Source of the DNA: Gemmatimonadales bacterium
Lineage (GTDB): Bacteria > Gemmatimonadota > Gemmatimonadetes > Gemmatimonadales > GWC2-71-9
NCBI GenBank assembly: GCA_019637315.1
Contig: JAHBVU010000007.1
Span: 124,001-188,000 of the forward strand
Direction of reading: 5' to 3'
DNA length: 64,000 nucleotides
Shown: piece by piece, positions 1-64,000 of the stretch
Layout of the letters: every line of letters starts with the position of its first letter
Position numbering within the stretch: position 1 is the first letter of the stretch
Program-made: the position numbers and the translations under genes
Notes under the pieces: generated by a model
What the model was told of the DNA's origin: nothing
Seen by the model: only the letters and a program-made list of their open reading frames with translations
Database searches by the model: none

Positions 1-907
1 AACGAAGCGGCTGCGGCGGCAAATGATCCGAGGGGTACCGGCGCGACGGGGCGGCGTCGAGGTCCCACCCGATCCCGACATGAGCGATCCCGACCAGTGA
101 CGCGATGTGGGCAACATGTCGAGCCAGGTCCGCCACCGAGGGTACCGCTCCGCCAACCAGCTCGGCCAGAGCGCTGACGCCCACCACGCCACCGGTACGT
201 GCGCAGGCGCGGATCTGTTCATCACTCAGGTTGAGAGGATGGGCATGCACGGCTGCCGCATTCGTGTGGGTAAACACAACGGGAGCCGTACTCAGCTCCA
301 TCGCATCGAGGCCGCTCCGCCGGCCGGTCGACGCCAGGTCGATCAGCACACCGCGACGATTCAGCTCACGAACTGCTGCACGGCCATATCGCGTCAAACC
401 AAGATCCGTCGGCTCGTGGACCCCATCCACCGCTCGATTCCGCCAGCCGGAGGAGAGCTTGGTTGCCCGGAGACCCGCCGCCTGCAGGTCGGCAATCAGG
501 CCGAGATTGCCATCGGCCCACTGAAAACCGTGCGCATGGGCCACGACGGCAACCCGCAAGCGCGGCCCAGCCGACCAGTCGGCTGCCTGCTCGGCAGCCA
601 CGCAGAGATCCGGCATACCGAGCAGCATCCGCCGGTGACGCGCCAGGGCCAGGAGCGCCGCGTCGCGCCTGGCACCCTCGAACACCGGAACCACCACGAC
701 ATCGACCCCCGCACCCCTGGCCCGCTCGAGCGTGAGGCGACTGCGAGTGCCCCCCGGGTCACTGACCGGCAGAGTCACCGCACCAACCACGACGGGAACC
801 GTCGCCTCTGACGCGGCTGCCACAACGCCAGGCTCGGCCGCAAGGGCAACTGCGCCGGCACCGGCCGACGAAACGAACGCTCGACGTGAAATGAGATCCT
901 GTTTCAT
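1..907 (-). CDS. Degenerate M19-type dipeptidase-like protein, Tat signal (partial)
   Basis: The gene runs off the left edge, so only the first 302 residues are visible. The N-terminus (M-K-Q-D-L-I-S-R-R-A-F-V-S-S-A-G) is a twin-arginine signal followed by an Ala-rich stretch, so export to the periplasm is likely. The body follows the peptidase M19 (renal dipeptidase) fold: an E-L-N-R-R-G-V-L-I-D segment, F-T-H-T-N and V-G-I-G-W-D-L-D. The N-terminal H-x-D metal pair is absent. The glutamate of the usual V/I-E-G/N-G segment is replaced (A-H-A-H), and the first histidine of the usual D-V-S-H motif is replaced (D-L-A-S). Only one histidine and the late Asp remain, so classical binuclear zinc dipeptidase activity is doubtful. 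The ATG overlaps the stop of the next gene upstream (ATGA), making it the third gene of a coupled operon. Confidence 0.75.
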   Translation of the reverse strand, partial: MKQDLISRRAFVSSAGAGAVALAAEPGVVAAASEATVPVVVGAVTLPVSDPGGTRSRLTLERARGAGVDVVVVPVFEGARRDAALLALARHRRMLLGMPDLCVAAEQAADWSAGPRLRVAVVAHAHGFQWADGNLGLIADLQAAGLRATKLSSGWRNRAVDGVHEPTDLGLTRYGRAAVRELNRRGVLIDLASTGRRSGLDAMELSTAPVVFTHTNAAAVHAHPLNLSDEQIRACARTGGVVGVSALAELVGGAVPSVADLARHVAHIASLVGIAHVGIGWDLDAAPSRRYPSDHLPPQPLR

Positions 908-1929
908 GCGCCCCAGATCTCCCGCCAGACGCGCAGCCAGTTGCCGCCCATCATGGCCGCAATGGCCTCCTGCGAGTGTCGACGTGCAAGCAAGCCCGCC
1001 ACCACCCGCTCGAGCCCCCGAAAATCTGAGAGGCCCTCGGGATAGACCCAGTCGTCGAACTGCTGCGGATAGGCCTCGGCGGTAAACATGTCGGTGTCGG
1101 TAACCGGGCCTCGATACTCCTTGCCGAGGATGAAGTCGAGGCCGAGACCAACGTGCTGAGGACCGATCAATCGGGCAACGTAATCGAGATGGTCGACGAA
1201 GTCGTCGACCGTGCCACGCCCCGATGGCACCAGGAAGAAACTGAACGCTGCAATACCCACCACCCCGCCACGATCCGCAATCGCTCGAAGCAGCTCGTCG
1301 CTCATGGCTCGCGGCGTGTTCCGCAGGGCCCGTGCCGTGGTGTGAGTGCAGACGACCGGGCCGCGGGTGTGACGCAGCGCGTCGAACGATGTTGCCTCGC
1401 TGCAGTGCCCGCCGATATCGACCGCGATACGCAGCGACTGCAACGCTTCGACAAACCCGACGCCGAAACGCGACAGCGGCCCCGGATCGAGCTCGGTGCA
1501 CCCGGAACCGATGTAGTTGCCGACGTTATAGGCCAGACCGCAGCTGCGAAGGCCGAGCGCATGCAACACCGTCAGCCGTTCGAGGTTCTCCTCGAGCATA
1601 TCCGCCACCTGCAGGCCGAAGACGATGGCAATCTTCCCCGCTCGGCGTATCCCCTCGATCTCGGCCACCGTGGTGGCAAGCGCAATCCGATCCGCCCGAT
1701 CGCGCAGGTACTGGTGGTGGGGCGAGGTCTGGCCCGACATCAAGCCGACACCGTTGCGCGTGCTGCTCACGAGACAGGCGCCCACCCGCCCCGCGGAAAG
1801 GCTGTCCAGCAACACATCGCCAAAGTCGGAGGCGTCGAGGCCATTGACGAGCACGAGATCGTCGATCAGCGCTCGTGCGTCCCGTTCGAGGCCCGGATCG
1901 ATCCGCCGACCCGAAACTGCGTCATTCAC
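904..1929 (-). CDS. Membrane dipeptidase (M19) paralogue with altered metal site
   Basis: This 341-residue peptidase M19 family protein has no obvious signal peptide. I chose the GTG at 1929 because it overlaps the upstream stop (8-base overlap) and has a GGGAGGT ribosome site just before it; a longer reading would cover much of the previous gene. Recognisable blocks are L-A-Y-N-V-G-N-Y, V-D-I-G-G-H-C-S-E, V-C-T-H-T-T-A-R-A-L and V-G-L-G-L-D. Compared with its intact neighbour, the N-terminal H-M-D is N-G-L-D (His lost, Asp kept) and the bridging Glu position reads G-L-Q. The two later histidines and the Asp survive. It may bind one metal, act on a different substrate, or be non-catalytic. 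Confidence 0.8.
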   Translation of the reverse strand: MNDAVSGRRIDPGLERDARALIDDLVLVNGLDASDFGDVLLDSLSAGRVGACLVSSTRNGVGLMSGQTSPHHQYLRDRADRIALATTVAEIEGIRRAGKIAIVFGLQVADMLEENLERLTVLHALGLRSCGLAYNVGNYIGSGCTELDPGPLSRFGVGFVEALQSLRIAVDIGGHCSEATSFDALRHTRGPVVCTHTTARALRNTPRAMSDELLRAIADRGGVVGIAAFSFFLVPSGRGTVDDFVDHLDYVARLIGPQHVGLGLDFILGKEYRGPVTDTDMFTAEAYPQQFDDWVYPEGLSDFRGLERVVAGLLARRHSQEAIAAMMGGNWLRVWREIWGA

Positions 1930-3037
1930 CGCGCACCTCCCGAAACACTCGCAGAAAGTTGCCACCCAGGATCTTGGCAACATCGTCGGGGCGGTATCCC
2001 CACTCAAGCAGGCCTTCCGTCAGACGGGGAAAGTCGCTGACGCTGTCCATGCCCAGCGGTGTCGGGATCATGGTGGAATCGAGGTCACTGCCGATTCCAA
2101 CATGATCGACACCAGCAACCTGGACCGCGTGATCGATATGCTCCAGGATGCGGGCAAAGGGCGGTCGGGGTGGCGGATCCTTGAAGAAGCCTTGGGATCG
2201 CTCGCGGGCCCGATCATCCAGATCCTCCGGCGGCACCACCGGGGGAGCGTTCAACTGTGCGATGATCTGCCCGGTCCGGCGCGACAACTCGTCCCGGTAC
2301 CCTTGATCGATGAACTCGTTGTAGAAGTTGATCCCGACGACGCCGCCACGCGCGGCAATCGCCTTGAGCAAGTCGTCCGGAAGATTGCGCGGGTGGTTGG
2401 TCAGGGCGCGGCAGGAGGAGTGCGAAGCGATGATGGGTGCGCTCGAAAGGTCGAGGCACTGGCGAACCACATCATCGGAGACGTGCGACACGTCGACCAT
2501 CATTCGCAGCCGGTTCATTTCCCGAACGACCTCACGCCCAAAGGGGCTCAGGCCGCCGGAACGGGGCCGATCGGTCGACGAGTCGACCCAGTCGAGGCTG
2601 GCGGTGTGCGTGAGGGTCATCGAGGTGGCGCCGAGCCGGGCGTAGGTCCGGAGGAGACCGAGGTCGTTCTGGATCGCCACCCCGCCCTCGATGGCAATCA
2701 TCGCCGCCAGCTTTCCATCCGCGGCAATCCGAAGCACCTCAGCTGCGGTCCGCGCCAGTTCGATCTGATCCGGATACCGTTCGAGCAGGCAGTAAAGGGC
2801 ATCGATCTGCTGCAACGCTCGGCGGGCAGCGTGATACGGCGCGTAGATCGTGTCGATCCAGACCGCAAACACCTGGGCACGTACCCCGCCCTCGCGCCAA
2901 CGGGTCAGGTCGGCCTGCGCTTCACTCCGGACACCGAGGTCGATCCCATGCTCGACCACGCGAACGAGACTGTCCATGTGAGCGTCCCAGACGAGCGACT
3001 GCTCGTGCAGGGCGCTGGCGGCTGTCAGTGCGGACAC
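1922..3037 (-). CDS. Membrane dipeptidase, peptidase family M19
   Basis: A 371-residue zinc dipeptidase-like enzyme of the renal dipeptidase family, which hydrolyses dipeptides, often with L,D or D-containing specificity. The full metal set is visible: D-A-H-M-D near residue 18, I-A-I-E-G-G near residue 130, D-V-S-H, I-A-S-H-S-S-C-R-A-L and V-G-I-G-S-D-L-D. There is no clear signal peptide, so it is probably cytoplasmic. The start is a GTG at 3037 with a GAGGTGA ribosome site upstream. It is the first gene of a three-gene minus-strand operon whose next two members are degenerate paralogues, and it is divergent from a RidA-family gene across 93 bases. Confidence 0.9.
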   Translation of the reverse strand: MSALTAASALHEQSLVWDAHMDSLVRVVEHGIDLGVRSEAQADLTRWREGGVRAQVFAVWIDTIYAPYHAARRALQQIDALYCLLERYPDQIELARTAAEVLRIAADGKLAAMIAIEGGVAIQNDLGLLRTYARLGATSMTLTHTASLDWVDSSTDRPRSGGLSPFGREVVREMNRLRMMVDVSHVSDDVVRQCLDLSSAPIIASHSSCRALTNHPRNLPDDLLKAIAARGGVVGINFYNEFIDQGYRDELSRRTGQIIAQLNAPPVVPPEDLDDRARERSQGFFKDPPPRPPFARILEHIDHAVQVAGVDHVGIGSDLDSTMIPTPLGMDSVSDFPRLTEGLLEWGYRPDDVAKILGGNFLRVFREVRGE

Positions 3038-3130
3038 AGTTCACCTCGCAGGGGGAAGACCGCTGGTGTCACCAATGATAGGGAGGACCGGCAATCGGTG
3101 TAAGTTTCGGCTCCCGATAACTCGAGAGTC

Positions 3131-3529
3131 ATGATGCCCCGACGTCTGATCAGTTCCGGATCCACCTTCGAGGAGCAGATCGGCTACTCCCGTGCGGTCG
3201 TCGACGGCGACTGGGTCTTCGTCTCCGGCACGACCGGATTCGACTACGCCACGATGACCATTGCTGACGGAATCGAAGCCCAGGCCGAGCAGTGCCTCAA
3301 GAACATCGAAGCCGCACTGGTCGAGGCCGGACTTGGGCTGGGTGACATCGTACGGATTACCTACATCGTACCGAAGGCCAGCGAGTTTGAGCAGTGCTGG
3401 CCGGTGCTTCGACGCCACCTCGGTGAATCGCGTCCCGCTGCGACGATGATCTCGGCCGGCCTGCTCGATCCGCGCATGAGGATCGAGATCGAGGCCACCG
3501 CCAAGGCAGGTCGCGCGACCCAGGGGTAG
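3131..3529 (+). CDS. RidA/YjgF/Rid family protein
   Basis: A 132-residue protein with the single-domain Rid fold: V-F-V-S-G-T-T-G-F-D, Q-A-E-Q-C-L-K-N-I-E-A-A-L near residue 55, an R-I-T-Y-I-V strand, and the C-terminal M-R-I-E-I-E-A-T-A strand. Rid proteins act on reactive enamine/imine intermediates released by PLP enzymes. The arginine used by true RidA (about residue 105 in E. coli), which precedes the final strand, appears not to be conserved (S-A-G-L-L-D-P), so this is more likely a member of another Rid subfamily. Two adjacent ATG codons (3131, 3134) could start it. It diverges from the M19 dipeptidase operon, which may mean a shared control region for amino-acid or peptide turnover. 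Confidence 0.85.
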   Translation: MMPRRLISSGSTFEEQIGYSRAVVDGDWVFVSGTTGFDYATMTIADGIEAQAEQCLKNIEAALVEAGLGLGDIVRITYIVPKASEFEQCWPVLRRHLGESRPAATMISAGLLDPRMRIEIEATAKAGRATQG

Positions 3530-3657
3530 TCCCGCCCTGCCAGTCCGAACTACCAATCCGAAACACGCTCGGGCCTCAGATTCGTAGTGTCTGATGGAGT
3601 CGCGCCCCCGGTCTCGGAAGCCGGGAATGCCACCCTCAGCCTGCGGACCAGTTTTCC

Positions 3658-4434
3658 ATGTGGACTACCCGCCCTCAGCGACCACTGCCCTCGTTGCTAT
3701 CTGCCTGCCTTGCGGTCACCCTGTCTGCCGCCGGTTGCAGCGGACAGACCGGCCCGGGAGTCGACTTTCCTCCGGGAACGACTCGAGTGCTGTTCGTCGG
3801 AAACTCGCTCACCTATACCAATGACCTGCCCCGAATGGTCAGCGCCCTGGCCGGCCTGGCCGGCGGTGCGCCGGTCGGGACCGCATCGGCGACCTATCCC
3901 GACTTCGGGCTCGAAGATCACTGGCAGCAGGGTACCGCCCGGAATCTGCTTGCCAGGCATCGGTGGGATTACGTGGTGATGCAGCAGGGGCCGTCGGCAC
4001 TTCCCGAAAGTCAGCTGAACCTGCGCCACTGGAGCATGCAGTTCAACGGCCCGATCAGAGATGCAGGTGCGCAGCCGGTGCTCTACATGGTCTGGCCTGC
4101 CTCCCAGCGCCGAGCGGACTTTCCCGGCGTCAGGACGTCCTATCACAACGCGGCGGCCGCAGTGTCGGGTCTTCTGGCCCCAGGAGGAGACGCTTGGCTC
4201 GCAGCTTGGGACGAAGCGCCGAGTCAGGCACTCTACGGACCGGACGGGTTTCATCCCTCGGTAACCGGGACCTACCTCGCCGCCCTCGTCATCCTGGAGC
4301 GGATCGCCGGCATCGATCCGCGCTCGCTGCCTGCCACGATCCCGGGCAACGGACTCGATCAGGCCACGGTCCGGGCGCTGCAGCGGGCGGCACGCGTGGC
4401 GCTCGATCGCAACCCGGCGCGGCCCAACCCATGA
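3658..4434 (+). CDS. SGNH/GDSL-type hydrolase, lipoprotein
   Basis: A 258-residue protein with a lipoprotein signal (L-S-A-A-G-C, Cys27), so it is probably membrane-anchored on the periplasmic side. Block I of the SGNH family reads V-L-F-V-G-N-S-L-T-Y (catalytic Ser50), and the C-terminal D-G-F-H-P-S block supplies Asp196 and His199, completing the triad. The natural ester substrate cannot be read from sequence. It is followed by a secreted propeller-like protein with an ATGA overlap, so the two are translationally coupled and probably work in the same compartment. The 128 bases between it and the RidA gene show no terminator. Confidence 0.8.
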   Translation: MWTTRPQRPLPSLLSACLAVTLSAAGCSGQTGPGVDFPPGTTRVLFVGNSLTYTNDLPRMVSALAGLAGGAPVGTASATYPDFGLEDHWQQGTARNLLARHRWDYVVMQQGPSALPESQLNLRHWSMQFNGPIRDAGAQPVLYMVWPASQRRADFPGVRTSYHNAAAAVSGLLAPGGDAWLAAWDEAPSQALYGPDGFHPSVTGTYLAALVILERIAGIDPRSLPATIPGNGLDQATVRALQRAARVALDRNPARPNP

Positions 4435-5720
4435 CCAGACTGCTGGCGTTCCTCGCCCTGGCTCCCGTCGCCGTCTCTGCTCAGTCGCCCCCGGCGGTCG
4501 ACTCCGCGGCAGCCGCCCGAACGGCGTGGCAAGCCGCTGTCGCTGCCCAGCGGCAGGGCGATGCCGCAGCCGCAATACGGCACACGCTCACGGCAACGAT
4601 GGCGTGGCCGGAGCAGCCGTACTATCACGAGATGCTTGGCCTCCTGTCCGCGCGGGCCAGCGACACTGCCAACCTCCTCCGAGCCGTCCGTTCGTTGACC
4701 ACGATCCAGGCCGGGGCCCGATTGGTAAGTGATTCGTCCGTCGCGAGGCTGCGCCAGGCAGCGGCGGTCGAGACGGCGGTCAGCCAGCTGAGCACCGCGC
4801 TCGCGCCGCAGCAGCACAGTACCGTCTGGGCCCAGCTGACCGACAGCACTGTCTACCCCGAGGGGCTCGACGCCGATGGTGCAACGGGAACAGTTTACCT
4901 TGCCAGCATTCGGCATCGGACGGTCTATCGGCTCAGTCGCGGCCAGTCACACGCGGTGGACCTCGGTCTCGGGGCCAGAGCGGACATTGGGGCCGTCATG
5001 GGCGTGCGTTTCGATGCGGCTCGCAAACTGCTCTGGCTGACGACCGCTGGCCTGCCCACCATGGCCGGGTTCCGGAGTGCCGACACTGCCCTTGCTGCGC
5101 TGGTGGCGGTTCGCCCCGACAATGGCGCCATCGTCCATCGGTTCGACCTTCCAGACGGAGAGCCGCACCTGCCCGGCGACCTCGCCATCGGGCCAGGCGG
5201 GGATGTGTTCGTCACCGATTCGCGCAGTCCGGTCGTCTTCCGGCTCCCGCCTGGCGGGCACGAACTGGAGAGCATCCGCCACCCGCTCTTCCGCTCCCTG
5301 CAAGGCCTGGCGCCGACCCGAGACGGCCGCTACCTCTACCTGGCCGACTACACGCACGGGTTGCTACGCATGGACCTGGCCACTCGCGCCGTCGTGCGGG
5401 TGGCGCTGAGCGGCGGGGGTACCTCCCTCGGAATCGACGGCATGGTGCTGATCGGAACGAGGCTCTATGCGGTTCAGAATGGCGTTGCCCCGCCTCGAGT
5501 CGTTCGCTTCGACCTCGCGTCGGACGGCATCTCGGCGCGCGTCCAGGTCGTCGACCGGAACCTGCCCCTGGCCGATGAGCCGACCATCCTGACGGTCCTC
5601 GGCGATCAGCTCATCTACGTGGCAAACAGCCATTGGGAGAAGTACGATGACACTGGCGTTCGGCGGCCTGGTACCCGATTGACCGGGCCGGTTCTCCTTG
5701 CCCTGCCGCTGCAGCGCTGA
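4431..5720 (+). CDS. Secreted NHL/SMP-30-like beta-propeller protein
   Basis: A 429-residue exported protein (signal about residues 1-19, ending V-S-A-Q). Residues about 25-110 are Ala-rich helices resembling a TPR-like region (A-W-Q-A-A-V-A-A-Q-R-Q-G-D-A-A-A-A-I). From about 125 onward there are repeated strands typical of SMP-30/NHL propellers: Y-P-E-G-L-D-A-D, G-D-L-A-I-G-P-G-G-D-V-F-V-T-D-S, and L-Q-G-L-A-P-T-R-D-G-R-Y-L-Y-L-A-D-Y. The start overlaps the stop of the SGNH lipoprotein. Function is unknown; such propellers act as lactonases or as binding platforms. Confidence 0.75.
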   Translation: MTRLLAFLALAPVAVSAQSPPAVDSAAAARTAWQAAVAAQRQGDAAAAIRHTLTATMAWPEQPYYHEMLGLLSARASDTANLLRAVRSLTTIQAGARLVSDSSVARLRQAAAVETAVSQLSTALAPQQHSTVWAQLTDSTVYPEGLDADGATGTVYLASIRHRTVYRLSRGQSHAVDLGLGARADIGAVMGVRFDAARKLLWLTTAGLPTMAGFRSADTALAALVAVRPDNGAIVHRFDLPDGEPHLPGDLAIGPGGDVFVTDSRSPVVFRLPPGGHELESIRHPLFRSLQGLAPTRDGRYLYLADYTHGLLRMDLATRAVVRVALSGGGTSLGIDGMVLIGTRLYAVQNGVAPPRVVRFDLASDGISARVQVVDRNLPLADEPTILTVLGDQLIYVANSHWEKYDDTGVRRPGTRLTGPVLLALPLQR

Positions 5721-5735
5721 CATCCGGGTGAGGCG

Positions 5736-7580
5736 TCAGCCGGCCGATGTCGCGCTCGACGACGATGCATTCCACAGGATCGTGACACCGAGCACCGCGG
5801 AGAGAGCGGACGCACCGAACACCGCGATCTTGCCGGCCGCAAAGTCACCCGGGTCCGGAAAGGCCTGACCGGCAATGAAGAGCGACATGGTAAAACCGAT
5901 ACCAGCCAGGGCACCGGCGCCGACCATCTGACGCCAGGAGTACTGGTCCGGCTTCCTGGCAATCCCAAGTCGCACCGCCAGGGCCGATGCCGCGACGAAG
6001 CCCAGCGGTTTGCCGAGCAAGAGGCCGGCCGTCACAGCCAGCATGAGCGGACCGCGGCCATCGAAGACTTCCGGCGTGATGGCAACTCCCGCGTTGGCAA
6101 GGGCAAAGATCGGCAACACCAGATAGCTGGATCGCGGAGCTGCGGTGCGCAGCATCCGATCCGCGGGCGACTCGATTCGATCGTGAATGCTGTCGAGGGC
6201 CCTGAGCGCCTGCGCCGAGGGGCCATAGCGCAGTTGCTCACCCCCGCGACTGGCTTCCGCGCGCAAGATCGAATCCGCCTGCACCGCCAGCGCCCGATAG
6301 TTGGGCGGCGGACGAGTCGGAATGCATGCGGCGAGGAGGACGCCGGCCAGCGTGGCGTGCAGGCCGCTCTCATGCACCATCACCCACAACACCACACCGA
6401 GGATGAGGTAGGGTGCAGCGCGATAGACGCCAGAGCGATTGAGCACGATGAGCAGACCCAGGATTCCCGCAGCTGCGATCAGGAAGGACCAGTGCTGCTC
6501 GGTCGTATAGGCAAACGCAACCACGATGATCGCGCCGATATCGTCCACGATTGCGGCGGCGGTGAGAAAGACGCGCAGCTCCACCGGCACCCGCCGACCC
6601 ATCATCGCAATCAGCGCGACGGCAAAGGCCGTATCCGTCGCCATCGGTACTCCCCACCCGCGCGACCAGACCCCTGCAGGAATCAGAAGGGCATAGAGAA
6701 GAGCCGGAGCAACCATCCCGCCTACTGCCGCCGCCATGGGCAGTGCGGCTGACCGTCGATTGGCCAGGCTGCCGATGGTAAACTCGCGCTTGATTTCGAG
6801 CCCCACGACGAAGAAGAAGACGGTAAGCAGCCCGTCGTTGATCCAACTCAGCAGCGGCATCGTGAACGCAGCGGTTCCGGCGGACACACCGACGACCGTC
6901 TGCCAGAAGCGTTCGACCGCCGGACCCCAGGCAGAGTTGCCGAGCACCACGGCCAGAACCGTGGCAAGCAGCAGCAGCAGTCCCGTCGACGGTGCCCAGC
7001 TGGCAAACTGCAACGCCGCCGAGCGGACCCGGTGACCGAGCGTACCCAGGATGGCGTCGGCCAGAGAACTGTCGTCCCAGGGACCGTCGTACCGGGCGCC
7101 GTTGATGTAGAACGTTGGCGTAAAGCGCACCCCGCTGGCCCGGGCGCTGGCCTCGTCGGCATCGACCCGAATCTTGGCCTGTTCGGCGATCGCGGTGGCC
7201 GCCGCGTCGTCCAACGCCGCCAGTGCGAGCTCCCGTGCGACGACTTCGAGGTCTTCCTCGGTCAGGCGCTCGGACCGGGTCATCAGGAGAGAGTGGGCCC
7301 GCCAGAACTGCTCGTCGTTCGGCGCGGATTCGGCCAGCTCCGCCGCTCGTCGGGCCAGGTCGTTGTTGGGAAGCGGCTTGTGGCGAAAGATGTAACGAAG
7401 CCGATCGCCCAGGTCGGTGCGGACCTGCGTGACGCGGTCATTGGCAACCCGGCAGTCCGGGCAGGCGTAGCTACCGTACTCGACCAGCGTGACGGGTGCG
7501 CGACCGCTCCCCAACACGTGGTCGCGCGTCGGATCGACCGGGCGGTCGAGACGCCCGACGCCGTCGTCAGAATGGGACAT
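5736..7580 (-). CDS. nhaA: DsbA/thioredoxin-like domain fused to NhaA Na+/H+ antiporter
   Basis: This 614-residue protein is a fusion. Residues about 15-180 form a DsbA-like thioredoxin domain with C40-P-D-C43 and the cis-proline loop (F-T-P-T, Pro155). Residues about 190-614 are a complete NhaA antiporter with A-T-D-T-A-F (Asp316), I-V-D-D-I-G-A-I-I (Asp346/347, the ion-binding pair), L-P-I-F-A-L-A-N-A-G-V and G-K-P-L-G. NhaA expels Na+ in exchange for H+ at alkaline pH. I chose the ATG at 7580 because a GGAG site lies 7 bases upstream; no signal peptide precedes the thioredoxin domain. It converges with the propeller gene and diverges from the DUF5916 gene. A minus-strand TATACT (7615-7620) could be its -10 box. 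Confidence 0.92.
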   Translation of the reverse strand: MSHSDDGVGRLDRPVDPTRDHVLGSGRAPVTLVEYGSYACPDCRVANDRVTQVRTDLGDRLRYIFRHKPLPNNDLARRAAELAESAPNDEQFWRAHSLLMTRSERLTEEDLEVVARELALAALDDAAATAIAEQAKIRVDADEASARASGVRFTPTFYINGARYDGPWDDSSLADAILGTLGHRVRSAALQFASWAPSTGLLLLLATVLAVVLGNSAWGPAVERFWQTVVGVSAGTAAFTMPLLSWINDGLLTVFFFVVGLEIKREFTIGSLANRRSAALPMAAAVGGMVAPALLYALLIPAGVWSRGWGVPMATDTAFAVALIAMMGRRVPVELRVFLTAAAIVDDIGAIIVVAFAYTTEQHWSFLIAAAGILGLLIVLNRSGVYRAAPYLILGVVLWVMVHESGLHATLAGVLLAACIPTRPPPNYRALAVQADSILRAEASRGGEQLRYGPSAQALRALDSIHDRIESPADRMLRTAAPRSSYLVLPIFALANAGVAITPEVFDGRGPLMLAVTAGLLLGKPLGFVAASALAVRLGIARKPDQYSWRQMVGAGALAGIGFTMSLFIAGQAFPDPGDFAAGKIAVFGASALSAVLGVTILWNASSSSATSAG

Positions 7581-7599
7581 CAGACAGCTCCAGGAGGGA

Positions 7600-7620
7600 C
7601 ATGCTCGCGCATGTAGTATA
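7600..7620 (-). promoter_or_regulatory. Candidate nhaA promoter region with short palindrome
   Basis: In the 141-base divergent gap between nhaA and the DUF5916 gene, the minus strand carries TATACT at 7615-7620, followed on that strand by a C-A-T-G-C / G-C-A-T-G inverted repeat around 7600-7613. I see no convincing -35 box, so this is only a candidate. Confidence 0.3.
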
Positions 7621-7721
7621 GGCCCTCCACTGGACAGAAGCGCCTTCCCCACTTCTTTTGTGTCGTCCGCTACCTCCCGGCTCGAGTCACGGAGGTTCCG
7701 TCCGACTCTGGTTCGGGTACG

Positions 7722-9968
7722 ATGCATTCCAGATTGTTCAGCTCTTCAAGTGCCAACCGGCCCGCGGCGTGGCTTTCCGCCAGCGCCGTTCTGACAGTAC
7801 TCGCCGCGACGACAGTCTTGGCGCAGGCGCCATCGTCCCGCCCCGCCCTCCGCGCCGTGCGGGTCGAGGCGGCTCCGGTCATTGACGGCCGTTTGGACGA
7901 ACAGGTCTGGCAGCGTGCGCGGCCCGCGACCGACTTCGTGCAGAGTGCTCCACAGGATGGGAGTCTCGCCTCGGAGCAGACCGAAGTTCGGATTCTGTAT
8001 GACACCGTGGCGCTGTACATCGGAGCGTGGCTTTTCGATTCCGATCCGAACGGCATCATTGCCGGCGAGACGCGAAGAGACGCCAGCCCGAACCAAACGG
8101 ATGCGTTTCTGATTCTGCTGGACACCTTCCTCGACGGCCAGAACGGCTTCGTCTTTGGCACGACGCCCAACGGGATCGAGTATGACGGCCAGGTCTCGCC
8201 AGATGGAGGCGGCGGCGGTGGCTTCAACCTGAACTGGGACGGCAGCTGGACGGTCGCCACCAGTCGCGACGGCAACGGCTGGTATGCGGAGTTCCGGATA
8301 CCCTTCTCGACCCTCCGCTACGGCAGCGGCGAGGTGCAGACCTGGGGCCTCAACTTTTCCCGCCGGATTCGACGGCGCAACGAGCAGTCGTTCTGGTCGC
8401 CCATCCCACGCCAGTTCGACCTGTATCGGGTGTCGCTGGCCGGCCGCCTCCACGACCTCGAAGCGCCGTTCCGTCTCAGCACCACGGTCATCCCCTATGT
8501 GCTCGGCTCGGGCAAACGAAACTACAGCCTGCCCGGCGGCGCCGAGTTCAATGGCGAAGTCGGGGGCGATGCCAAGATCGCGTTAGGCCCGAGCCTGAGC
8601 CTCGATCTGACCGTCAACACCGACTTCGCCCAGGTCGAGGCAGATGACCAGGCTATCAACCTGACCCGCTTCAACCTCTTCTTTCCGGAGAAGCGGCCGT
8701 TCTTCCTCGAGAACGCCGGCATCTTCGCGGTCGGGACGAGCCAGGCCACCGACCTGTTCTTCAGCCGGCGAATCGGCATCGAGCGGGGTCTCGAGGCCCC
8801 CATCCTGGCCGGCACCCGCCTAACGGGCCGAGTCGGTGAAACGATCGTCGGTCTGATGAACGTGCAAGCCCGGGGAGTCGAGGTCGACGACCCAATCACC
8901 GGGCAGCGAACCCCGTGGTCGCCGGCCAACAACTTCTCCGTTGCGCGGGTCATTCGTGAGTTGCCCAACCGCTCACGCCTCGGGGCCATCTTCGTCTCCC
9001 GCCTCAACACCGACGACGGCAGCGACTACAACCTGACCTTCGGCCTCGACGGACGCCTTGGCGTCGGCACGGCCTGGACCATCGATGGCTACGCTGCGCG
9101 AACCAGCACGCCGGGGCTGGACGGTGGTCAGTACGCCGCGAGCGCCAATGTCGGCTACAACACGGCCAACTGGAACAGCAGTGTCTCCTACCGCGAAGTG
9201 GTAGAGGGATTCAACCCGGAAGTCGGGTTTCTCCCTCGCACCGAGTATCGCTTTCTGTCGGCCAGCCTGATGCGGCGAGTTCGTTTCGAGAACACTCCCT
9301 GGCTCTATGAGTGGCGTCCGCACATCAGCTATCGGGAGCACTTCGCGCTCGATGGGTTCTCGGAGAGTCGCTTCATCCATATCGATGGCCACTTCCAGTT
9401 CGCCAACGGCGCCTTCTTTCAGCTGCCGGCAGTCAATTTCGTCAGAGAGGGCCTCCGTGAGCCGTTCGAGATTTCTCCCGGCGTGGTCGTCCCCCCAGGC
9501 ACCTACGACAACTTCGAATGGGGCTTTGCTTACAACTCGAACTTGAGCGCGCCGCTGCGGATCGAGGGTCGGCTCGACATTGGGGGCTTCTACAACGGCA
9601 CCCGCAAAGGAGGCAGTGCGACGGTCAGCGGGCAACTCACCGATGCCCTGGTCTCCTCGTTGCGGGTCCAGTACCACGACGTCGACTTGGACAGCGGGCG
9701 ATTTCAAACGGCGCTGGCCGCCCTCCGGGTTGCCTACTCCTTCACGCCGCGTATCTACCTGCAGTCACTGATTCAGTACAATGACCGAAGTCGCAATCTC
9801 TCGAGCAACGTTCGGTTCGGGTGGCTCACGACCGCTGGAACCGGACTGTTCGTGGTTTTCAACGACCTCGAACACGTCGGTCCCGTGTCCCGTACCGGGA
9901 TCGACGGCGGTCCCCTCGAACGCGCGCTCATCATCAAGTTCACCCGACAGTTCATGCTCGGGGGATGA
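7722..9968 (+). CDS. CBM9-like/DUF5916 outer-membrane protein
   Basis: A 748-residue exported protein (signal to about residue 35, V-L-A-Q-A). Residues about 45-215 form the N-terminal carbohydrate-binding family 9-like domain (P-V-I-D-G-R-L-D-E-Q-V-W, then F-R-I-P-F-S-T-L-R-Y). The rest matches the DUF5916 region: N-R-N-like loops, F-P-E-K-R-P-F-F-L-E-N, then alternating amphipathic strands ending in R-Q-F-M-L-G-G that look like an outer-membrane beta barrel. Such proteins are common in Gemmatimonadota and Bacteroidota. Transport or sensing of glycans or peptides is plausible but unproven. Length fits the family. Confidence 0.88.
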   Translation: MHSRLFSSSSANRPAAWLSASAVLTVLAATTVLAQAPSSRPALRAVRVEAAPVIDGRLDEQVWQRARPATDFVQSAPQDGSLASEQTEVRILYDTVALYIGAWLFDSDPNGIIAGETRRDASPNQTDAFLILLDTFLDGQNGFVFGTTPNGIEYDGQVSPDGGGGGGFNLNWDGSWTVATSRDGNGWYAEFRIPFSTLRYGSGEVQTWGLNFSRRIRRRNEQSFWSPIPRQFDLYRVSLAGRLHDLEAPFRLSTTVIPYVLGSGKRNYSLPGGAEFNGEVGGDAKIALGPSLSLDLTVNTDFAQVEADDQAINLTRFNLFFPEKRPFFLENAGIFAVGTSQATDLFFSRRIGIERGLEAPILAGTRLTGRVGETIVGLMNVQARGVEVDDPITGQRTPWSPANNFSVARVIRELPNRSRLGAIFVSRLNTDDGSDYNLTFGLDGRLGVGTAWTIDGYAARTSTPGLDGGQYAASANVGYNTANWNSSVSYREVVEGFNPEVGFLPRTEYRFLSASLMRRVRFENTPWLYEWRPHISYREHFALDGFSESRFIHIDGHFQFANGAFFQLPAVNFVREGLREPFEISPGVVVPPGTYDNFEWGFAYNSNLSAPLRIEGRLDIGGFYNGTRKGGSATVSGQLTDALVSSLRVQYHDVDLDSGRFQTALAALRVAYSFTPRIYLQSLIQYNDRSRNLSSNVRFGWLTTAGTGLFVVFNDLEHVGPVSRTGIDGGPLERALIIKFTRQFMLGG

Positions 9969-10086
9969 CGCGACCCTGCGTTTTCGATCCGGCCCCCATC
10001 CAGCGGGGCCGCCGACTACTCGCCAGGATGATCCCCGCCAGCGGTATCCTGCGCCTCTAAGAGACACCTGCCGTGGAGGGCAACCA

Positions 10087-12306
10087 ATGCACCACTCTAC
10101 TCGATCGATTCGCCCCGGCCTGGTCGCCGCCGTCGCGGTCGCCGTTCTTGCCTGTGGCGGCGACTCGACACAACCAACGCCTCCCCCGCCACCGCCCCCG
10201 CCGCCCCCGCCCGCCGCCGTGGCCTCTGTGGCCGTTCAACCGGCAGCAGTTACAATCGCACCGCAGCAGACGGAACAGCTGACGGTCACTGTCCGCGACG
10301 CCCAGGGCAACGCGCTGACCGGGCGCGCTGTGACTTGGAGCAGCAATGCCCAGGCTGTGGCCACGGTCAGCACTGCCGGACTGGTCACGGCCGTCGGCGC
10401 AGGCACAGTCCAGATCACCGCCACCAGCGAGGGGCAGAGCGGATCGGCCACGGTAACCGTCATCAACGGCGTCCAGGTCGGCACGACGGGCGGCACCGTC
10501 ACCTTCGAGGACGGGGCCGTCACCGTTACCGTCCCCCCCGGCGCCGTCTCCGGTCCGACGCTGGTGACGGTCTCGCGAGTGACGACGCCAACCTCCGTCC
10601 CACCGACGGGCTGGCAGCGGGTTGGGCCGGTCTACGCCCTTGGCCCGGCCGGCGTCACGTTTTCGCAGCCTGTCACCGTGACGCTGGCATACCGCATGGA
10701 GGACCTGCCGGCGTTTACCATGAGTGGCGATGTCGGGGTGCTCGCCTCGAGCGGCGGCACCGCTGGCAACCTGACGAACATTACAGTGAATACCCAAGCT
10801 CGCACCGTTTCGGGGCGGACCACCAGCTTTGGCGCCGCGCCGCTTGCCGGGCTGGCGCCCCGCGGGATGTTCACGACGGCCACTCAGTCAGGAGAGACTG
10901 AGGTCGCGGTGATGGTTCAGGACCCGACCGTGAGCCTCTCCCCCGGTGAAGCCAGCGTGAACAGCACCCACCGCTACGCGAACTTCACGGTCGCCGTCGA
11001 GGCCCGCGGCGAGGGTGTTCCGTTGCCGGAGAACACGCCGGCGCTGCGCTACCGCTGGCGCTCATCGAATCAGCACGGCGGCCTCGGCATCGACGCGCCC
11101 GGACCGAACGAATGGACCGAAACCGCCTCGGTCGAGTACGTCGCTACCAATCCACAGCTCGGGGACATGAGCGGCGAAATCGATCGGGTCTGGGTGGATG
11201 TCCTGCTCAATCCCGAGTCGCTGACCAATCCGGAAGCCGGGCCGCAGCGCATCGTCACGGCCGAGGCCGTCGTCGATGCTGATCTTCAGCTCACCTACGA
11301 CATCACGCCCGACCGGACCACCATCAAACAGGGTGCTGAGGCCAACCTCCGCGCGCGTATCCGCGACAAGCAGGGCCAGGAACGCAACTTCAGCGGCGAC
11401 CTGACCGCAACCTGGGAAACCTCCGGAAATCACGGGCAACTGCTCGAGACCACTGGGCAGCAAGTGGCATACCGGGCCAACGAAGAATTCGAGTTTCCTC
11501 CGCCCCGGGTGGATCGCGTGGTCGTTGTCGTCACGGAGCTACGCCGGCACGATGCCGTGATCCGCGAGAAGCGAGCCATCACCAACACGATCACCGGCGA
11601 GAAGCACGCCCTACTCGAAGCCGTGGACTTGGAGACCAACGTCGAGCGCGGCCGTGACACGGCGTTCGTTACCGTCGAGGTCGAGTACGAGGTGGAGTTG
11701 ATCACGAACCGCGACACGGTCCGGCTCGGCGAGACCGCCCAGCTCCGGGCCGAGCTCGACCCGGAAGCCGAGTCCGAAGTCCGGTACCGGTTCACGTCCG
11801 CGCAAACCCACGGCACGCTGACACCCGCTAGTGGTGTCCTTTCGCAAGGCGCGACTGCCCAGTACCAGGCCCGTCAGCAGGCGCTTGGCGGCCCCGAAAC
11901 GATCAAAGTCGAGGTCCTGGACGCATCGCTCAAGGTTCTCGCCGAGGCCGAGGTGGTCATCGAGGTCGACCCGTGGCGGTCCGGTGGCTTCAGCGTGTTC
12001 AACGATGGCCCGACCTGCGTGGTGCCGTACCTCACGATTCCGAAGGTGACGGGCGCAACCAGCTACGAGGTCCGGGCCGACGGGTTCAATCATCCGACGC
12101 TGGGCACCGAGTACAATCGAACCTTCTCGGGCCCGGAGGGAGGCACGGCACTCTACTCGGTTCAGGACGCCGGCAGCTCCTGGCGGATCCGCATCGAGGG
12201 CGGCGGGTGCGCAATCAGCGACGAGGCGCGCGCGGTCATGCGCCAGGCGATGTTCACCCGGTTTGCTGGTATCAGGGTTCGCTACCGGGTAACCGGCTCC
12301 TTCTGA
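10087..12306 (+). CDS. Ig-like (BIG2) surface lipoprotein with polyproline linker
   Basis: A 739-residue lipoprotein; the lipobox is V-L-A-C (Cys23). An uninterrupted run of 11 prolines follows at about residues 32-42 as a rigid tether. Residues about 44-125 are a bacterial Ig-like group 2 domain (V-T-W-S-S-N, T-A-V-G-A-G-T-V-Q-I-T-A-T). Residues about 130-225 resemble a ZU5-type beta domain (G-G-T-V-T-F, V-P-P-G-A-V-S). The remainder has further Ig-like strands with repeated T-I-K-Q-G-A-E-A-N-L and V-R-L-G-E-T-A-Q-L motifs. A surface adhesin or scaffold role is likely. I selected the ATG at 10087 to give a proper lipoprotein signal; an upstream extension would overlap the previous gene. Confidence 0.85.
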   Translation: MHHSTRSIRPGLVAAVAVAVLACGGDSTQPTPPPPPPPPPPPAAVASVAVQPAAVTIAPQQTEQLTVTVRDAQGNALTGRAVTWSSNAQAVATVSTAGLVTAVGAGTVQITATSEGQSGSATVTVINGVQVGTTGGTVTFEDGAVTVTVPPGAVSGPTLVTVSRVTTPTSVPPTGWQRVGPVYALGPAGVTFSQPVTVTLAYRMEDLPAFTMSGDVGVLASSGGTAGNLTNITVNTQARTVSGRTTSFGAAPLAGLAPRGMFTTATQSGETEVAVMVQDPTVSLSPGEASVNSTHRYANFTVAVEARGEGVPLPENTPALRYRWRSSNQHGGLGIDAPGPNEWTETASVEYVATNPQLGDMSGEIDRVWVDVLLNPESLTNPEAGPQRIVTAEAVVDADLQLTYDITPDRTTIKQGAEANLRARIRDKQGQERNFSGDLTATWETSGNHGQLLETTGQQVAYRANEEFEFPPPRVDRVVVVVTELRRHDAVIREKRAITNTITGEKHALLEAVDLETNVERGRDTAFVTVEVEYEVELITNRDTVRLGETAQLRAELDPEAESEVRYRFTSAQTHGTLTPASGVLSQGATAQYQARQQALGGPETIKVEVLDASLKVLAEAEVVIEVDPWRSGGFSVFNDGPTCVVPYLTIPKVTGATSYEVRADGFNHPTLGTEYNRTFSGPEGGTALYSVQDAGSSWRIRIEGGGCAISDEARAVMRQAMFTRFAGIRVRYRVTGSF

Positions 12307-12337
12307 TCGGCCGCGGTCGCAGCACCGTGTGATACGA

Positions 12338-12366
12338 CGAGGGGCGCACCGATGGTGCGCCCCTCG
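12338..12366. terminator. Strong bidirectional intrinsic terminator
   Basis: A perfect 13-base-pair stem (12338-12350 with 12354-12366) closes a 3-base GAT loop. It lies between the convergent lipoprotein gene and the Na/Pi cotransporter gene. The T-rich tail is short in either direction, but stem strength and placement support termination of both transcripts. Confidence 0.8.
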
Positions 12367-12402
12367 TTCGTCGCTGGAGGCAGGATCGATCGGCCCGCCT
12401 GC

Positions 12403-13989
12403 CTAACGGTCCACGGCCTCGTCTGCTGGCTTGGATGTGGAATCGACCCCGTTTTCGACTGCTGCACCGGAGCACAAGTAATGAACGCTCCGCTGGAGGT
12501 GATGGGCCGCTGACTCGAACCAGCGCATCAGGTCGAGCAGTGCCACGGCCTGATCCAGTGGAACGGCGCCGGATGCGCCCTGCTCGATGACTTGTCGCCG
12601 ATCGTGCCGCGCCAGATCTCGAAGATTCGCGGCGGCCTCGGCGGCGTCCGACGCCCGCGCACCGTGAAGCTCCCGCACCGCTGCCTCCGCGACGGCAACG
12701 ACTCGTTCGAACTCGTGCCGTTGCTGCGTCAGCAGCGGGTTCGCCATCAGGACGGCCGCAGGCGGCTTCTGCAGCATCTGAGCCAGCTGCGCAAGGTGAT
12801 CGACCGTGTGCAGCGCGGCCACGTGGCGGGCGTGAGCCTCAGCCGATTCCGACTCGGTCCGAACGTCGGCGAGAAAGCTGCGAATCTCGTCCAACGCGGC
12901 GGTAACGGCGACCGGCGCAGGTCGGTGCACCCGTACTGCCTCCAGGATGGCACCGAGAACGGACTGCAGGCTGCGGTGGGCAGCTTCGACCGCCACCGAG
13001 GGCAACCGTGTCACACTCCGATCGAGGTAGCGCGTCAGGGTCGGGCCGCGATCGGGAATCAGCCGCATGACCAGCCGAGAAAACGGCTCAATCGCCGGCA
13101 AGAATATGAGAACGCCAAGCAGGTTGAAGGCGGTATGGAAGGCGGCAATCGTCATGGCCTCGCTGCCGTCGCCGGTTGCCCCCGAAACCCACTGCATCAG
13201 CGGCATCAGGAACGGCAGCAGACCGAAGGCAATCAGCCCCGTCAGCAGGTTAAACAGAATGTGGGCCAGCGCCGTGCGTCGTGCCGGAACCGACGCGCCG
13301 ATTGCCGCGAGAGCAGCCGTGACGGTAGTACCGATGTTCTGTCCGATCACCAGGGTCCCGGCCTGAGACAGATCGATGGTCCCGGCATTGAGCGCAGCAA
13401 GCGTCGTGGCCACGGCCGCGCTGGAGGACTGCATCAGGACTGTCATGAGTGCACCCGCCGCCAGCAGGATCAGGCGACTGGCCAGGCCGGAGCCCGGCAG
13501 CGATCCTGGATCGAGTCGCTCGGCCAGCCCGGCCATGCCGACCTGCATGGTGTCGATGCCAACGAACAGGAGCCCGAAACCCGCGAAGGCAAGTCCCGCA
13601 TCGGAGAGCCAGCCCCGTCCGAGCAGCCGAAGCAGTGCGCCGATCCCGACGAGCGGCAGAGCAATAGGGAGGATGCTGAGCTTGAAACCGAGTCCTGCCA
13701 CGATCCACCCGGTGGCCGTGGTTCCCAGATTCGCGCCGAACACAACGCCCACGGCCTGAGGGAAGGTCAGCATCCCGGCGCTCACGAAGCCGATCGTCGT
13801 CAGCGTCGTGGCGCTCGAGGACTGCACCAGCGTCGTTATGGCGGCTCCAGCGGCGACCGACCGGATCGGACCCCCGGTAAAGCGAACCAGGAGCACGCGC
13901 AGCCGGTCCCCCGCCGCCGCCTTCAGGCCCTCGGTCAGCAGAATCATGCCGATCAGGAAGAGACCGACCCCACCCAGCAGGCTTGCCAT
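12403..13989 (-). CDS. Na/Pi cotransporter family protein with PhoU-like tail
   Basis: A 528-residue membrane protein of the NptA/PNaS family, which takes up phosphate with sodium. Both repeated signature motifs are present: V-Q-S-S-S-A-T near residue 60 and M-Q-S-S-S-A-A near residue 190, within about nine hydrophobic segments. The last 190 or so residues form a helical PhoU-like domain. The start is the ATG at 13989, preceded by GGAG at a spacing of 6. The reading frame extends far upstream but that part has no family similarity and crosses other genes. It is divergent from a small membrane protein gene and ends at the shared terminator. Confidence 0.9.
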   Translation of the reverse strand: MASLLGGVGLFLIGMILLTEGLKAAAGDRLRVLLVRFTGGPIRSVAAGAAITTLVQSSSATTLTTIGFVSAGMLTFPQAVGVVFGANLGTTATGWIVAGLGFKLSILPIALPLVGIGALLRLLGRGWLSDAGLAFAGFGLLFVGIDTMQVGMAGLAERLDPGSLPGSGLASRLILLAAGALMTVLMQSSSAAVATTLAALNAGTIDLSQAGTLVIGQNIGTTVTAALAAIGASVPARRTALAHILFNLLTGLIAFGLLPFLMPLMQWVSGATGDGSEAMTIAAFHTAFNLLGVLIFLPAIEPFSRLVMRLIPDRGPTLTRYLDRSVTRLPSVAVEAAHRSLQSVLGAILEAVRVHRPAPVAVTAALDEIRSFLADVRTESESAEAHARHVAALHTVDHLAQLAQMLQKPPAAVLMANPLLTQQRHEFERVVAVAEAAVRELHGARASDAAEAAANLRDLARHDRRQVIEQGASGAVPLDQAVALLDLMRWFESAAHHLQRSVHYLCSGAAVENGVDSTSKPADEAVDR

Positions 13990-14154
13990 CCGTTCTCCGC
14001 AATTCGAGCGCGACGCAATGTGGGCTATTCGCGGCGCGCGTACCAGGGCTTGCGACGTGAGGCTCGCAGAGGCTCCAGACAGGCCGGCAGCGCGCTTGAC
14101 CTCTCCCCACCCGATCGCCACATTGGCAAGGGTCTCTCTCGAAGCGATCACAAT

Positions 14155-14346
14155 ATGCCGAAGAACCGCGTCATCTACCTCGGACTGGTCCTCGTCGTCG
14201 CTACGGCGCTGGTCTGGCTCGGCGCCGAGTTCACCCGGCGAGTCGAGCCGCTGCTGCCCTACACGATTGTCGTGGGCATTGCTCTGCTGGTGATCGGTGC
14301 AGGCACGGAGGTGTACCGGAAGTTCCGCAAGGAGCGAACATCCTGA
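14155..14346 (+). CDS. Small two-helix membrane protein
   Basis: A 63-residue predicted protein, M-P-K-N-R-V-I-Y-L-G onwards, with two hydrophobic segments (about 7-25 and 35-53) and a basic C-terminus (Y-R-K-F-R-K-E-R-T-S). No family is recognised. The ribosome site is weak. It diverges from the Na/Pi cotransporter gene by 165 bases. The regular pattern of two helices with charged ends supports a real gene, but the function is unknown. Confidence 0.55.
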   Translation: MPKNRVIYLGLVLVVATALVWLGAEFTRRVEPLLPYTIVVGIALLVIGAGTEVYRKFRKERTS

Positions 14347-14468
14347 CACTGCCGTCGCGCTGATCCCCGGTGCAGGACCACGGATCGGCAAGCGACAAAG
14401 CAAGCTCAGCACGAGCACTGCACCGCTCTCCTCCTCGTGACCACAGTACACCGCCTCGATCCGAGTCG

Positions 14469-14496
14469 TTGACAGCGTTAGCAGGTTAGTTAACTT
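14469..14496 (+). promoter_or_regulatory. Promoter of the ArsR-RidA-dehydratase operon
   Basis: A consensus -35 TTGACA (14469-14474) is followed after 16 bases by TAACTT (14491-14496) as a plausible -10. Transcription would begin around 14503, at or next to the GTG at 14504, giving a nearly leaderless message. Confidence 0.55.
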
Positions 14497-14502
14497 GCTA
14501 AC
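14477..14502. promoter_or_regulatory. ArsR-type operator palindrome
   Basis: A 26-base imperfect palindrome has 11 of 13 positions paired: outer arms GTTAGCA and TGCTAAC, inner GTTA/TAAC. It fills the spacer and -10 region of the candidate promoter, just ahead of the ArsR-family gene. Binding there would block RNA polymerase, so autorepression is the natural reading. Confidence 0.7.
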
Positions 14503-14503
14503 C

Positions 14504-14827
14504 GTGCCCGAACTCCTCGACGTTCTCCGAGCCATGAACAGCGACAAGCGATTGCAGATCCTGACCTGGCTCGAGCACCCGACACGGCACTTTCCGGCAC
14601 AGGTAGACGGTGATCTCGAGACTGACGGCGTCTGCTCGGTTCTGATTGCTCGCCGGCTCAAGGTCAGTGAGCCGACCACATCGCGGCACATGAAGATCCT
14701 GGTCCGGGCCGGACTGGTTCGGGCCAAGTCGATCAAGCAATGGACCTTTTACCGCCGTGATGAGCGGGGTATTGCCCAGGCCAGGCGCCAGATCGATGGA
14801 GTCCTCCGCACTCAGAGGAGACCATGA
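14504..14827 (+). CDS. ArsR-family winged-helix transcriptional regulator
   Basis: About 107 residues. It has the ArsR order: an N-terminal helix V-P-E-L-L-D-V-L-R-A-M-N-S-D-K-R-L-Q-I-L-T-W-L, the recognition helix S-E-P-T-T-S-R-H-M-K-I-L, and the wing A-G-L-V-R-A-K-S-I-K-Q-W-T-F-Y-R-R-D. No cysteine cluster typical of metal sensors is obvious; three Cys/His-poor stretches suggest a non-metal ligand. Start choice: TTG at 14495 lies inside the operator, GTG at 14504 follows it, and ATG at 14534 would cut off the first helix. I favour the GTG. The stop overlaps the next ATG (ATGA), so the regulator is coupled to the RidA and dehydratase genes. Confidence 0.85.
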   Translation: MPELLDVLRAMNSDKRLQILTWLEHPTRHFPAQVDGDLETDGVCSVLIARRLKVSEPTTSRHMKILVRAGLVRAKSIKQWTFYRRDERGIAQARRQIDGVLRTQRRP

Positions 14828-15303
14828 CCAATCCAGATGACCTGCCCGAGGCGCGCCTGCTTCGGTCGGGACTCACGCTTCCCACAATCGGGGCAAGCCC
14901 GGGGAATTTCCTTCCCTTTACCCGGACTGGGCGGCTGCTCTATGTCTCGGGTCAGATCCCGATCGGTCCGGATGGGCCGATCACCGGCCAGGTCGGCTCC
15001 ACCGTCAGCGAGTCGGCAGCTCGGGAGAGCGCCCGGCTGGCTGCGCTGCGCGTCGTTGCCGTCATCCGCCTGGCGCTGGGGTCGCTCGACCGGGTTGCCC
15101 GCATCGTCAAGGTGAATGGCTACGTCAACGGGGTGGCAGGATTCGGGGGTCAGCCGGCCGTCATCGACGGCTGCTCAGAGCTCCTGGTCGAGATCTTCGG
15201 CGAACGCGGTCGTCATGCGCGGGCCGCGATCGGAGCCGCGGGTCTCCCCTTTAACGTCCCGGTTGAGGTCGAAGTGATCGTCGAAGCGGTTGACGAGTGG
15301 TGA
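14824..15303 (+). CDS. RidA/YjgF-family protein (159 aa, longer Rid subfamily)
   Basis: A Rid-family protein of the longer type: F-T-R-T-G-R-L-L-Y-V-S-G-Q-I-P, A-A-R-E-S-A-R-L-A-A-L-R-V-V, then R-I-V-K-V-N-G-Y-V-N and a C-terminal V-P-V-E-V-E-V-I-V-E-A strand. The arginine that true RidA uses on 2-aminoacrylate is replaced (G-A-A-G-L-P-F-N-V-P). It sits directly between an ArsR regulator and a PLP dehydratase, with overlapping ends on both sides. Removal or channelling of the enamine made by the dehydratase is therefore the most economical role. Confidence 0.88.
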   Translation: MTNPDDLPEARLLRSGLTLPTIGASPGNFLPFTRTGRLLYVSGQIPIGPDGPITGQVGSTVSESAARESARLAALRVVAVIRLALGSLDRVARIVKVNGYVNGVAGFGGQPAVIDGCSELLVEIFGERGRHARAAIGAAGLPFNVPVEVEVIVEAVDEW

Positions 15304-16244
15304 ATTCGCCGACTGCGAACCTCCCCAGCCGGGCAGACGTCGAACGAGCCTATTCGGTCATTTCACCCTTCATCCGCCAGACTCCGGTCTTGACGGTTGC
15401 CGGCCGAGACCTGGACCTGGCAATCGAGTCGGTCACTCTCAAGCTCGAGACCCTCCAACGGGCAGGCTCCTTCAAGATTCGGGGCGCCTTTACCAACCTC
15501 CTCACGCGCCGGATTCCGCCAGCTGGTGTGGTAGCGGCATCCGGCGGCAACCACGGGGCCGCAGTCGCGTGCGCAGCCGGAATACTGGGCATCCCAGCCC
15601 GAATCTTCGTGCCGGCGACAGCAGCGCCACTCAAGCTCGACCGGATTCGCCAGGCTGGTGCACAAGTTGAATCGGAAGGTGCAGGCTACGCCGAAGCGCT
15701 GGCCCGGTCAGAGGTTTGGACCCGAGGCAGCGGAGCGCTCGCGATCCATGCCTTCGATCAACCTGAGACCATCTGCGGGCAGGGAACGCTGGCGCTCGAG
15801 ATCTCTGCCCAGGTACCTGACGTCGACACCGTGCTGGTAGCGGTCGGGGGCGGGGGGTTGCTCGCGGGGATCGCGACGTGGTACGGCGGGGCGCGGCGGA
15901 TCATTGGCGTCGAACCCGAGCGGTCACCTACTCTGAAACGCGCGCTCGAAGCCGGGCAACCAGTCGATGCCCCAACGGAAAGCTTCGCAACGTCACTCTC
16001 TCCCCGCCGAATCGGCGATCTGGTCTACCCGATTGTGGCCCGCCTTCGCGACAAGCCGATCCTGGTCACCGATGACGAGATCGTCGCGGCCCAGCGCACC
16101 CTCTGGGACGCGGTGCGAATCTGGCCCGAGCCCGAGGGAGCGGCAGCCTTCGCCGCGCTCACGTCGGGACGCTACCGGCCGGCCCGCGACGAACGCGTGG
16201 TCGTGGTTGTCAGCGGCGGCAACGCGACCATGCCATCCGCCTGA
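15297..16244 (+). CDS. PLP-dependent threonine/serine dehydratase-like enzyme
   Basis: About 315 residues, fold-type II PLP enzyme. G-S-F-K-I-R-G-A holds the Schiff-base lysine, A-S-G-G-N-H-G-A-A-V-A is the substrate/phosphate loop, and V-G-G-G-G-L-L-A-G binds the PLP phosphate. There is no C-terminal ACT domain, so it resembles the catabolic, non-allosteric threonine/serine dehydratases. These deaminate L-Thr or L-Ser through an enamine, which is the chemistry Rid proteins act on, and a Rid gene is coupled immediately upstream. Two GTG codons (15297, 15300) overlap the upstream stop; either may start it. Confidence 0.88.
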   Translation: MVNSPTANLPSRADVERAYSVISPFIRQTPVLTVAGRDLDLAIESVTLKLETLQRAGSFKIRGAFTNLLTRRIPPAGVVAASGGNHGAAVACAAGILGIPARIFVPATAAPLKLDRIRQAGAQVESEGAGYAEALARSEVWTRGSGALAIHAFDQPETICGQGTLALEISAQVPDVDTVLVAVGGGGLLAGIATWYGGARRIIGVEPERSPTLKRALEAGQPVDAPTESFATSLSPRRIGDLVYPIVARLRDKPILVTDDEIVAAQRTLWDAVRIWPEPEGAAAFAALTSGRYRPARDERVVVVVSGGNATMPSA

Positions 16245-16272
16245 ACACCGTCGACTCGGGGAGGAGCCTCGC

Positions 16273-16704
16273 ATGGGACGCATTGTGTTCGCAGCCACGC
16301 TGCTCGGATACGCCCTCGTACCCGTCGCCGCGCTCCTGCTCCTCCGGTCGACCGACCGAGAACTCTCACTGATCCTCCGCGATGCTGGGATCGCGACCAT
16401 CCCGATGATCGCCCTGGCTCTGATTACCTGGCGTCTCGTCTGGCCCCGGTGGAAGCTGGTCGCCAAGGTCGTCGTTCACCCCTTCCTCTATGCCATCCTC
16501 TCGATCTTCCTGGGCGCTTGGAGCATCCTGATTGCCTGGATTCACCAAGGCGTGCTCGGGCTCGGGGGTCATATCTGGTTCAGCCGGAGGCACGGCTTCA
16601 CTTGGTATGCCGTCGAGGATCCGGACCGATACGTCGCCCTGTCCAAGGCCATGGTCAGTCGGCTCGACGGGACCCCGCCCGCCCCCCCTGCCTCGGAGAC
16701 ATGA
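16273..16704 (+). CDS. Hypothetical membrane protein (143 aa)
   Basis: A 143-residue protein with about three to four hydrophobic segments (L-L-G-Y-A-L-V-P-V-A-A-L, I-P-M-I-A-L-A-L-I-T-W, F-L-Y-A-I-L-S-I-F-L-G-A-W) and a soluble Pro-rich end. A GGGGAGG site precedes the ATG. It follows the dehydratase by 28 bases and probably belongs to the same transcript. No family is recognised. Confidence 0.7.
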   Translation: MGRIVFAATLLGYALVPVAALLLLRSTDRELSLILRDAGIATIPMIALALITWRLVWPRWKLVAKVVVHPFLYAILSIFLGAWSILIAWIHQGVLGLGGHIWFSRRHGFTWYAVEDPDRYVALSKAMVSRLDGTPPAPPASET

Positions 16705-16834
16705 AGACGACCTCATAATCGCTCAACATCCACTTCACGCCCCCCCAGAGAACTTCCCAGCGCCAACATCGCTATCCGCCCGAGAACCGACGGCGGGCCG
16801 GTGCGACCACCGGCGGACCTGCGCGGTCCGGCGA

Positions 16835-16846
16835 TCGTGATCACGA
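16835..16846. promoter_or_regulatory. Palindrome ahead of the cbb3 oxidase operon
   Basis: TCGTGATCACGA is a perfect 12-base palindrome 14 bases before the ccoNO start, between the 156-base gap and the AAGGAG ribosome site. It does not fit the usual FNR half-site spacing. It could be a regulator site or chance. Confidence 0.3.
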
Positions 16847-16860
16847 CAAGGAGATCGGGT

Positions 16861-19071
16861 ATGGGCGGATCCGCCGTCGGGACCGCGCCGAGCGAAGGAT
16901 TGCTCGACGAGTTCACCTACGATGATGCCATCGTCCGGAAGTTTCTCATTGCGACTGTGGTGTGGGGTTTGATCGGCATGCTGGCCGGATTGCTGGTGGC
17001 GCTCCAGATGGCCAATCCGGCTTTCAATCTGGGCATCGAGTGGACCTCGTTCGGTCGACTCCGGCCCCTGCACACCAACGCGGTCATCTTCGCTTTCGGC
17101 GGCAACGCCTTCTTTACTGGCGCCTACTACTCAACCCAGCGGCTGCTCAAGGCACGCATGTGGTCGGACGGGATGTCCAAGTTCCACTTCTGGGGCTGGC
17201 AAGCCATCATCGTCGCCGCTGCGCTGACGCTGCCGCTGGGTATGACCCAGGCGAAGGAGTATGCGGAGCTGGAGTGGCCGATCGACATCGCGATTGCCGT
17301 CGTCTGGGTCGTCTTTGCCGTCAACTTCCTGATGACGATGATCCGCCGCCGCGAACGCCACCTCTACGTGGCGATCTGGTTTTACATCGCGAGCATCGTC
17401 ACGGTCGCCATCCTGCATATCTTCAACAACCTGTCGATCCCAGCCGGGCTCTTCAAGAGCTACTCGATCTATGCCGGGGTCCAGGATGCCTTCATGCAGT
17501 GGTGGTATGGTCACAATGCCGTCGCATTCTTCCTGACGACACCGTTCCTCGGTCTGATGTACTACTTCATGCCGAAGGCGGCTGAGGGGCCGGTCTTTTC
17601 CTATCGGCTGTCCATTCTCCACTTCTGGTCGCTCGTCTTTCTCTACATTTGGGCTGGTCCGCACCATCTGCACTACACCGCGCTGCCTGAATGGGCATCG
17701 ACGCTGGGCATGCTCTTTTCCGTGATGCTTTGGGCTCCGAGCTGGGGCGGCATGATCAACGGCCTGCTCACGCTGCGCGGTGCCTGGCACAAGGTGATCG
17801 ACGACCCGATCCTCAAGTTCTTCGTAGTCGGCATCACCGCGTACGGCATGAGCACCTTCGAGGGCCCGATGCTCTCGATCAAGAGCGTCAACGCCCTGGC
17901 TCACTACACCGACTGGATCATCGCCCACGTTCATACCGGCGCTCTGGGCTGGAATGGCTTCATCACGTTCGGCATGATCTACTGGCTCCTGCCGCGCCTG
18001 TTCCAGGCCCCGCTGCATTCGAAGAAGCTCGCGGAGGTCCATTTCTGGATCGGCACGCTGGGCATCATCCTCTATGTACTTGCGATCTACTCGGCCGGCG
18101 TGACACAGGGCCTGATGTGGCGCGCCTTCGACGACACCGGCCGCCTGACCTACCCCGACTTCGTCGAGACGGTGGTCCGCCTGCTGCCGATGTACTGGGT
18201 TCGCGTTGCGGGCGGCTCGCTCTACATCATCGGCGTCGTGATCCTGCTGTACAATGTGATCATGACCTGGCGGAATCGGCCCGCCCGGTATGAGGAACCT
18301 GTTGTTCGCGCCGCCCCGCTGACGCCGGCGTACTCGGCTCCTGCGGCAACACCGGTCACCGGCGGCCTGCTGGCCCGGTTCCGGTCGATGGCATTCCATC
18401 GCCGGTGGGAACGGATGCCGGTCCTCTTTACCGTGCTCACGACGCTGGCGGTGATCATTGCGTCACTGTTCGAGATCCTGCCGACCTTCCTGATCCGGTC
18501 GAACGTCCCGACCATCGCGTCGGTCAAACCCTACACGCCACTCGAGCTGTACGGCCGCGACATCTATATCCGCGAGGGATGCTTCAACTGTCATTCACAG
18601 CAGATCAGACCGCTGCGGTACGAGACCGAGCGGTACGGCGAGTACAGTAAGCCGGGCGAATCAGTTTACGAGCATCCGTTCCTGTGGGGTTCGCGACGGA
18701 TCGGACCGGACCTGGCGCGCACCGGCGGCAAGTATCCGAACCTCTGGCACGTTCGGCACTTCGAGAATCCGCAGGAGATCGCGGCCGGGTCGATCATGCC
18801 CCCATATCGCCACTTCAGCACCCGCACGATCGACTGGGACGTGCTTGGTAAGCGGGTCGGAACCATGGCGATGCTCGGTGTGCCCTATGGCGAGGCGGTT
18901 ACCAACGCACAGCCGATGGCCAAGACCCAGGCGGAGGCGATTGCGCGGGACATCGAGGCCGCCGGCGGCCCCAAGGGGCTGGCTGACAAGGAAATGGTGG
19001 CCATCATCGCGTATATGCAGCGTCTCGGTCGTGACATCTCGACCAGCGCCACGACGGCAGGTGCACCGTGA
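16861..19071 (+). CDS. ccoNO: cbb3-type cytochrome c oxidase, fused subunits I and II
   Basis: A 736-residue fusion. Residues about 20-480 are CcoN, the heme-copper catalytic subunit with about 12 membrane segments and conserved histidine regions (R-P-L-H-T-N, W-Y-G-H-N-A-V, G-P-H-H-L-H-Y, A-H-V-H-T-G-A-L-G-W-N-G). A linker leads into a further membrane anchor and the CcoO cytochrome c domain (C574-F-N-C577-H578, then I-R-P-L-R and G-P-D-L-A-R-T-G-G-K-Y). It reduces O2 to water at low oxygen and pumps protons at the inner membrane. An AAGGAG site precedes the ATG. It is the first gene of an eight-gene operon; the stop overlaps the ccoQ start. Confidence 0.96.
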   Translation: MGGSAVGTAPSEGLLDEFTYDDAIVRKFLIATVVWGLIGMLAGLLVALQMANPAFNLGIEWTSFGRLRPLHTNAVIFAFGGNAFFTGAYYSTQRLLKARMWSDGMSKFHFWGWQAIIVAAALTLPLGMTQAKEYAELEWPIDIAIAVVWVVFAVNFLMTMIRRRERHLYVAIWFYIASIVTVAILHIFNNLSIPAGLFKSYSIYAGVQDAFMQWWYGHNAVAFFLTTPFLGLMYYFMPKAAEGPVFSYRLSILHFWSLVFLYIWAGPHHLHYTALPEWASTLGMLFSVMLWAPSWGGMINGLLTLRGAWHKVIDDPILKFFVVGITAYGMSTFEGPMLSIKSVNALAHYTDWIIAHVHTGALGWNGFITFGMIYWLLPRLFQAPLHSKKLAEVHFWIGTLGIILYVLAIYSAGVTQGLMWRAFDDTGRLTYPDFVETVVRLLPMYWVRVAGGSLYIIGVVILLYNVIMTWRNRPARYEEPVVRAAPLTPAYSAPAATPVTGGLLARFRSMAFHRRWERMPVLFTVLTTLAVIIASLFEILPTFLIRSNVPTIASVKPYTPLELYGRDIYIREGCFNCHSQQIRPLRYETERYGEYSKPGESVYEHPFLWGSRRIGPDLARTGGKYPNLWHVRHFENPQEIAAGSIMPPYRHFSTRTIDWDVLGKRVGTMAMLGVPYGEAVTNAQPMAKTQAEAIARDIEAAGGPKGLADKEMVAIIAYMQRLGRDISTSATTAGAP

Positions 19072-19283
19072 AGCTCTCCGACATCATGGGCAACGCCGGT
19101 CTCTCGGCCTATGCCCAGGTAGCACTGGTGTTCTTTCTGATCGCCTTCGTGCTGATCGTCTGGTGGGTTTTTCGTCCCGCTTCCCGCTCACGCTGGGAAG
19201 CGGACAAGAGGATTCCGCTCGAGGACGGTCAGAACGGTACCGTTCCGGACAACACGACACCGAACCATTCCAAGACCCGGTGA
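19068..19283 (+). CDS. ccoQ: CcoQ-like small subunit of cbb3 oxidase
   Basis: 71 residues with one membrane helix (V-A-L-V-F-F-L-I-A-F-V-L-I-V-W-W-V-F) followed by R-P-A-S-R-S-R-W-E-A-D, the arrangement seen in CcoQ/FixQ. It stabilises the oxidase complex. The GTG start overlaps the ccoNO stop, and ccoP begins 7 bases after its stop. Confidence 0.85.
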   Translation: MKLSDIMGNAGLSAYAQVALVFFLIAFVLIVWWVFRPASRSRWEADKRIPLEDGQNGTVPDNTTPNHSKTR

Positions 19284-19290
19284 GGCACGG

Positions 19291-19845
19291 ATGAGCGAAA
19301 AGGATCGGCTGGTCGAGCACGAGTACGACGGCATTCAGGAGTATGACAACCCGATGCCACGGTGGTGGGTCATCATCTTCTGGGCCACCATCATCTACTC
19401 GATCGTCTATGCCCTCAACATCGGCGGCATCGGCAGTGGCAAGGGTCGCGTCGCAGAATACGAGGCTGACATGGCAGCCTGGCGCGAGGCTCACCCGCAG
19501 GGCGCAGGCCCGGCCGATCCGGCGGCACTCCTCGCGTTGGCAGAAGATCCCGCCGCGAAAGCGGAGGGAGGTGCGATCTACCAGCGCTACTGCGCCGCAT
19601 GCCACGTCGCCGACGGCGGCGGCCTGATCGGACCGAACCTGACCGATGATTACTGGCTGCACGGAGGCAGTATCGATAGTGTCCACGCCGTCATCGTCGA
19701 TGGCGTGCTGGCCAAAGGCATGCCACCCTGGGGCAAGACACTGACACCTGCGCAGATCGATCAGGTGACCGCGTACACCTGGTCCCTGCGCGGTACCACG
19801 CCCAAACAGGCCAAGGCGCCTCAGGGCGTGCTCGTTCCCAGGTGA
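19291..19845 (+). CDS. ccoP: Monoheme CcoP-like cytochrome c subunit of cbb3 oxidase
   Basis: 184 residues: N-terminal Y-D-N-P-M-P-R-W-W-V-I-I-F-W, which is the CcoP signature, one membrane helix, then a single cytochrome c domain with C101-A-A-C104-H105 and a distal methionine region (G-M-P-P-W-G-K). Classical CcoP is about 300 residues with two heme c groups; only one heme motif is present here. The subunit passes electrons from soluble cytochrome c to CcoO. Its stop overlaps the ccoG GTG. Confidence 0.92.
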   Translation: MSEKDRLVEHEYDGIQEYDNPMPRWWVIIFWATIIYSIVYALNIGGIGSGKGRVAEYEADMAAWREAHPQGAGPADPAALLALAEDPAAKAEGGAIYQRYCAACHVADGGGLIGPNLTDDYWLHGGSIDSVHAVIVDGVLAKGMPPWGKTLTPAQIDQVTAYTWSLRGTTPKQAKAPQGVLVPR

Positions 19846-21248
19846 GCACCAACGCCCCCGCACCCGCCGGCCGCGTTCTCCCGACTCTCAACGAAGACGG
19901 GACGCGCAACTGGCTGCGGCCAAAACCCTCTACGGGGCGCTGGTGGCACCGGCGGCGCGCGGTGGCTTATCTGCTGATGACGGCCTTCATCGCGATCCCG
20001 CACATCAAGATCAACGGGAAGCCCGCCATTCTTCTCGACGCACCTCGCCGCGAGTTTACTCTCTTCGGCACCACGTTCCTGCCAACGGACACGGTGCTGT
20101 TGATGCTCCTGCTCGCGACCCTGGTGATTGCCGTGTTTCTTTTCTCGGCGCTGTTCGGACGAGTCTGGTGCGGCTGGGGCTGTCCGCAGACCATCTACCT
20201 CGAGTACCTGTACCGCCCCATCGAGCGCCTGGTCGAAGGGGGCCGCAGCGGCTCCCTTCGACTTGATCGGAATCACGGGCACTTCCACCCGCGAAGACTG
20301 CTCAAGTACGCGATCTACCTCGCGCTTTCCCTACTGCTGGCGCATACCTTCCTGGCGTACTTCGTAGGGGTCGACGCGCTGGCCCAGTGGGTCCGGCTGT
20401 CGCCGCGTGAGCATCCCGTCCCCTTTCTGGTCATGGCGGTGACGACCGGTCTCGTCTTCACCGACTTCACCTGGTTCCGCGAACAGACCTGTCTGATCGC
20501 CTGTCCCTACGGTCGCTGGCAGTCCGCGCTGCTCGATCGGCAATCGCTGGTCGTCGCCTATGACTACAATCGCGGCGAGCCGCGAAGCCGCGGTAAGGTG
20601 CGCCCAGAGGGGGCAGGCGACTGCATCGACTGCGTAGCATGTGTCACCACCTGTCCCACCGGCATCGATATCCGTAACGGACTCCAGATGGAGTGCGTCC
20701 ACTGCACCCAATGCATCGATGCCTGTGACAGCATCATGGCCCAGGTCGGGAAGCCGCCCGGCCTGATCAGATATGCCACGCAGGATGCCCTCGCAGGCAA
20801 GCCCGGGAAACGGCTCCGTCCCCGCGTCGTCATCTACCCGTTGCTGCTGCTCATGTTCCTCGGCGCCTTCATCGCTGTGCTGGGCACCAGGTCGAGCGCC
20901 GACATCACGCTTCTGCGCAGCACCGGCGAGCCATTCCAGCTGGAGGCCGATGGAAGCGTTGCCAATCAGATCCGGATTCGAATTGCCAATCGCAGTGCCC
21001 AGGTCCGCACGTACACCATTGCTATCGACGGCGCGGAGGTTGGAACCGTCATCACACCGGAAAGCCCCCTGAGCATCGAGCCCAACAAGCTGCGAACCAC
21101 CAGCGCCTTCATCCTGCTGCCGCGTACCGCCTTCAGCGGCGGGCGGCGGGATGTGACGGTCCGGATCAGTGACGACCAGGGACTCGACGAGCGGATCCCC
21201 TTCAACCTGCTCGGTCCGACCGACTCCATCGGAGGCACCAATCCATGA
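19842..21248 (+). CDS. ccoG: CcoG: cbb3 assembly iron-sulfur protein
   Basis: 468 residues. Several membrane helices with V-W-C-G-W-G-C-P-Q are followed by two ferredoxin-type clusters (C-I-D-C-V-A-C-V-T-T-C-P and C-V-H-C-T-Q-C-I-D-A-C), then an Ig-like C-terminal domain. CcoG/RdxA/FixG proteins are linked to reduction of copper for insertion into cbb3 oxidase. The GTG overlaps the ccoP stop and the end overlaps ccoH by ATGA. Confidence 0.94.
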   Translation: MSTNAPAPAGRVLPTLNEDGTRNWLRPKPSTGRWWHRRRAVAYLLMTAFIAIPHIKINGKPAILLDAPRREFTLFGTTFLPTDTVLLMLLLATLVIAVFLFSALFGRVWCGWGCPQTIYLEYLYRPIERLVEGGRSGSLRLDRNHGHFHPRRLLKYAIYLALSLLLAHTFLAYFVGVDALAQWVRLSPREHPVPFLVMAVTTGLVFTDFTWFREQTCLIACPYGRWQSALLDRQSLVVAYDYNRGEPRSRGKVRPEGAGDCIDCVACVTTCPTGIDIRNGLQMECVHCTQCIDACDSIMAQVGKPPGLIRYATQDALAGKPGKRLRPRVVIYPLLLLMFLGAFIAVLGTRSSADITLLRSTGEPFQLEADGSVANQIRIRIANRSAQVRTYTIAIDGAEVGTVITPESPLSIEPNKLRTTSAFILLPRTAFSGGRRDVTVRISDDQGLDERIPFNLLGPTDSIGGTNP

Positions 21249-21808
21249 GCCGTCTGTTCCGCAAAGACCGAATCTGGCCTGCCGCCATCACCCTCGTCCT
21301 GTTGGGCAATGTTGCCCTGGGCATCACCTTGATGCGCGTCGCCTCGGCTGATCCGCACTTTGCCGTCGAGCCGGACTACTACCGGCGCGCGGTAGGGTGG
21401 GATACCACTCAGGCGCAGGTTCGCCGCTCAGCTGAACTCGGCTGGCGTGTCCATCCGACGCTGGCGCCCGTGTCCGGCGACTCCACCCCCCTGATCATCC
21501 TGCTCACCGACCGTGACGGCGCACCGCTCGATGCCGCCACGATCGATGTCGTGGCCCGGCCGATTGCCCATGCCAACCGAAGCGTGACCAGTACGCCGAC
21601 CCCGCAAGGCGATGGCAGGTACACCACGACCATGGCCATCGATCAGCCCGGCCTCTGGGAGGTCGTCGTCACGGTGGACCGCGCGGGCGAGCGACTGGTC
21701 GCCCCGCTGCGCATCGACGCCAGCTACGATGCAGTCGGCACCCTGGTGACCCGACGCCCCGGTGAGCCTGATCCGGCGCGTGTCGCAGCCGGGCTTCGAC
21801 GAGAGTAG
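21245..21808 (+). CDS. ccoH: CcoH/FixH family cbb3 assembly protein
   Basis: 187 residues: one N-terminal membrane helix (I-T-L-V-L-L-G-N-V-A-L-G-I-T-L), the FixH signature P-D-Y-Y-R-R-A-V-G-W-D, then a periplasmic beta-rich domain ending P-G-L-W-E-V-V-V-T-V. FixH is needed for a stable cbb3 complex. It is coupled to ccoG and followed after 3 bases by the UreH-like gene. Confidence 0.85.
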   Translation: MSRLFRKDRIWPAAITLVLLGNVALGITLMRVASADPHFAVEPDYYRRAVGWDTTQAQVRRSAELGWRVHPTLAPVSGDSTPLIILLTDRDGAPLDAATIDVVARPIAHANRSVTSTPTPQGDGRYTTTMAIDQPGLWEVVVTVDRAGERLVAPLRIDASYDAVGTLVTRRPGEPDPARVAAGLRRE

Positions 21809-21811
21809 CCA

Positions 21812-22534
21812 ATGAACACGCTCGCCCCTGCCGTGCTGGGAGCCTCGCTGCTCGGCAGCGTGCACTGCGCCGCGATGTGCGGGGCGTTCACCTGTCTGTA
21901 CGCCGATCCCGACCCGCAGGGTGGTCGCGGACGAGCGGCGCGGCGCCATCATCTCGCCTACAACCTCGGGCGGCTGGCCTCGTATCTCCTGCTCGGCATC
22001 TCGGCCGGCGTCGCGGGTGCCTGGCTCGGCCCAGCGGCGGCGCTGGCAACCGGCCTCCTCCTGGTCAGCTGGGGCATTCACGCCCTGCTTCGCGCCAAGG
22101 GCGTGCGACTCGGCGCACCACAGGTTCCTGGCTTCTGGCAGCGCGCCATGGGCACGGTGCTGCTCCGGTTTCGCGATCGCGCGCCAGCAGTCCGTGCGGC
22201 CACGACCGGGCTCGCGACAACCCTGATGCCGTGCGGCTGGATGTGGGCCTTCGTCGCCGTAGCTGCGGGAACCGGATCGGCGCTGTCCGCTGCCGCTGTG
22301 ATGAGCCTGTTCTGGGTCGGCACCCTCCCGATGATGCTCACTGTCGGCGCGGCAGCCCAGCGGCTGACCGGGCGGTTTCGCACCCGGCTGCCGCTGGTGA
22401 GCGCCGTCGTCATCATCGTGCTCGGGCTGGCATCGATCGCGCTGCACCTGGGTGTTCTGCCAGGCGGCAATGCCCTGCACCGTCTGCTGCCGGCGGTGCC
22501 CGGCTTCGAAGCGGCTCATCATCATGGCCCGTGA
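21812..22534 (+). CDS. UreH-like/TauE-SafE family membrane protein in the cbb3 operon
   Basis: 240 residues, about six membrane helices, with the family motif G-S-V-H-C-A-A-M-C-G in the first helix and T-T-L-M-P-C-G-W-M in the fourth. The conserved Cys/Met/His set and the position between ccoH and the copper ATPase suggest a role in copper handling for the oxidase, as proposed for such proteins in other cbb3 clusters. The C-terminus is His-rich (A-A-H-H-H-G-P). It overlaps ccoI by 11 bases. Confidence 0.88.
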   Translation: MNTLAPAVLGASLLGSVHCAAMCGAFTCLYADPDPQGGRGRAARRHHLAYNLGRLASYLLLGISAGVAGAWLGPAAALATGLLLVSWGIHALLRAKGVRLGAPQVPGFWQRAMGTVLLRFRDRAPAVRAATTGLATTLMPCGWMWAFVAVAAGTGSALSAAAVMSLFWVGTLPMMLTVGAAAQRLTGRFRTRLPLVSAVVIIVLGLASIALHLGVLPGGNALHRLLPAVPGFEAAHHHGP

Positions 22535-25004
22535 CGTGACGGCGACCATCGGAACGCCCTGTGCGCATTGCGGCCTCGCCGTTCCCCTGGATGCGAGCCG
22601 GGCAGATGGCAGTCCGTCGTTCTGTTGCGCCGGCTGCGCAACTGCCTGGGATATTCTCCACGCCGGCGGGTTGGAACGGTACTACGAACTCGGCGAGCGG
22701 CGCGGTATGGCCGTGGCCAGCAGCGGACGGAACTACGCCGAGTTCGACCACCCTGCCTTCGAGGAGCTGTACGTGCGCCACGATGCCGACGGCACCGCCA
22801 GCGCAGAGCTCTACCTGGAGGGCGTGCACTGCGCCAGCTGCGTCTGGCTGGTCGAGCGGGTACCATTGCTCGTGCCGGGAACGTTGAGCGTCGAGCTGGA
22901 CGTGCGCCGGGCGCTGGCACAGGTGCGCTGGTCGCCGGCGCAGGCACCTCTTTCGACCATTGCGCAGACACTCGACCGGCTCGGCTACCCGCCCCATCCG
23001 TTCCGCGGCGTTGCCCGCGAAGCCATGCGTCGGCGCGAGGATCGGGCTGCGCTGGTTCGGATCGGCGTGGCTGGCGCCATTGCCGGTAACGTGATGCTTC
23101 CGGCGCTGGCGCTGTACTCAGGAGAGTTCCACGGGATGGAGGAGGCCTATCTCGGGCTGTTCCGGTGGGTCTCGCTGCTGCTCACAATTCCCGCGTTTCT
23201 CTTTCCGGGCCGAGTCTTCTTTACTGGCGCGATAGCGGCATTGCGCACCAAGTCGCTGCACATGGATTTGCCGATTGCCATCGCCCTGGCGGCAGGTTTC
23301 ATTCGCGGAGCAATCAACACCATCACCGACAGCGGGCCAATCTACTTCGATGGCCTGACCATCCTGATCTTCCTGCTGCTGGCGGGGCGATACCTGCAGC
23401 AACGCGGCCAGCGTGCAGCAACCGATGCCTCCGAGCTGCTCTTCTCGCTGGCACCGGGTGCCGCACGCGTCGTTGCGGCCGACGGCACCGAGCAGGAGCT
23501 GCCGGCGGTTGCCTTGCTCCCGGACATGGAGATCCTGGTGCGCGCCGGCGAAACCTTTCCCGCCGACGGACTCGTTTCATCGGGCACTACCACCGTCAAC
23601 GCTGCACTGCTGACGGGCGAATCGGAGCCGATCCGGACCGGGCAGGGCGACCGCGTCTACGCCGGCACGCTCAATGTCGGAGCCCCGGTTCGCGTTCGCG
23701 TCGAGGCAGCCGGCAGCGGCTCGCGACTCGCCCGGCTGCTCCGCCAGGTCGAGGAAAGCGCGGCACGTCGCGCCCCGGTAATCGCGTTTGCCAATCGACT
23801 CTCGGGCATCTTCGTCGCCGTGATCCTGACGCTCGCAACGATCACGTTCCTGATCTGGCTGCCACGGGATTCGGCCGCCGCCTGGGACTATGCCATTGCG
23901 CTGCTCATCGTGACCTGTCCCTGCGCACTGGCCCTCGCGACGCCGCTGGCCGTCACCGTCGCGGTTGGGCGCGCAGCCGGTCGGGGCATCTACATCAAGG
24001 GCGGCGATGCGCTGGAGCAACTCTCGACTCCAGGCGAGCTGATTCTCGACAAGACCGGCACCCTGACCGAAGGGCAGTCGACACTGGTTGAGTGGCACGG
24101 CGACCCGACAGCCCAGGCGTTGGTGCTCGCACTCGAATCCGGCTCCTCCCATCCGCTTGCCGACGGGTTCCGACGCGCTTGGCCCGATGCACCACAGCAC
24201 GAGGCAACTGAGGTCAGGCACGTGACCGGCGGCGGAATCGTCGGTACGGTCGCCGGACGCGAGGTCGTGCTGGGCTCGCCCGCCTTCGTCGGTCGCTACG
24301 CTGAGGACGGTGAACGCTGGCTGACCCGGCTGACCCAGCCGACCCTGACGCCGGTGCTCGTCGCCGTCGATGGCCGCGTGATCGCCATCGCCGGCCTGGG
24401 TGACCGGATTCGGGCAGACGCCGCGGCGGCGCTGACCGCGCTGCGCGCGCGCGGCTGGCGCACCCTGCTGCTCTCGGGCGACGATGCCCGGGTTGCCAAG
24501 GCCGTCGGCGCCGCACTCGGTTTCGGACCGGACGAGATCATCGGCGCCGCTACACCGGAAATGAAGCAAGCAGTCGTCGAGACGCGGCGGCAAATGGGTG
24601 GACGAACCGTTGTTATGGTGGGAGACGGCGTCAACGACGCCGCGGCCATTGCCGCCGCCGACGTCGGCATCGGTGTACACGGAGGTGCGGAGGCATCGCT
24701 GTCGAGCGCTGATGCGTACCTGACCACGCCGGGACTCACACCGCTGGTCGAGCTGGCCGATGGCAGCGCCCGCACCATGCGTGTGATCAAGCGGAACATT
24801 GCCTTCGCATTGGGCTACAACGCGCTCGGTGTGCTGTTCGCCATGACCGGGATCCTGTCGCCTCTCGTGGCGGCGATCCTGATGCCGGCTTCGTCCGTCA
24901 CCGTCGTGACCGCCAGCTGGTTCGGACACACCTTCGGCCTGCAGCAGTCGGCCAGCCGGAGCGAGCCACTTCAGGCCTCCTCGAACCTGGCGGAGGCGGC
25001 ATGA
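22524..25004 (+). CDS. ccoI: CcoI: copper-exporting P1B-type ATPase for cbb3 assembly
   Basis: 826 residues. An N-terminal Cys-rich metal-binding segment (C-A-H-C, F-C-C-A-G-C) precedes an HMA domain with G-V-H-C-A-S-C. The membrane part holds the C-P-C ion motif (V-T-C-P-C-A-L-A), and D-K-T-G-T-L-T is the phosphorylation site. T-G-E-S-E and G-D-G-V-N-D-A complete the P-type set. CcoI exports copper to the periplasm for the CcoN active site. I chose the ATG at 22524 inside the end of the previous gene. The stop overlaps ccoS (ATGA). Confidence 0.93.
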   Translation: MARDVTATIGTPCAHCGLAVPLDASRADGSPSFCCAGCATAWDILHAGGLERYYELGERRGMAVASSGRNYAEFDHPAFEELYVRHDADGTASAELYLEGVHCASCVWLVERVPLLVPGTLSVELDVRRALAQVRWSPAQAPLSTIAQTLDRLGYPPHPFRGVAREAMRRREDRAALVRIGVAGAIAGNVMLPALALYSGEFHGMEEAYLGLFRWVSLLLTIPAFLFPGRVFFTGAIAALRTKSLHMDLPIAIALAAGFIRGAINTITDSGPIYFDGLTILIFLLLAGRYLQQRGQRAATDASELLFSLAPGAARVVAADGTEQELPAVALLPDMEILVRAGETFPADGLVSSGTTTVNAALLTGESEPIRTGQGDRVYAGTLNVGAPVRVRVEAAGSGSRLARLLRQVEESAARRAPVIAFANRLSGIFVAVILTLATITFLIWLPRDSAAAWDYAIALLIVTCPCALALATPLAVTVAVGRAAGRGIYIKGGDALEQLSTPGELILDKTGTLTEGQSTLVEWHGDPTAQALVLALESGSSHPLADGFRRAWPDAPQHEATEVRHVTGGGIVGTVAGREVVLGSPAFVGRYAEDGERWLTRLTQPTLTPVLVAVDGRVIAIAGLGDRIRADAAAALTALRARGWRTLLLSGDDARVAKAVGAALGFGPDEIIGAATPEMKQAVVETRRQMGGRTVVMVGDGVNDAAAIAAADVGIGVHGGAEASLSSADAYLTTPGLTPLVELADGSARTMRVIKRNIAFALGYNALGVLFAMTGILSPLVAAILMPASSVTVVTASWFGHTFGLQQSASRSEPLQASSNLAEAA

Positions 25005-25243
25005 GCATCCTGTTCGTGGTGCTTCCTCTGGCCATCATCGTTGCAGGCGCAAGCGTCCTGGCCTACGTCTGGTCCGCACGTGCCGGACAATTCGACGATC
25101 TCGACACCCCGGCGGTGCGGATGCTGTATGACGACGACGTCGGGACGCCCCGGTCGCCATCTCCTCCCAAACGCGCCCCGGACGCACCCCCAGACCGGCA
25201 AGACGCTACCGTGCCGAGTGGCGAACCCGAGCGCGAGGCGTAA
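25001..25243 (+). CDS. ccoS: CcoS: cbb3 oxidase maturation protein
   Basis: 80 residues, with the family hallmark of one N-terminal helix followed by A-Y-V-W-S-A-R-A-G-Q-F-D-D-L-D-T-P-A-V-R-M-L-Y-D-D. The tail is an unusually long Pro-rich, charged extension. CcoS is required for active cbb3 maturation. It is the last gene of the operon; its 3' end overlaps the convergent TetR gene by 38 bases. Confidence 0.92.
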   Translation: MSILFVVLPLAIIVAGASVLAYVWSARAGQFDDLDTPAVRMLYDDDVGTPRSPSPPKRAPDAPPDRQDATVPSGEPEREA

Positions 25244-25820
25244 GGTAGGGCCAGAGCAGGGTGCGAAGGTCCTGCCTGACGAGACGCCGAAGCGATCCGA
25301 CTGGTGCGTAGGCCCAGGCGGTGTAGGTCCCGACCCAGGTAATCCAGACTGCCCGGGCCAGCGCCGCACGATCGAGCCCGGGCGCAATCCATCGTTCCAT
25401 CACCGCACGGTCGATGATGGCACGGATTCGTCCGATGACCAGCGTCTCGCGCGCCTTGGCAGCCCTGGCGCCCCCTGGTGTCGCGAGGTGCCCGGGATCG
25501 TAGAGATACGAATTGGAGAGGAGGTAGAGCCGCGCCGCGTTCCGGACGGCGACCTGCGCCAGCCTGTCGATCAACGCCCCGATCGGGTCGCCCTCGAGAT
25601 CGAGATCGTCGAGGACCGCATCGAGGATTCTACGATCGGCACGGTCCTCGATCAGAGCCAGCAACCTCCCGCGCGACCCGAATCGCTGAATCAGCCGAGC
25701 GGCGGTCAACCCGACCTCGGCGCCAATTTCGGCCAGCGTGACATGACGTCCGCGCCGGCGGACGACGCGGATGGCTTCCGCCAGAATCTCGTCATCCGTT
25801 TTCGCGGCGCGGCGGCTCAT
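25206..25820 (-). CDS. TetR-family transcriptional regulator
   Basis: 204 residues. The N-terminal helix-turn-helix reads D-D-E-I-L-A-E-A-I-R-V-V-R-R-R-G-R-H-V-T-L-A-E-I-G-A-E-V-G-L-T-A-A-R-L-I-Q-R-F-G-S-R. I chose the ATG at 25820 because GGAG lies 6 bases upstream; a longer reading starts at 25868 but covers the control region. It faces away from the oxidoreductase/acyl-CoA synthetase operon with a palindrome between them, so it likely represses that operon and itself. Its ligand may be an acyl-CoA or aromatic compound. Confidence 0.85.
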   Translation of the reverse strand: MSRRAAKTDDEILAEAIRVVRRRGRHVTLAEIGAEVGLTAARLIQRFGSRGRLLALIEDRADRRILDAVLDDLDLEGDPIGALIDRLAQVAVRNAARLYLLSNSYLYDPGHLATPGGARAAKARETLVIGRIRAIIDRAVMERWIAPGLDRAALARAVWITWVGTYTAWAYAPVGSLRRLVRQDLRTLLWPYLTPRARVRHSAR

Positions 25821-25875
25821 CTCGATCTCCGAATGGCGGGCGAGGCTTGCTTGCCCGTGGCCGGACAATCATTAC

Positions 25876-25890
25876 CTTAATTCCATTAAG
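25876..25890. promoter_or_regulatory. TetR-type operator palindrome
   Basis: CTTAAT-TCC-ATTAAG is a perfect inverted repeat with 6-base arms and 3-base spacer in the 120-base divergent gap. A minus-strand TATACT (25889-25894) abuts it and could be the regulator's -10 box. It is the only AT-rich stretch nearby. Confidence 0.6.
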
Positions 25891-25940
25891 TATACGCCGG
25901 TACTCTGACCGGCCTCAACCCATCTGGTACGAGGCACTGC

Positions 25941-26951
25941 ATGCGGGCTGTCGTTACCGTGGCGCACGGCGGGCGGGACCAGCTCGTCTATCGCACCGAT
26001 TATCCCGATCCAACCCCCGGCCCCACCGATGTCCTGGTTGCCGTGGCAGCGACGGCTCTCAACTATCACGACATCTTCACCCGTCGCGGCATGCCCGGGA
26101 TCCGGATTCCCCTGCCGATCGTCGTGGGGTCGGACATCGCGGGCACGGTCGCATCGATCGGTTCGCAGGTAACCCGCTGGTCCCCCGGCGATCGGGTGGT
26201 GATCGACCCGGTGTACCGCGGAGGCAACCGGTTCGGCATGATTGGCGAGGTCGCCGATGGTGGGCGCGCCGAGTTCGTCTCTGTTCCCGAGACGCAGCTG
26301 ATTCGTGTGCCGGATGCTGTATCACTCGAGGACGCAGCGTCGCTGCCGCTGGCGTATGCCACCGCGCACCGGATGCTGGTCACCCGGGGTCGAGTCCAGG
26401 CCGGCGAGCGCGTCCTGGTACTGGGTGCGAGTGGCGGTGTGGGCGTCGCGTGCGTTCAGCTGGCCAAGCTGCTCGGCGCTGAGGTCGTCGCATGCGCCAG
26501 CTCAGCCGCGAAGATCGCCCGCCTCGAAGCACTCGGCGCCGATCATTGCATCAACTACCAGGAAACGCGTTTTGTCGACGGGGTCCGTGCGCGGTATGGC
26601 AAGCCACGCATCACTGGTGAAGGCGGCGTCGATGTGGCTGTCAACTTCACCGGAGGCGACACCTGGATCGAAACCCAGAAATGCGTTCGGGTGGGTGGGC
26701 GCATTCTGACCTGCGGCGCGACTGCCGGCTTCGACCTTCGTACCGATGCGCGCTACCTCTGGACCTTCGAGCACGAGATGATCGGCTCGAACGGCTGGAC
26801 CCCGGACGACATCGTCCGGCTGATGGCGATGATTGCCGAGGGACAGCTGGCACCCGTCATCGACACGCGGTTGCCGCTCGACCAGGCGGCCGAGGGTGAA
26901 CGATTGCTCGAGGACCGTGAAGTTGTCGGCAAGGTGCTGATCATACCATGA
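25941..26951 (+). CDS. MDR-family NAD(P)H:quinone/zinc-type oxidoreductase
   Basis: 336 residues of the medium-chain dehydrogenase superfamily: GroES-like N-terminus (L-N-Y-H-D-I-F-T-R-R-G, V-V-G-S-D-I-A-G), then the Rossmann motif V-L-G-A-S-G-G-V-G-V-A near residue 155. The structural zinc cysteines are missing, as in quinone oxidoreductases and enoyl reductases. It is followed by an acyl-CoA synthetase with an ATGA overlap, which hints at a reductase acting on an acyl-CoA or related intermediate. Likely controlled by the divergent TetR. Confidence 0.88.
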   Translation: MRAVVTVAHGGRDQLVYRTDYPDPTPGPTDVLVAVAATALNYHDIFTRRGMPGIRIPLPIVVGSDIAGTVASIGSQVTRWSPGDRVVIDPVYRGGNRFGMIGEVADGGRAEFVSVPETQLIRVPDAVSLEDAASLPLAYATAHRMLVTRGRVQAGERVLVLGASGGVGVACVQLAKLLGAEVVACASSAAKIARLEALGADHCINYQETRFVDGVRARYGKPRITGEGGVDVAVNFTGGDTWIETQKCVRVGGRILTCGATAGFDLRTDARYLWTFEHEMIGSNGWTPDDIVRLMAMIAEGQLAPVIDTRLPLDQAAEGERLLEDREVVGKVLIIP

Positions 26952-28459
26952 TCGATCGCGTCAATCTGGGCAACGTTACCTCGAGTGAAGCGCCGGACCA
27001 TCCGGCCTTCATCGATCTCCGCACACCGGGCGCGCCGGTAACCTGGTCGACAGCCACCCTCGACGCTACCGCCAACGCCGTTGCCCGCGGGCTGGTCCGA
27101 CTCGGCCACGCGCCGGGGACCCGAATCGCGATCCTGGCGGAGAACCGGGCAGAGTTCCTGGCGGTCTATTTCGGCATCCTCAGGGCCGGCATGGTCGCTG
27201 TTCCGATCAATTTCAAGCTGCCTGCGGAGACGGTCGCGTTCATCTTCGCGGACGCTGACATTGCGGCGGTCGTGACGGACCAGGAACGGGCGGGTCTCGT
27301 ACCCGAAGGGGTTGTAACGATCCGATTCGATGACCCCGGGCCACACGGTTTTCAGCAGTTCCTGGATGCCGGCCCGTGGGAGACAGTCCACCCTGGCCCG
27401 AACGATCTGGCCAAGATCCTCTATACCTCCGGGTCGACCGGACGTCCCAAAGGCGTGCCCCTGCTCCACGAGGGCCAGCTCTGGGCACTCCGGAAGTACT
27501 ACGTGGGCTGCGACGCCGGGCGACGGGACGTCACGCTGGTCGTCGCGCCAACCTATCACAAGAACGGCCTCTTCTTCTCCACGGTGGCGGTGTCGAACGG
27601 GATGACCATCGTGTCGCTGCCGCGTTTCGAAGCCCGGCAGTACCTGGAGACGGTTGCCGCCTATCGCTGTACGGTCTTGTCAGGCATTCCCACCATGTTC
27701 GCGCTGATTGCGCGAGAGCGCGAACTGCTGGCGCAGCTCGACCTCCGGCACGTCCGCCAGGTACTGATCGGCTCTGCTCCACTGACTGATGCGCTGCTTG
27801 CGCAGGTCCAGTCGATCTTTCCGGACGCCGTCATTGGCAACAGCTACGGGACGACCGAGGCCGGCCCGTGCCCCTTCGGCCCGCACCCGGCTGGCCTGGC
27901 GCGACCGCCGCTCTCGCTTGGGCACCCGTGGCCTGATGTGGAGTGGCGCCTTGCCGGCGGGTCGTCTCCCGACGAAGGTGTCTTCGAGCTGCGCAGCCCG
28001 GCCCTGATGCCCGGCTATCTCAACCTCGACCGCGTCACGGCCGAGCGAGTTCGGGATGGGTGGTATACCACTGGCGACCTGATGCGTCGCGACGTGGACG
28101 GGTTCTTTTACTTCATTGGTCGGGCGGACGACATGTTCGTCTGCGGCGGTGAGAACGTCTACCCCGGTGAAGTCGAGGGGGTGCTCGAGCGGCATCCGGG
28201 CGTGGCGCAAGCTGCGGTCGTCCCGGTGGCCGACGAGATCAAGGGCCAGATCCCGGTAGCGTTCGTGGTCGCAACGCCAGGGCAGGCCATCTCGGAAGCA
28301 GAGCTTCGGCGTTATGCGCTCGACCACGGTCCCGCCTATGCCCACCCCCGCGCGGTCGTCGTCGTTCCGGAAATCCCGGTCGCGGGCACCCACAAGGTCG
28401 ACCGCCACCGGCTGATCGAGGAGGCCACCAGGGTGATTCGAGGTCGCGGCCGCCGTTAG
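26948..28459 (+). CDS. AMP-dependent acyl-CoA synthetase/ligase
   Basis: 503 residues of the adenylate-forming superfamily. The P-loop is L-Y-T-S-G-S-T-G-R-P-K-G, the adenine-binding block N-S-Y-G-T-T-E-A-G-P, then T-T-G-D-L and the hinge F-I-G-R-A-D-D-M-F-V. The C-terminal K of T-H-K-V-D-R-H is the catalytic lysine. It activates a carboxylic acid to its CoA thioester; chain length is not readable. Translationally coupled to the oxidoreductase. Confidence 0.92.
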   Translation: MIDRVNLGNVTSSEAPDHPAFIDLRTPGAPVTWSTATLDATANAVARGLVRLGHAPGTRIAILAENRAEFLAVYFGILRAGMVAVPINFKLPAETVAFIFADADIAAVVTDQERAGLVPEGVVTIRFDDPGPHGFQQFLDAGPWETVHPGPNDLAKILYTSGSTGRPKGVPLLHEGQLWALRKYYVGCDAGRRDVTLVVAPTYHKNGLFFSTVAVSNGMTIVSLPRFEARQYLETVAAYRCTVLSGIPTMFALIARERELLAQLDLRHVRQVLIGSAPLTDALLAQVQSIFPDAVIGNSYGTTEAGPCPFGPHPAGLARPPLSLGHPWPDVEWRLAGGSSPDEGVFELRSPALMPGYLNLDRVTAERVRDGWYTTGDLMRRDVDGFFYFIGRADDMFVCGGENVYPGEVEGVLERHPGVAQAAVVPVADEIKGQIPVAFVVATPGQAISEAELRRYALDHGPAYAHPRAVVVVPEIPVAGTHKVDRHRLIEEATRVIRGRGRR

Positions 28460-28497
28460 GTTGCCAAATCGTCGGCGGTAAGGCATGGTACGGCGAC

Positions 28498-29391
28498 ATG
28501 AATCCAGCCAGGACCGCGGGCCTCACCGCGCTCGCCCTCACGGCGTTTGCTGCCAACTCCGTTCTCTGTCGGCTTGCGCTGGCCGAAGCAGTCATCGACC
28601 CCGGAACCTTCACCGCGCTTCGGCTCGTGGCCGGCGCGGTTACGCTTGGCGCGCTGGTTCGGAGCCGGCCGAGCGCTTCGAGAAGCTCAGGACGGTCCTG
28701 GTGGCCAGCCGTGCTCCTCTTTCTGTATGCGGTTCCCTTCTCGTTTGCCTATGTCGGCCTGAGCACCGGTACCGGAGCACTGCTGCTCTTTGGCACCGTG
28801 CAAGTCACCATGATTCTGGCCAGCCTCCGTCGAGAGGGGCGTCCGCGACCGGGCCAGTGGGCGGGCCTGGCCGTCGCGTTCGGGGGGCTCGTGTACCTGC
28901 TGCTTCCGGGCGTCACGGCACCGCCAGTCGCCAGTGCAGCATTGATGGTCGTAGCCGGCGTGGCGTGGGGGTTCTACTCGCTTGCTGGGCGGGGGTTGCC
29001 TGACCCTCTGGCGCAGACCGCGACCAACTTCGGGCGGACGGTTCCGATGGCCGCGATCCTGCTCCTCGCAACCTGGAGCGGGGACGACCTCGAACTGCGC
29101 GGCGTCGTGCTGGCCGTGATCTCTGGAGCGCTGGCTTCGGGCGTCGGCTACGTCATCTGGTATCAGGCGCTGCGCGGACTCACCGGGATAGCAGCAGCAG
29201 TCGTCCAACTCGCCGTGCCGGTCATCGCAGCGGCCGGCGGTACGGTGCTCCTCGCTGAGCCGGTCACCATCCGGCTGGCGGTGGCGAGCGCGCTCGTCCT
29301 GGGTGGCATCGGCTTGGCGCTCAAGGCGGGGGTGACGCCATCAGGTGTCCTAGTGCCCGGTAGAAGGTCGGGACGACACCGTCCGCTATGA
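28498..29391 (+). CDS. EamA/DMT-family transporter
   Basis: 297 residues with about ten hydrophobic segments forming two EamA repeats; the second contains G-Y-V-I-W-Y-Q-A-L-R-G and V-P-V-I-A-A-A-G-G-T-V-L-L-A-E-P. These export metabolites or amino acids. It follows the acyl-CoA synthetase by 38 bases. Its 3' end overlaps the end of atpG by 6 bases on the opposite strand. Confidence 0.88.
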   Translation: MNPARTAGLTALALTAFAANSVLCRLALAEAVIDPGTFTALRLVAGAVTLGALVRSRPSASRSSGRSWWPAVLLFLYAVPFSFAYVGLSTGTGALLLFGTVQVTMILASLRREGRPRPGQWAGLAVAFGGLVYLLLPGVTAPPVASAALMVVAGVAWGFYSLAGRGLPDPLAQTATNFGRTVPMAAILLLATWSGDDLELRGVVLAVISGALASGVGYVIWYQALRGLTGIAAAVVQLAVPVIAAAGGTVLLAEPVTIRLAVASALVLGGIGLALKAGVTPSGVLVPGRRSGRHRPL

Positions 29392-30282
29392 GGTATGATC
29401 CCGGCGCGCCAGGACCTGATAACCAGAGACGATATCCAGGAGCTCGGTCGTGATCGATGACTGGCGGTGCAGATGAAACTCTCCTCGAAGGACCAGCAAC
29501 CGATCGTCGACATTCCGCTCAGCAGCATGCATGGCGGCACGACGGCTGGCGTGCTCGCTCGCGAGTGACTCCGCAGCCGCTCGGCAGAGCGTCACGAACA
29601 GGTACTGGCGCACCACCGAAGTAAACAGCGAGGTCCAGTCACCCGCCGCCATTGGAAGCGCCCGAGGGCGCCATGGCTCAGCCGCCAATGCCTCGAGCCT
29701 GGCGCGTTCGAACGGCAGCACCGTACGGACGGTCGGCCGGAAGATGGCACCGCTATATGGACGATTGAAGTACACCCGAATTCCGTCCGTCGAGCCCGCG
29801 GTACGCCAACCATCGATTCGGGCGAGCAGTTCCTCAACCAGGGCTCCAATCAGCGCAGCCGATGCCGGGAGCGACAGGGTCGCTTCCGGCTGCGCGCCAC
29901 CATCGGCCAGGCGCGCACCAATCCGGGCCCCGACAGCCAGTACCGGACCGCGGGCCTCTGCGCGGCGAGCCTGGTGCTGATCGAGAAAGTAGGCTGCGAT
30001 CCTCTCGTTGAATGCTCCGCACAAGCCCTGATCGGACCCAAACACGATCGCGCCCGCCCGGTGGACGGCCTCGTCGCCAGCGATCTCGCCAACCGCGCCG
30101 GGTCGTGTATGAAGCAGGATCTGCAGCCCATAGTCGACGTTCTGGGCATATTCCTCCAACGCCGCAGCCGCGACCTCGTACTGCCGGATACTCACCGTCG
30201 CAAGCGCCTTCATCGTGCGAACAATGGAACGCAGATCCTCAGCGGTCTCCAGCCGCCGCCTGATCCGCTCATACGTTTGCAT
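29386..30282 (-). CDS. atpG: N-ATPase gamma subunit
   Basis: 298 residues. The N-terminal coiled region [22 protein letters not shown] and the [11 protein letters not shown] loop identify the F1 gamma subunit, the central rotor shaft; the C-terminal helix ends [14 protein letters not shown]. It diverges from housekeeping gamma in the middle. It overlaps atpA by 14 bases and is the last gene of the operon. Confidence 0.92.
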
Positions 30283-31816
30283 CAGACCCCGCTCGCCACG
30301 TGTCGAGGTGACGGCCAGCCACCGTCAGGATCTGGTCACGCTGCGTATCGGCCAGACGATCTCCCCTCCTGATGGCGGCAGCCACGTCCGGGAGCTCGCG
30401 GACGACGGCATCGCGAACCAGCGCTTCCGCCTCGGCGATGCGGGAAACCGAGAGGTTGTCGAACAACCCGGACGTGACGATGAGCAGCGTGATCACCTGC
30501 TCCGCAGCTGGCACGGTTGCAAACTGCGGCTGCTTGAGCACTTCGCGGACCCTCTCGCCGCGGATCAGCGTTCGCCGGGTCTCCTCATCGAGGCGAGTTC
30601 CAAAGCGCGTGAATGCCTCCAGTTCCTCGAACTGACTGTACGCCAATCGAAGGTCCGCCGCGATGGCGCGATACGAGGCCAGCTGCGATTTACCGCCCAC
30701 CCGGGACACGGACAAACCAACGTCCACAGCCGGAAGAACCCCTTTCTGGAACAGGCCAGGAGACAAGTACACTTGGCCATCCGTGATCGAAATGAGGTTG
30801 GTCGGAATGTAGGCCGACAGGTTCTGGGCCTCCGTCTCGACGACGGGCAGCGCCGTGATCGAGCCGCCCCCAAACTCCGGCCGCAGGCGCGTCGCGCGCT
30901 CGAGCAGACGGGCATGCAGGTAAAAGATGTCGCCCGGGAACGCCTCCCGCCCTGGCGGCCGGTGCAGCAACAGCGAGAGCTCGCGGTACGCCTGGGCGTG
31001 GCGAGTCAGATCGTCGTAGACGATCAGCACGTCCCGCCCGTCCTCCATGAAGTACTCCGCGATGCTGGTTGCTGCGTATGGAGCGATGTACTGGAGGCCG
31101 GGCGCCGCCTCGCCGGGTGCCACGACGACGACCGAATACTCGAGGGCGCCGCGCTGCCTGAGCTCAGTTACGAGGCCGGCAACCGAGGCAGTCTGCTGTC
31201 CAATGGCGCAGTACACGCAGATGACGTCCTGATCGTGCTGATTCAGAATCGTATCCAGCGCCAGCGCCGATTTGCCCGTCTGGCGATCGCCCAGGATGAG
31301 CTCCCGCTGGCCCCGACCGATCGGCACCAGCGCATCGACAACCTTGAGCCCCGTCTGGAGCGGAACGGTGACCGGCGCCCGGTGAATGATCGGACGCGCC
31401 TCCCGCTCGACCGGCCACCGAGCCGCGGCGCGGACCTGCCCGCCGCCGTCCAGCGGATGCCCCGTCGGATCAATGACTCGGCCGAGCAGCCCGGGGCCGA
31501 CCGGGACATCGGTTACCCGACCGGTCCGACGCACCTCGCTCCCGGCCACGATGGCTCGGCCATCGCCCAGGAGAATGACGCCCACCTCGTCGGGGTCGAG
31601 ATTGAACGCAAGCCCGGTCACCCCGGCAGCGAACTCAACCAGCTCCTCCGCACCAACCCCAGGAAGGCCGTCTACCCGAGCCGTCCCCTGTCCGACCGAC
31701 CGAACTGTTCCTACCTCACGGAGCGTCAGGCCGGGCTGGCGGCTCCGATTGGCCGCCGCGAGAAGGCCTGGAGTCCCGTCGAGCGCGGACAAAAGCTGCG
31801 CATTCGATTCAATCAC
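30269..31816 (-). CDS. atpA: N-ATPase alpha subunit
   Basis: 515 residues. Walker A is G-D-R-Q-T-G-K-S, with V-L-I-V-Y-D-D-L-T (Walker B) and [10 protein letters not shown]. It is the non-catalytic nucleotide-binding alpha subunit of F1. I chose the GTG at 31816, which overlaps the atpF stop (GTGATTGA); the longer reading lies within atpF. The N-terminus is typical for N-type ATPases. Confidence 0.94.
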
Positions 31817-32594
31817 GGTCGCGATCCGGAATCGGCTCGGCAGCCAGCATCTCACTCATGGCATCTTCGAGCGACTGAAGGTAATCGTCGATGGCCCAAG
31901 CGACCTTCCATCCTCCGGCCCGCAGTTCGACCCCGGCCACGAGGGCCGGGTCGGTCTCGAACCGCATGTCGCCCTCGTACGCGGCGGCGACCCCGACCGC
32001 ACGCCGAACCTCCATCTCTTGCTCCGCAGACAAGGGAAACGCCGTTCGGACAACCGGCTGGCGTGCACCGGCGTCGCGGGCGGCCGTTCGAATCCGCTCT
32101 CGGGTCTCGGAGTCGAGCGTCGCCAGCCGCTCCGTAAAGCGAGTCACCAGCCGCGCCTCTATCTCCGTATCGGCCATCTCCCGGAGCGCCTGCCGGATCA
32201 CAGCCAGGCTTTCGTGACCTACCCGGCGACGGAGCTCGCGAACGAAGGCCGCCCGCTCCTGCTCCAGCCCATGCTGCCACCGCGCCCGCAGTGCCTCGAC
32301 CTCAGCCCGTGCCACGCGAACCTGTTCCAGCCGCATGGCCTCGAGCTCGGCCCGAGTCTCAGCCAGCCGACGCTCACGGTCCGACTCGAATTCGGCAGTC
32401 AGCCGCCGGTACTGCTCGCCCTCCGCGGCTGCCGCCTCACGCAACTGTCGGGCGTCCTCCGTTTCCGCGCGAATCCGTTCTTCACGCGTGCGCATGACCC
32501 GGGTGACGGGGTCATACAGAAAGCGCCGGAGCAACCAGACCAGCAACGCAAAGTTGATGATCTGCGCAACGACGGTAAACGGATCGATCAGCAA
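31809..32594 (-). CDS. atpF: N-ATPase b subunit with delta-like C-terminal region
   Basis: 261 residues, much longer than a standard b subunit (about 160). One membrane helix ([15 protein letters not shown]) is followed by a long charged helix to about residue 150. The last 75 or so residues contain P-L-S-A-E-Q-E (about 187-193) and [14 protein letters not shown] (about 215-228), which resemble the C-terminal domain of the F1 delta subunit. No separate atpH exists in the operon. The likely start is TTG at 32594, just after the atpE stop. Confidence 0.85.
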
Positions 32595-32598
32595 CTGC

Positions 32599-32886
32599 TT
32601 ATCCGCCGGCGCGCGAAAGCAACGCGGCCCAGAAGGGGTTGGCAAAGATCAGAACGATCGCGATGACAAAACAATAAATGCCGGACGACTCAATGATCGC
32701 GAGGCCGATGAACAGCGTTCGACTGATCGAGTTTGCCTCATCCGGCTGCTGTGCGATCGAGGCCAGTGCCTGGACGATGGCGCGGCCTTCGGCGAGGGCC
32801 GGGGCTACCGATCCGACGCTCACCGCCACGCTGGCCATGATGATGGACACGATCCCAACCCAATCAAGCCCCCCTAAGCTAGCCAT
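32599..32886 (-). CDS. atpE: N-ATPase c subunit (rotor ring), two-carboxylate type
   Basis: 95 residues, two membrane helices. The second carries the ion-binding Glu66 with Ser67 and Tyr71 (I-E-S-S-G-I-Y), the same spacing as the sodium site of Ilyobacter c rings. The first helix has Glu33 (A-L-A-E-G-R) where the Ilyobacter protein has glutamine. Two membrane carboxylates per subunit are typical of N-type ATPase rings; they complicate prediction of Na+ versus H+ use. The ATG at 32886 overlaps the atpB stop by 8 bases with an AGAGGAG site. Confidence 0.93.
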   Translation of the reverse strand: MASLGGLDWVGIVSIIMASVAVSVGSVAPALAEGRAIVQALASIAQQPDEANSISRTLFIGLAIIESSGIYCFVIAIVLIFANPFWAALLSRAGG

Positions 32887-33589
32887 CGGTGCTCCTCTGT
32901 CGTTCCGATGTGGCGACCACCTCGTCATGCGCTCGAGTGGCCGAAGCGATGTACACCATCGCCAGGACGGCGAAGATATATGCCTGAATGACGCCGATCA
33001 GCAGCCCGAATGCCTGCATGATGGCGGGGACGAGCAGCGGCGCGAGACCGAGCAGGAGAGCGACGATTACCGTGCCACTCATCATATTGCCGAACAGCCG
33101 CAGCGCCAGCGCGAGCGTACGGGACAACTCACCCAGGATCGTGAAGGGCAGGATGAACAGCGACGGCTGCGCATATTGCTTCAAATAGCCGCGAAGCCCG
33201 TGCTCCCGAATGCCGAACACCGGCACCGCAACAAAGACGCAGAGCGCCAGCGACGCCGTGGTCGACAATGAACCGGTCGGGGCGTGGTATCCCGGCACGA
33301 TGCTCAGCACGTTGGAAACGAGGACGAAGAGGAACAGCGTTCCTACGAAACTGAGTACCGGTCCAGGACGTTGTCCGCTCACCTCGCGGATCTGATCGAG
33401 AATGAGCGACACGACCGCCTCGAGAATGTTCTGACCGCGGGTGAGGGTGCCGTCGGTTCGCAAGCCACGTCCCAGCAACCATGACGCGCCTGCCAGCAGG
33501 ATCATCACGGCCCACGTCCAGACCAGGGTGGCATTGACCTTGACCACACCCCACTGCCAGAAGACGATCTCGTCCGGAGTCAGATCCAC
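32879..33589 (-). CDS. atpB: N-ATPase a subunit
   Basis: 236 residues with about five to six membrane helices. L-G-E-L-S-R-T-L-A-L-A-L-R-L-F-G-N-M contains the essential stator arginine, and the later I-Q-A-Y-I-F-A-V-L-A-M-V-Y-I is the family C-terminal helix. It forms the ion half-channels against the c ring. The start is GTG at 33589 with AAGGAGG 8 bases upstream; the reading frame before it has no family similarity. Confidence 0.93.
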   Translation of the reverse strand: MDLTPDEIVFWQWGVVKVNATLVWTWAVMILLAGASWLLGRGLRTDGTLTRGQNILEAVVSLILDQIREVSGQRPGPVLSFVGTLFLFVLVSNVLSIVPGYHAPTGSLSTTASLALCVFVAVPVFGIREHGLRGYLKQYAQPSLFILPFTILGELSRTLALALRLFGNMMSGTVIVALLLGLAPLLVPAIMQAFGLLIGVIQAYIFAVLAMVYIASATRAHDEVVATSERQRSTDG

Positions 33590-33602
33590 TCCCGTTCCCT
33601 CC

Positions 33603-33923
33603 TTACGAACCTGACGGGGGATCGCCGGCTGGGCTGGGTTGCCCGGGCCGGTCTGGCGCACCCACGACGCGAATCAGGATCGTGCGCGCCACCAGGAAGC
33701 CCGCAACCGATACCAACAGGGGAACGACCTGTCCACCGGACAACAGGACGATACCCGCCGCGGCTCCCGCGGTCCGAACCAGGAAGCTGCCGACCACGAG
33801 CAATGCCGGGAATCGAACCGTCGCGATCCGACGCACGGTCCACCACAATCCTCCAAAGTACAGCAGGCCGAGCCCAAGACCGCCAGCTGCGGACAGCAGT
33901 GACCTCGCAACGACCTCAGTCAT
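33603..33923 (-). CDS. atpR: N-ATPase accessory subunit AtpR
   Basis: 106 residues with about three membrane helices (L-L-S-A-A-G-G-L-G-L-G-L-L-Y-F-G-G-L-W-W-T-V, F-P-A-L-L-V-V-G-S-F-L-V-R-T-A). The L-Y-F-G-G-L-W-W-T-V segment matches AtpR, found only in N-ATPase operons and thought to assist c-ring assembly or ion-channel function. Its start overlaps the atpQ stop (ATGACTGA). Confidence 0.88.
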   Translation of the reverse strand: MTEVVARSLLSAAGGLGLGLLYFGGLWWTVRRIATVRFPALLVVGSFLVRTAGAAAGIVLLSGGQVVPLLVSVAGFLVARTILIRVVGAPDRPGQPSPAGDPPSGS

Positions 33924-34245
33924 TGGTTCCGCCCGGATCGCTGCCCTCGTCCTTCGACTGAATCGCACGTTGCTCGAGCGAGACCCAGTACCAGGCGTTC
34001 CAGCACCCGATTACCAGGCCAGCCACCAGCAGCATCAGCGTCCAGGAGTACCGGCTCGGCCAGCGGGCATCGATCCATACGCCAAGCGCAACACCCAGAA
34101 CGGTGGGCAGCGCGATCGACCAGCCGACCATACCGTACATGCCAAGCCCGAACCAGGTGCCGCGCTCCCGATGGCGGCGAGCACGCTGACGGCGTCGGGC
34201 GCGGCGGGCAATGCGGCTCGCCAGCGGATCATCGGGCGCCGACAC
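33916..34245 (-). CDS. atpQ: N-ATPase accessory subunit AtpQ (AtpI-like)
   Basis: 109 residues. A strongly basic N-terminus (R-I-A-R-R-A-R-R-R-Q-R-A-R-R-H-R-E-R) is followed by two membrane helices, the second with L-V-A-G-L-V-I-G-C-W-N-A-W-Y-W-V. This is the AtpI/AtpQ pattern, linked to c-ring assembly. GTG start inside the end of atpC, with GGAGG just before it. Confidence 0.85.
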   Translation of the reverse strand: MSAPDDPLASRIARRARRRQRARRHRERGTWFGLGMYGMVGWSIALPTVLGVALGVWIDARWPSRYSWTLMLLVAGLVIGCWNAWYWVSLEQRAIQSKDEGSDPGGTND

Positions 34246-34627
34246 GATCCTCCAACTCCATCAAACGGCGGATGAAGTCCGCTTCGAGGCGAGCGACGGC
34301 GCTGCGCGCCTGACGGGTCCGCTCGTCGACCGCCCGAAACTCTTCCTCGACCAGAACGTGTAATCGATCCGGATCGTCGCCGAGAACCCCCCGCGGGGTG
34401 GACACCGTTACCAGGGCACCGCGCTTTACCATCAGACCGCCGTCGACCGCCGCAAACCGTTCCTCCCCGCCTGGCAACAGGTAGGATACCAGGCCGGGCA
34501 CAAGGGCAGCCAGAACGTCCGTGTGCCGCGGCAGCAGCGTAAAGCTCCCGTGCAACCCGTCGGCTGTAACCTTCTCGACCGTCTCGTCAGTCAGCACCTC
34601 GGTTGCCAGCAGGATCTTCAATCGCAT
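34229..34627 (-). CDS. atpC: N-ATPase epsilon subunit
   Basis: 132 residues: N-terminal beta domain (L-L-P-R-H-T-D-V-L-A-A-L-V-P-G-L-V, the G-x-H equivalent region) and a C-terminal helical part rich in Arg/Glu. It couples F1 to the rotor. In the N-type order it follows atpD, here with 5 bases between. Confidence 0.9.
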   Translation of the reverse strand: MRLKILLATEVLTDETVEKVTADGLHGSFTLLPRHTDVLAALVPGLVSYLLPGGEERFAAVDGGLMVKRGALVTVSTPRGVLGDDPDRLHVLVEEEFRAVDERTRQARSAVARLEADFIRRLMELEDRVGAR

Positions 34628-34632
34628 TGGAC

Positions 34633-36039
<1,407 letters not shown>

Positions 36040-36150
36040 TCATCCTCGGAGGCAGCCCGGCAGCTGATCACCTCAGCGAGAGCCTACCTCGCACCGGCGC
36101 CGCGGTCGGTCGAGGACGCCGACCCGACCCCATGCGACATCTGGCTCCTG

Positions 36151-36159
36151 ATTATACCA
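36151..36159 (-). promoter_or_regulatory. Extended -10 promoter for the N-ATPase operon
   Basis: On the minus strand TGG-TATAAT is a consensus extended -10 element. The TATAAT (36151-36156) overlaps the stop codon of the SnoaL-like gene. Transcription would begin near 36144, leaving an untranslated leader of about 117 bases before atpD that contains a G-G-T-C-G-G / C-C-G-A-C-C hairpin. No good -35 is visible, as is usual for extended -10 promoters. Confidence 0.55.
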
Positions 36160-36496
36160 GCGGCACGTAGAAATACGACTGGCGCCGCCAGATCGCGCCA
36201 TCCTTGAAGCGGTAGCAGTCGGCAAAGGCGATATCCACCGGCGTGCCGTCCGTCCTGGCGCCGACGAAACGACCCCAGGAAGCACCTGCATCGCCCTCGA
36301 TGACAAAGGCCTCGAAGCGATGCTCACCGCGGATGGCTCTGATCCGCCGGTAGAAATCGAGCACGGCCTCTCGGCCGTTCAGCAACGGAAACCCGGGGCG
36401 ATCGTACGTCATTTCCGGATGAAAGAACGGGGGCAGCGCGTCCCAGTCTGTCGCATCGATGGCGCGGAACATCGCTTCCAAGTCAGCTCGTGTCAT
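36152..36496 (-). CDS. SnoaL-like/NTF2-fold protein
   Basis: 114 residues with the NTF2-like cone fold pattern: M-T-R-A-D-L-E-A-M-F-R-A-I-D-A-T-D-W-D-A-L, F-H-P-E-M-T-Y-D-R-P-G, G-R-E-A-V-L-D-F-Y-R-R-I-R, and the final strands A-F-A-D-C-Y-R-F-K-D-G-A-I-W-R-R-Q-S-Y-F. Such proteins act as small isomerases, hydrolases or ligand binders. An ATG at 36502 in frame is possible; GGGGG lies upstream of both. It follows the TetR gene by 16 bases and may be co-transcribed and co-regulated. Confidence 0.8.
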   Translation of the reverse strand: MTRADLEAMFRAIDATDWDALPPFFHPEMTYDRPGFPLLNGREAVLDFYRRIRAIRGEHRFEAFVIEGDAGASWGRFVGARTDGTPVDIAFADCYRFKDGAIWRRQSYFYVPLV

Positions 36497-36512
36497 TATC
36501 ATCCCCCGAGGA

Positions 36513-37121
36513 TCAGGGCTTGGGCCGCAGAATACCGTCGAGCACACGGTCCGCGAACGCATCTGCGATTTCCGCCGGGCTCAGCGAGCCCGATGCGGAG
36601 TACCATTGAGGCACCCAGTTGACCGCGCCAAGAATGAACAGTCGGGTCAGCCGCACGTCGAGGCCAGATCTCAGCTGATCGGTTTCGAGCGCGCGACGGA
36701 TCAGACCGTCCCACAGCGCATCGTAGCGGTCACGCAGGCGCGTCATCCGCTCCCGGGCCTCACCCTCGAGCTGCCGGGTCTCGTAGAGCAGCACGTAGGT
36801 GCCGTGATCATTGCCAACCAGCCGCGCGATGTGGGCACGAAGCGCCTGGCGAATGGCTGCAATCGGATCGTCCGTCGTCGCCATAGCTTCACGAAACCCG
36901 GACTCCATGATGGCAATGCCGCGCTCCATCAGCGCAAGCAGCACAGCCTCCTTAGTCCGGAAGCGATAGTGAAGGCTGCCGGGCCAGACACTCGCCGCTT
37001 CCGCGATGTCGCGGATCGTGGTCGCGGAGTAGCCCTTGCGGCGGAACAGACGTCCCGCCGCATCGAGCATAGCTTCGACCGGATCAGATCCTATGCGGGG
37101 TGCCGGGGCGGGTTTGGTCAT
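36513..37121 (-). CDS. TetR-family transcriptional regulator
   Basis: 202 residues. The helix-turn-helix is A-G-R-L-F-R-R-K-G-Y-S-A-T-T-I-R-D-I-A-E-A-A-S-V-W-P-G-S-L-H-Y-R-F-R-T-K-E. The C-terminal part resembles the TetR_C region of regulators of fatty-acid or xenobiotic genes. ATG at 37121 gives the usual length. It heads a two-gene unit with the SnoaL-like gene. Confidence 0.87.
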   Translation of the reverse strand: MTKPAPAPRIGSDPVEAMLDAAGRLFRRKGYSATTIRDIAEAASVWPGSLHYRFRTKEAVLLALMERGIAIMESGFREAMATTDDPIAAIRQALRAHIARLVGNDHGTYVLLYETRQLEGEARERMTRLRDRYDALWDGLIRRALETDQLRSGLDVRLTRLFILGAVNWVPQWYSASGSLSPAEIADAFADRVLDGILRPKP

Positions 37122-37237
37122 TCGGCCAATCTCGAAAGATGGACGGAGCCTGTCAACGTTCTCCGCTACGGATTCCCCCGCGTCACGGCGTTCGGTCGCT
37201 GGCTCGGATACCACATCCGAGCCGCATCGACCGAGGG

Positions 37238-39037
37238 CTACTGCGCGCGACTGGGCGCTGCGATGGGAAGGTCCAGGCGACTCGGGAAACGGTCGCCGTG
37301 ATGCAGATTGACCCGCGCCGTTCTCGCAACTGATCCCGATTCGCGAGCCACGACGCCGCCCGAGTTGTAGTTCTTCTCGAAACGGATGGAATTGAGCGCA
37401 CCAACCACGAGACGAAGTCGACTTCCCTGCTTGATCCTTCTGGCAAAGAAGTCGAAGTCATCCAGCACGAACGGCGTGACCTCCCCGGGCGTCATCAGCC
37501 GCTCACGTTCGAGGCTTTCGCGATACCGGGCCCGCTGGAGCTGCCGGGTCAGGTAGATGGCCTTGCCATCCGAGGTCACCTCGTACAACGTCGCGTGAAA
37601 GTCCGTATCGGGAACATCCATCGAGAGCCAGATGGTCAGCTTGACGTAACCGGCCAGGTCCACCGCGTTTGTCAGGGGAGCCGTCTGATAGATGACGCCG
37701 GCACCGAACAGATCGAGCGAATCGGCAGAGCTCAGGTAGCCCCCGCTGCTGCGAAGCTCATGCGCCCCGGGACGCGTATCCAGAGGATCATAGGTCCACC
37801 AGTCGGGTGGCACCTGCGTTCCGGATCGCGTGCTGGTCAAAGCGCCCGCGGATGCAACCGTTGCCGGATTGCCACCCGGCGAGGCGAGAAAGTATTGCTG
37901 CCTCGAAGCAGTGACCGACTCGAGAGCGTCCGCGTAACGCCATTCCTCGGCCCCCATGAGGTAGTAGGCGACCCGGTTCTTGAGGAAAGCCGGCTTAGCC
38001 TTACCCTTGAGGACCCAGTCGTACCACTCCGTATGAACCGAACCGAGATCGAGAACACTGGCCGGCGCGAAGGAGAGCCCGCCGATATCAGCGCGCGGCC
38101 AAAACGTCGCAAAGTGATCCCAGGGGCCAATGATGAGGTAATGGTTGGCCTTCGCGCCCGCATTGCCGAACTCCATATGCCGCTTGTAGTGCCGCATGGC
38201 GGCGCGCTGTTCACTGTCGAAGTGACCGCTGACCGTCAGGATGGGAATGTCGATCTTCGGGTAGTCAGCCTGACTGACGGCCGTCTGCTCGACGAAGTCG
38301 CCGTGCATCGGATGCCTGATCCACTCCTGCAAGTCGGTGGTCTGATTCCCAGCGACACTGTCGAGCACGGCAAACGGCAGGTGATTCGAGTACCAAGTCC
38401 AGAGGACCTGCCTCCAATAGTCCTCATCGCCATTGAGCTGCGGGTTGAGTGACCGTCCACTGACACCGGTCAGCCAACGAATGGCATAGGTCGAGAAGAT
38501 GTTATATGGATTGAGCGACGTGTAGGAAAAGTACCCAGCGGCGGTCGGCACGATCGTCGCCAGGTGAGGAGGGAACTCCTTCAGCGTCGTCCACTGAGTA
38601 AATCCCAGATACGAGAGGCCGGCCATGGCGACCTTCCCGTTCGACCAGGGCTGACGGGCAAGCCACTCCGTGATGTCGTAACCGACCGGGCCGTCCTGCA
38701 GAAAGGGCTTCCAATTGCCCCCGGTGTGGCCTCGACCGCGTGTGTCGGCGGTCACGAAGACGTAGCCACGCTGCGCGAAGTACTTGGCCGTGAGATGATA
38801 GGCATCGGCCATGTAGGGCGTCAACGCGAAGACGACAGGGAGCGGCTCGCGCTGATGTGCCGGCCGATAGACGCTCACCACGGCCTCGACACCGTCCCGG
38901 AGCGGTACCCGGAGGCCCCACTCGACCCGAATCTCCTTCGGATCGGGCGGAGCGGGCCAGGTGTTACGCTGGGCCCCAAGCGCATCCGCCCCTCCGGTGA
39001 GCGAGACTACAACTGCCGCAACAAGGAACCGGAGCAT
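37238..39037 (-). CDS. CocE/NonD-type X-Pro dipeptidyl-peptidase-like hydrolase
   Basis: 599 residues with a signal peptide (to about residue 24, A-L-G-A-Q). The alpha/beta-hydrolase core has T-A-D-T-R-G-R-G-H-T-G-G, the nucleophile elbow G-L-S-Y-L-G, then H-F-D-S-E-Q (Asp) and G-P-W-D-H-F (His). A C-terminal jelly-roll domain follows (D-T-D-F-H-A-T-L-Y-E-V). The family removes X-Pro dipeptides or hydrolyses esters; a periplasmic role is likely. The ATG at 39037 gives a clean signal; upstream codons read through non-coding DNA. Confidence 0.88.
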   Translation of the reverse strand: MLRFLVAAVVVSLTGGADALGAQRNTWPAPPDPKEIRVEWGLRVPLRDGVEAVVSVYRPAHQREPLPVVFALTPYMADAYHLTAKYFAQRGYVFVTADTRGRGHTGGNWKPFLQDGPVGYDITEWLARQPWSNGKVAMAGLSYLGFTQWTTLKEFPPHLATIVPTAAGYFSYTSLNPYNIFSTYAIRWLTGVSGRSLNPQLNGDEDYWRQVLWTWYSNHLPFAVLDSVAGNQTTDLQEWIRHPMHGDFVEQTAVSQADYPKIDIPILTVSGHFDSEQRAAMRHYKRHMEFGNAGAKANHYLIIGPWDHFATFWPRADIGGLSFAPASVLDLGSVHTEWYDWVLKGKAKPAFLKNRVAYYLMGAEEWRYADALESVTASRQQYFLASPGGNPATVASAGALTSTRSGTQVPPDWWTYDPLDTRPGAHELRSSGGYLSSADSLDLFGAGVIYQTAPLTNAVDLAGYVKLTIWLSMDVPDTDFHATLYEVTSDGKAIYLTRQLQRARYRESLERERLMTPGEVTPFVLDDFDFFARRIKQGSRLRLVVGALNSIRFEKNYNSGGVVARESGSVARTARVNLHHGDRFPSRLDLPIAAPSRAQ

Positions 39038-39338
39038 TGCCCTATTCCACCAAGCAGAGATCGTTGTCGGTTGAGGACTGGCGACATGACTTGCGCGCAA
39101 ACAACTGGCCTGCGGCGTCGCAGACCGGCGCAGCCGGGTCGGAAGCACCTTCGGAACTACTTTCAAGGTGGTCGCTCGACCAATCTCAGAAGCGGTCATC
39201 AATCTGTCAATGGAAGTTACGCGATCGAACGGCTATGTCCCGAAGCACCCGCGCGGCGTCGCCCACAGCGAAAGGGGGTCCCTCTATTGACAGGGTAACG
39301 TCACGTTAGATTGATGGACCAGAGGAGAATCCCTTCCC
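39038..39338. other. Divergent intergenic region between the CocE gene and korAB
   Basis: This 301-base gap separates the divergent CocE-type gene and korAB. I see no gene, RNA structure or terminator in it. The only supportable element is a TTGACA at 39287-39292, facing korA. Confidence 0.6.
39287..39315 (+). promoter_or_regulatory. Candidate korAB promoter
   Basis: A consensus TTGACA (39287-39292) is followed after 17 bases by ATTGAT (39310-39315), a weak -10. The start site would lie about 17 bases before the korA ATG, leaving room for its GAGGAG ribosome site. Confidence 0.35.
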
Positions 39339-41197
<1,859 letters not shown>

Positions 41198-41201
<4 letters not shown>

Positions 41202-42202
41202 CCACGACGCCACTGACGGTCAAGGACTATGCCTCGAACCAGGAAGTGCGCTGGTGCCCGGGCTGCGGTGACTATGCCATTCTCAAAGCGGTCACCAAGA
41301 CGCTGGCAGACCTGCAGCTCCCGCGGGAACAGACGGTCTTCGTCTCGGGCATTGGCTGCGCATCGCGCTTCCCCTACTACGTGTCCACTTACGGGTTCCA
41401 TACCATCCATGGGCGCGCACCGGCCATCGCCACGGGCATCAAGCTCGCCAATCCCTCGCTCGACATCTGGGTCGTGATGGGCGACGGCGACAGCCTGTCG
41501 ATCGGCGGCAATCACACCATGCACGTGCTGCGTCGCAACGTCGATCTCACGCTGCTGCTCTTCAACAATGAGATATACGGCCTCACCAAAGGCCAGGCGT
41601 CGCCAACCTCCCGGCGCGGAACCCGTTCACCGTCGACGCCGCGCGGTTCGATCGACACGCCAATTGCCCCGGGCGCGTTTGCTCTGGGCGCGGGAGCACG
41701 TTTCTTCGCACGCGGGGTGGACGTCCAGCAAGCTCAACTGGTCGACGTGATGACCCGGGCGCATGCGCACCGCGGCGCCGCGCTGGTCGAGATCTTTCAG
41801 AACTGCGTCGTCTTCAATGATGGCGTCTTCGATGAGTTCACCGCCCGCCCCGTGGTCGACGACAATCAGCTCTACGTGAAGCACGGGCAGCCACTCCGTT
41901 TCGGGAAGGGTGGCGTGCGCGGCCTTCGGGTCCGACCGGGCACGCTATTGCTCGAAGTCGTAACGCCAGGCGAGGACGGCGTTACCGATGACGACATCCT
42001 GGTGCACGACGAGAAGGATCTGACGCTGGCCGGGATGCTGGTCCAGCTCAAGCCGCCGATCTTCCCGGTTGCCGTCGGCGTGATCTACGACCACCCGGCG
42101 CGCACCTACGAAGCGGACCTGATGGCCGAAGTCGAGAGCGAACTCGCTCGCGGTCAGGACTTCGCCGCGCTCCTGGCCAGCGGCCAGACCTGGGAACGCT
42201 GA
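41198..42202 (+). CDS. korB: 2-oxoglutarate (2-oxoacid):ferredoxin oxidoreductase, beta subunit
   Basis: 334 residues. W-C-P-G-C-G-D-Y carries Cys20 and Cys23, G-I-G-C-A-S-R carries Cys54, and a later F-Q-N-C-V-V supplies the fourth ligand of the [4Fe-4S] cluster. G-D-G-D-S-L-S-I-G-G-N-H and F-N-N-E-I-Y-G-L-T-K-G bind thiamine diphosphate and Mg2+. No separate delta ferredoxin subunit is present, so a soluble ferredoxin is the likely acceptor; a ferredoxin-NADP reductase gene lies at 55521. Confidence 0.93.
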
Positions 42203-42390
42203 CGCAGCGCGCGACCCTCTGCCCATCCGCGACGCTCAGGCCTACATTGCGACTACCTGACGAGGGGCCCGGCGTTGTACCCATGCCAACCGGCTGACGG
42301 TCAACGCCTGCTGCACGCCGTAACCGCCCCGCCCGAACCCGATGCGTGCCGCCTGGAACAGACGGCGCGTATCCGATCGATGAGCCAACC

Positions 42391-43587
42391 ATGAAGATTC
42401 GTACCGCAACCCTGGCACTCGCCCTTCTGCCCGCCCTCCTTACTGCCCAGCGCCCGGGGGGCGCAGCACAATCGACCCAGATCAAGCCGGGCGAGTCCTG
42501 TCCACCGGGTATGACGGAAATCCGGCCGCGCAACTGCCAGGCGCCGACGCTCGAACCGCCCAGCATTCTGGACTACCGGCCACGCTCCACCCTGATTGCT
42601 CCGGAGCATCCGATTCCGCGGGCCAAGTATCCGGTCATCGACTACCACGGCCACCCGGGCGCACTGCTCAATTCCGCCGAGGGGCTCGAGCAGCTCCGGG
42701 CCGCCATGGACGGCCTCAACATTCGAGTCATGGTATCCGCGAGCAACGCATCGGGAGAAGCGCTTGCTCGGCAAGTTGCGCTCGTCAAGGCAAGCCCAGC
42801 CATGGCCGACCGGGTCCGCATCCTGGCCGGGATCGACTTCCGCAACGTGGGACCCGGATGGGCCGAACGTGCCGTCAAGCAGCTGGAGGCGGATGTCGCA
42901 GCCGGTGCCGTCGGTATCGGCGAGATCAGCAAGTCGTTGGGGCTGTCGATCCGGAAGGCCGACGGCAGTCGATTGCAGATCGACGACCCCGACCTCGATC
43001 CGGTCTGGGCGGCCGCGGCGCGGCTCCGGTTGCCGGTCTTCATCCACACCGCCGATCCATCGGAGTTCTGGCAGCCGCTCGACTACAACAACGAGCGGTG
43101 GCTCGAGCTGGCCCTCTTTCCCAACCGGCGCTACCCGGCCGATCAGTTTCCGAGCTTCGAGCAATTGGCCGCGGAACGCGACAATCTGATTCGGCGGAAC
43201 CCCAAAACCACCTTTGTCGTCGCACATCTCGGCTGGCACGCCGCGGACCTGGGCCGCCTTGCCAAGCTGATGGACAGCTTTCCCAACATGTATACGGAAG
43301 TCGGCGCCGTGCTGTATGACATCGGACGCCAGCCGCGCGCCGCCCACGATTTCTTTGTGCGGTTCCAGGACCGGATCCTGTTCGGCAAGGATTCGTTCCA
43401 GCCGGAGGAGTACCCCTACTTCTGGCGCGTCTTCGAAACGCGAGACGACTACTTCAGTTACTACCGCGACTATCACGCAACCTGGAAGCTCTACGGCATC
43501 GACCTCCCCGACGAGGTCTTGAAAAAGGTCTACTACGCCAACGCCTTGCGCATTACCGCCGGGCTGCCGCAGCGCGGCTGGCCCTGA
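42391..43587 (+). CDS. Secreted amidohydrolase (amidohydrolase_2 type)
   Basis: 398 residues with a signal peptide (L-P-A-L-L-T-A-Q, to about residue 20). The metal-dependent TIM-barrel pattern shows Y-H-G-H-P (first His pair), G-E-I-S-K, V-F-I-H-T-A-D-P, V-V-A-H-L-G-W-H and L-F-G-K-D-S, the final Asp. Decarboxylases and lactone hydrolases of this family are known; the substrate here is unclear. It is followed after 5 bases by a YjbQ gene. The 188-base gap before it shows no clear promoter. Confidence 0.8.
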   Translation: MKIRTATLALALLPALLTAQRPGGAAQSTQIKPGESCPPGMTEIRPRNCQAPTLEPPSILDYRPRSTLIAPEHPIPRAKYPVIDYHGHPGALLNSAEGLEQLRAAMDGLNIRVMVSASNASGEALARQVALVKASPAMADRVRILAGIDFRNVGPGWAERAVKQLEADVAAGAVGIGEISKSLGLSIRKADGSRLQIDDPDLDPVWAAAARLRLPVFIHTADPSEFWQPLDYNNERWLELALFPNRRYPADQFPSFEQLAAERDNLIRRNPKTTFVVAHLGWHAADLGRLAKLMDSFPNMYTEVGAVLYDIGRQPRAAHDFFVRFQDRILFGKDSFQPEEYPYFWRVFETRDDYFSYYRDYHATWKLYGIDLPDEVLKKVYYANALRITAGLPQRGWP

Positions 43588-43592
43588 CCGCG

Positions 43593-44015
43593 ATGGCAAG
43601 CCATACGCATTACCTCTGGTTCACGACCAGGAAGCGCCAGGAGATCATTGATATCACGGGTGAAGTCGAGACGCAGTTGCGGGCCAGCGGCATTCAGGAG
43701 GGGTATGCGCTGGTCTCTGCCATGCACATCAGCGCGTCGGTCTTCGTCAACGATCACGAGTCAGGCTTGTGGCACGACATCCTGCACTGGCTCGAACATA
43801 CCGTGGCGCCCTGGGATCCCGACCGCTATCGCCACAACGAAACCGGCGAAGACAACGCTGCGGCGCACCTGCGCAGCCTGACCATCGGGCACGAGGTCAT
43901 CGTGCCGGTCACGGAGGGCAAACTCGACCTGGGCCCCTGGCAGCGAGTGTTCTACGGCGAGTGGGACGGCCAGCGACGGAAGCGGGTCATCATCAAGATC
44001 CTGGGGGAGCGATAG
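43593..44015 (+). CDS. YjbQ/UPF0047 family protein
   Basis: 140 residues. The family pattern is complete: M-H-I-S-A-S-V-F-V-N-D-H-E-S-G-L, D-N-A-A-A-H-L-R-S-L-T-I-G-H-E-V-I-V-P-V, then L-D-L-G-P-W-Q-R-V-F-Y-G-E-W-D-G-Q-R-R-K-R-V. YjbQ proteins have weak thiamine-phosphate synthase activity in vitro; the true role is uncertain. Closely follows the amidohydrolase, so probably the same transcript. Confidence 0.9.
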   Translation: MASHTHYLWFTTRKRQEIIDITGEVETQLRASGIQEGYALVSAMHISASVFVNDHESGLWHDILHWLEHTVAPWDPDRYRHNETGEDNAAAHLRSLTIGHEVIVPVTEGKLDLGPWQRVFYGEWDGQRRKRVIIKILGER

Positions 44016-44095
44016 CCGCACACTCCCGACATGCGAAGCAACTAGGTCGAGCAGCCCGGATCGGCAGCTGTCTCGAGACCGAACGGCCCCGTAGT

Positions 44096-44830
44096 TCATG
44101 CCGGCATGCGGTACGAACGCCGCACCGCAAGCAGCTTCGGGTCTCGAAACAGGAACACGAGGACCATCCCCGCGACGAACCCGCCCGCATGCGCCCAGAA
44201 GGCAACCCCGCCCCCCTCGCGCGCCAGCGCCGGGATTCCCCCGACCAGCTGGAGCAGAAACCAATAACCCAGCATAAAGACCGCAGGGACCGCCACCCGG
44301 GTAATGAAGATGCCCAGGAATACCAGCATATGAACCCGGACCCGCGGGTAGAGAACGATATACGCTCCCATGACCCCGCTGATCGCCCCTGAGGCGCCAA
44401 CCATGGGAATCACGCTTCCCGGATTGACCCCGATCTGCGCCGCCGCTGCCGCCGCCCCGGTTGCCAGGTAGAACAGCAGGAACCGGGCACGTCCCATCGA
44501 GTCTTCGACATTGTTGCCGAATACCCAGAGGAACCACATGTTGCCGAGCAGGTGAAACCAGCCGCCGTGCAGGAACATCGAAGAGAGCACCGTTATCCAG
44601 CCGACGCCGTCGGTCTCGCAGCTCCATGCGCCCATCGGAATGGGTACTCCCGCGGGCACCCGCCCGAGCACCTCACCGGGAATCAGACCCAGTTCGCAGA
44701 CCGAGGCAGACAAGGCCGGCTCACTGCCCAAGCCCTGCAGCAGGAACCACGAGGCGAGGTTGAGCCCGATCAGCAGATAGGTGACCACCGGGGTCCGCAG
44801 CGTCGGGTTCTCGTCCTTATATGGGAACAT
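44096..44830 (-). CDS. Rhomboid-family intramembrane serine protease
   Basis: 244 residues, six or so membrane helices. F-L-H-G-G-W-F-H-L-L-G-N-M-W-F-L-W-V-F-G is the rhomboid L1/helix 2 region, G-A-S-G-A-I-S-G holds the catalytic Ser147, and W-A-H-A-G-G-F-V-A-G holds His214. It cleaves transmembrane substrates; the target is unknown. It is divergent from the proline dehydrogenase gene. Confidence 0.92.
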   Translation of the reverse strand: MFPYKDENPTLRTPVVTYLLIGLNLASWFLLQGLGSEPALSASVCELGLIPGEVLGRVPAGVPIPMGAWSCETDGVGWITVLSSMFLHGGWFHLLGNMWFLWVFGNNVEDSMGRARFLLFYLATGAAAAAAQIGVNPGSVIPMVGASGAISGVMGAYIVLYPRVRVHMLVFLGIFITRVAVPAVFMLGYWFLLQLVGGIPALAREGGGVAFWAHAGGFVAGMVLVFLFRDPKLLAVRRSYRMPA

Positions 44831-44923
44831 TCACGGAATCTACGAGGTTCCGGACCCGGCCGCGATCAGCATTGGTGCGGCACCGTTTAGATTTCGCCTC
44901 GGATTCGCATTCCGTTCCCCGAT

Positions 44924-45868
44924 ATGCCGACCCGAGGCGCCATGTCGATCGCCCGTTCGTTGTTGCTCAAAGCCGCCGACAGTCCCTGGCTGGCTGCCCA
45001 AATGTCCAAACGGCGGTTCTCGCAGCGCGCCATCCGGAAGTTCATGCCCGGCGAAACGATGGAGGATGCGCTCCAGGCGGCGGCCGTGCTCGCCACGCAG
45101 GGCCAGGGCTCGCTCCTGACGCAACTCGGCGAGGCCATGACGAGTCTCGACGCGGCAGCCGCCGTGCGGGACCACTATCTCCAGCTCTTCGATGAGATCG
45201 CCAAGCGAGGGATCCCGGCGTGGGTCTCGATCAAGCCAACTCAGCTCGGAATCGACCAGTCCCTGGCAACCTGCCGGGATCACTTACTGCAGCTCGGCGA
45301 GGCGGCGGCGGCCAGCCGCTCCTCGCTCTGGATCGACATGGAAGATCACAGCTACGTCGATCGCACCATCGAACTCTATGCCGAGGTACGGCAGCATCAC
45401 GAGCGGACCGGCTTGGCCATCCAGGCATACCTGTATCGGACGCCCAAGGACATCGAGGCCCTGTTGCCGCTCAAGCCGTGGATTCGACTCGTGAAGGGCG
45501 CCTACCGGGAACCCGCCACGGTGGCCTTTCCCGCCAAGCGAGACGTCGATGCTGCCTACTATGACCTGGCCGTCCGGCTGCTCGAGGCCGCGCGCGCCCA
45601 GGGGGCACTCGCCGTGTTCGGAACTCATGACGTTCCGCTGGTCGAACGCCTGCGCGCCAAGGCCAAGCAGCTGGGCGTCAGCCGGGCCGACTATGAGATC
45701 CACATGCTCTATGGCATCAAGGTCTCCGATCAGGCTCGCCTGACCCGCGAAGGCGAAACGATCAAGACCCTGGTGAGTTACGGACACGCCTGGTTCAAGT
45801 GGTACATGCGGCGGCTGGCCGAGCGACCGGCCAACGTCTGGTTCGCCCTCAAGAGTATCATCGCGTGA
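44924..45868 (+). CDS. Proline dehydrogenase
   Basis: 314 residues, monofunctional PRODH. Barrel signatures: S-I-K-P-T-Q-L-G, W-I-D-M-E-D-H-S-Y, I-Q-A-Y-L-Y-R-T, R-L-V-K-G-A-Y-R-E-P, A-V-F-G-T-H-D and I-H-M-L-Y-G-I-K. It oxidises proline to pyrroline-5-carboxylate with FAD and passes electrons to the respiratory chain. The P5C dehydrogenase partner is not in this window. ATG at 44942 is an alternative start. It overlaps the DinB-like gene (GTGA). Confidence 0.93.
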   Translation: MPTRGAMSIARSLLLKAADSPWLAAQMSKRRFSQRAIRKFMPGETMEDALQAAAVLATQGQGSLLTQLGEAMTSLDAAAAVRDHYLQLFDEIAKRGIPAWVSIKPTQLGIDQSLATCRDHLLQLGEAAAASRSSLWIDMEDHSYVDRTIELYAEVRQHHERTGLAIQAYLYRTPKDIEALLPLKPWIRLVKGAYREPATVAFPAKRDVDAAYYDLAVRLLEAARAQGALAVFGTHDVPLVERLRAKAKQLGVSRADYEIHMLYGIKVSDQARLTREGETIKTLVSYGHAWFKWYMRRLAERPANVWFALKSIIA

Positions 45869-46386
45869 CGGCTCCCGAGCCCTGGCTGAGAGGGCCGATT
45901 CCCGGGGTCCCCGCACTGCTGCAGCCGGCGGCTCACGCCTTCGTCATGGCTCGTGAGGACGTGGACAAGGCAACCTTTGGACTAGACCAATCTTGTACCT
46001 GGCTTACCCCTGGCGGCTCGCCGTCGATCGGCTTCCATATCGCCCACCTGTCGGGCAGCACCGATCGGCTGCTCACCTACGCGCGGGGTGAAGGATTGTC
46101 CGACACCCAGCGAGGTGCGCTCCTGGCCGAGTCGACGCTGGCCACGTCCCAACCCAGCCTCGACTTGCTCCGCAGCGCCTGGCATGCAACTGTCGAGGCG
46201 GCGCTCCGCCAGCTGGCAAGCACCGACCCCGGATCCCTGCTGGACCCGCGTGAGGTGGGTCGAGCCAAACTGCCCTCGAACGTGATCGGTCTGCTCTTCC
46301 ACGCTGCGGAGCACGCATCCCGGCACGTCGGGCAGATCATCACCCTGGCACGAGTCGTTCGGACAACGACAACGCCGCCTGCCTGA
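45865..46386 (+). CDS. DinB-like protein
   Basis: 173 residues in a four-helix pattern with three conserved-type histidines: S-I-G-F-H-I-A-H-L, then L-L-F-H-A-A-E-H-A-S-R-H-V-G-Q-I. These match the metal-binding residues of the DinB/YfiT fold. Such proteins include thiol transferases and hydrolases; no specific role can be given. GTG start overlaps the proline dehydrogenase stop. Confidence 0.8.
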   Translation: MTAPEPWLRGPIPGVPALLQPAAHAFVMAREDVDKATFGLDQSCTWLTPGGSPSIGFHIAHLSGSTDRLLTYARGEGLSDTQRGALLAESTLATSQPSLDLLRSAWHATVEAALRQLASTDPGSLLDPREVGRAKLPSNVIGLLFHAAEHASRHVGQIITLARVVRTTTTPPA

Positions 46387-46776
46387 GGGGCGCTACGCTA
46401 GCAGCGAACGATGGACCCTTGCGCTGTGTCAGCCAAGGTCCTACGTTTGCTCCCCATGCCGATCATCGGAAGCGGAACGCGTACTCTCACTCTGCAGAAA
46501 TCGCAGGGAATGATGCGTTGTTGTCCCATGCCCGCGCCACCTAACTGACGGCTAGCACACCATACACAGCTTCACCGCTGTCGATATGCCCGCGAGCCGT
46601 CATGGCGCGGGCCTTTTTTGTGTTCATCTTGCATAGCAGGTCACCGAGAAGAAAGGATCCAATTGGAAAGCGATGGTTCGACATTCACTCCCACTGAGTA
46701 CCACACCGCTAGCTCCGTCTTGTGCAGAGCTAGGTGGGCTACTCGTCATCATATCGTCACCAACGGACATTCAGGT
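46387..46776. other. Long leader/intergenic region before the SusC gene
   Basis: A 390-base stretch with no supportable gene. Its one clear element is an intrinsic terminator at 46588-46619. No clear -35/-10 pair, riboswitch or tRNA was seen. The base composition is less GC-rich than the flanking genes, fitting a regulatory region. Confidence 0.6.
46588..46619 (+). terminator. Intrinsic terminator in the SusC leader region
   Basis: A GCCCGCG / CGCGGGC stem (46588-46594 with 46606-46612) with an 11-base loop is followed by six T (46614-46619). It lies 201 bases after the DinB-like stop and 157 bases before the SusC ATG. It ends either the upstream transcript, an unannotated small RNA, or a SusC attenuation leader. 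Confidence 0.8.
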
Positions 46777-49700
46777 ATGACTCAATTTCGACAGGCCGGT
46801 CGCGGTGCCTCCGCGTTCCGCGCCGCAGGTCGACCGGGCCGGATTGCCGCGCTCCTGGTCGGCCTCCTCGCGTTCAGCGGTACGGCCGCTGCGCAATCCA
46901 CCGGAACGCTTCGTGGTCGCGTCATCGAACGCGGCAACGACGCCCCCATCCCGGGCGTTCAGATCCAGGTCACCGCAGGCACCACCCGTGTCTCGGCGCT
47001 GACCTCTCAGGATGGTCGCTACTCTCTCGCGGTGCCGAGTGGAGCGATCTCGGTTCGGGCCGTGCGGATCGGCTACGCACCGGTGACGCAGACCGGCAAC
47101 GTGGCCGCCGGCGGTGAAGTCGTCCTCGACTTCACACTCGAGCCAACCGTCGTCCAGCTCGAAGAGGTCGTCACCACGGCCACCGGCGAGCAGTCTCGCC
47201 GCGAAGTGGGCAACGTGGTCGCGACGCTCAAGGTCGACTCGCTGGTCAGCCGCAGCCCGGTCACCAGCGTGGCCGACGTCCTCAACGCCCGAACCGCCGG
47301 CGTCCAGGTCGTCCAGGGGGCCGGTCAAACCGGTTCATCGCCCTCGATCCGGATCCGTGGCTCGAGCTCGCTCTCGCTCACCAACGAACCGCTCTTCATC
47401 GTGGATGGCGTCCGGATGGACAACTCGCCGCAGCCCGGCGGCACCACCATCTCGTCGCAGCGGGTCAACCGGCTCGCGACCTTCAACCCGGACGAGATCG
47501 AGTCGCTCGACGTCATCAAGGGTCCGTCGGCCGCCGCGCTGTACGGTACCGCTGCTGCCAACGGCGTCATCGTGATCAAGACCAAGCGCGGACGCGCCGG
47601 GCGGACCCAGTGGTCCACCTACGCCGAAGCGGGTCGGGTATCGCAGCCGGCCCAGTTTTTCGACAACTACCGCAGCTGGGGCCGCAACATCGTGGGCGGC
47701 GTGCCGCAGCCGGCGGCCATTCAGTGCCGGATTTCGCAGCAGGCGCTCGGCAACTGCGTCATCGACAGCCTGACCACCTTCAATCCGTTGATGAACAAGG
47801 AAACCACGCCGTTCAGCACCCAGCCGCGGACCATGTTTGGTGCGCAGGCCTCGGGCGGCAGCGACCGGTTCCGGTTCTTCATCAGCGCCGAGCGTGAGGA
47901 CGAAACCGGCCCGTACGAAATGCCGGAAGCCGAAATCACGCGCCTGACCGCGATCCGCGGCAAGGCCCCGATCGACGAGCATGTTCACCCGAACAAGCTC
48001 GGCCAGACCAGCTTGCGCGGCAATTTCTCCGTGGGCCTGACCCCGACACTCGACCTGACGGTGTCGACCGGCTACCTGAACCGTCAGCTGCGGACCCCGT
48101 TCGACGGGGGCTACTTCGCCGGCCTGTCGTTCCAGACCTATTTCGCTCCGGGCTTCCGCACCGCGTTCAACGGCGCCTCGGCACAGCACATCGGCGACAT
48201 TATGTCGGTCGAGCAGTGGATGCGCGATCAGCGGCTCACCACCAGCAGCACGCTCAACTGGACCCCGAACTCCTGGCTCAGTGGCCGCGCCGTCATCGGC
48301 ATGGACCAGACCCAGGGCTACGGCTACCGGTTTGCCCGCTTCGGCGAAGGCACCATCACCGGGTGGGGCCCGCCCGGACAGACCGGCGGCAAAGACGTGA
48401 ACCGCAACACCTACAGCCGGTACTCGGTCGACCTGGGTGGCTCCGCCGCCTGGAGCGTCAACTCCTCGATCTCGGCCAAGACAGCCGTTGGCGTGCAGTG
48501 GTTCAAGGACACACAGTACCAGACTCTCGCACGCGGCTACTCGCTGCCACCGGGCGCTACGACGCCGAACGCGGCCTCGATTCAGACCTCCGGTGAGTTC
48601 ACCGAAGAGAACGCCACCTACGGCGGTTACATCGAGCAGACCTTCGGACTCAAGGACCGCCTCTACCTGACCGGCGGCGTCCGGACCGACCAGAACAGCG
48701 CGTTCGGTTCCAATATCGGTAACACGATCTACCCGCGGGCTGCGCTGTCGTACGTGATCAGCGATGAGTCCTGGTTCCCGGAAATCACCGATGGCGGCAA
48801 CATCCGCCTGCGCGCCGCCTTCGGCCGCGCCGGGGTGCAGCCGACCACGATTGCGGCACTGCAGTTCCTCAACGCCTTCACGGTTCCGATCGACGGCGTC
48901 GAGACTCCGGGTCTCCGCATCGCGGCACTCGGCAACGCCGACCTCAAGCCGGAAGTCACCACGGAAATCGAAGCCGGTATCGACGCTGGGTTGTTCAACG
49001 AGCGGATCCTGCTCGAGTTCACCTACTTCACCAAGACCAGCAAAGACGCGCTCGTGCAGCAGCCGCTGCCGCCCTCATTCGGCGCTGGTGCAACCCAGTG
49101 GCAGAACCTCGCCAAGGTGCGCAACCGCGGCTTCGAGGTCTCGCTCAATGCCGACGTGATCCGCGCCAAGCCGGTCTCGTGGAACGTCAACGTCACGGCA
49201 TCGTCGATCAAGAACCTCCTGGTCGACGCTGGTGGCGCCGCCCTCGCGGAAACGCAGGGTCAGCGGAACGCTGTGGGCTATCCGCTCTTCGGCCTCTGGG
49301 ATCGTCCGATCCTGGGCTGGAACGACACCAACGGCGATGGCATCCTGGTCGACAGCGAGATTCAGGTCGGCACCACCGCAGTGTACCGCGGTCCGACCCT
49401 GCCGACGCGCGAAGGCGCCGTCACCAGCACCATTGGTCTCTTCGACCAGAAGGTTCGGCTGGTCGGTCTCGTCGACTATCGCGGCGGTCACTACAACCAG
49501 TGGGGCTTCGAGAACCAGCGGTGCGCCAGCGGTAACTGCCGGGCCGTCAACGACCCGTCGACGCCGCTGGCCGATCAGGCCGCTGCGCTGGCCCGCAACA
49601 GCGGGGCTTTCGGTAACTCGACCTGGGGGTACTTCGTCGAGAACGACTTCATTCGTCTCCGCGAACTCTCGGTCTCGGTCGACGTTCCGACTTCCGTGAC

Positions 49701-49890
49701 CCGGAAGATCGGCTTCGGGACCGCCAACGTCGTGCTGAGCGGCCGCAACCTCGGCACGCTGTGGACCAAGTACCCGGGCATCGACCCCGAAACCAACGCC
49801 ATCGTCCAGAACACCGGTGGCGGCAACAACGACTATTACGCGCCGCCGCCGGCTCGCTACTGGCTGCTCCGCGTCAACCTGGGCTTCTAA
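46777..49890 (+). CDS. SusC/RagA-family TonB-dependent outer-membrane receptor
   Basis: 1037 residues. Signal peptide to about residue 34 (G-T-A-A-A-Q-S). Residues about 37-115 are a carboxypeptidase-regulatory-like domain (L-R-G-R-V-I-E-R-G). The plug at about 130-265 contains the SusC hallmark L-F-I-V-D-G-V-R-M-D-N and S-L-D-V-I-K-G-P-S-A-A-A-L-Y-G. A long beta barrel ends in W-L-L-R-V-N-L-G-F, with the terminal aromatic needed for outer-membrane insertion. It imports glycans or peptides with the SusD-like lipoprotein encoded next. Confidence 0.95.
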   Translation: MTQFRQAGRGASAFRAAGRPGRIAALLVGLLAFSGTAAAQSTGTLRGRVIERGNDAPIPGVQIQVTAGTTRVSALTSQDGRYSLAVPSGAISVRAVRIGYAPVTQTGNVAAGGEVVLDFTLEPTVVQLEEVVTTATGEQSRREVGNVVATLKVDSLVSRSPVTSVADVLNARTAGVQVVQGAGQTGSSPSIRIRGSSSLSLTNEPLFIVDGVRMDNSPQPGGTTISSQRVNRLATFNPDEIESLDVIKGPSAAALYGTAAANGVIVIKTKRGRAGRTQWSTYAEAGRVSQPAQFFDNYRSWGRNIVGGVPQPAAIQCRISQQALGNCVIDSLTTFNPLMNKETTPFSTQPRTMFGAQASGGSDRFRFFISAEREDETGPYEMPEAEITRLTAIRGKAPIDEHVHPNKLGQTSLRGNFSVGLTPTLDLTVSTGYLNRQLRTPFDGGYFAGLSFQTYFAPGFRTAFNGASAQHIGDIMSVEQWMRDQRLTTSSTLNWTPNSWLSGRAVIGMDQTQGYGYRFARFGEGTITGWGPPGQTGGKDVNRNTYSRYSVDLGGSAAWSVNSSISAKTAVGVQWFKDTQYQTLARGYSLPPGATTPNAASIQTSGEFTEENATYGGYIEQTFGLKDRLYLTGGVRTDQNSAFGSNIGNTIYPRAALSYVISDESWFPEITDGGNIRLRAAFGRAGVQPTTIAALQFLNAFTVPIDGVETPGLRIAALGNADLKPEVTTEIEAGIDAGLFNERILLEFTYFTKTSKDALVQQPLPPSFGAGATQWQNLAKVRNRGFEVSLNADVIRAKPVSWNVNVTASSIKNLLVDAGGAALAETQGQRNAVGYPLFGLWDRPILGWNDTNGDGILVDSEIQVGTTAVYRGPTLPTREGAVTSTIGLFDQKVRLVGLVDYRGGHYNQWGFENQRCASGNCRAVNDPSTPLADQAAALARNSGAFGNSTWGYFVENDFIRLRELSVSVDVPTSVTRKIGFGTANVVLSGRNLGTLWTKYPGIDPETNAIVQNTGGGNNDYYAPPPARYWLLRVNLGF

Positions 49891-49950
49891 GCGATGTCCA
49901 GAACCGAGAAGACTTCGATGACTTCGACCGCGCCAGAAGGGGCCGGTACC

Positions 49951-51345
49951 ATGCGAACCTATCGTAAATTGAGCACCCCGCTTGCCGGGTTGCTGACCGC
50001 ATCTGTGCTCGTGACGGGCGGCTGCAGCCGGGAGGATCTCCTCTCGGTCAACACACCTGATCAGCTGCAGGTGGTCGAGGGCAACAGCCCGGCCGGCGCG
50101 ACCGCGCTCCGGGCGGCGGCCGTCGGCAACTTCAACAACTTCTACAGCGGCACGACGCTGATGGGCGTCGTGCTGTACGTCGGCGTCCTGAGCGACGAGT
50201 TGATCAACGCCCGTCCGGGCGGCGAGCACCTCGACATTCGGGCCTTCAATCCCAACGTCTTCCCCAACCGACCGTGGGAGAACTTCTCCAACGCCTACAC
50301 CCAGATCATCCGAGCCACCGGCGCGCTGCAGGAGTACGGCGCCCCAGGCGCGACCCGCAACACCCAGATCGGCAACCTGCTGGCGTTGCGCGGTTTCGCC
50401 ACCACCCTGGTTGGTGAGCTGTTCTGCAACGGCGTTCCGCTGTCCGACGTGGCCGATGTTCGGGGCGAACAGCCCACGACCACGACCGTAACGACGACGC
50501 AGCTGTACGAGCAGTCCATCCGTGCTTTCGACAGCGCTCTGGCGGTTCTCGGTACCACGGGCGCCGACGTGAACCAGCGCTACCTGGCCCGGATCGGGAA
50601 AGCCCGCGCGCTCGTCAACCTGAACCGGCAGGCAGAGGCAGCCACTGTCGTCGGAGCCGGCGGCGACGGAGCAGGATCGATCGCGGTACCCTCGAACTTC
50701 GTCTTCCGAAGCAGCCACTCGCAGACTTCGAACGCCCATGGCGTTTACGACTGGATGGTCGGCACAGCGAACTTCGGGCCGTCCGAGCGCGAGGGCGGCA
50801 ACGGCCTCAATTTCCGTAGCGCCGACGATCCGCGGGTCGTGATCGGATCCACCTTCCGACTCGGTCAGGACGGATCGACCCAGGTCTACACCATCGCCGG
50901 CTATCCGAACGGCAACGCAAGTAGCGACATCGCGACGGGCGTCGAAGCTCGGCTGATCGAAGCCGAAGCGGCGCTCAAGGCCGGTCAGGTTGGCGCATTC
51001 CTCGCTGCGCTCAACGCGCCCCGCGCCGACGCGGCCGTCCGGGCCAGTCGGCTCGTACCGATCTCGACGGACCCGGCCGTACTCCCGCCGCTTACCGACC
51101 CGGGAACCCCTGAGGGCCGGGTCGACCTGCTCTTCCGCGAACGGGCCTTCTGGTTGTATCTGACGGCCCACCGCGTTGGCGACCTCCGCCGCCTGGTGCG
51201 CCAGTATGGGCGCAACTCCGAAACCGTCTGGCCGACGGGCGCCTACTTCAAGGGCGGCGTCTATGGCACGGATCAGAACCTGATCCCGATGGGTACGGAG
51301 CTGACCAACCCGAATTGGACTGCCTGCACGGATCGGAACGCCTGA
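49951..51345 (+). CDS. SusD/RagB-like nutrient-binding lipoprotein
   Basis: 464 residues. Lipobox L-V-T-G-G-C (about Cys25) after a basic start M-R-T-Y-R-K. Helical SusD-like domain with Y-T-Q-I-I-R-A-T-G-A-L and R-E-R-A-F-W-L-Y-L-T-A-H-R-V-G-D-L-R-R-L-V-R-Q-Y, the RagB/SusD C-terminal signature. It acts as the lid over the SusC channel on the cell surface. Followed by a strong terminator, so the pair is a self-contained unit. Confidence 0.93.
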   Translation: MRTYRKLSTPLAGLLTASVLVTGGCSREDLLSVNTPDQLQVVEGNSPAGATALRAAAVGNFNNFYSGTTLMGVVLYVGVLSDELINARPGGEHLDIRAFNPNVFPNRPWENFSNAYTQIIRATGALQEYGAPGATRNTQIGNLLALRGFATTLVGELFCNGVPLSDVADVRGEQPTTTTVTTTQLYEQSIRAFDSALAVLGTTGADVNQRYLARIGKARALVNLNRQAEAATVVGAGGDGAGSIAVPSNFVFRSSHSQTSNAHGVYDWMVGTANFGPSEREGGNGLNFRSADDPRVVIGSTFRLGQDGSTQVYTIAGYPNGNASSDIATGVEARLIEAEAALKAGQVGAFLAALNAPRADAAVRASRLVPISTDPAVLPPLTDPGTPEGRVDLLFRERAFWLYLTAHRVGDLRRLVRQYGRNSETVWPTGAYFKGGVYGTDQNLIPMGTELTNPNWTACTDRNA

Positions 51346-51396
51346 TCTGACCTCTGTGATGCAGCGCCCTTCACCCGGCGCTGTATGGACGGCAGG

Positions 51397-51438
51397 AAAC
51401 GGCCCCGCCCGCGATTCCGATCGCTGGCGGGGCCGTTT
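51397..51438. terminator. Strong bidirectional intrinsic terminator
   Basis: A perfect 13-base-pair stem (51397-51409 with 51426-51438) starts with AAA and ends with TTT, giving an A/T flank in both directions. It lies between the convergent SusD-like gene and prfC. Confidence 0.85.
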
Positions 51439-51465
51439 GCTTTCGCTCTGCTACTTGCTGCAGGT

Positions 51466-53115
51466 CTAGGGAGCCACGTCGTGGAAGGTGAGCTCCTTCT
51501 CGTGCTCCAGTGCACCTCGCAGATTCCACTGATCCTGAAACAGCAGCACCGGGGCACCTTTGGCATCGTACACGAGGTAGCGACCCCGTTGATGTCCGGC
51601 CCGAATAATGGCATCCTCAGGCCCGGTCACCCACCGGGGATGCCCCAGGCTCAGCGGCTCCAGTCGACATGGCGCGCTGTACTCGTGCGCCAGCCGATGC
51701 ACCATCACGTCGAACTGCAGCCGACCAACCGCGCCGAGGATCGGAGCCGAGCCCGAGCGCTCATCCGCGTAGAACACCTGAGCCGCACCCTCCTCCGACA
51801 GATCCCGCAACCCGGAGTCGAGCTGCTTCCGCTTGAGCGGATCGGCCGGGAGCACGCGGGCAAAGTGCTCGGGCGGAAACCGCGGGATCCCGTCATACCG
51901 CAGCGCCGGGTTCTCCGCCAGGGTATCCCCGATGCGCAGCGTGCCGCGGTCCATGATACCAACGACATCGCCTGACCAGGCCTCTTCGACCTGGCTTCGT
52001 TCGCGCGCCAGAAACTGCTGCGGAGCTGCCAGCTTGAAACGGCGCCCGGTCCGCACGTGCACGACGTCCTTCCCCGCTTCGAAGCGGCCCGAACAGATCC
52101 GCAGAAACGCAATCCGGTCGCGATGTTTGGGATCCATGTTAGCCTGGATCTTGAAGACAAACCCGGAAAAATCCGGCGCATTCGGCATGATCGTACCGAT
52201 CGAAGACTCTCGTGGACCCGGGGCCGGTGCCATGCTCAGGTAGTCGGCCAGAAACGGCTCGACCCCGAAGTTGGTGAGCGCACTGCCGAAATACACCGGG
52301 GAAAGCTCCCCTGAATGAACCTGATCCAGGTCGAACGGATGGCCCGCCTCGTCCAGCAGTGCGATTTCGTCACGAAGCGCAGCATGCCCGCTCGGTCCGA
52401 TGATCTCGGTCAGAGCCGGATCGTCGAGCGCGAGGGTCGACGCCTCGGTACGTGAGGCGCCGTGATCACCAGCACGCTCGAACAACAGCACCAGGCCAGA
52501 CCGCCGCTCGTAGACGCCGGCCAGGCCGAGCGGACCGTACACCGGCCACGTCATGGGGCGGCAGACGAGCCCAAGGTCGCGTTCGACATCGCCAATCAGG
52601 GTCAGGGGGTCGGTGCCGGCCCGATCACACTTGTTGACGAACGTGACAATCGGCATTCGCCGGCGTCGACAGACATCGAACAACTGTCGCGTCCGCTCTT
52701 CGACGCCTTTGCGATTGTCCAGCAGCATGACGGCACTGTCAGCCGCCATCAGCGTCCGGTAGGTGTCTTCCGAGAAGTCCTGGTGACCCGGGGTATCGAG
52801 CAGGTTGAGACGCACACCCTCATAATCGAACTGCATGACGCTCGACGTGACCGAAATTCCGCGCTCCCGCTCGAGTTCCATCCAGTCCGAGGTGGCATGG
52901 CGTGATTGCCGCCGCGCCTTGACGGTTCCGGCCAGATGAATCGCGCCACCGTACAACAGTAGTTTTTCCGTCAGCGTGGTCTTGCCGGCGTCCGGATGAC
53001 TGATAATCGCAAAGGTCCGGCGGCGGGCCACCTCGAAATCGAGGCGCCGATCCGCGGAACCTGCTTCAGGCGACGTCAGAGGCGGGGCCAAACGCTCCGC
53101 ATCGGGTATGGTCAC
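51466..53115 (-). CDS. prfC: Peptide chain release factor 3
   Basis: 549 residues, close to the usual length. GTPase motifs: S-H-P-D-A-G-K-T-T (G1), L-L-D-T-P-G-H (G3) and F-V-N-K-C-D (G4). The sequence R-Q-S-R-H-A-T-S-D-W-M-E-L-E-R-E-R-G-I-S is the RF3 switch region. RF3 releases RF1/RF2 from the ribosome after termination. I chose the GTG at 53115 with GGAG 5 bases upstream; the longer reading has no RF3 similarity. The unusual C-terminal E-L-T-F-H-D-V-A-P matches the family tail. Confidence 0.95.
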   Translation of the reverse strand: MTIPDAERLAPPLTSPEAGSADRRLDFEVARRRTFAIISHPDAGKTTLTEKLLLYGGAIHLAGTVKARRQSRHATSDWMELERERGISVTSSVMQFDYEGVRLNLLDTPGHQDFSEDTYRTLMAADSAVMLLDNRKGVEERTRQLFDVCRRRRMPIVTFVNKCDRAGTDPLTLIGDVERDLGLVCRPMTWPVYGPLGLAGVYERRSGLVLLFERAGDHGASRTEASTLALDDPALTEIIGPSGHAALRDEIALLDEAGHPFDLDQVHSGELSPVYFGSALTNFGVEPFLADYLSMAPAPGPRESSIGTIMPNAPDFSGFVFKIQANMDPKHRDRIAFLRICSGRFEAGKDVVHVRTGRRFKLAAPQQFLARERSQVEEAWSGDVVGIMDRGTLRIGDTLAENPALRYDGIPRFPPEHFARVLPADPLKRKQLDSGLRDLSEEGAAQVFYADERSGSAPILGAVGRLQFDVMVHRLAHEYSAPCRLEPLSLGHPRWVTGPEDAIIRAGHQRGRYLVYDAKGAPVLLFQDQWNLRGALEHEKELTFHDVAP

Positions 53116-53313
53116 GACAACTCCAGTGTAAACGCGCCCATCGCGCTCGGGCCCAAGATAACGCCCCCCCGCGGGAACGCGCCGACGGCTGACAGTGACC
53201 CAGTTCAGGGCGATATTGGAAGGGCTGGCAGGATGATCGGTCGGCAAAGTGTGCCCCACCGGGCCGGCCCGGCGTCACCAACACGCGGGCGACCACCACG
53301 AGGAGGCTTCACC

Positions 53314-54048
53314 ATGCAACGGTATGCTCTCAATCTCGCGGTTGTCGGCGCACTTGCGGTTCCGATGACGCTCGACGCCCAGGCCGTTCTGATCGGGCGG
53401 GTCGTCAACGATTCGACCAAGGCGCCGATTGCCGGTGCCGAGATCATCCTGGAGCCCAACGCCCGTAGGCTCGAATCCGACTCGCTCGGTCGGTTCGTCC
53501 TCGACCGCCTGCCCCTCGGCGCCGCCAGCGCGATCGTTCGGAAGATCGGCTACCGGGGTGTCCGAATTCGGACCCTCATCTTCAGCAGTGATACCCTCGA
53601 CGTCGAAGTCCCGCTCGAACCGGCAGGTGCCTACGAGCTCGCGCCGATCGAGGTGGTCGCATCCGGCGTTCCACCGGGCATGGCTGCCTACGCAGAGCGC
53701 CGACTCCGAGGCACCGGCAGCTATATCGATGCGGATGAACTTCGACGCTCGGAATACCGCGGGCTGAGCGACCTGCTCCGCATGCAACGCGGCATTCGGA
53801 TGGCCTCAAACCGGTACGGTCGCTGGATCGTGACCGGATCACGATCGAACTGCCCCATGTCGATCTGGCTCGATGGGGTAAAGATCTACAGCTCGGCCGA
53901 CCGAATCGGGCCGCCTGACATCGACGACTTTCCGATTGCCCAGCTGGAGGCAATCGAGATCTATCGAGGTGGCGCCGACACCCCGCCGGAGCTGGATCCG
54001 GGCAAGAGCAGCTGCGGAACCATCGTACTCTGGACCCGCCGCCGCTGA
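53314..54048 (+). CDS. Carboxypeptidase-like/TonB-plug domain protein without barrel
   Basis: 244 residues with a signal peptide (M-T-L-D-A-Q, to about 23). Residues about 25-105 are a carboxypeptidase-regulatory-like domain (L-I-G-R-V-V-N-D-S-T-K-A-P-I-A-G-A). Residues about 115-244 follow the TonB-receptor plug pattern (L-S-D-L-L-R-M-Q-R-G-I, I-W-L-D-G-V-K-I-Y, I-E-I-Y-R-G-G-A). No beta barrel follows. The same design recurs in Gemmatimonadota. A role as a periplasmic binding or signalling module is possible. An AGGAGG site precedes the ATG. Confidence 0.82.
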   Translation: MQRYALNLAVVGALAVPMTLDAQAVLIGRVVNDSTKAPIAGAEIILEPNARRLESDSLGRFVLDRLPLGAASAIVRKIGYRGVRIRTLIFSSDTLDVEVPLEPAGAYELAPIEVVASGVPPGMAAYAERRLRGTGSYIDADELRRSEYRGLSDLLRMQRGIRMASNRYGRWIVTGSRSNCPMSIWLDGVKIYSSADRIGPPDIDDFPIAQLEAIEIYRGGADTPPELDPGKSSCGTIVLWTRRR

Positions 54049-54117
54049 CAGGCAGCTGTGTGCTGGAACCCTCCAGCCGGGCGTCTCCTATGATAGAACT
54101 TCAACACGGAGCGCATC

Positions 54118-54267
54118 ATGCTGGAGACCATTGCGGTCGTGCTCTTGGTGCTGTGGGTGCTTGGCCTTGTGAGCAGCTACACCATCGGTGGATTCATCCA
54201 CGTCCTTCTGGTGCTGGCGATCGTCATCGTCCTGCTCCGGGTCATTCGGGGTCGCAGACCGGTCTAG
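54118..54267 (+). CDS. lmo0937-family small membrane protein (49 aa)
   Basis: 49 residues: M-L-E-T-I-A-V-V-L-L-V-L-W-V-L-G-L-V-S-S-Y-T-I-G-G-F then I-H-V-L-L-V-L-A-I-V-I-V-L-L-R-V-I-R-G. Two helices around a T-I-G-G-F-I-H-V loop are the hallmark of the lmo0937/DUF5670 family. It may relate to envelope stress. It overlaps the end of the convergent NRAMP-like gene by 4 bases. Confidence 0.85.
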   Translation: MLETIAVVLLVLWVLGLVSSYTIGGFIHVLLVLAIVIVLLRVIRGRRPV

Positions 54268-55448
54268 GACGACCACCCGAGCAGTCGTGGTAGCTGGGTA
54301 AAGACGGTGTATCCACCCAGCGCGGCCATCGCCACGGCAACACCAGCTGCCGCGGCGATGAGCCAACCCGGCTGAGGTACCAGATCCCGATATGGTGAAC
54401 GCCCCAGCGCCACGAGAACCGTACCCAGCGCCAGCGGCAGTATCAGTCCGTTCACCGCACCAACCGCCACCAGAATCGTGACCGGCTGCCCAACCAGCAG
54501 GAAGATCACGGTCCCGGTCAGAATGAACACCGCGGTCAGTAGCGTCCGCCGGGTGCTCCAGCGCCCCAGAAATGTTACCGACGTGTACGCCGATCCGATC
54601 ACGGATGTCAGCGCCGCCGCCCACATCACCAGCCCGAAGATCCGGTAACCAAGGTCACCCGCCGCAATCCGAAACACCGAGGCTGGTGGATTGGCCGGAT
54701 CGATCACATGCCCGGCCGCGACCACACCAAGCGCACCCAGAAACAAGATGACCCGCATGACGGTCGCGATGCTGATGCCAAGCAACGCGCCTTGCGTTGC
54801 CAGGCGCACGTTGTCCGGCCCGGCGACGCCCGCTTCGAGAAGTCGGTGCGCACCTGCAAAGGTGATATATCCCCCAACCGTTCCGCCCACGATGGTAAGC
54901 ACGGCGAGCGGATGGATCCGTTCTGGCAGCACGGTCCGGAAGAGCGCTTCACCCACCGGCGGATTGGCGCGCACCGCCACGGAGAGCGCCAGCACCACCA
55001 TCACGAGACCGAGCACTTTGACGATGGCATCCATGACCCGGCCGGCATCCCGAACCAAAAAGACGGCCAGGGCAACGCCCGCACTCAGAGCCGCGCCAAG
55101 CCGAATATCGATCCCGGTCAGGGCATGCAGGCCCAACCCTGCCCCGGCAACGTTCCCGATGTTGAACGCCAGCCCGCCCAGAGCCACCAGGCCGCTCAGC
55201 AGCGACCCGAGCCCCGGCCAGACCCGGTCGGCCACCCGTGGCGCCGGCTCGCCTGCCCCGATCAGTACCCGCCAGATGAGCAGCTGGGCCGCCAGGTCGA
55301 AGACGACAGACACCAGGATGGCAAAACCAAAGCTCGCGCCGAGATCGCGTGTGAAGACGGCCGTCTGGGTCAGAAATCCGGGCCCGATGGCGGAGGTCGC
55401 CATCAGAAAGGCCCCGCCGACGACGGCAGAACGCACCGGCGTCCTCAT
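54264..55448 (-). CDS. NRAMP-family transporter, YcsG-like
   Basis: 394 residues, about eleven membrane helices. Helix 1 reads A-T-S-A-I-G-P-G-F-L-T-Q-T-A-V-F-T where classical manganese/iron NRAMPs have D-P-G-N. The metal-coordinating Asp and Asn are therefore lost. The body (L-A-F-N-I-G-N-V-A-G-A-G-L-G-L) resembles, from memory, Bacillus YcsG, encoded beside 5-oxoprolinase genes. A non-metal substrate such as an amino-acid derivative is plausible. No 5-oxoprolinase gene is visible here. Confidence 0.82.
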   Translation of the reverse strand: MRTPVRSAVVGGAFLMATSAIGPGFLTQTAVFTRDLGASFGFAILVSVVFDLAAQLLIWRVLIGAGEPAPRVADRVWPGLGSLLSGLVALGGLAFNIGNVAGAGLGLHALTGIDIRLGAALSAGVALAVFLVRDAGRVMDAIVKVLGLVMVVLALSVAVRANPPVGEALFRTVLPERIHPLAVLTIVGGTVGGYITFAGAHRLLEAGVAGPDNVRLATQGALLGISIATVMRVILFLGALGVVAAGHVIDPANPPASVFRIAAGDLGYRIFGLVMWAAALTSVIGSAYTSVTFLGRWSTRRTLLTAVFILTGTVIFLLVGQPVTILVAVGAVNGLILPLALGTVLVALGRSPYRDLVPQPGWLIAAAAGVAVAMAALGGYTVFTQLPRLLGWSS

Positions 55449-55520
55449 GAGTTCCCTGACCCGGTCCGCCAGCCTGACCCGGCCGATCGGCCGACGTTAT
55501 ATTCGCAGATCGTGACCTCC

Positions 55521-56912
55521 ATGACACCATCATCGCCTCTGCGGGTTGCCGTCATCGGCGCCGGCCCAGCCGGATTCTTTCTGGCCGACAAGCTGCTCTC
55601 GCAGCCGGACGTCCCAGTAGCCGTCGACATGTTCGAGCGGCTGCCGGTGCCATACGGGCTGGTCCGCTTCGGTGTTGCCCCCGACCACGAGAAGATCAAG
55701 CTGGTTACCCGGGCCTTTGACAAGGTTTCGGCACGACCTGGCTTTCGCTACTACGGCAACGTCGAGGTTGGCACGACGGTCACCCTCGGCGAACTCCAAC
55801 AGCACTACCACGCCGTCGCCTTTACCACGGGCGCCCAGTCAGACCGTCGGATGGGCATTCCGGGCGAGGATCTGGCCGGCAGCCACGCAGCGACCGAGCT
55901 GGTAGCCTGGTACAATGGGCATCCTGACTATCGGGATCGCCAGTTCGACCTGAGCGCCGAGCGGGTCGCTGTGATCGGAGTCGGCAACGTCGCCGTCGAC
56001 GTGGCCCGCATTCTCTGCCGCTCGGCCGACGAGTTGGGGCGGACCGACATGGCCGACCATGCGGTCGACGCGCTGCGGCAGAGCAGGATCAAGGAAGTCC
56101 TGCTGCTCGGTCGCCGCGGGCCGGTCCAGGCCGCCTTCACCACCCCGGAAGTCAAAGAACTCGGCGAGCTCGAACATGCCGACGCCGTTGCGCTTCCGGA
56201 AGAGGTGACCCTCGATCCGCTCAGTGCGGCCCAGTTTGCGGCAATCGAAGATCCAAGTGAGCGCCGCAAGATCGAGGTCCTGAACGAGCTGGCAACCCGA
56301 AGCCGGACCGGCAAAAGCCGTTGCCTGACGCTCCGCTTTCTGGTCTCGCCGCTCGAACTGGTCGACGACGGCACCGGTCGAGTCGGGGCGATTCGGGTCG
56401 GCAGGAACCGTCTCGTCGAGCGCGACGGAGCCCTGGTCGCGGAACCAACGGGTGAGGTGGAGGAAATCCCGGTCGGGCTGGTGTTCCGCTCGGTCGGCTA
56501 CCGGGGCAAGCCGATCGCTGGCCTGCCCTTCGATGAACGCCGGGGCACGGTTCCGAACGCCAAGGGTCGGGTCACGGACCCCGCGACGGGACAGCCGCTG
56601 AGCGGCCTTTACGTCGCCGGCTGGATCAAGCGCGGGCCCAGCGGCGTGATCGGCACCAACAAGCCGGACGCGGCCGAAACCGCCGAGGCTATCCTCGCGG
56701 ACGCCCGAAACGACGTGCTTCCGGTGCCTGTCTCCGCGTCGGGCGCCGCGATCGACGGGCTGCTGGCATCACGCCAGAGCGAGTTGATCACCTGGAAGGA
56801 CTGGCAGCGGATCAACGAGGCAGAAACTGCGGCAGGCAAGACGGCCGGCCGGCCGCGAGTCAAGCTCACCCGGGTGGCCGAGTTGATCAAAGCGAGCCGC
56901 CCGGCGTCGTGA
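55521..56912 (+). CDS. FprA/adrenodoxin-reductase-like ferredoxin-NADP+ reductase
   Basis: 463 residues. FAD site V-A-V-I-G-A-G-P-A-G-F-F at the start, E-R-L-P-V-P-Y-G-L-V-R-F-G-V-A-P-D-H, and an NADP site V-I-G-V-G-N-V-A-V-D-V-A-R-I-L near residue 155. R-G-P-V-Q-A-A-F-T and A-G-W-I-K-R-G-P-S-G-V-I-G-T-N are adrenodoxin-reductase signatures. It moves electrons between NADP(H) and ferredoxin, so it may recycle ferredoxin reduced by KorAB. ATG at 55521 or GTG at 55512 may start it. It is coupled to the serine hydrolase. Confidence 0.92.
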   Translation: MTPSSPLRVAVIGAGPAGFFLADKLLSQPDVPVAVDMFERLPVPYGLVRFGVAPDHEKIKLVTRAFDKVSARPGFRYYGNVEVGTTVTLGELQQHYHAVAFTTGAQSDRRMGIPGEDLAGSHAATELVAWYNGHPDYRDRQFDLSAERVAVIGVGNVAVDVARILCRSADELGRTDMADHAVDALRQSRIKEVLLLGRRGPVQAAFTTPEVKELGELEHADAVALPEEVTLDPLSAAQFAAIEDPSERRKIEVLNELATRSRTGKSRCLTLRFLVSPLELVDDGTGRVGAIRVGRNRLVERDGALVAEPTGEVEEIPVGLVFRSVGYRGKPIAGLPFDERRGTVPNAKGRVTDPATGQPLSGLYVAGWIKRGPSGVIGTNKPDAAETAEAILADARNDVLPVPVSASGAAIDGLLASRQSELITWKDWQRINEAETAAGKTAGRPRVKLTRVAELIKASRPAS

Positions 56913-58183
56913 CCTGCTTGCTGCGCTGGTTCGGGCCGGTCGTCGTCGGCACCACCCTGATTGCCGGTCGGCCATCTCCGGTTAGTGCGCAACAACCGCA
57001 CCGATTCGACCCCGAGCGACTGGCGCGGATCGACCGAGCAATGGCTGACCTGGTCGATCGCGGCGCCATGGCAGGCGCCGTTACCCTGATCCTGCATGAC
57101 GGCGTCGCGGTCCATCGCGGCGCGTACGGCTGGGCCGACAAGCCGGCCGGGCGCCGCCTGGAGCACGACGCCCTCTTCCGGATTGCGTCGCAGACCAAGG
57201 CAATCACCGCCGTCGGGGTGATGCTCCTGGTCGAGGAGGGGCGGCTGACCCTGGCCGACCCGGTGTCACGCTACCTGCCCAGCTTTGCCCGGACCACGGT
57301 CGCGGTCGCGACGGACACCGGACGCGCCATCGTTCCCGCCCGACGCCCGATCACCATTCGCGACTTGCTGACCCATACCTCGGGCATTTCCTACGGCACC
57401 GATCCGCTGGTCGCTCCGCTCTACCAGGCCCAGGGGCTCGGACCCGCAGCCGGATTCGGGTGGTACACCGCCGACAAGGACGAGCCGATCTGCGATACCA
57501 TGGATCGGCTCGGCGCGCTGCCCTTTGTCCGCCAGCCAGGCGAGGCCTACGTCTACGGCTACGGCAACGACATTGCCGGGTGCCTCATCGAGCGAGTTGC
57601 CGGTCTGCCGCTCGACCGCTTCTTTGCGGCCCGCATCTTTGCACCGCTCGGCATGAACGACACCTATTTCTTCGTCCCGACCGACAAAGCTGCGCGGCTG
57701 GCAGCAGTGCATCGCGACAGCGCCGGGTCGATCGTCCTGGCGCCCGAAGGTGCTCGCGGCCAGGGACACTACGTCCAGGGCCCGCGCCGGAGCTTTGCCG
57801 GAGGCGCCGGCCTGGTGTCCACCGCCCCGGACTATGGCCGCTTCCTCCAGATGCTGCTGAACGGCGGGGCACTCGACGGCGTGCGCCTGCTGGCGCCATC
57901 GACGGTTCGCCTGCTGACCGCCAACTCGGTCGGCACGATGCACTCCGGTGACGGCTACGGCTACAGCCTGGCATTTCAGACGACCGAGCGCACCGGCGCC
58001 GGTGCCGCACCGCAATCGGTCGGCAGCTACGGATGGGGTGGGGCCTACCAGAGCAGTTATCTCGTCGACCCCGCCGAAGGAGTCATCGCCATCCTCCTGA
58101 CCCAGCACCTGCCCAATCTTGCCGTCGACGTCCGCGGCATCTTTCGCAACCTGGTTTATCAGGCCCTCGTACCGGCGCCCTGA
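56909..58183 (+). CDS. Serine hydrolase, class C beta-lactamase/D-aminopeptidase type
   Basis: 424 residues with a signal peptide (S-P-V-S-A-Q). S94-Q-T-K97 is the S-x-x-K active site, Y218-G-N220 the second motif, and Y-G-W-G-G-A the third-motif region (usually K/H-x-G). This is the serine beta-lactamase-like fold used by esterases, D-peptidases and AmpC-like enzymes. Antibiotic hydrolysis cannot be inferred. The GTG start overlaps the reductase stop. Confidence 0.88.
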   Translation: MTCLLRWFGPVVVGTTLIAGRPSPVSAQQPHRFDPERLARIDRAMADLVDRGAMAGAVTLILHDGVAVHRGAYGWADKPAGRRLEHDALFRIASQTKAITAVGVMLLVEEGRLTLADPVSRYLPSFARTTVAVATDTGRAIVPARRPITIRDLLTHTSGISYGTDPLVAPLYQAQGLGPAAGFGWYTADKDEPICDTMDRLGALPFVRQPGEAYVYGYGNDIAGCLIERVAGLPLDRFFAARIFAPLGMNDTYFFVPTDKAARLAAVHRDSAGSIVLAPEGARGQGHYVQGPRRSFAGGAGLVSTAPDYGRFLQMLLNGGALDGVRLLAPSTVRLLTANSVGTMHSGDGYGYSLAFQTTERTGAGAAPQSVGSYGWGGAYQSSYLVDPAEGVIAILLTQHLPNLAVDVRGIFRNLVYQALVPAP

Positions 58184-58193
58184 CACGCTCGCA

Positions 58194-58910
58194 ATGTCCC
58201 TTCTGCTCTGGGTCGGAGTCACTGCGGTCATGTCCGTCGGGGCTTTCTTGCAGGCCACACTGGGCTTCGGGATGGCTTTGGTCGCCGCCCCGCTGCTGGT
58301 TCTCATCAACCCCTCGCTGATTCCCGGCCCGATGCTCTTTACCTCGGCCGTGCTCACCCTGCTGATGACCCGGAGAGAGTGGCACGCGGTTCGGGGCCGC
58401 GACCTGGGCTGGTCGCTCGGTGGCCGGGTCATCGGCATCGGCATCGCGCTCGCCGTAATGGATCGGATGTCCACCAACGGCATGGACCTGCTGTTCGGCG
58501 CCATCGTGCTCGGCGCTGTGCTCATGTCGGCCGGCGGAATCTCGCTCCCGCTGACGCGCGGCACGCTCTGGCACGCCGGCATGCTGTCAGGCCTGATGGG
58601 TACCGTGACTTCGATTGGCGGGCCGCCGATTGCCCTGGTCTACCAGAACGAACGCGGGCCGGAAGTTCGAGGCACCCTCTCGGCCTACTTCCTCGTCGGC
58701 ACTGTCCTGTCCCTGGCCGGGCTGGCCTGGATCGGCCGTTTCGGGCTGCCCGAACTCCGCGCCGGCCTGAGCCTCTGCCCCGGCGTTATCCTTGGCTATC
58801 TGGCGTCCCGAAACGCCTTGGGGTTGGTCGACCGACGCGGCCTCCGCCCTGCCATTCTCGGGCTGGCCGCCGCCTCTGCCCTGGTGGTGATCCTGCGGCG
58901 AATCCTGTAG
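58194..58910 (+). CDS. TauE/SafE-family permease
   Basis: 238 residues, about eight hydrophobic segments. F-L-Q-A-T-L-G-F-G-M-A-L-V-A-A-P-L-L in the first helix and G-L-M-G-T-V-T-S-I-G-G-P-P-I-A-L in the middle are the two TauE repeats. Members export sulfite or sulfonates or other organic anions. It lies 10 bases after the serine hydrolase. Confidence 0.88.
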   Translation: MSLLLWVGVTAVMSVGAFLQATLGFGMALVAAPLLVLINPSLIPGPMLFTSAVLTLLMTRREWHAVRGRDLGWSLGGRVIGIGIALAVMDRMSTNGMDLLFGAIVLGAVLMSAGGISLPLTRGTLWHAGMLSGLMGTVTSIGGPPIALVYQNERGPEVRGTLSAYFLVGTVLSLAGLAWIGRFGLPELRAGLSLCPGVILGYLASRNALGLVDRRGLRPAILGLAAASALVVILRRIL

Positions 58911-58981
58911 ACCTTTCTCGACTCCGCAGGCAACGCCATCTTTCGGGTGTCCCTTCTTTTTTCTCCGGTGCGAGCGTCACT

Positions 58982-60250
58982 ATGAGCATGATGAGACGAA
59001 CCGAACGAATCGTGGTAGCGGGTGCCAGCGTGCTGGCCCTCCAGGCGGCCGACGCCGTTGCCCAGGATCCGGCCGACCTGCTCTCCAGGGCACGAGCCAT
59101 CCACGAGCGCGTCCTCACGCTGGATACGCATGTCGATATCAATCCGGCCAATTTTACCCGCGAGCGCAGCTACGCGACGCGGCTGCCGACCCAGGTCAAC
59201 CTTCCCTCGATGGAAGAAGGAGGTCTCGACGCCGTCTTTCTGATTGTGTACGTCGGCCAGACCCAGGACTTCACCCCGGCGGGGTTTGCCAAAGCCACAG
59301 CCGCGGCCATGGAGAAGTTCGACGCGATCGACCGCCTCGTCACCCAGCTGGCGCCGGATCGGATTGCCTTGGCCCGCACTGCCGACGAGGTCCGTCGGAT
59401 CTATGCGTCCGGCAAGAAGGTGGCCCTGATCGGGGTCGAGAACGGCTACCAGCTGGGCACTGATCTCAAGAACGTCGAGCGCTTCGCCGCGCGCGGTGCG
59501 CGCTACGTCTCGCTGGCGCACAACGGGCACAGCCACCTGTCCGATTCCAACACCGGCGAGCGTGACGGCGTCTGGTTGCACAACGGCCTCTCGGATCTCG
59601 GTCGCCAGATGGTTGCCGAACTCAACAAGTGGGGCGTCATGATCGACGTCTCGCATCCGTCCAAACAGTCGATGATGCAGACGGTCGCCCTGAGCCGCGC
59701 CCCGATCATCGCGTCGCACTCGGGCGTGCGGGCGCTCTGCGACCACAGCCGGAACATGGACGACGAACAGCTCCGTGCCCTGGGCCGCAACGGTGGCGTG
59801 ATTCAGATCGTGGCCTTCAATGGCTACGTCAAGTGCCAGCAGGACTCTCCGGAACGACAGAAGGCACTTGCTGCGCTCCGAGCCGAGTTCGGCGTGCAGG
59901 GCAACCCGAACGCGCTGCCCGAACCCGCACGGACCCGGTTCCGCGAGCGGATGGCCGATCTCAACCGCCGGCTGCCTCCGCCCCCGCGGGCCACCGTGGC
60001 GGAGTTCGTCGACCACATCGACTACGCCGTCAAGCTGATCGGCCTCGATCACGTCGGCATCAGTTCCGATTTCGACGGTGGCGGCGGGGTCGAGGGATGG
60101 AACAACGCCAGCGAAACGCTCAATGTCACCGTTGAACTGGTACGGCGCGGCTACAGCGAAGAGCAGATCGCCAAGCTGTGGAGCGGCAACCTGCTGCGCG
60201 TGATGGAGCAGGTCGACGGAATCGGCCGGAAGCTGCGCGGCGTGGCGTGA
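58982..60250 (+). CDS. Secreted membrane dipeptidase, peptidase family M19
   Basis: 422 residues with a signal peptide (A-D-A-V-A-Q, to about residue 28). All metal ligands are present: D-T-H50-V-D52-I, I-G-V-E-N-G, D-V-S-H-P-S, A-S-H-S-G-V-R-A-L and S-S-D-F-D-G. It is about 50 residues longer than the cytoplasmic paralogue at 1922 because of an insert before R-A-T-V-A-E-F-V-D-H-I-D. It cleaves dipeptides in the periplasm. It overlaps the acyltransferase start by GTGA. Confidence 0.93.
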   Translation: MSMMRRTERIVVAGASVLALQAADAVAQDPADLLSRARAIHERVLTLDTHVDINPANFTRERSYATRLPTQVNLPSMEEGGLDAVFLIVYVGQTQDFTPAGFAKATAAAMEKFDAIDRLVTQLAPDRIALARTADEVRRIYASGKKVALIGVENGYQLGTDLKNVERFAARGARYVSLAHNGHSHLSDSNTGERDGVWLHNGLSDLGRQMVAELNKWGVMIDVSHPSKQSMMQTVALSRAPIIASHSGVRALCDHSRNMDDEQLRALGRNGGVIQIVAFNGYVKCQQDSPERQKALAALRAEFGVQGNPNALPEPARTRFRERMADLNRRLPPPPRATVAEFVDHIDYAVKLIGLDHVGISSDFDGGGGVEGWNNASETLNVTVELVRRGYSEEQIAKLWSGNLLRVMEQVDGIGRKLRGVA

Positions 60251-60879
60251 CGGTCGAGCGCGGCTACGTCAATCGGCAGCTGCCGGCATCGATTGGACGC
60301 CGCGGCGGCGCCCTGACACGCTTGGTGGGAAGACTGATCCTCCGCGCGCTCGGCTGGAGGGTCGAAGGCAATCTCCCCGACCGCACCAAGCTCGTAGCCG
60401 TAGTCGCCCCCCACTCATCCAACTGGGACTTCCTGGTTGGCATCGGGCTCGTCTTTGCCTGGAACCTTCGGGTGCGCTACATCGGCAAGAAGGAGCTGTT
60501 TCGGTTTCCTCTGGGCCCGCTGATGTACTGGCTCGGCGGTATCGCGGTGGACCGGAAAGCCCCGGCCGGTCTGATCGATCAGGTCGTCGACGAGTTCGAC
60601 CGGAGCCCGCAGATCCTCCTGGGAATCACGCCGGAAGGCACCCGGACACCGGGCGCTCGGTGGAAGGCCGGATTCTACTGGATCGCCCGGCGCTCCGGGG
60701 CCGCCATCCTGCCCGTCTACCTCGACTGGGGCCGCAAAGTGATCGGCATCTGGCCTGCCTTCGACCCGACCGAATCCCCCCAGGAAGACCTGGCCTATCT
60801 CGTTGCGAAATATGCACTTATCCCTCGACGAGATGGTACATTCCTCGACCCCGACCGCGCCCTGCCAGACCTTGGCTGA
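60247..60879 (+). CDS. PlsC-type 1-acyl-glycerol-3-phosphate acyltransferase-like
   Basis: 210 residues. The H-x4-D motif reads A-P-H-S-S-N-W-D-F (near residue 58) and the second motif T-P-E-G-T-R (near 125). It belongs to the acyltransferase family that adds fatty acyl chains to lysophosphatidate or related lysolipids at the inner membrane. The GTG start overlaps the dipeptidase stop; a longer reading would lie inside that gene. Confidence 0.88.
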   Translation: MTVERGYVNRQLPASIGRRGGALTRLVGRLILRALGWRVEGNLPDRTKLVAVVAPHSSNWDFLVGIGLVFAWNLRVRYIGKKELFRFPLGPLMYWLGGIAVDRKAPAGLIDQVVDEFDRSPQILLGITPEGTRTPGARWKAGFYWIARRSGAAILPVYLDWGRKVIGIWPAFDPTESPQEDLAYLVAKYALIPRRDGTFLDPDRALPDLG

Positions 60880-60880
60880 G

Positions 60881-60901
60881 CCTGTAAGCGCCCTGTAAGC
60901 G
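60881..60901. repeat. Tandem direct repeat, 11-base period
   Basis: CCTGTAAGCG occurs at 60881-60890 and again at 60892-60901, an exact 10-base repeat with one base between. It lies between a stop codon and the genes for a hydrolase-like protein and a SARP-containing regulator. SARP regulators are known to bind direct repeats spaced by one helical turn, so it is a candidate operator. Confidence 0.6.
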
Positions 60902-60924
60902 GAGTGGACCACATTCAACGGACC

Positions 60925-61437
60925 ATGACCGACAATTCCAGAGAGCAGCCCACCCGGACCGGGAGCTTTCGCGCTGCCGTTCGGGCCGGTGCCAACCTGA
61001 CAGAGTACACCCGCGCGGGCGCCGGCCGACCGGTGCTCCTGTTGCTGCAGCGAGATGGCCAGGACACGGCATACCCCGCCGACATCCTGACCGCCATTTC
61101 CAGCCAATTCCGGGTCATTGCCCCGGAGCGGATTCCGAATGGCACTGAGTTCGGGCAATGGCTCAGCACCTTCCTCGACGGTCTGGGACTCGACGCGATC
61201 AGTATCGTGACCGAGGACGAGTTTGGTGTACCCGTATTCGGGTTTGCGCTGCTCGAGCCGGCCCGGGTCCGCCGGGTGGTCGTGCTGTCGAAAACAAGTC
61301 CGGAAACTGAGGCCGCCGGTGCTGCGGTGGCTAACCCGGGCGTGCCGGAAGGCTCGCATCCCTTCTTGATTATCCGGTACGGCGGCCCCGTCGACGAGAC
61401 CGTTCACAGGGTGGTCCAGTTCCTGGCCACGCCATAG
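60925..61437 (+). CDS. Alpha/beta-hydrolase-like protein lacking the nucleophile
   Basis: About 170 residues. The opening Y-T-R-A-G-A-G-R-P-V-L-L-L and F-R-V-I-A-P-E-R, then W-L-S-T-F-L-D-G-L-G-L-D-A-I-S-I-V follow the alpha/beta-hydrolase core. Where the G-x-S-x-G elbow should be, the sequence reads T-E-D-E-F-G-V-P-V-F-G. No serine nucleophile and no C-terminal catalytic His block are evident. It lies 26 bases upstream of the AfsR-like regulator, so it may sense or bind rather than catalyse. GTG at 60904 is an alternative start; neither has a clear ribosome site. Confidence 0.65.
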   Translation: MTDNSREQPTRTGSFRAAVRAGANLTEYTRAGAGRPVLLLLQRDGQDTAYPADILTAISSQFRVIAPERIPNGTEFGQWLSTFLDGLGLDAISIVTEDEFGVPVFGFALLEPARVRRVVVLSKTSPETEAAGAAVANPGVPEGSHPFLIIRYGGPVDETVHRVVQFLATP

Positions 61438-61463
61438 TAAGCAAGCGAGCGCTACCACCAGCC

Positions 61464-64000
61464 ATGTCATCCGACGCGGTCTCGCCTCCTCCCGTCGTCG
61501 CCGGTGTCCCGGCGGCCCTGACCCGGTTTGTCGGGCGGAGTCGTGAACTGGATGACCTCGAAAGCCTCCTGTCGGCACATCGCATGCTGACCCTGACGGG
61601 TGCCGGTGGAAGCGGCAAGACGCGACTTGCCCGCGAGGTCGTGTCCTGCAGCCGTCTGGGGTGGGAACGAATCGTCTGGATCGACTTGGCCCCCCTGACC
61701 GAGCCTGCCCTGATAGCTCCGCAACTTGCCAACGGCTTTGGGCTGGTCGAAACGGCAGGCCAGTCTCCCATTGACCTGATCCGCCGGGTGGTCGGCAACC
61801 AGCGCGTACTCCTCGTCCTGGACAACTGTGAGCACTTGGTCGACGCCGTTGCGCTGCTGGTCGAAAACCTGCTCAGCACCATTGCCTCACTCAGCATTCT
61901 GGCCACCAGCCGCGAGGCACTTGGCGTCCAGGGCGAAACCGCCTGGCTGGTTCCCCCTCTGGGCGACGTCGAGGCAGCACTGCTGTTCGTGGAGCGGGCC
62001 CGGAGCGTCTCGCCCGGGTTTGCGATGACCGAAGCCACCCGTCCCGCCGTCGAAACCATCTGCCGACGCCTCGACGGGATTCCCTTGGCAATCGAGCTCG
62101 CGGCCGCCCGGGTGCGTGTCATCACGCCCGACCAGATTGCCGAACGACTGTCGGACGCGCTGCACCTGCTCAACGTCGGGAGTCGAACGGCCCTGCCAAG
62201 ACAGCGCACCTTACGAGGCACCCTGGACTGGAGTTTTGCGCTGCTCAACGACTTCGAGCGCTGCCTGCTCGAGCGCCTCGCCGTGTTCCCGAGCACCTTT
62301 TCACTGGAGTCGGCCGAGGCGGTGGTCTCAGCCGACCAGGTCGCTGCGGAAGCGGTGTTGGACGGCATCTCGGCCCTGGTCGACAAATCGCTGATCGCGC
62401 TCGACCTGAACGGTACCGAGACTCGGTACCGCCTGCTGGAAACGGTTCGCCAGTACGGAGAGGAGCGACTGCGGGCGACCGGCGGATGGGAAGCGGCCCG
62501 CCACCGCCACGCCACCCACTTCCTGGCCAGCGCGGAAGCCGCGGCACCACATGTATTCGGCGGCGCGTCTGACCCGACCTGCATGGCGCGCCTGACGGCC
62601 GACACCCCAAATTATCGGGCCCTTGCCGAGTGGGCCGCCGAGCGCGGTGATCGCTGCGAATATGCACTTCGACTCGGCTGGGCCCTGCATTGGTTCTGGT
62701 TTGCCCGCGGATCGTTCGAGGAGGGGCGAAAGCAGCTGAGCGGCGCGTTGGCGGGAGCGGATGAGGTTGCAGTCGAATGGCGTGCCCGGGCCTCCCTTGC
62801 CCTGGCGCATATCGGCATCTGGCAGGGCTGGCGAAGCGGCATCACGCCGCTGATGGCTCAGGCCGCCGAGGGCCTGGAGACGACCGGCAGCCGCTTCGAC
62901 CTGGCCTATGCTCTTGTCGCATGGGGCGCGGGGTTCATCATCGAGGGCATCCCGACGGAGGCAGGGCCGCGCCTCGACCGAGCCGAGGCCATGCTGGCAT
63001 CGCAGCCGCCACATGTGATTCATTCCCTGCTGCATTTCTGGCGTGGGCTTGCTGCGCAACACCTCGGCGACCTGGCCGGCGCTCGCGCAGCCTTCATCGA
63101 GGCCGGCAACAACGGCCGGGTCATCGATCACAAGTCGGCGATTGCCTACCCCATGGCCATGCTCGGCAGCATCGACCTTGCCGAACGCAAGCCGCACGAC
63201 GCGATGCAACACTACGGCGACAGCCTGTCCATCCACGAGGCCATCGACGACCGCTGGGGCATGGTCCGAGGCCTCGAAGGAGTCGGCATCGCGGCGGGCA
63301 TGCTCGGCAACGGTCCCGATGCCGCCGTGCTCCTTGGTGCAGCGGAACAGCTGCGGGACCGGTATGCCATTCCCCACGCAACCGGGGAAGTGGCCGACTA
63401 CCAGGCTGCGGTAGCGCATTTGCATACCTCGCTCGGCGATGCCACCGCGGAGTTCTGGCAGCAGGGGCACAGTTTGGAACTCAGGGACGCGGTGCGACTC
63501 GCCCGCCGTGTCGCGAAGCTATCTGGCGACAGCGAGACGCCCCACCTCGCCGTTGCCGGCGCCACCGGCTCTGATCCGGAGGCCGCTCCCGATCTGGTGA
63601 TCCAAACGCTGGGCACGTTTCGCGCAGTCGTTCGCGGCCGCGAGGTCGCGCCGTCGGCGTGGGGATCGGCCCGGCCGCGCGAACTGCTGGCATTCCTCGC
63701 GCTGCACCCGGCCGGCGTCTCGCGAGAACAGGTTGGTGCTGCCATCTGGCCCGAGGCATCGGCGGCCCAGGTTCGCAACAATTTCCATGTGACGATGCAT
63801 CGGCTCCGCAAGGCGCTCGGTGAGAGCGACTGGATTGCGGTCGATCAGGACCGCTACCGCCTCGACCCGGCGCTCAGCGTGGCTTTCGACGCCAACGAGC
63901 TGGAATCCGGGGTCGCCAGCCTTTCATCCGAGCTCGACGACGGCAACGCCGCCCGCTTGGCCGAGGTGCTGAGCCGCTATCACGGTGAATTCCTCGCCAG
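61464..64000 (+). CDS. AfsR-like signal-transduction ATPase with C-terminal SARP-type region (partial)
   Basis: The gene runs off the right edge; 845 residues are visible. Residues 46-53 are the Walker A motif G-A-G-G-S-G-K-T, followed by V-L-L-V-L-D-N-C-E-H (Walker B) and A-T-S-R-E-A-L-G. This is the NB-ARC/STAND ATPase type. Residues about 395-690 are TPR-like helices. From about residue 709 a winged-helix region of the OmpR/SARP type appears (L-G-T-F, R-P-R-E-L-L-A-F-L-A-L-H-P-A-G-V-S-R-E-Q-V, N-N-F-H-V-T-M-H-R-L-R-K-A-L-G), with the start of a BTAD-like helix. In AfsR this module comes first; here it comes last. Confidence 0.85.
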   Translation, partial: MSSDAVSPPPVVAGVPAALTRFVGRSRELDDLESLLSAHRMLTLTGAGGSGKTRLAREVVSCSRLGWERIVWIDLAPLTEPALIAPQLANGFGLVETAGQSPIDLIRRVVGNQRVLLVLDNCEHLVDAVALLVENLLSTIASLSILATSREALGVQGETAWLVPPLGDVEAALLFVERARSVSPGFAMTEATRPAVETICRRLDGIPLAIELAAARVRVITPDQIAERLSDALHLLNVGSRTALPRQRTLRGTLDWSFALLNDFERCLLERLAVFPSTFSLESAEAVVSADQVAAEAVLDGISALVDKSLIALDLNGTETRYRLLETVRQYGEERLRATGGWEAARHRHATHFLASAEAAAPHVFGGASDPTCMARLTADTPNYRALAEWAAERGDRCEYALRLGWALHWFWFARGSFEEGRKQLSGALAGADEVAVEWRARASLALAHIGIWQGWRSGITPLMAQAAEGLETTGSRFDLAYALVAWGAGFIIEGIPTEAGPRLDRAEAMLASQPPHVIHSLLHFWRGLAAQHLGDLAGARAAFIEAGNNGRVIDHKSAIAYPMAMLGSIDLAERKPHDAMQHYGDSLSIHEAIDDRWGMVRGLEGVGIAAGMLGNGPDAAVLLGAAEQLRDRYAIPHATGEVADYQAAVAHLHTSLGDATAEFWQQGHSLELRDAVRLARRVAKLSGDSETPHLAVAGATGSDPEAAPDLVIQTLGTFRAVVRGREVAPSAWGSARPRELLAFLALHPAGVSREQVGAAIWPEASAAQVRNNFHVTMHRLRKALGESDWIAVDQDRYRLDPALSVAFDANELESGVASLSSELDDGNAARLAEVLSRYHGEFLA

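Follow-up and report, generated by a model that had tools for sequence, protein, structure and literature searches.

An 11-bp direct repeat conserved before a STAND–SARP operon in Gemmatimonadales and its probable role as a SARP promoter element

To our knowledge, nearly everything known about SARP promoters comes from the control of antibiotics in Streptomyces; a literature search of limited scope found no paper on SARP regulation in Gemmatimonadota, which is not proof of absence. The window analyzed here, a stretch of 64,000 nucleotides from a Gemmatimonadales bacterium, raises the question of whether a short direct repeat in front of a small operon could be the operator of the SARP-type regulator encoded by that operon. 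The original prediction described a tandem repeat with an 11-base step at this place, and the repeat is indeed exact: CCTGTAAGCG is found at positions 60881–60890 and 60892–60901 of the + strand. These are the only two copies of this 10-mer in the 3.91-Mb genome. The repeat occupies the gap between the stop codon of an acyltransferase gene (60879; Pfam Acyltransferase match) and the start codon of a small gene, which is followed by the gene of the BTAD/STAND regulator (Table 1).

Taken by itself, the window provides weak evidence. About 0.1 exact repeats of at least 10 bases are expected by chance at the 11-base step per 64 kb, and at least one appears in 9.5% of simulations of this length. 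Across all steps from 4 to 30, the window contains eight exact repeats of at least 10 bases. The window alone is thus compatible with a duplication without function, made by chance or by slippage, and it is the comparison with relatives and paralogs that turns the repeat into strong evidence.

Table 1. Features of the operon, matches to the box pattern in the same genome, and genes located at boxes.
Feature	Location	Strand	Basis or remark
Upstream half-site GTAAGC	60884..60889	+	Predicted -38 to -33; sequence; kept in orthologs and paralogs
Downstream half-site GTAAGC	60895..60900	+	Predicted -27 to -22; sequence; 11-bp step conserved
-10-like hexamer CACATT	60910..60915	+	9 bp past second GTAAGC
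Operon gene 1, 170-aa alpha/beta-hydrolase-like protein	60925..61437	+	ORF; homologs; predicted fold
STAND/NB-ARC ATPase, TPR-like part, C-terminal winged helix/BTAD	61464..64000	+	Pfam; profile against 8hvr
GTAAKCGNCCKGTAAK match 1	Window site		Own operon
GTAAKCGNCCKGTAAK match	C5:5903		Before paralogous operon encoding the same small protein
GTAAKCGNCCKGTAAK match	C5:9556		Directly after paralogous regulator, before exported-protein gene
GTAAKCGNCCKGTAAK match	C14:5337		Directly after paralogous regulator, before exported-protein gene
GTAAKCGNCCKGTAAK match	C30:15795		Before lipoprotein gene
Box gene	C5		Big_2 and RCC1-repeat lipoprotein
Box genes	C14		A lipoprotein; a Big_2 and PD40 lipoprotein
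Box gene	C30		Lipoprotein with InlB-like repeat
Box genes	G213, G212, G091		Divergent Big_2 lipoproteins
Box gene	G004		Cytochrome c-like protein
Box gene	G130		Lipoprotein-like gene, then cupredoxin gene

The original prediction was staked on conservation in relatives, and the box is kept across species, genera, and another family. When the flanks of orthologous regulator genes were read, GTAAGC-N5-GTAAGC was found directly before the orthologous operon of the small protein and the regulator in two other species of the genus, as well as in further genera and one more family of the order. The box reads GTAAGCGCTGGGTAAGC in G001 and G004 and GTAAGCGGTCGGTAAGC in G097, which belongs to another family; boxes are also present in G239, G152, G104, and G253, at the C5 paralog, and as a second copy in G001. 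Among sense-strand [GC]TAA pairs in the regulator flanks, 15 are at step 11 and 0–3 at each other step from 5 to 40, with the reservation that the boxes were partly picked by mutual similarity and that related genomes are not fully independent. A functionless repeat becomes extremely improbable given this conservation, since the linkers have diverged while the step and the distance to the -10 element have stayed fixed in other genera and the second family; the chance repeat was rejected on these grounds.

A search of 120 relatives for the exact 16-base pattern yielded two unrelated matches outside the own genome, which is the chance level. This can be explained by the linker, which is not conserved, and the apparent lack of conservation was rejected, as the flanks of the orthologous genes show the box. 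The order-wide strict pattern gave 16 matches versus 6 for the reversed control, so single order-wide matches elsewhere can be due to chance. No box was found in the flanks of several more distant SARP relatives with a hydrolase-like partner.

The same genome contains five exact matches to GTAAKCGNCCKGTAAK, while no site differs from it by a single mismatch; since these same sites had served to define the pattern, the count alone is partly circular. Four of the five are beside three paralogous SARP genes, and the remaining one precedes a lipoprotein gene. A weaker copy of the box (C14:6404) lies ahead of a second lipoprotein gene, and a single half-site match was noted at C4:108675. Judging by their predicted products, the genes at boxes have in common that they encode proteins exported to the periplasm or the cell surface.

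Back-to-back boxes were observed 5' of the SARP operon at three loci (L199, L200, and L104, the last being weak), where one box faces the operon and the other faces a divergent gene encoding a lipoprotein with the Big_2 domain. A possibly similar box from another phylum, GTAAGAGCCAGGTAAGAGGCGCTTGCTAGGGT, is located at L113:3400 in a Rubrobacter MAG (contig JADDPY010000051.1), just after the gene of a STAND protein with an N-terminal BTAD and a C-terminal LuxR-type HTH and ahead of a gene for a cupin-like protein; this match may be a chance one.

The position of the box relative to the putative promoter was analyzed in 25 box pairs near regulator genes, selected by half-site only. A -10-like hexamer with A as its second and T as its sixth base is found 9 bp past the second GTAAGC in 21 of the 25 pairs, while each of 21 other offsets shows such a hexamer in 0–3 of them. 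When the -10 element is placed at -12 to -7, the half-sites start at -38 and -27, which is the register of the AfsR afs box. AfsR-type promoters have repeats at an 11-bp step, the 3' repeat being 8 bp from the -10 element (PMC10936776). Their arrangement is matched by the predicted promoter here, with its 11-bp step and its 3' heptamer 8 bp from the -10. The first base of each half-site falls on -38 and -27, and, counted by position, R780 of the regulator corresponds to AfsR R92, the residue that touches T-38 in the AfsR complex, where a change of T-38 or T-27 abolishes binding (PMC10936776). The start codon lies only 6–9 nt past the -10 element in several orthologous operons, including that of the window, so the operon mRNA is probably leaderless; the ATG at 60925 is about 3 nt after the predicted transcription start.

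The SARP protein could also bind the box and repress its own operon, given that a site between -38 and -22 could block the polymerase. We consider this improbable: the box takes the place of the -35 element and has precisely the register of SARP activator sites, whereas a repressor would need no fixed distance to the -10.

At two loci (L108:4346-4409 and L069:9500-9587), more than two half-sites lie in tandem ahead of the promoter that serves the gene following the regulator, an arrangement known from some SARP sites.

The regulator has a full length of 959 aa, its last residues lying beyond the end of the window. A STAND/NB-ARC-type ATPase (residues 20-212) is followed by a TPR-like middle part and a SARP domain (about 706-952). 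Pfam detects BTAD at residues 814-948 (E 1.2e-17, above the cut-off) and Trans_reg_C at 736-787 (E 0.00023, below the cut-off). The last quarter of the family profile aligns to the AfsR SARP domain 8hvr over both domains (E 3.2e-14), and the profile also aligns to EmbR 2fez. With an OmpR-type winged helix followed by BTAD, the protein can be assigned by sequence to the SARP (AfsR/DnrI) family. The DNA-contact residues of the AfsR helix-turn-helix appear to be present: W74, R92, R94, and K95 correspond to W762, R780, R782, and K783, and the contact residue T88 is not kept, V776 taking its place. These residues were matched by counting positions from the conserved W, with no structural superposition. 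The Walker motifs are intact (TGAGGSGKT and LLVLDN), and most of their residues are invariant across the alignment.

The SARP domain of AfsR is N-terminal (PMC10936776), whereas here it is C-terminal, and the order typical of AfsR-type large SARPs (N-terminal SARP, NB-ARC, C-terminal TPR) is not found in the regulator. The original description as AfsR-like needs correction here: the domain order of this large SARP is reversed, and it is not an ordinary AfsR. The genome contains seven BTAD matches, and three of its genes (C5, C7, and C14) have this architecture and are paralogous. A scan of the named genomes by ATPase motifs returned mostly other STAND proteins. Five STAND relatives (L201, L203, L204, L206, and L210) carry a fused N-terminal protein-kinase-like part; the two C-termini that were read, those of L201 and L203, are without winged helix and BTAD. 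A [GC]TAA scan found no box beside these five genes.

Homologs of the small protein are located immediately 5' of the SARP gene at 14 further loci. The 170-aa protein itself has no Pfam match, and a very weak match to Abhydrolase_1 was found in two of 15 members (best E 0.044). Its AlphaFold2 model has an alpha/beta fold with a mean pLDDT of 81.7. From the gene order, one might guess that it is a sensor or modulator.

A phylogenetic tree was constructed for 26 SARP domains. One group, with the recognition helix ...FHVT(L/M)HRLR..., has the box in 13 of 13 rows, with GTAA in the downstream half-site; its support of 84/95 falls short of the starring threshold. Three other rows (...FHVALHHLR...) form a supported clade with half-sites of the TTAAGC/CTAAGC type, G091 among them only weakly. 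Rows without the box fall elsewhere on the tree, and the box labels are clustered, requiring 3 changes versus a shuffled mean of 10.3. L208, a distant row without the box, also has HRLR. The covariation of the helix and the half-site is a lead, not proof, as it is seen in few lineages.

The tree is also of importance for the main rival explanation, according to which the box is the operator of another winged-helix protein of the OmpR/PhoB type, for example, a two-component response regulator, while the SARP protein has its binding site elsewhere or uses this one jointly. With OmpR-type regulators, too, the -35 element is replaced by 11-bp direct repeats. Near-identical boxes are located between histidine kinase and outer-membrane efflux genes in five genomes that have no close homolog of the SARP regulator; this suggests that OmpR-type proteins can use such boxes and means that the protein behind a box cannot be told from the box alone. 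Recognition of the AfsR box at afsS by PhoP in Streptomyces also fits this explanation (PMC10972967). Nevertheless, the box accompanies SARP genes: it is found upstream of the operon, downstream of paralogous genes, and at divergently oriented neighbours. Whether it is present, and in which variant, agrees with the SARP-domain tree and the recognition helix. PhoB/PhoP-type response regulators have a related DNA-binding fold and 11-bp direct repeats that replace the -35; unlike them, the regulator has BTAD, and no receiver domain was found by Pfam scans in the operon's proteins, which leaves room for a response regulator encoded elsewhere. On the whole, an OmpR/PhoB-type protein is an unlikely owner of the box.

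These five genomes, all of one genus of the family (G122, G124, G126, G032, and G068; L212-L216), have a conserved GTAAGCmTCCTGTAAGGT...CTAGyTT-like box with the same geometry between the two genes, at about position 1501 (in L214, at about 803 on the reverse strand). An OmpR-type response regulator is its probable owner.

Taken as a whole, the repeat very probably is the operator of a SARP-activated promoter, where it would replace the -35 element and mediate positive autoregulation. Two SARP domains, those of the regulator encoded second in the operon or of a close paralog, would sit next to each other on the same face of the DNA, one at each GTAAGC half-site (-38 and -27). The bound domains would stand in for a -35 element by holding the sigma factor of RNA polymerase. 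Transcription from the CACATT -10 element would yield a near-leaderless mRNA encoding both the regulator and the small hydrolase-like protein, and the regulator would thereby raise the expression of its own operon. Paralogous regulators may use equivalent boxes to turn on neighbouring genes of exported lipoproteins, often carrying Ig-like domains of the Big_2 type. Until it is released by a signal and ATP, the SARP domain may be held inactive by the STAND ATPase and TPR-like parts, perhaps together with the hydrolase-like partner. Autoregulation, for which the repeat had been proposed as a candidate site, is well supported by conservation and SARP geometry, but it is not the only likely role, since the box is also present before neighbouring genes of exported proteins.

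The closest known system is AfsR of Streptomyces coelicolor, which likewise has winged-helix and BTAD, STAND ATPase, and TPR parts. At the afsS promoter, the afs box likewise consists of two 11-bp direct repeats over the -35, with the R92-contacted base at -38/-27, and the -10 element is poor in both cases (CACTGT at afsS, CACATT here). When the afs half-site CGTT(T/C)ATCG is compared position by position with those described here, T, A, C, and G coincide (PMC10936776, PMC10972967). Unlike AfsR, the present system has a co-encoded hydrolase-like partner, the half-site GTAAGC, and a box before the regulator's own operon; the genes at boxes encode exported lipoproteins here and are afsS or antibiotic genes for AfsR. 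A non-systematic look revealed no antibiotic gene cluster beside the boxes. Small SARPs (ActII-ORF4, DnrI, and RedD) likewise use 11-bp direct repeats with the 3' repeat 8 bp from the -10, but they are without the STAND and TPR parts.

These data point to SARP promoter geometry, kept to the bp, in an apparently distant group with another domain order and a dedicated partner. The likely targets differ as well: exported lipoproteins, a cupredoxin, and a cytochrome c-like protein. A broader reading, which we put forward tentatively, is that of a self-contained module outside Actinobacteria, combining a reversed STAND–SARP protein, a probably non-catalytic hydrolase-like sensor, an afs-box-like promoter, and a specificity set by one residue of the recognition helix. 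If this is true, the module would activate the operon that encodes it along with surface lipoproteins that carry Ig-like domains, and R versus H at the position of AfsR R92 would set the first base of the half-site. The analysis yields a predicted target list and a one-residue specificity prediction, and it opens the way to ask which signal such STAND switches sense.
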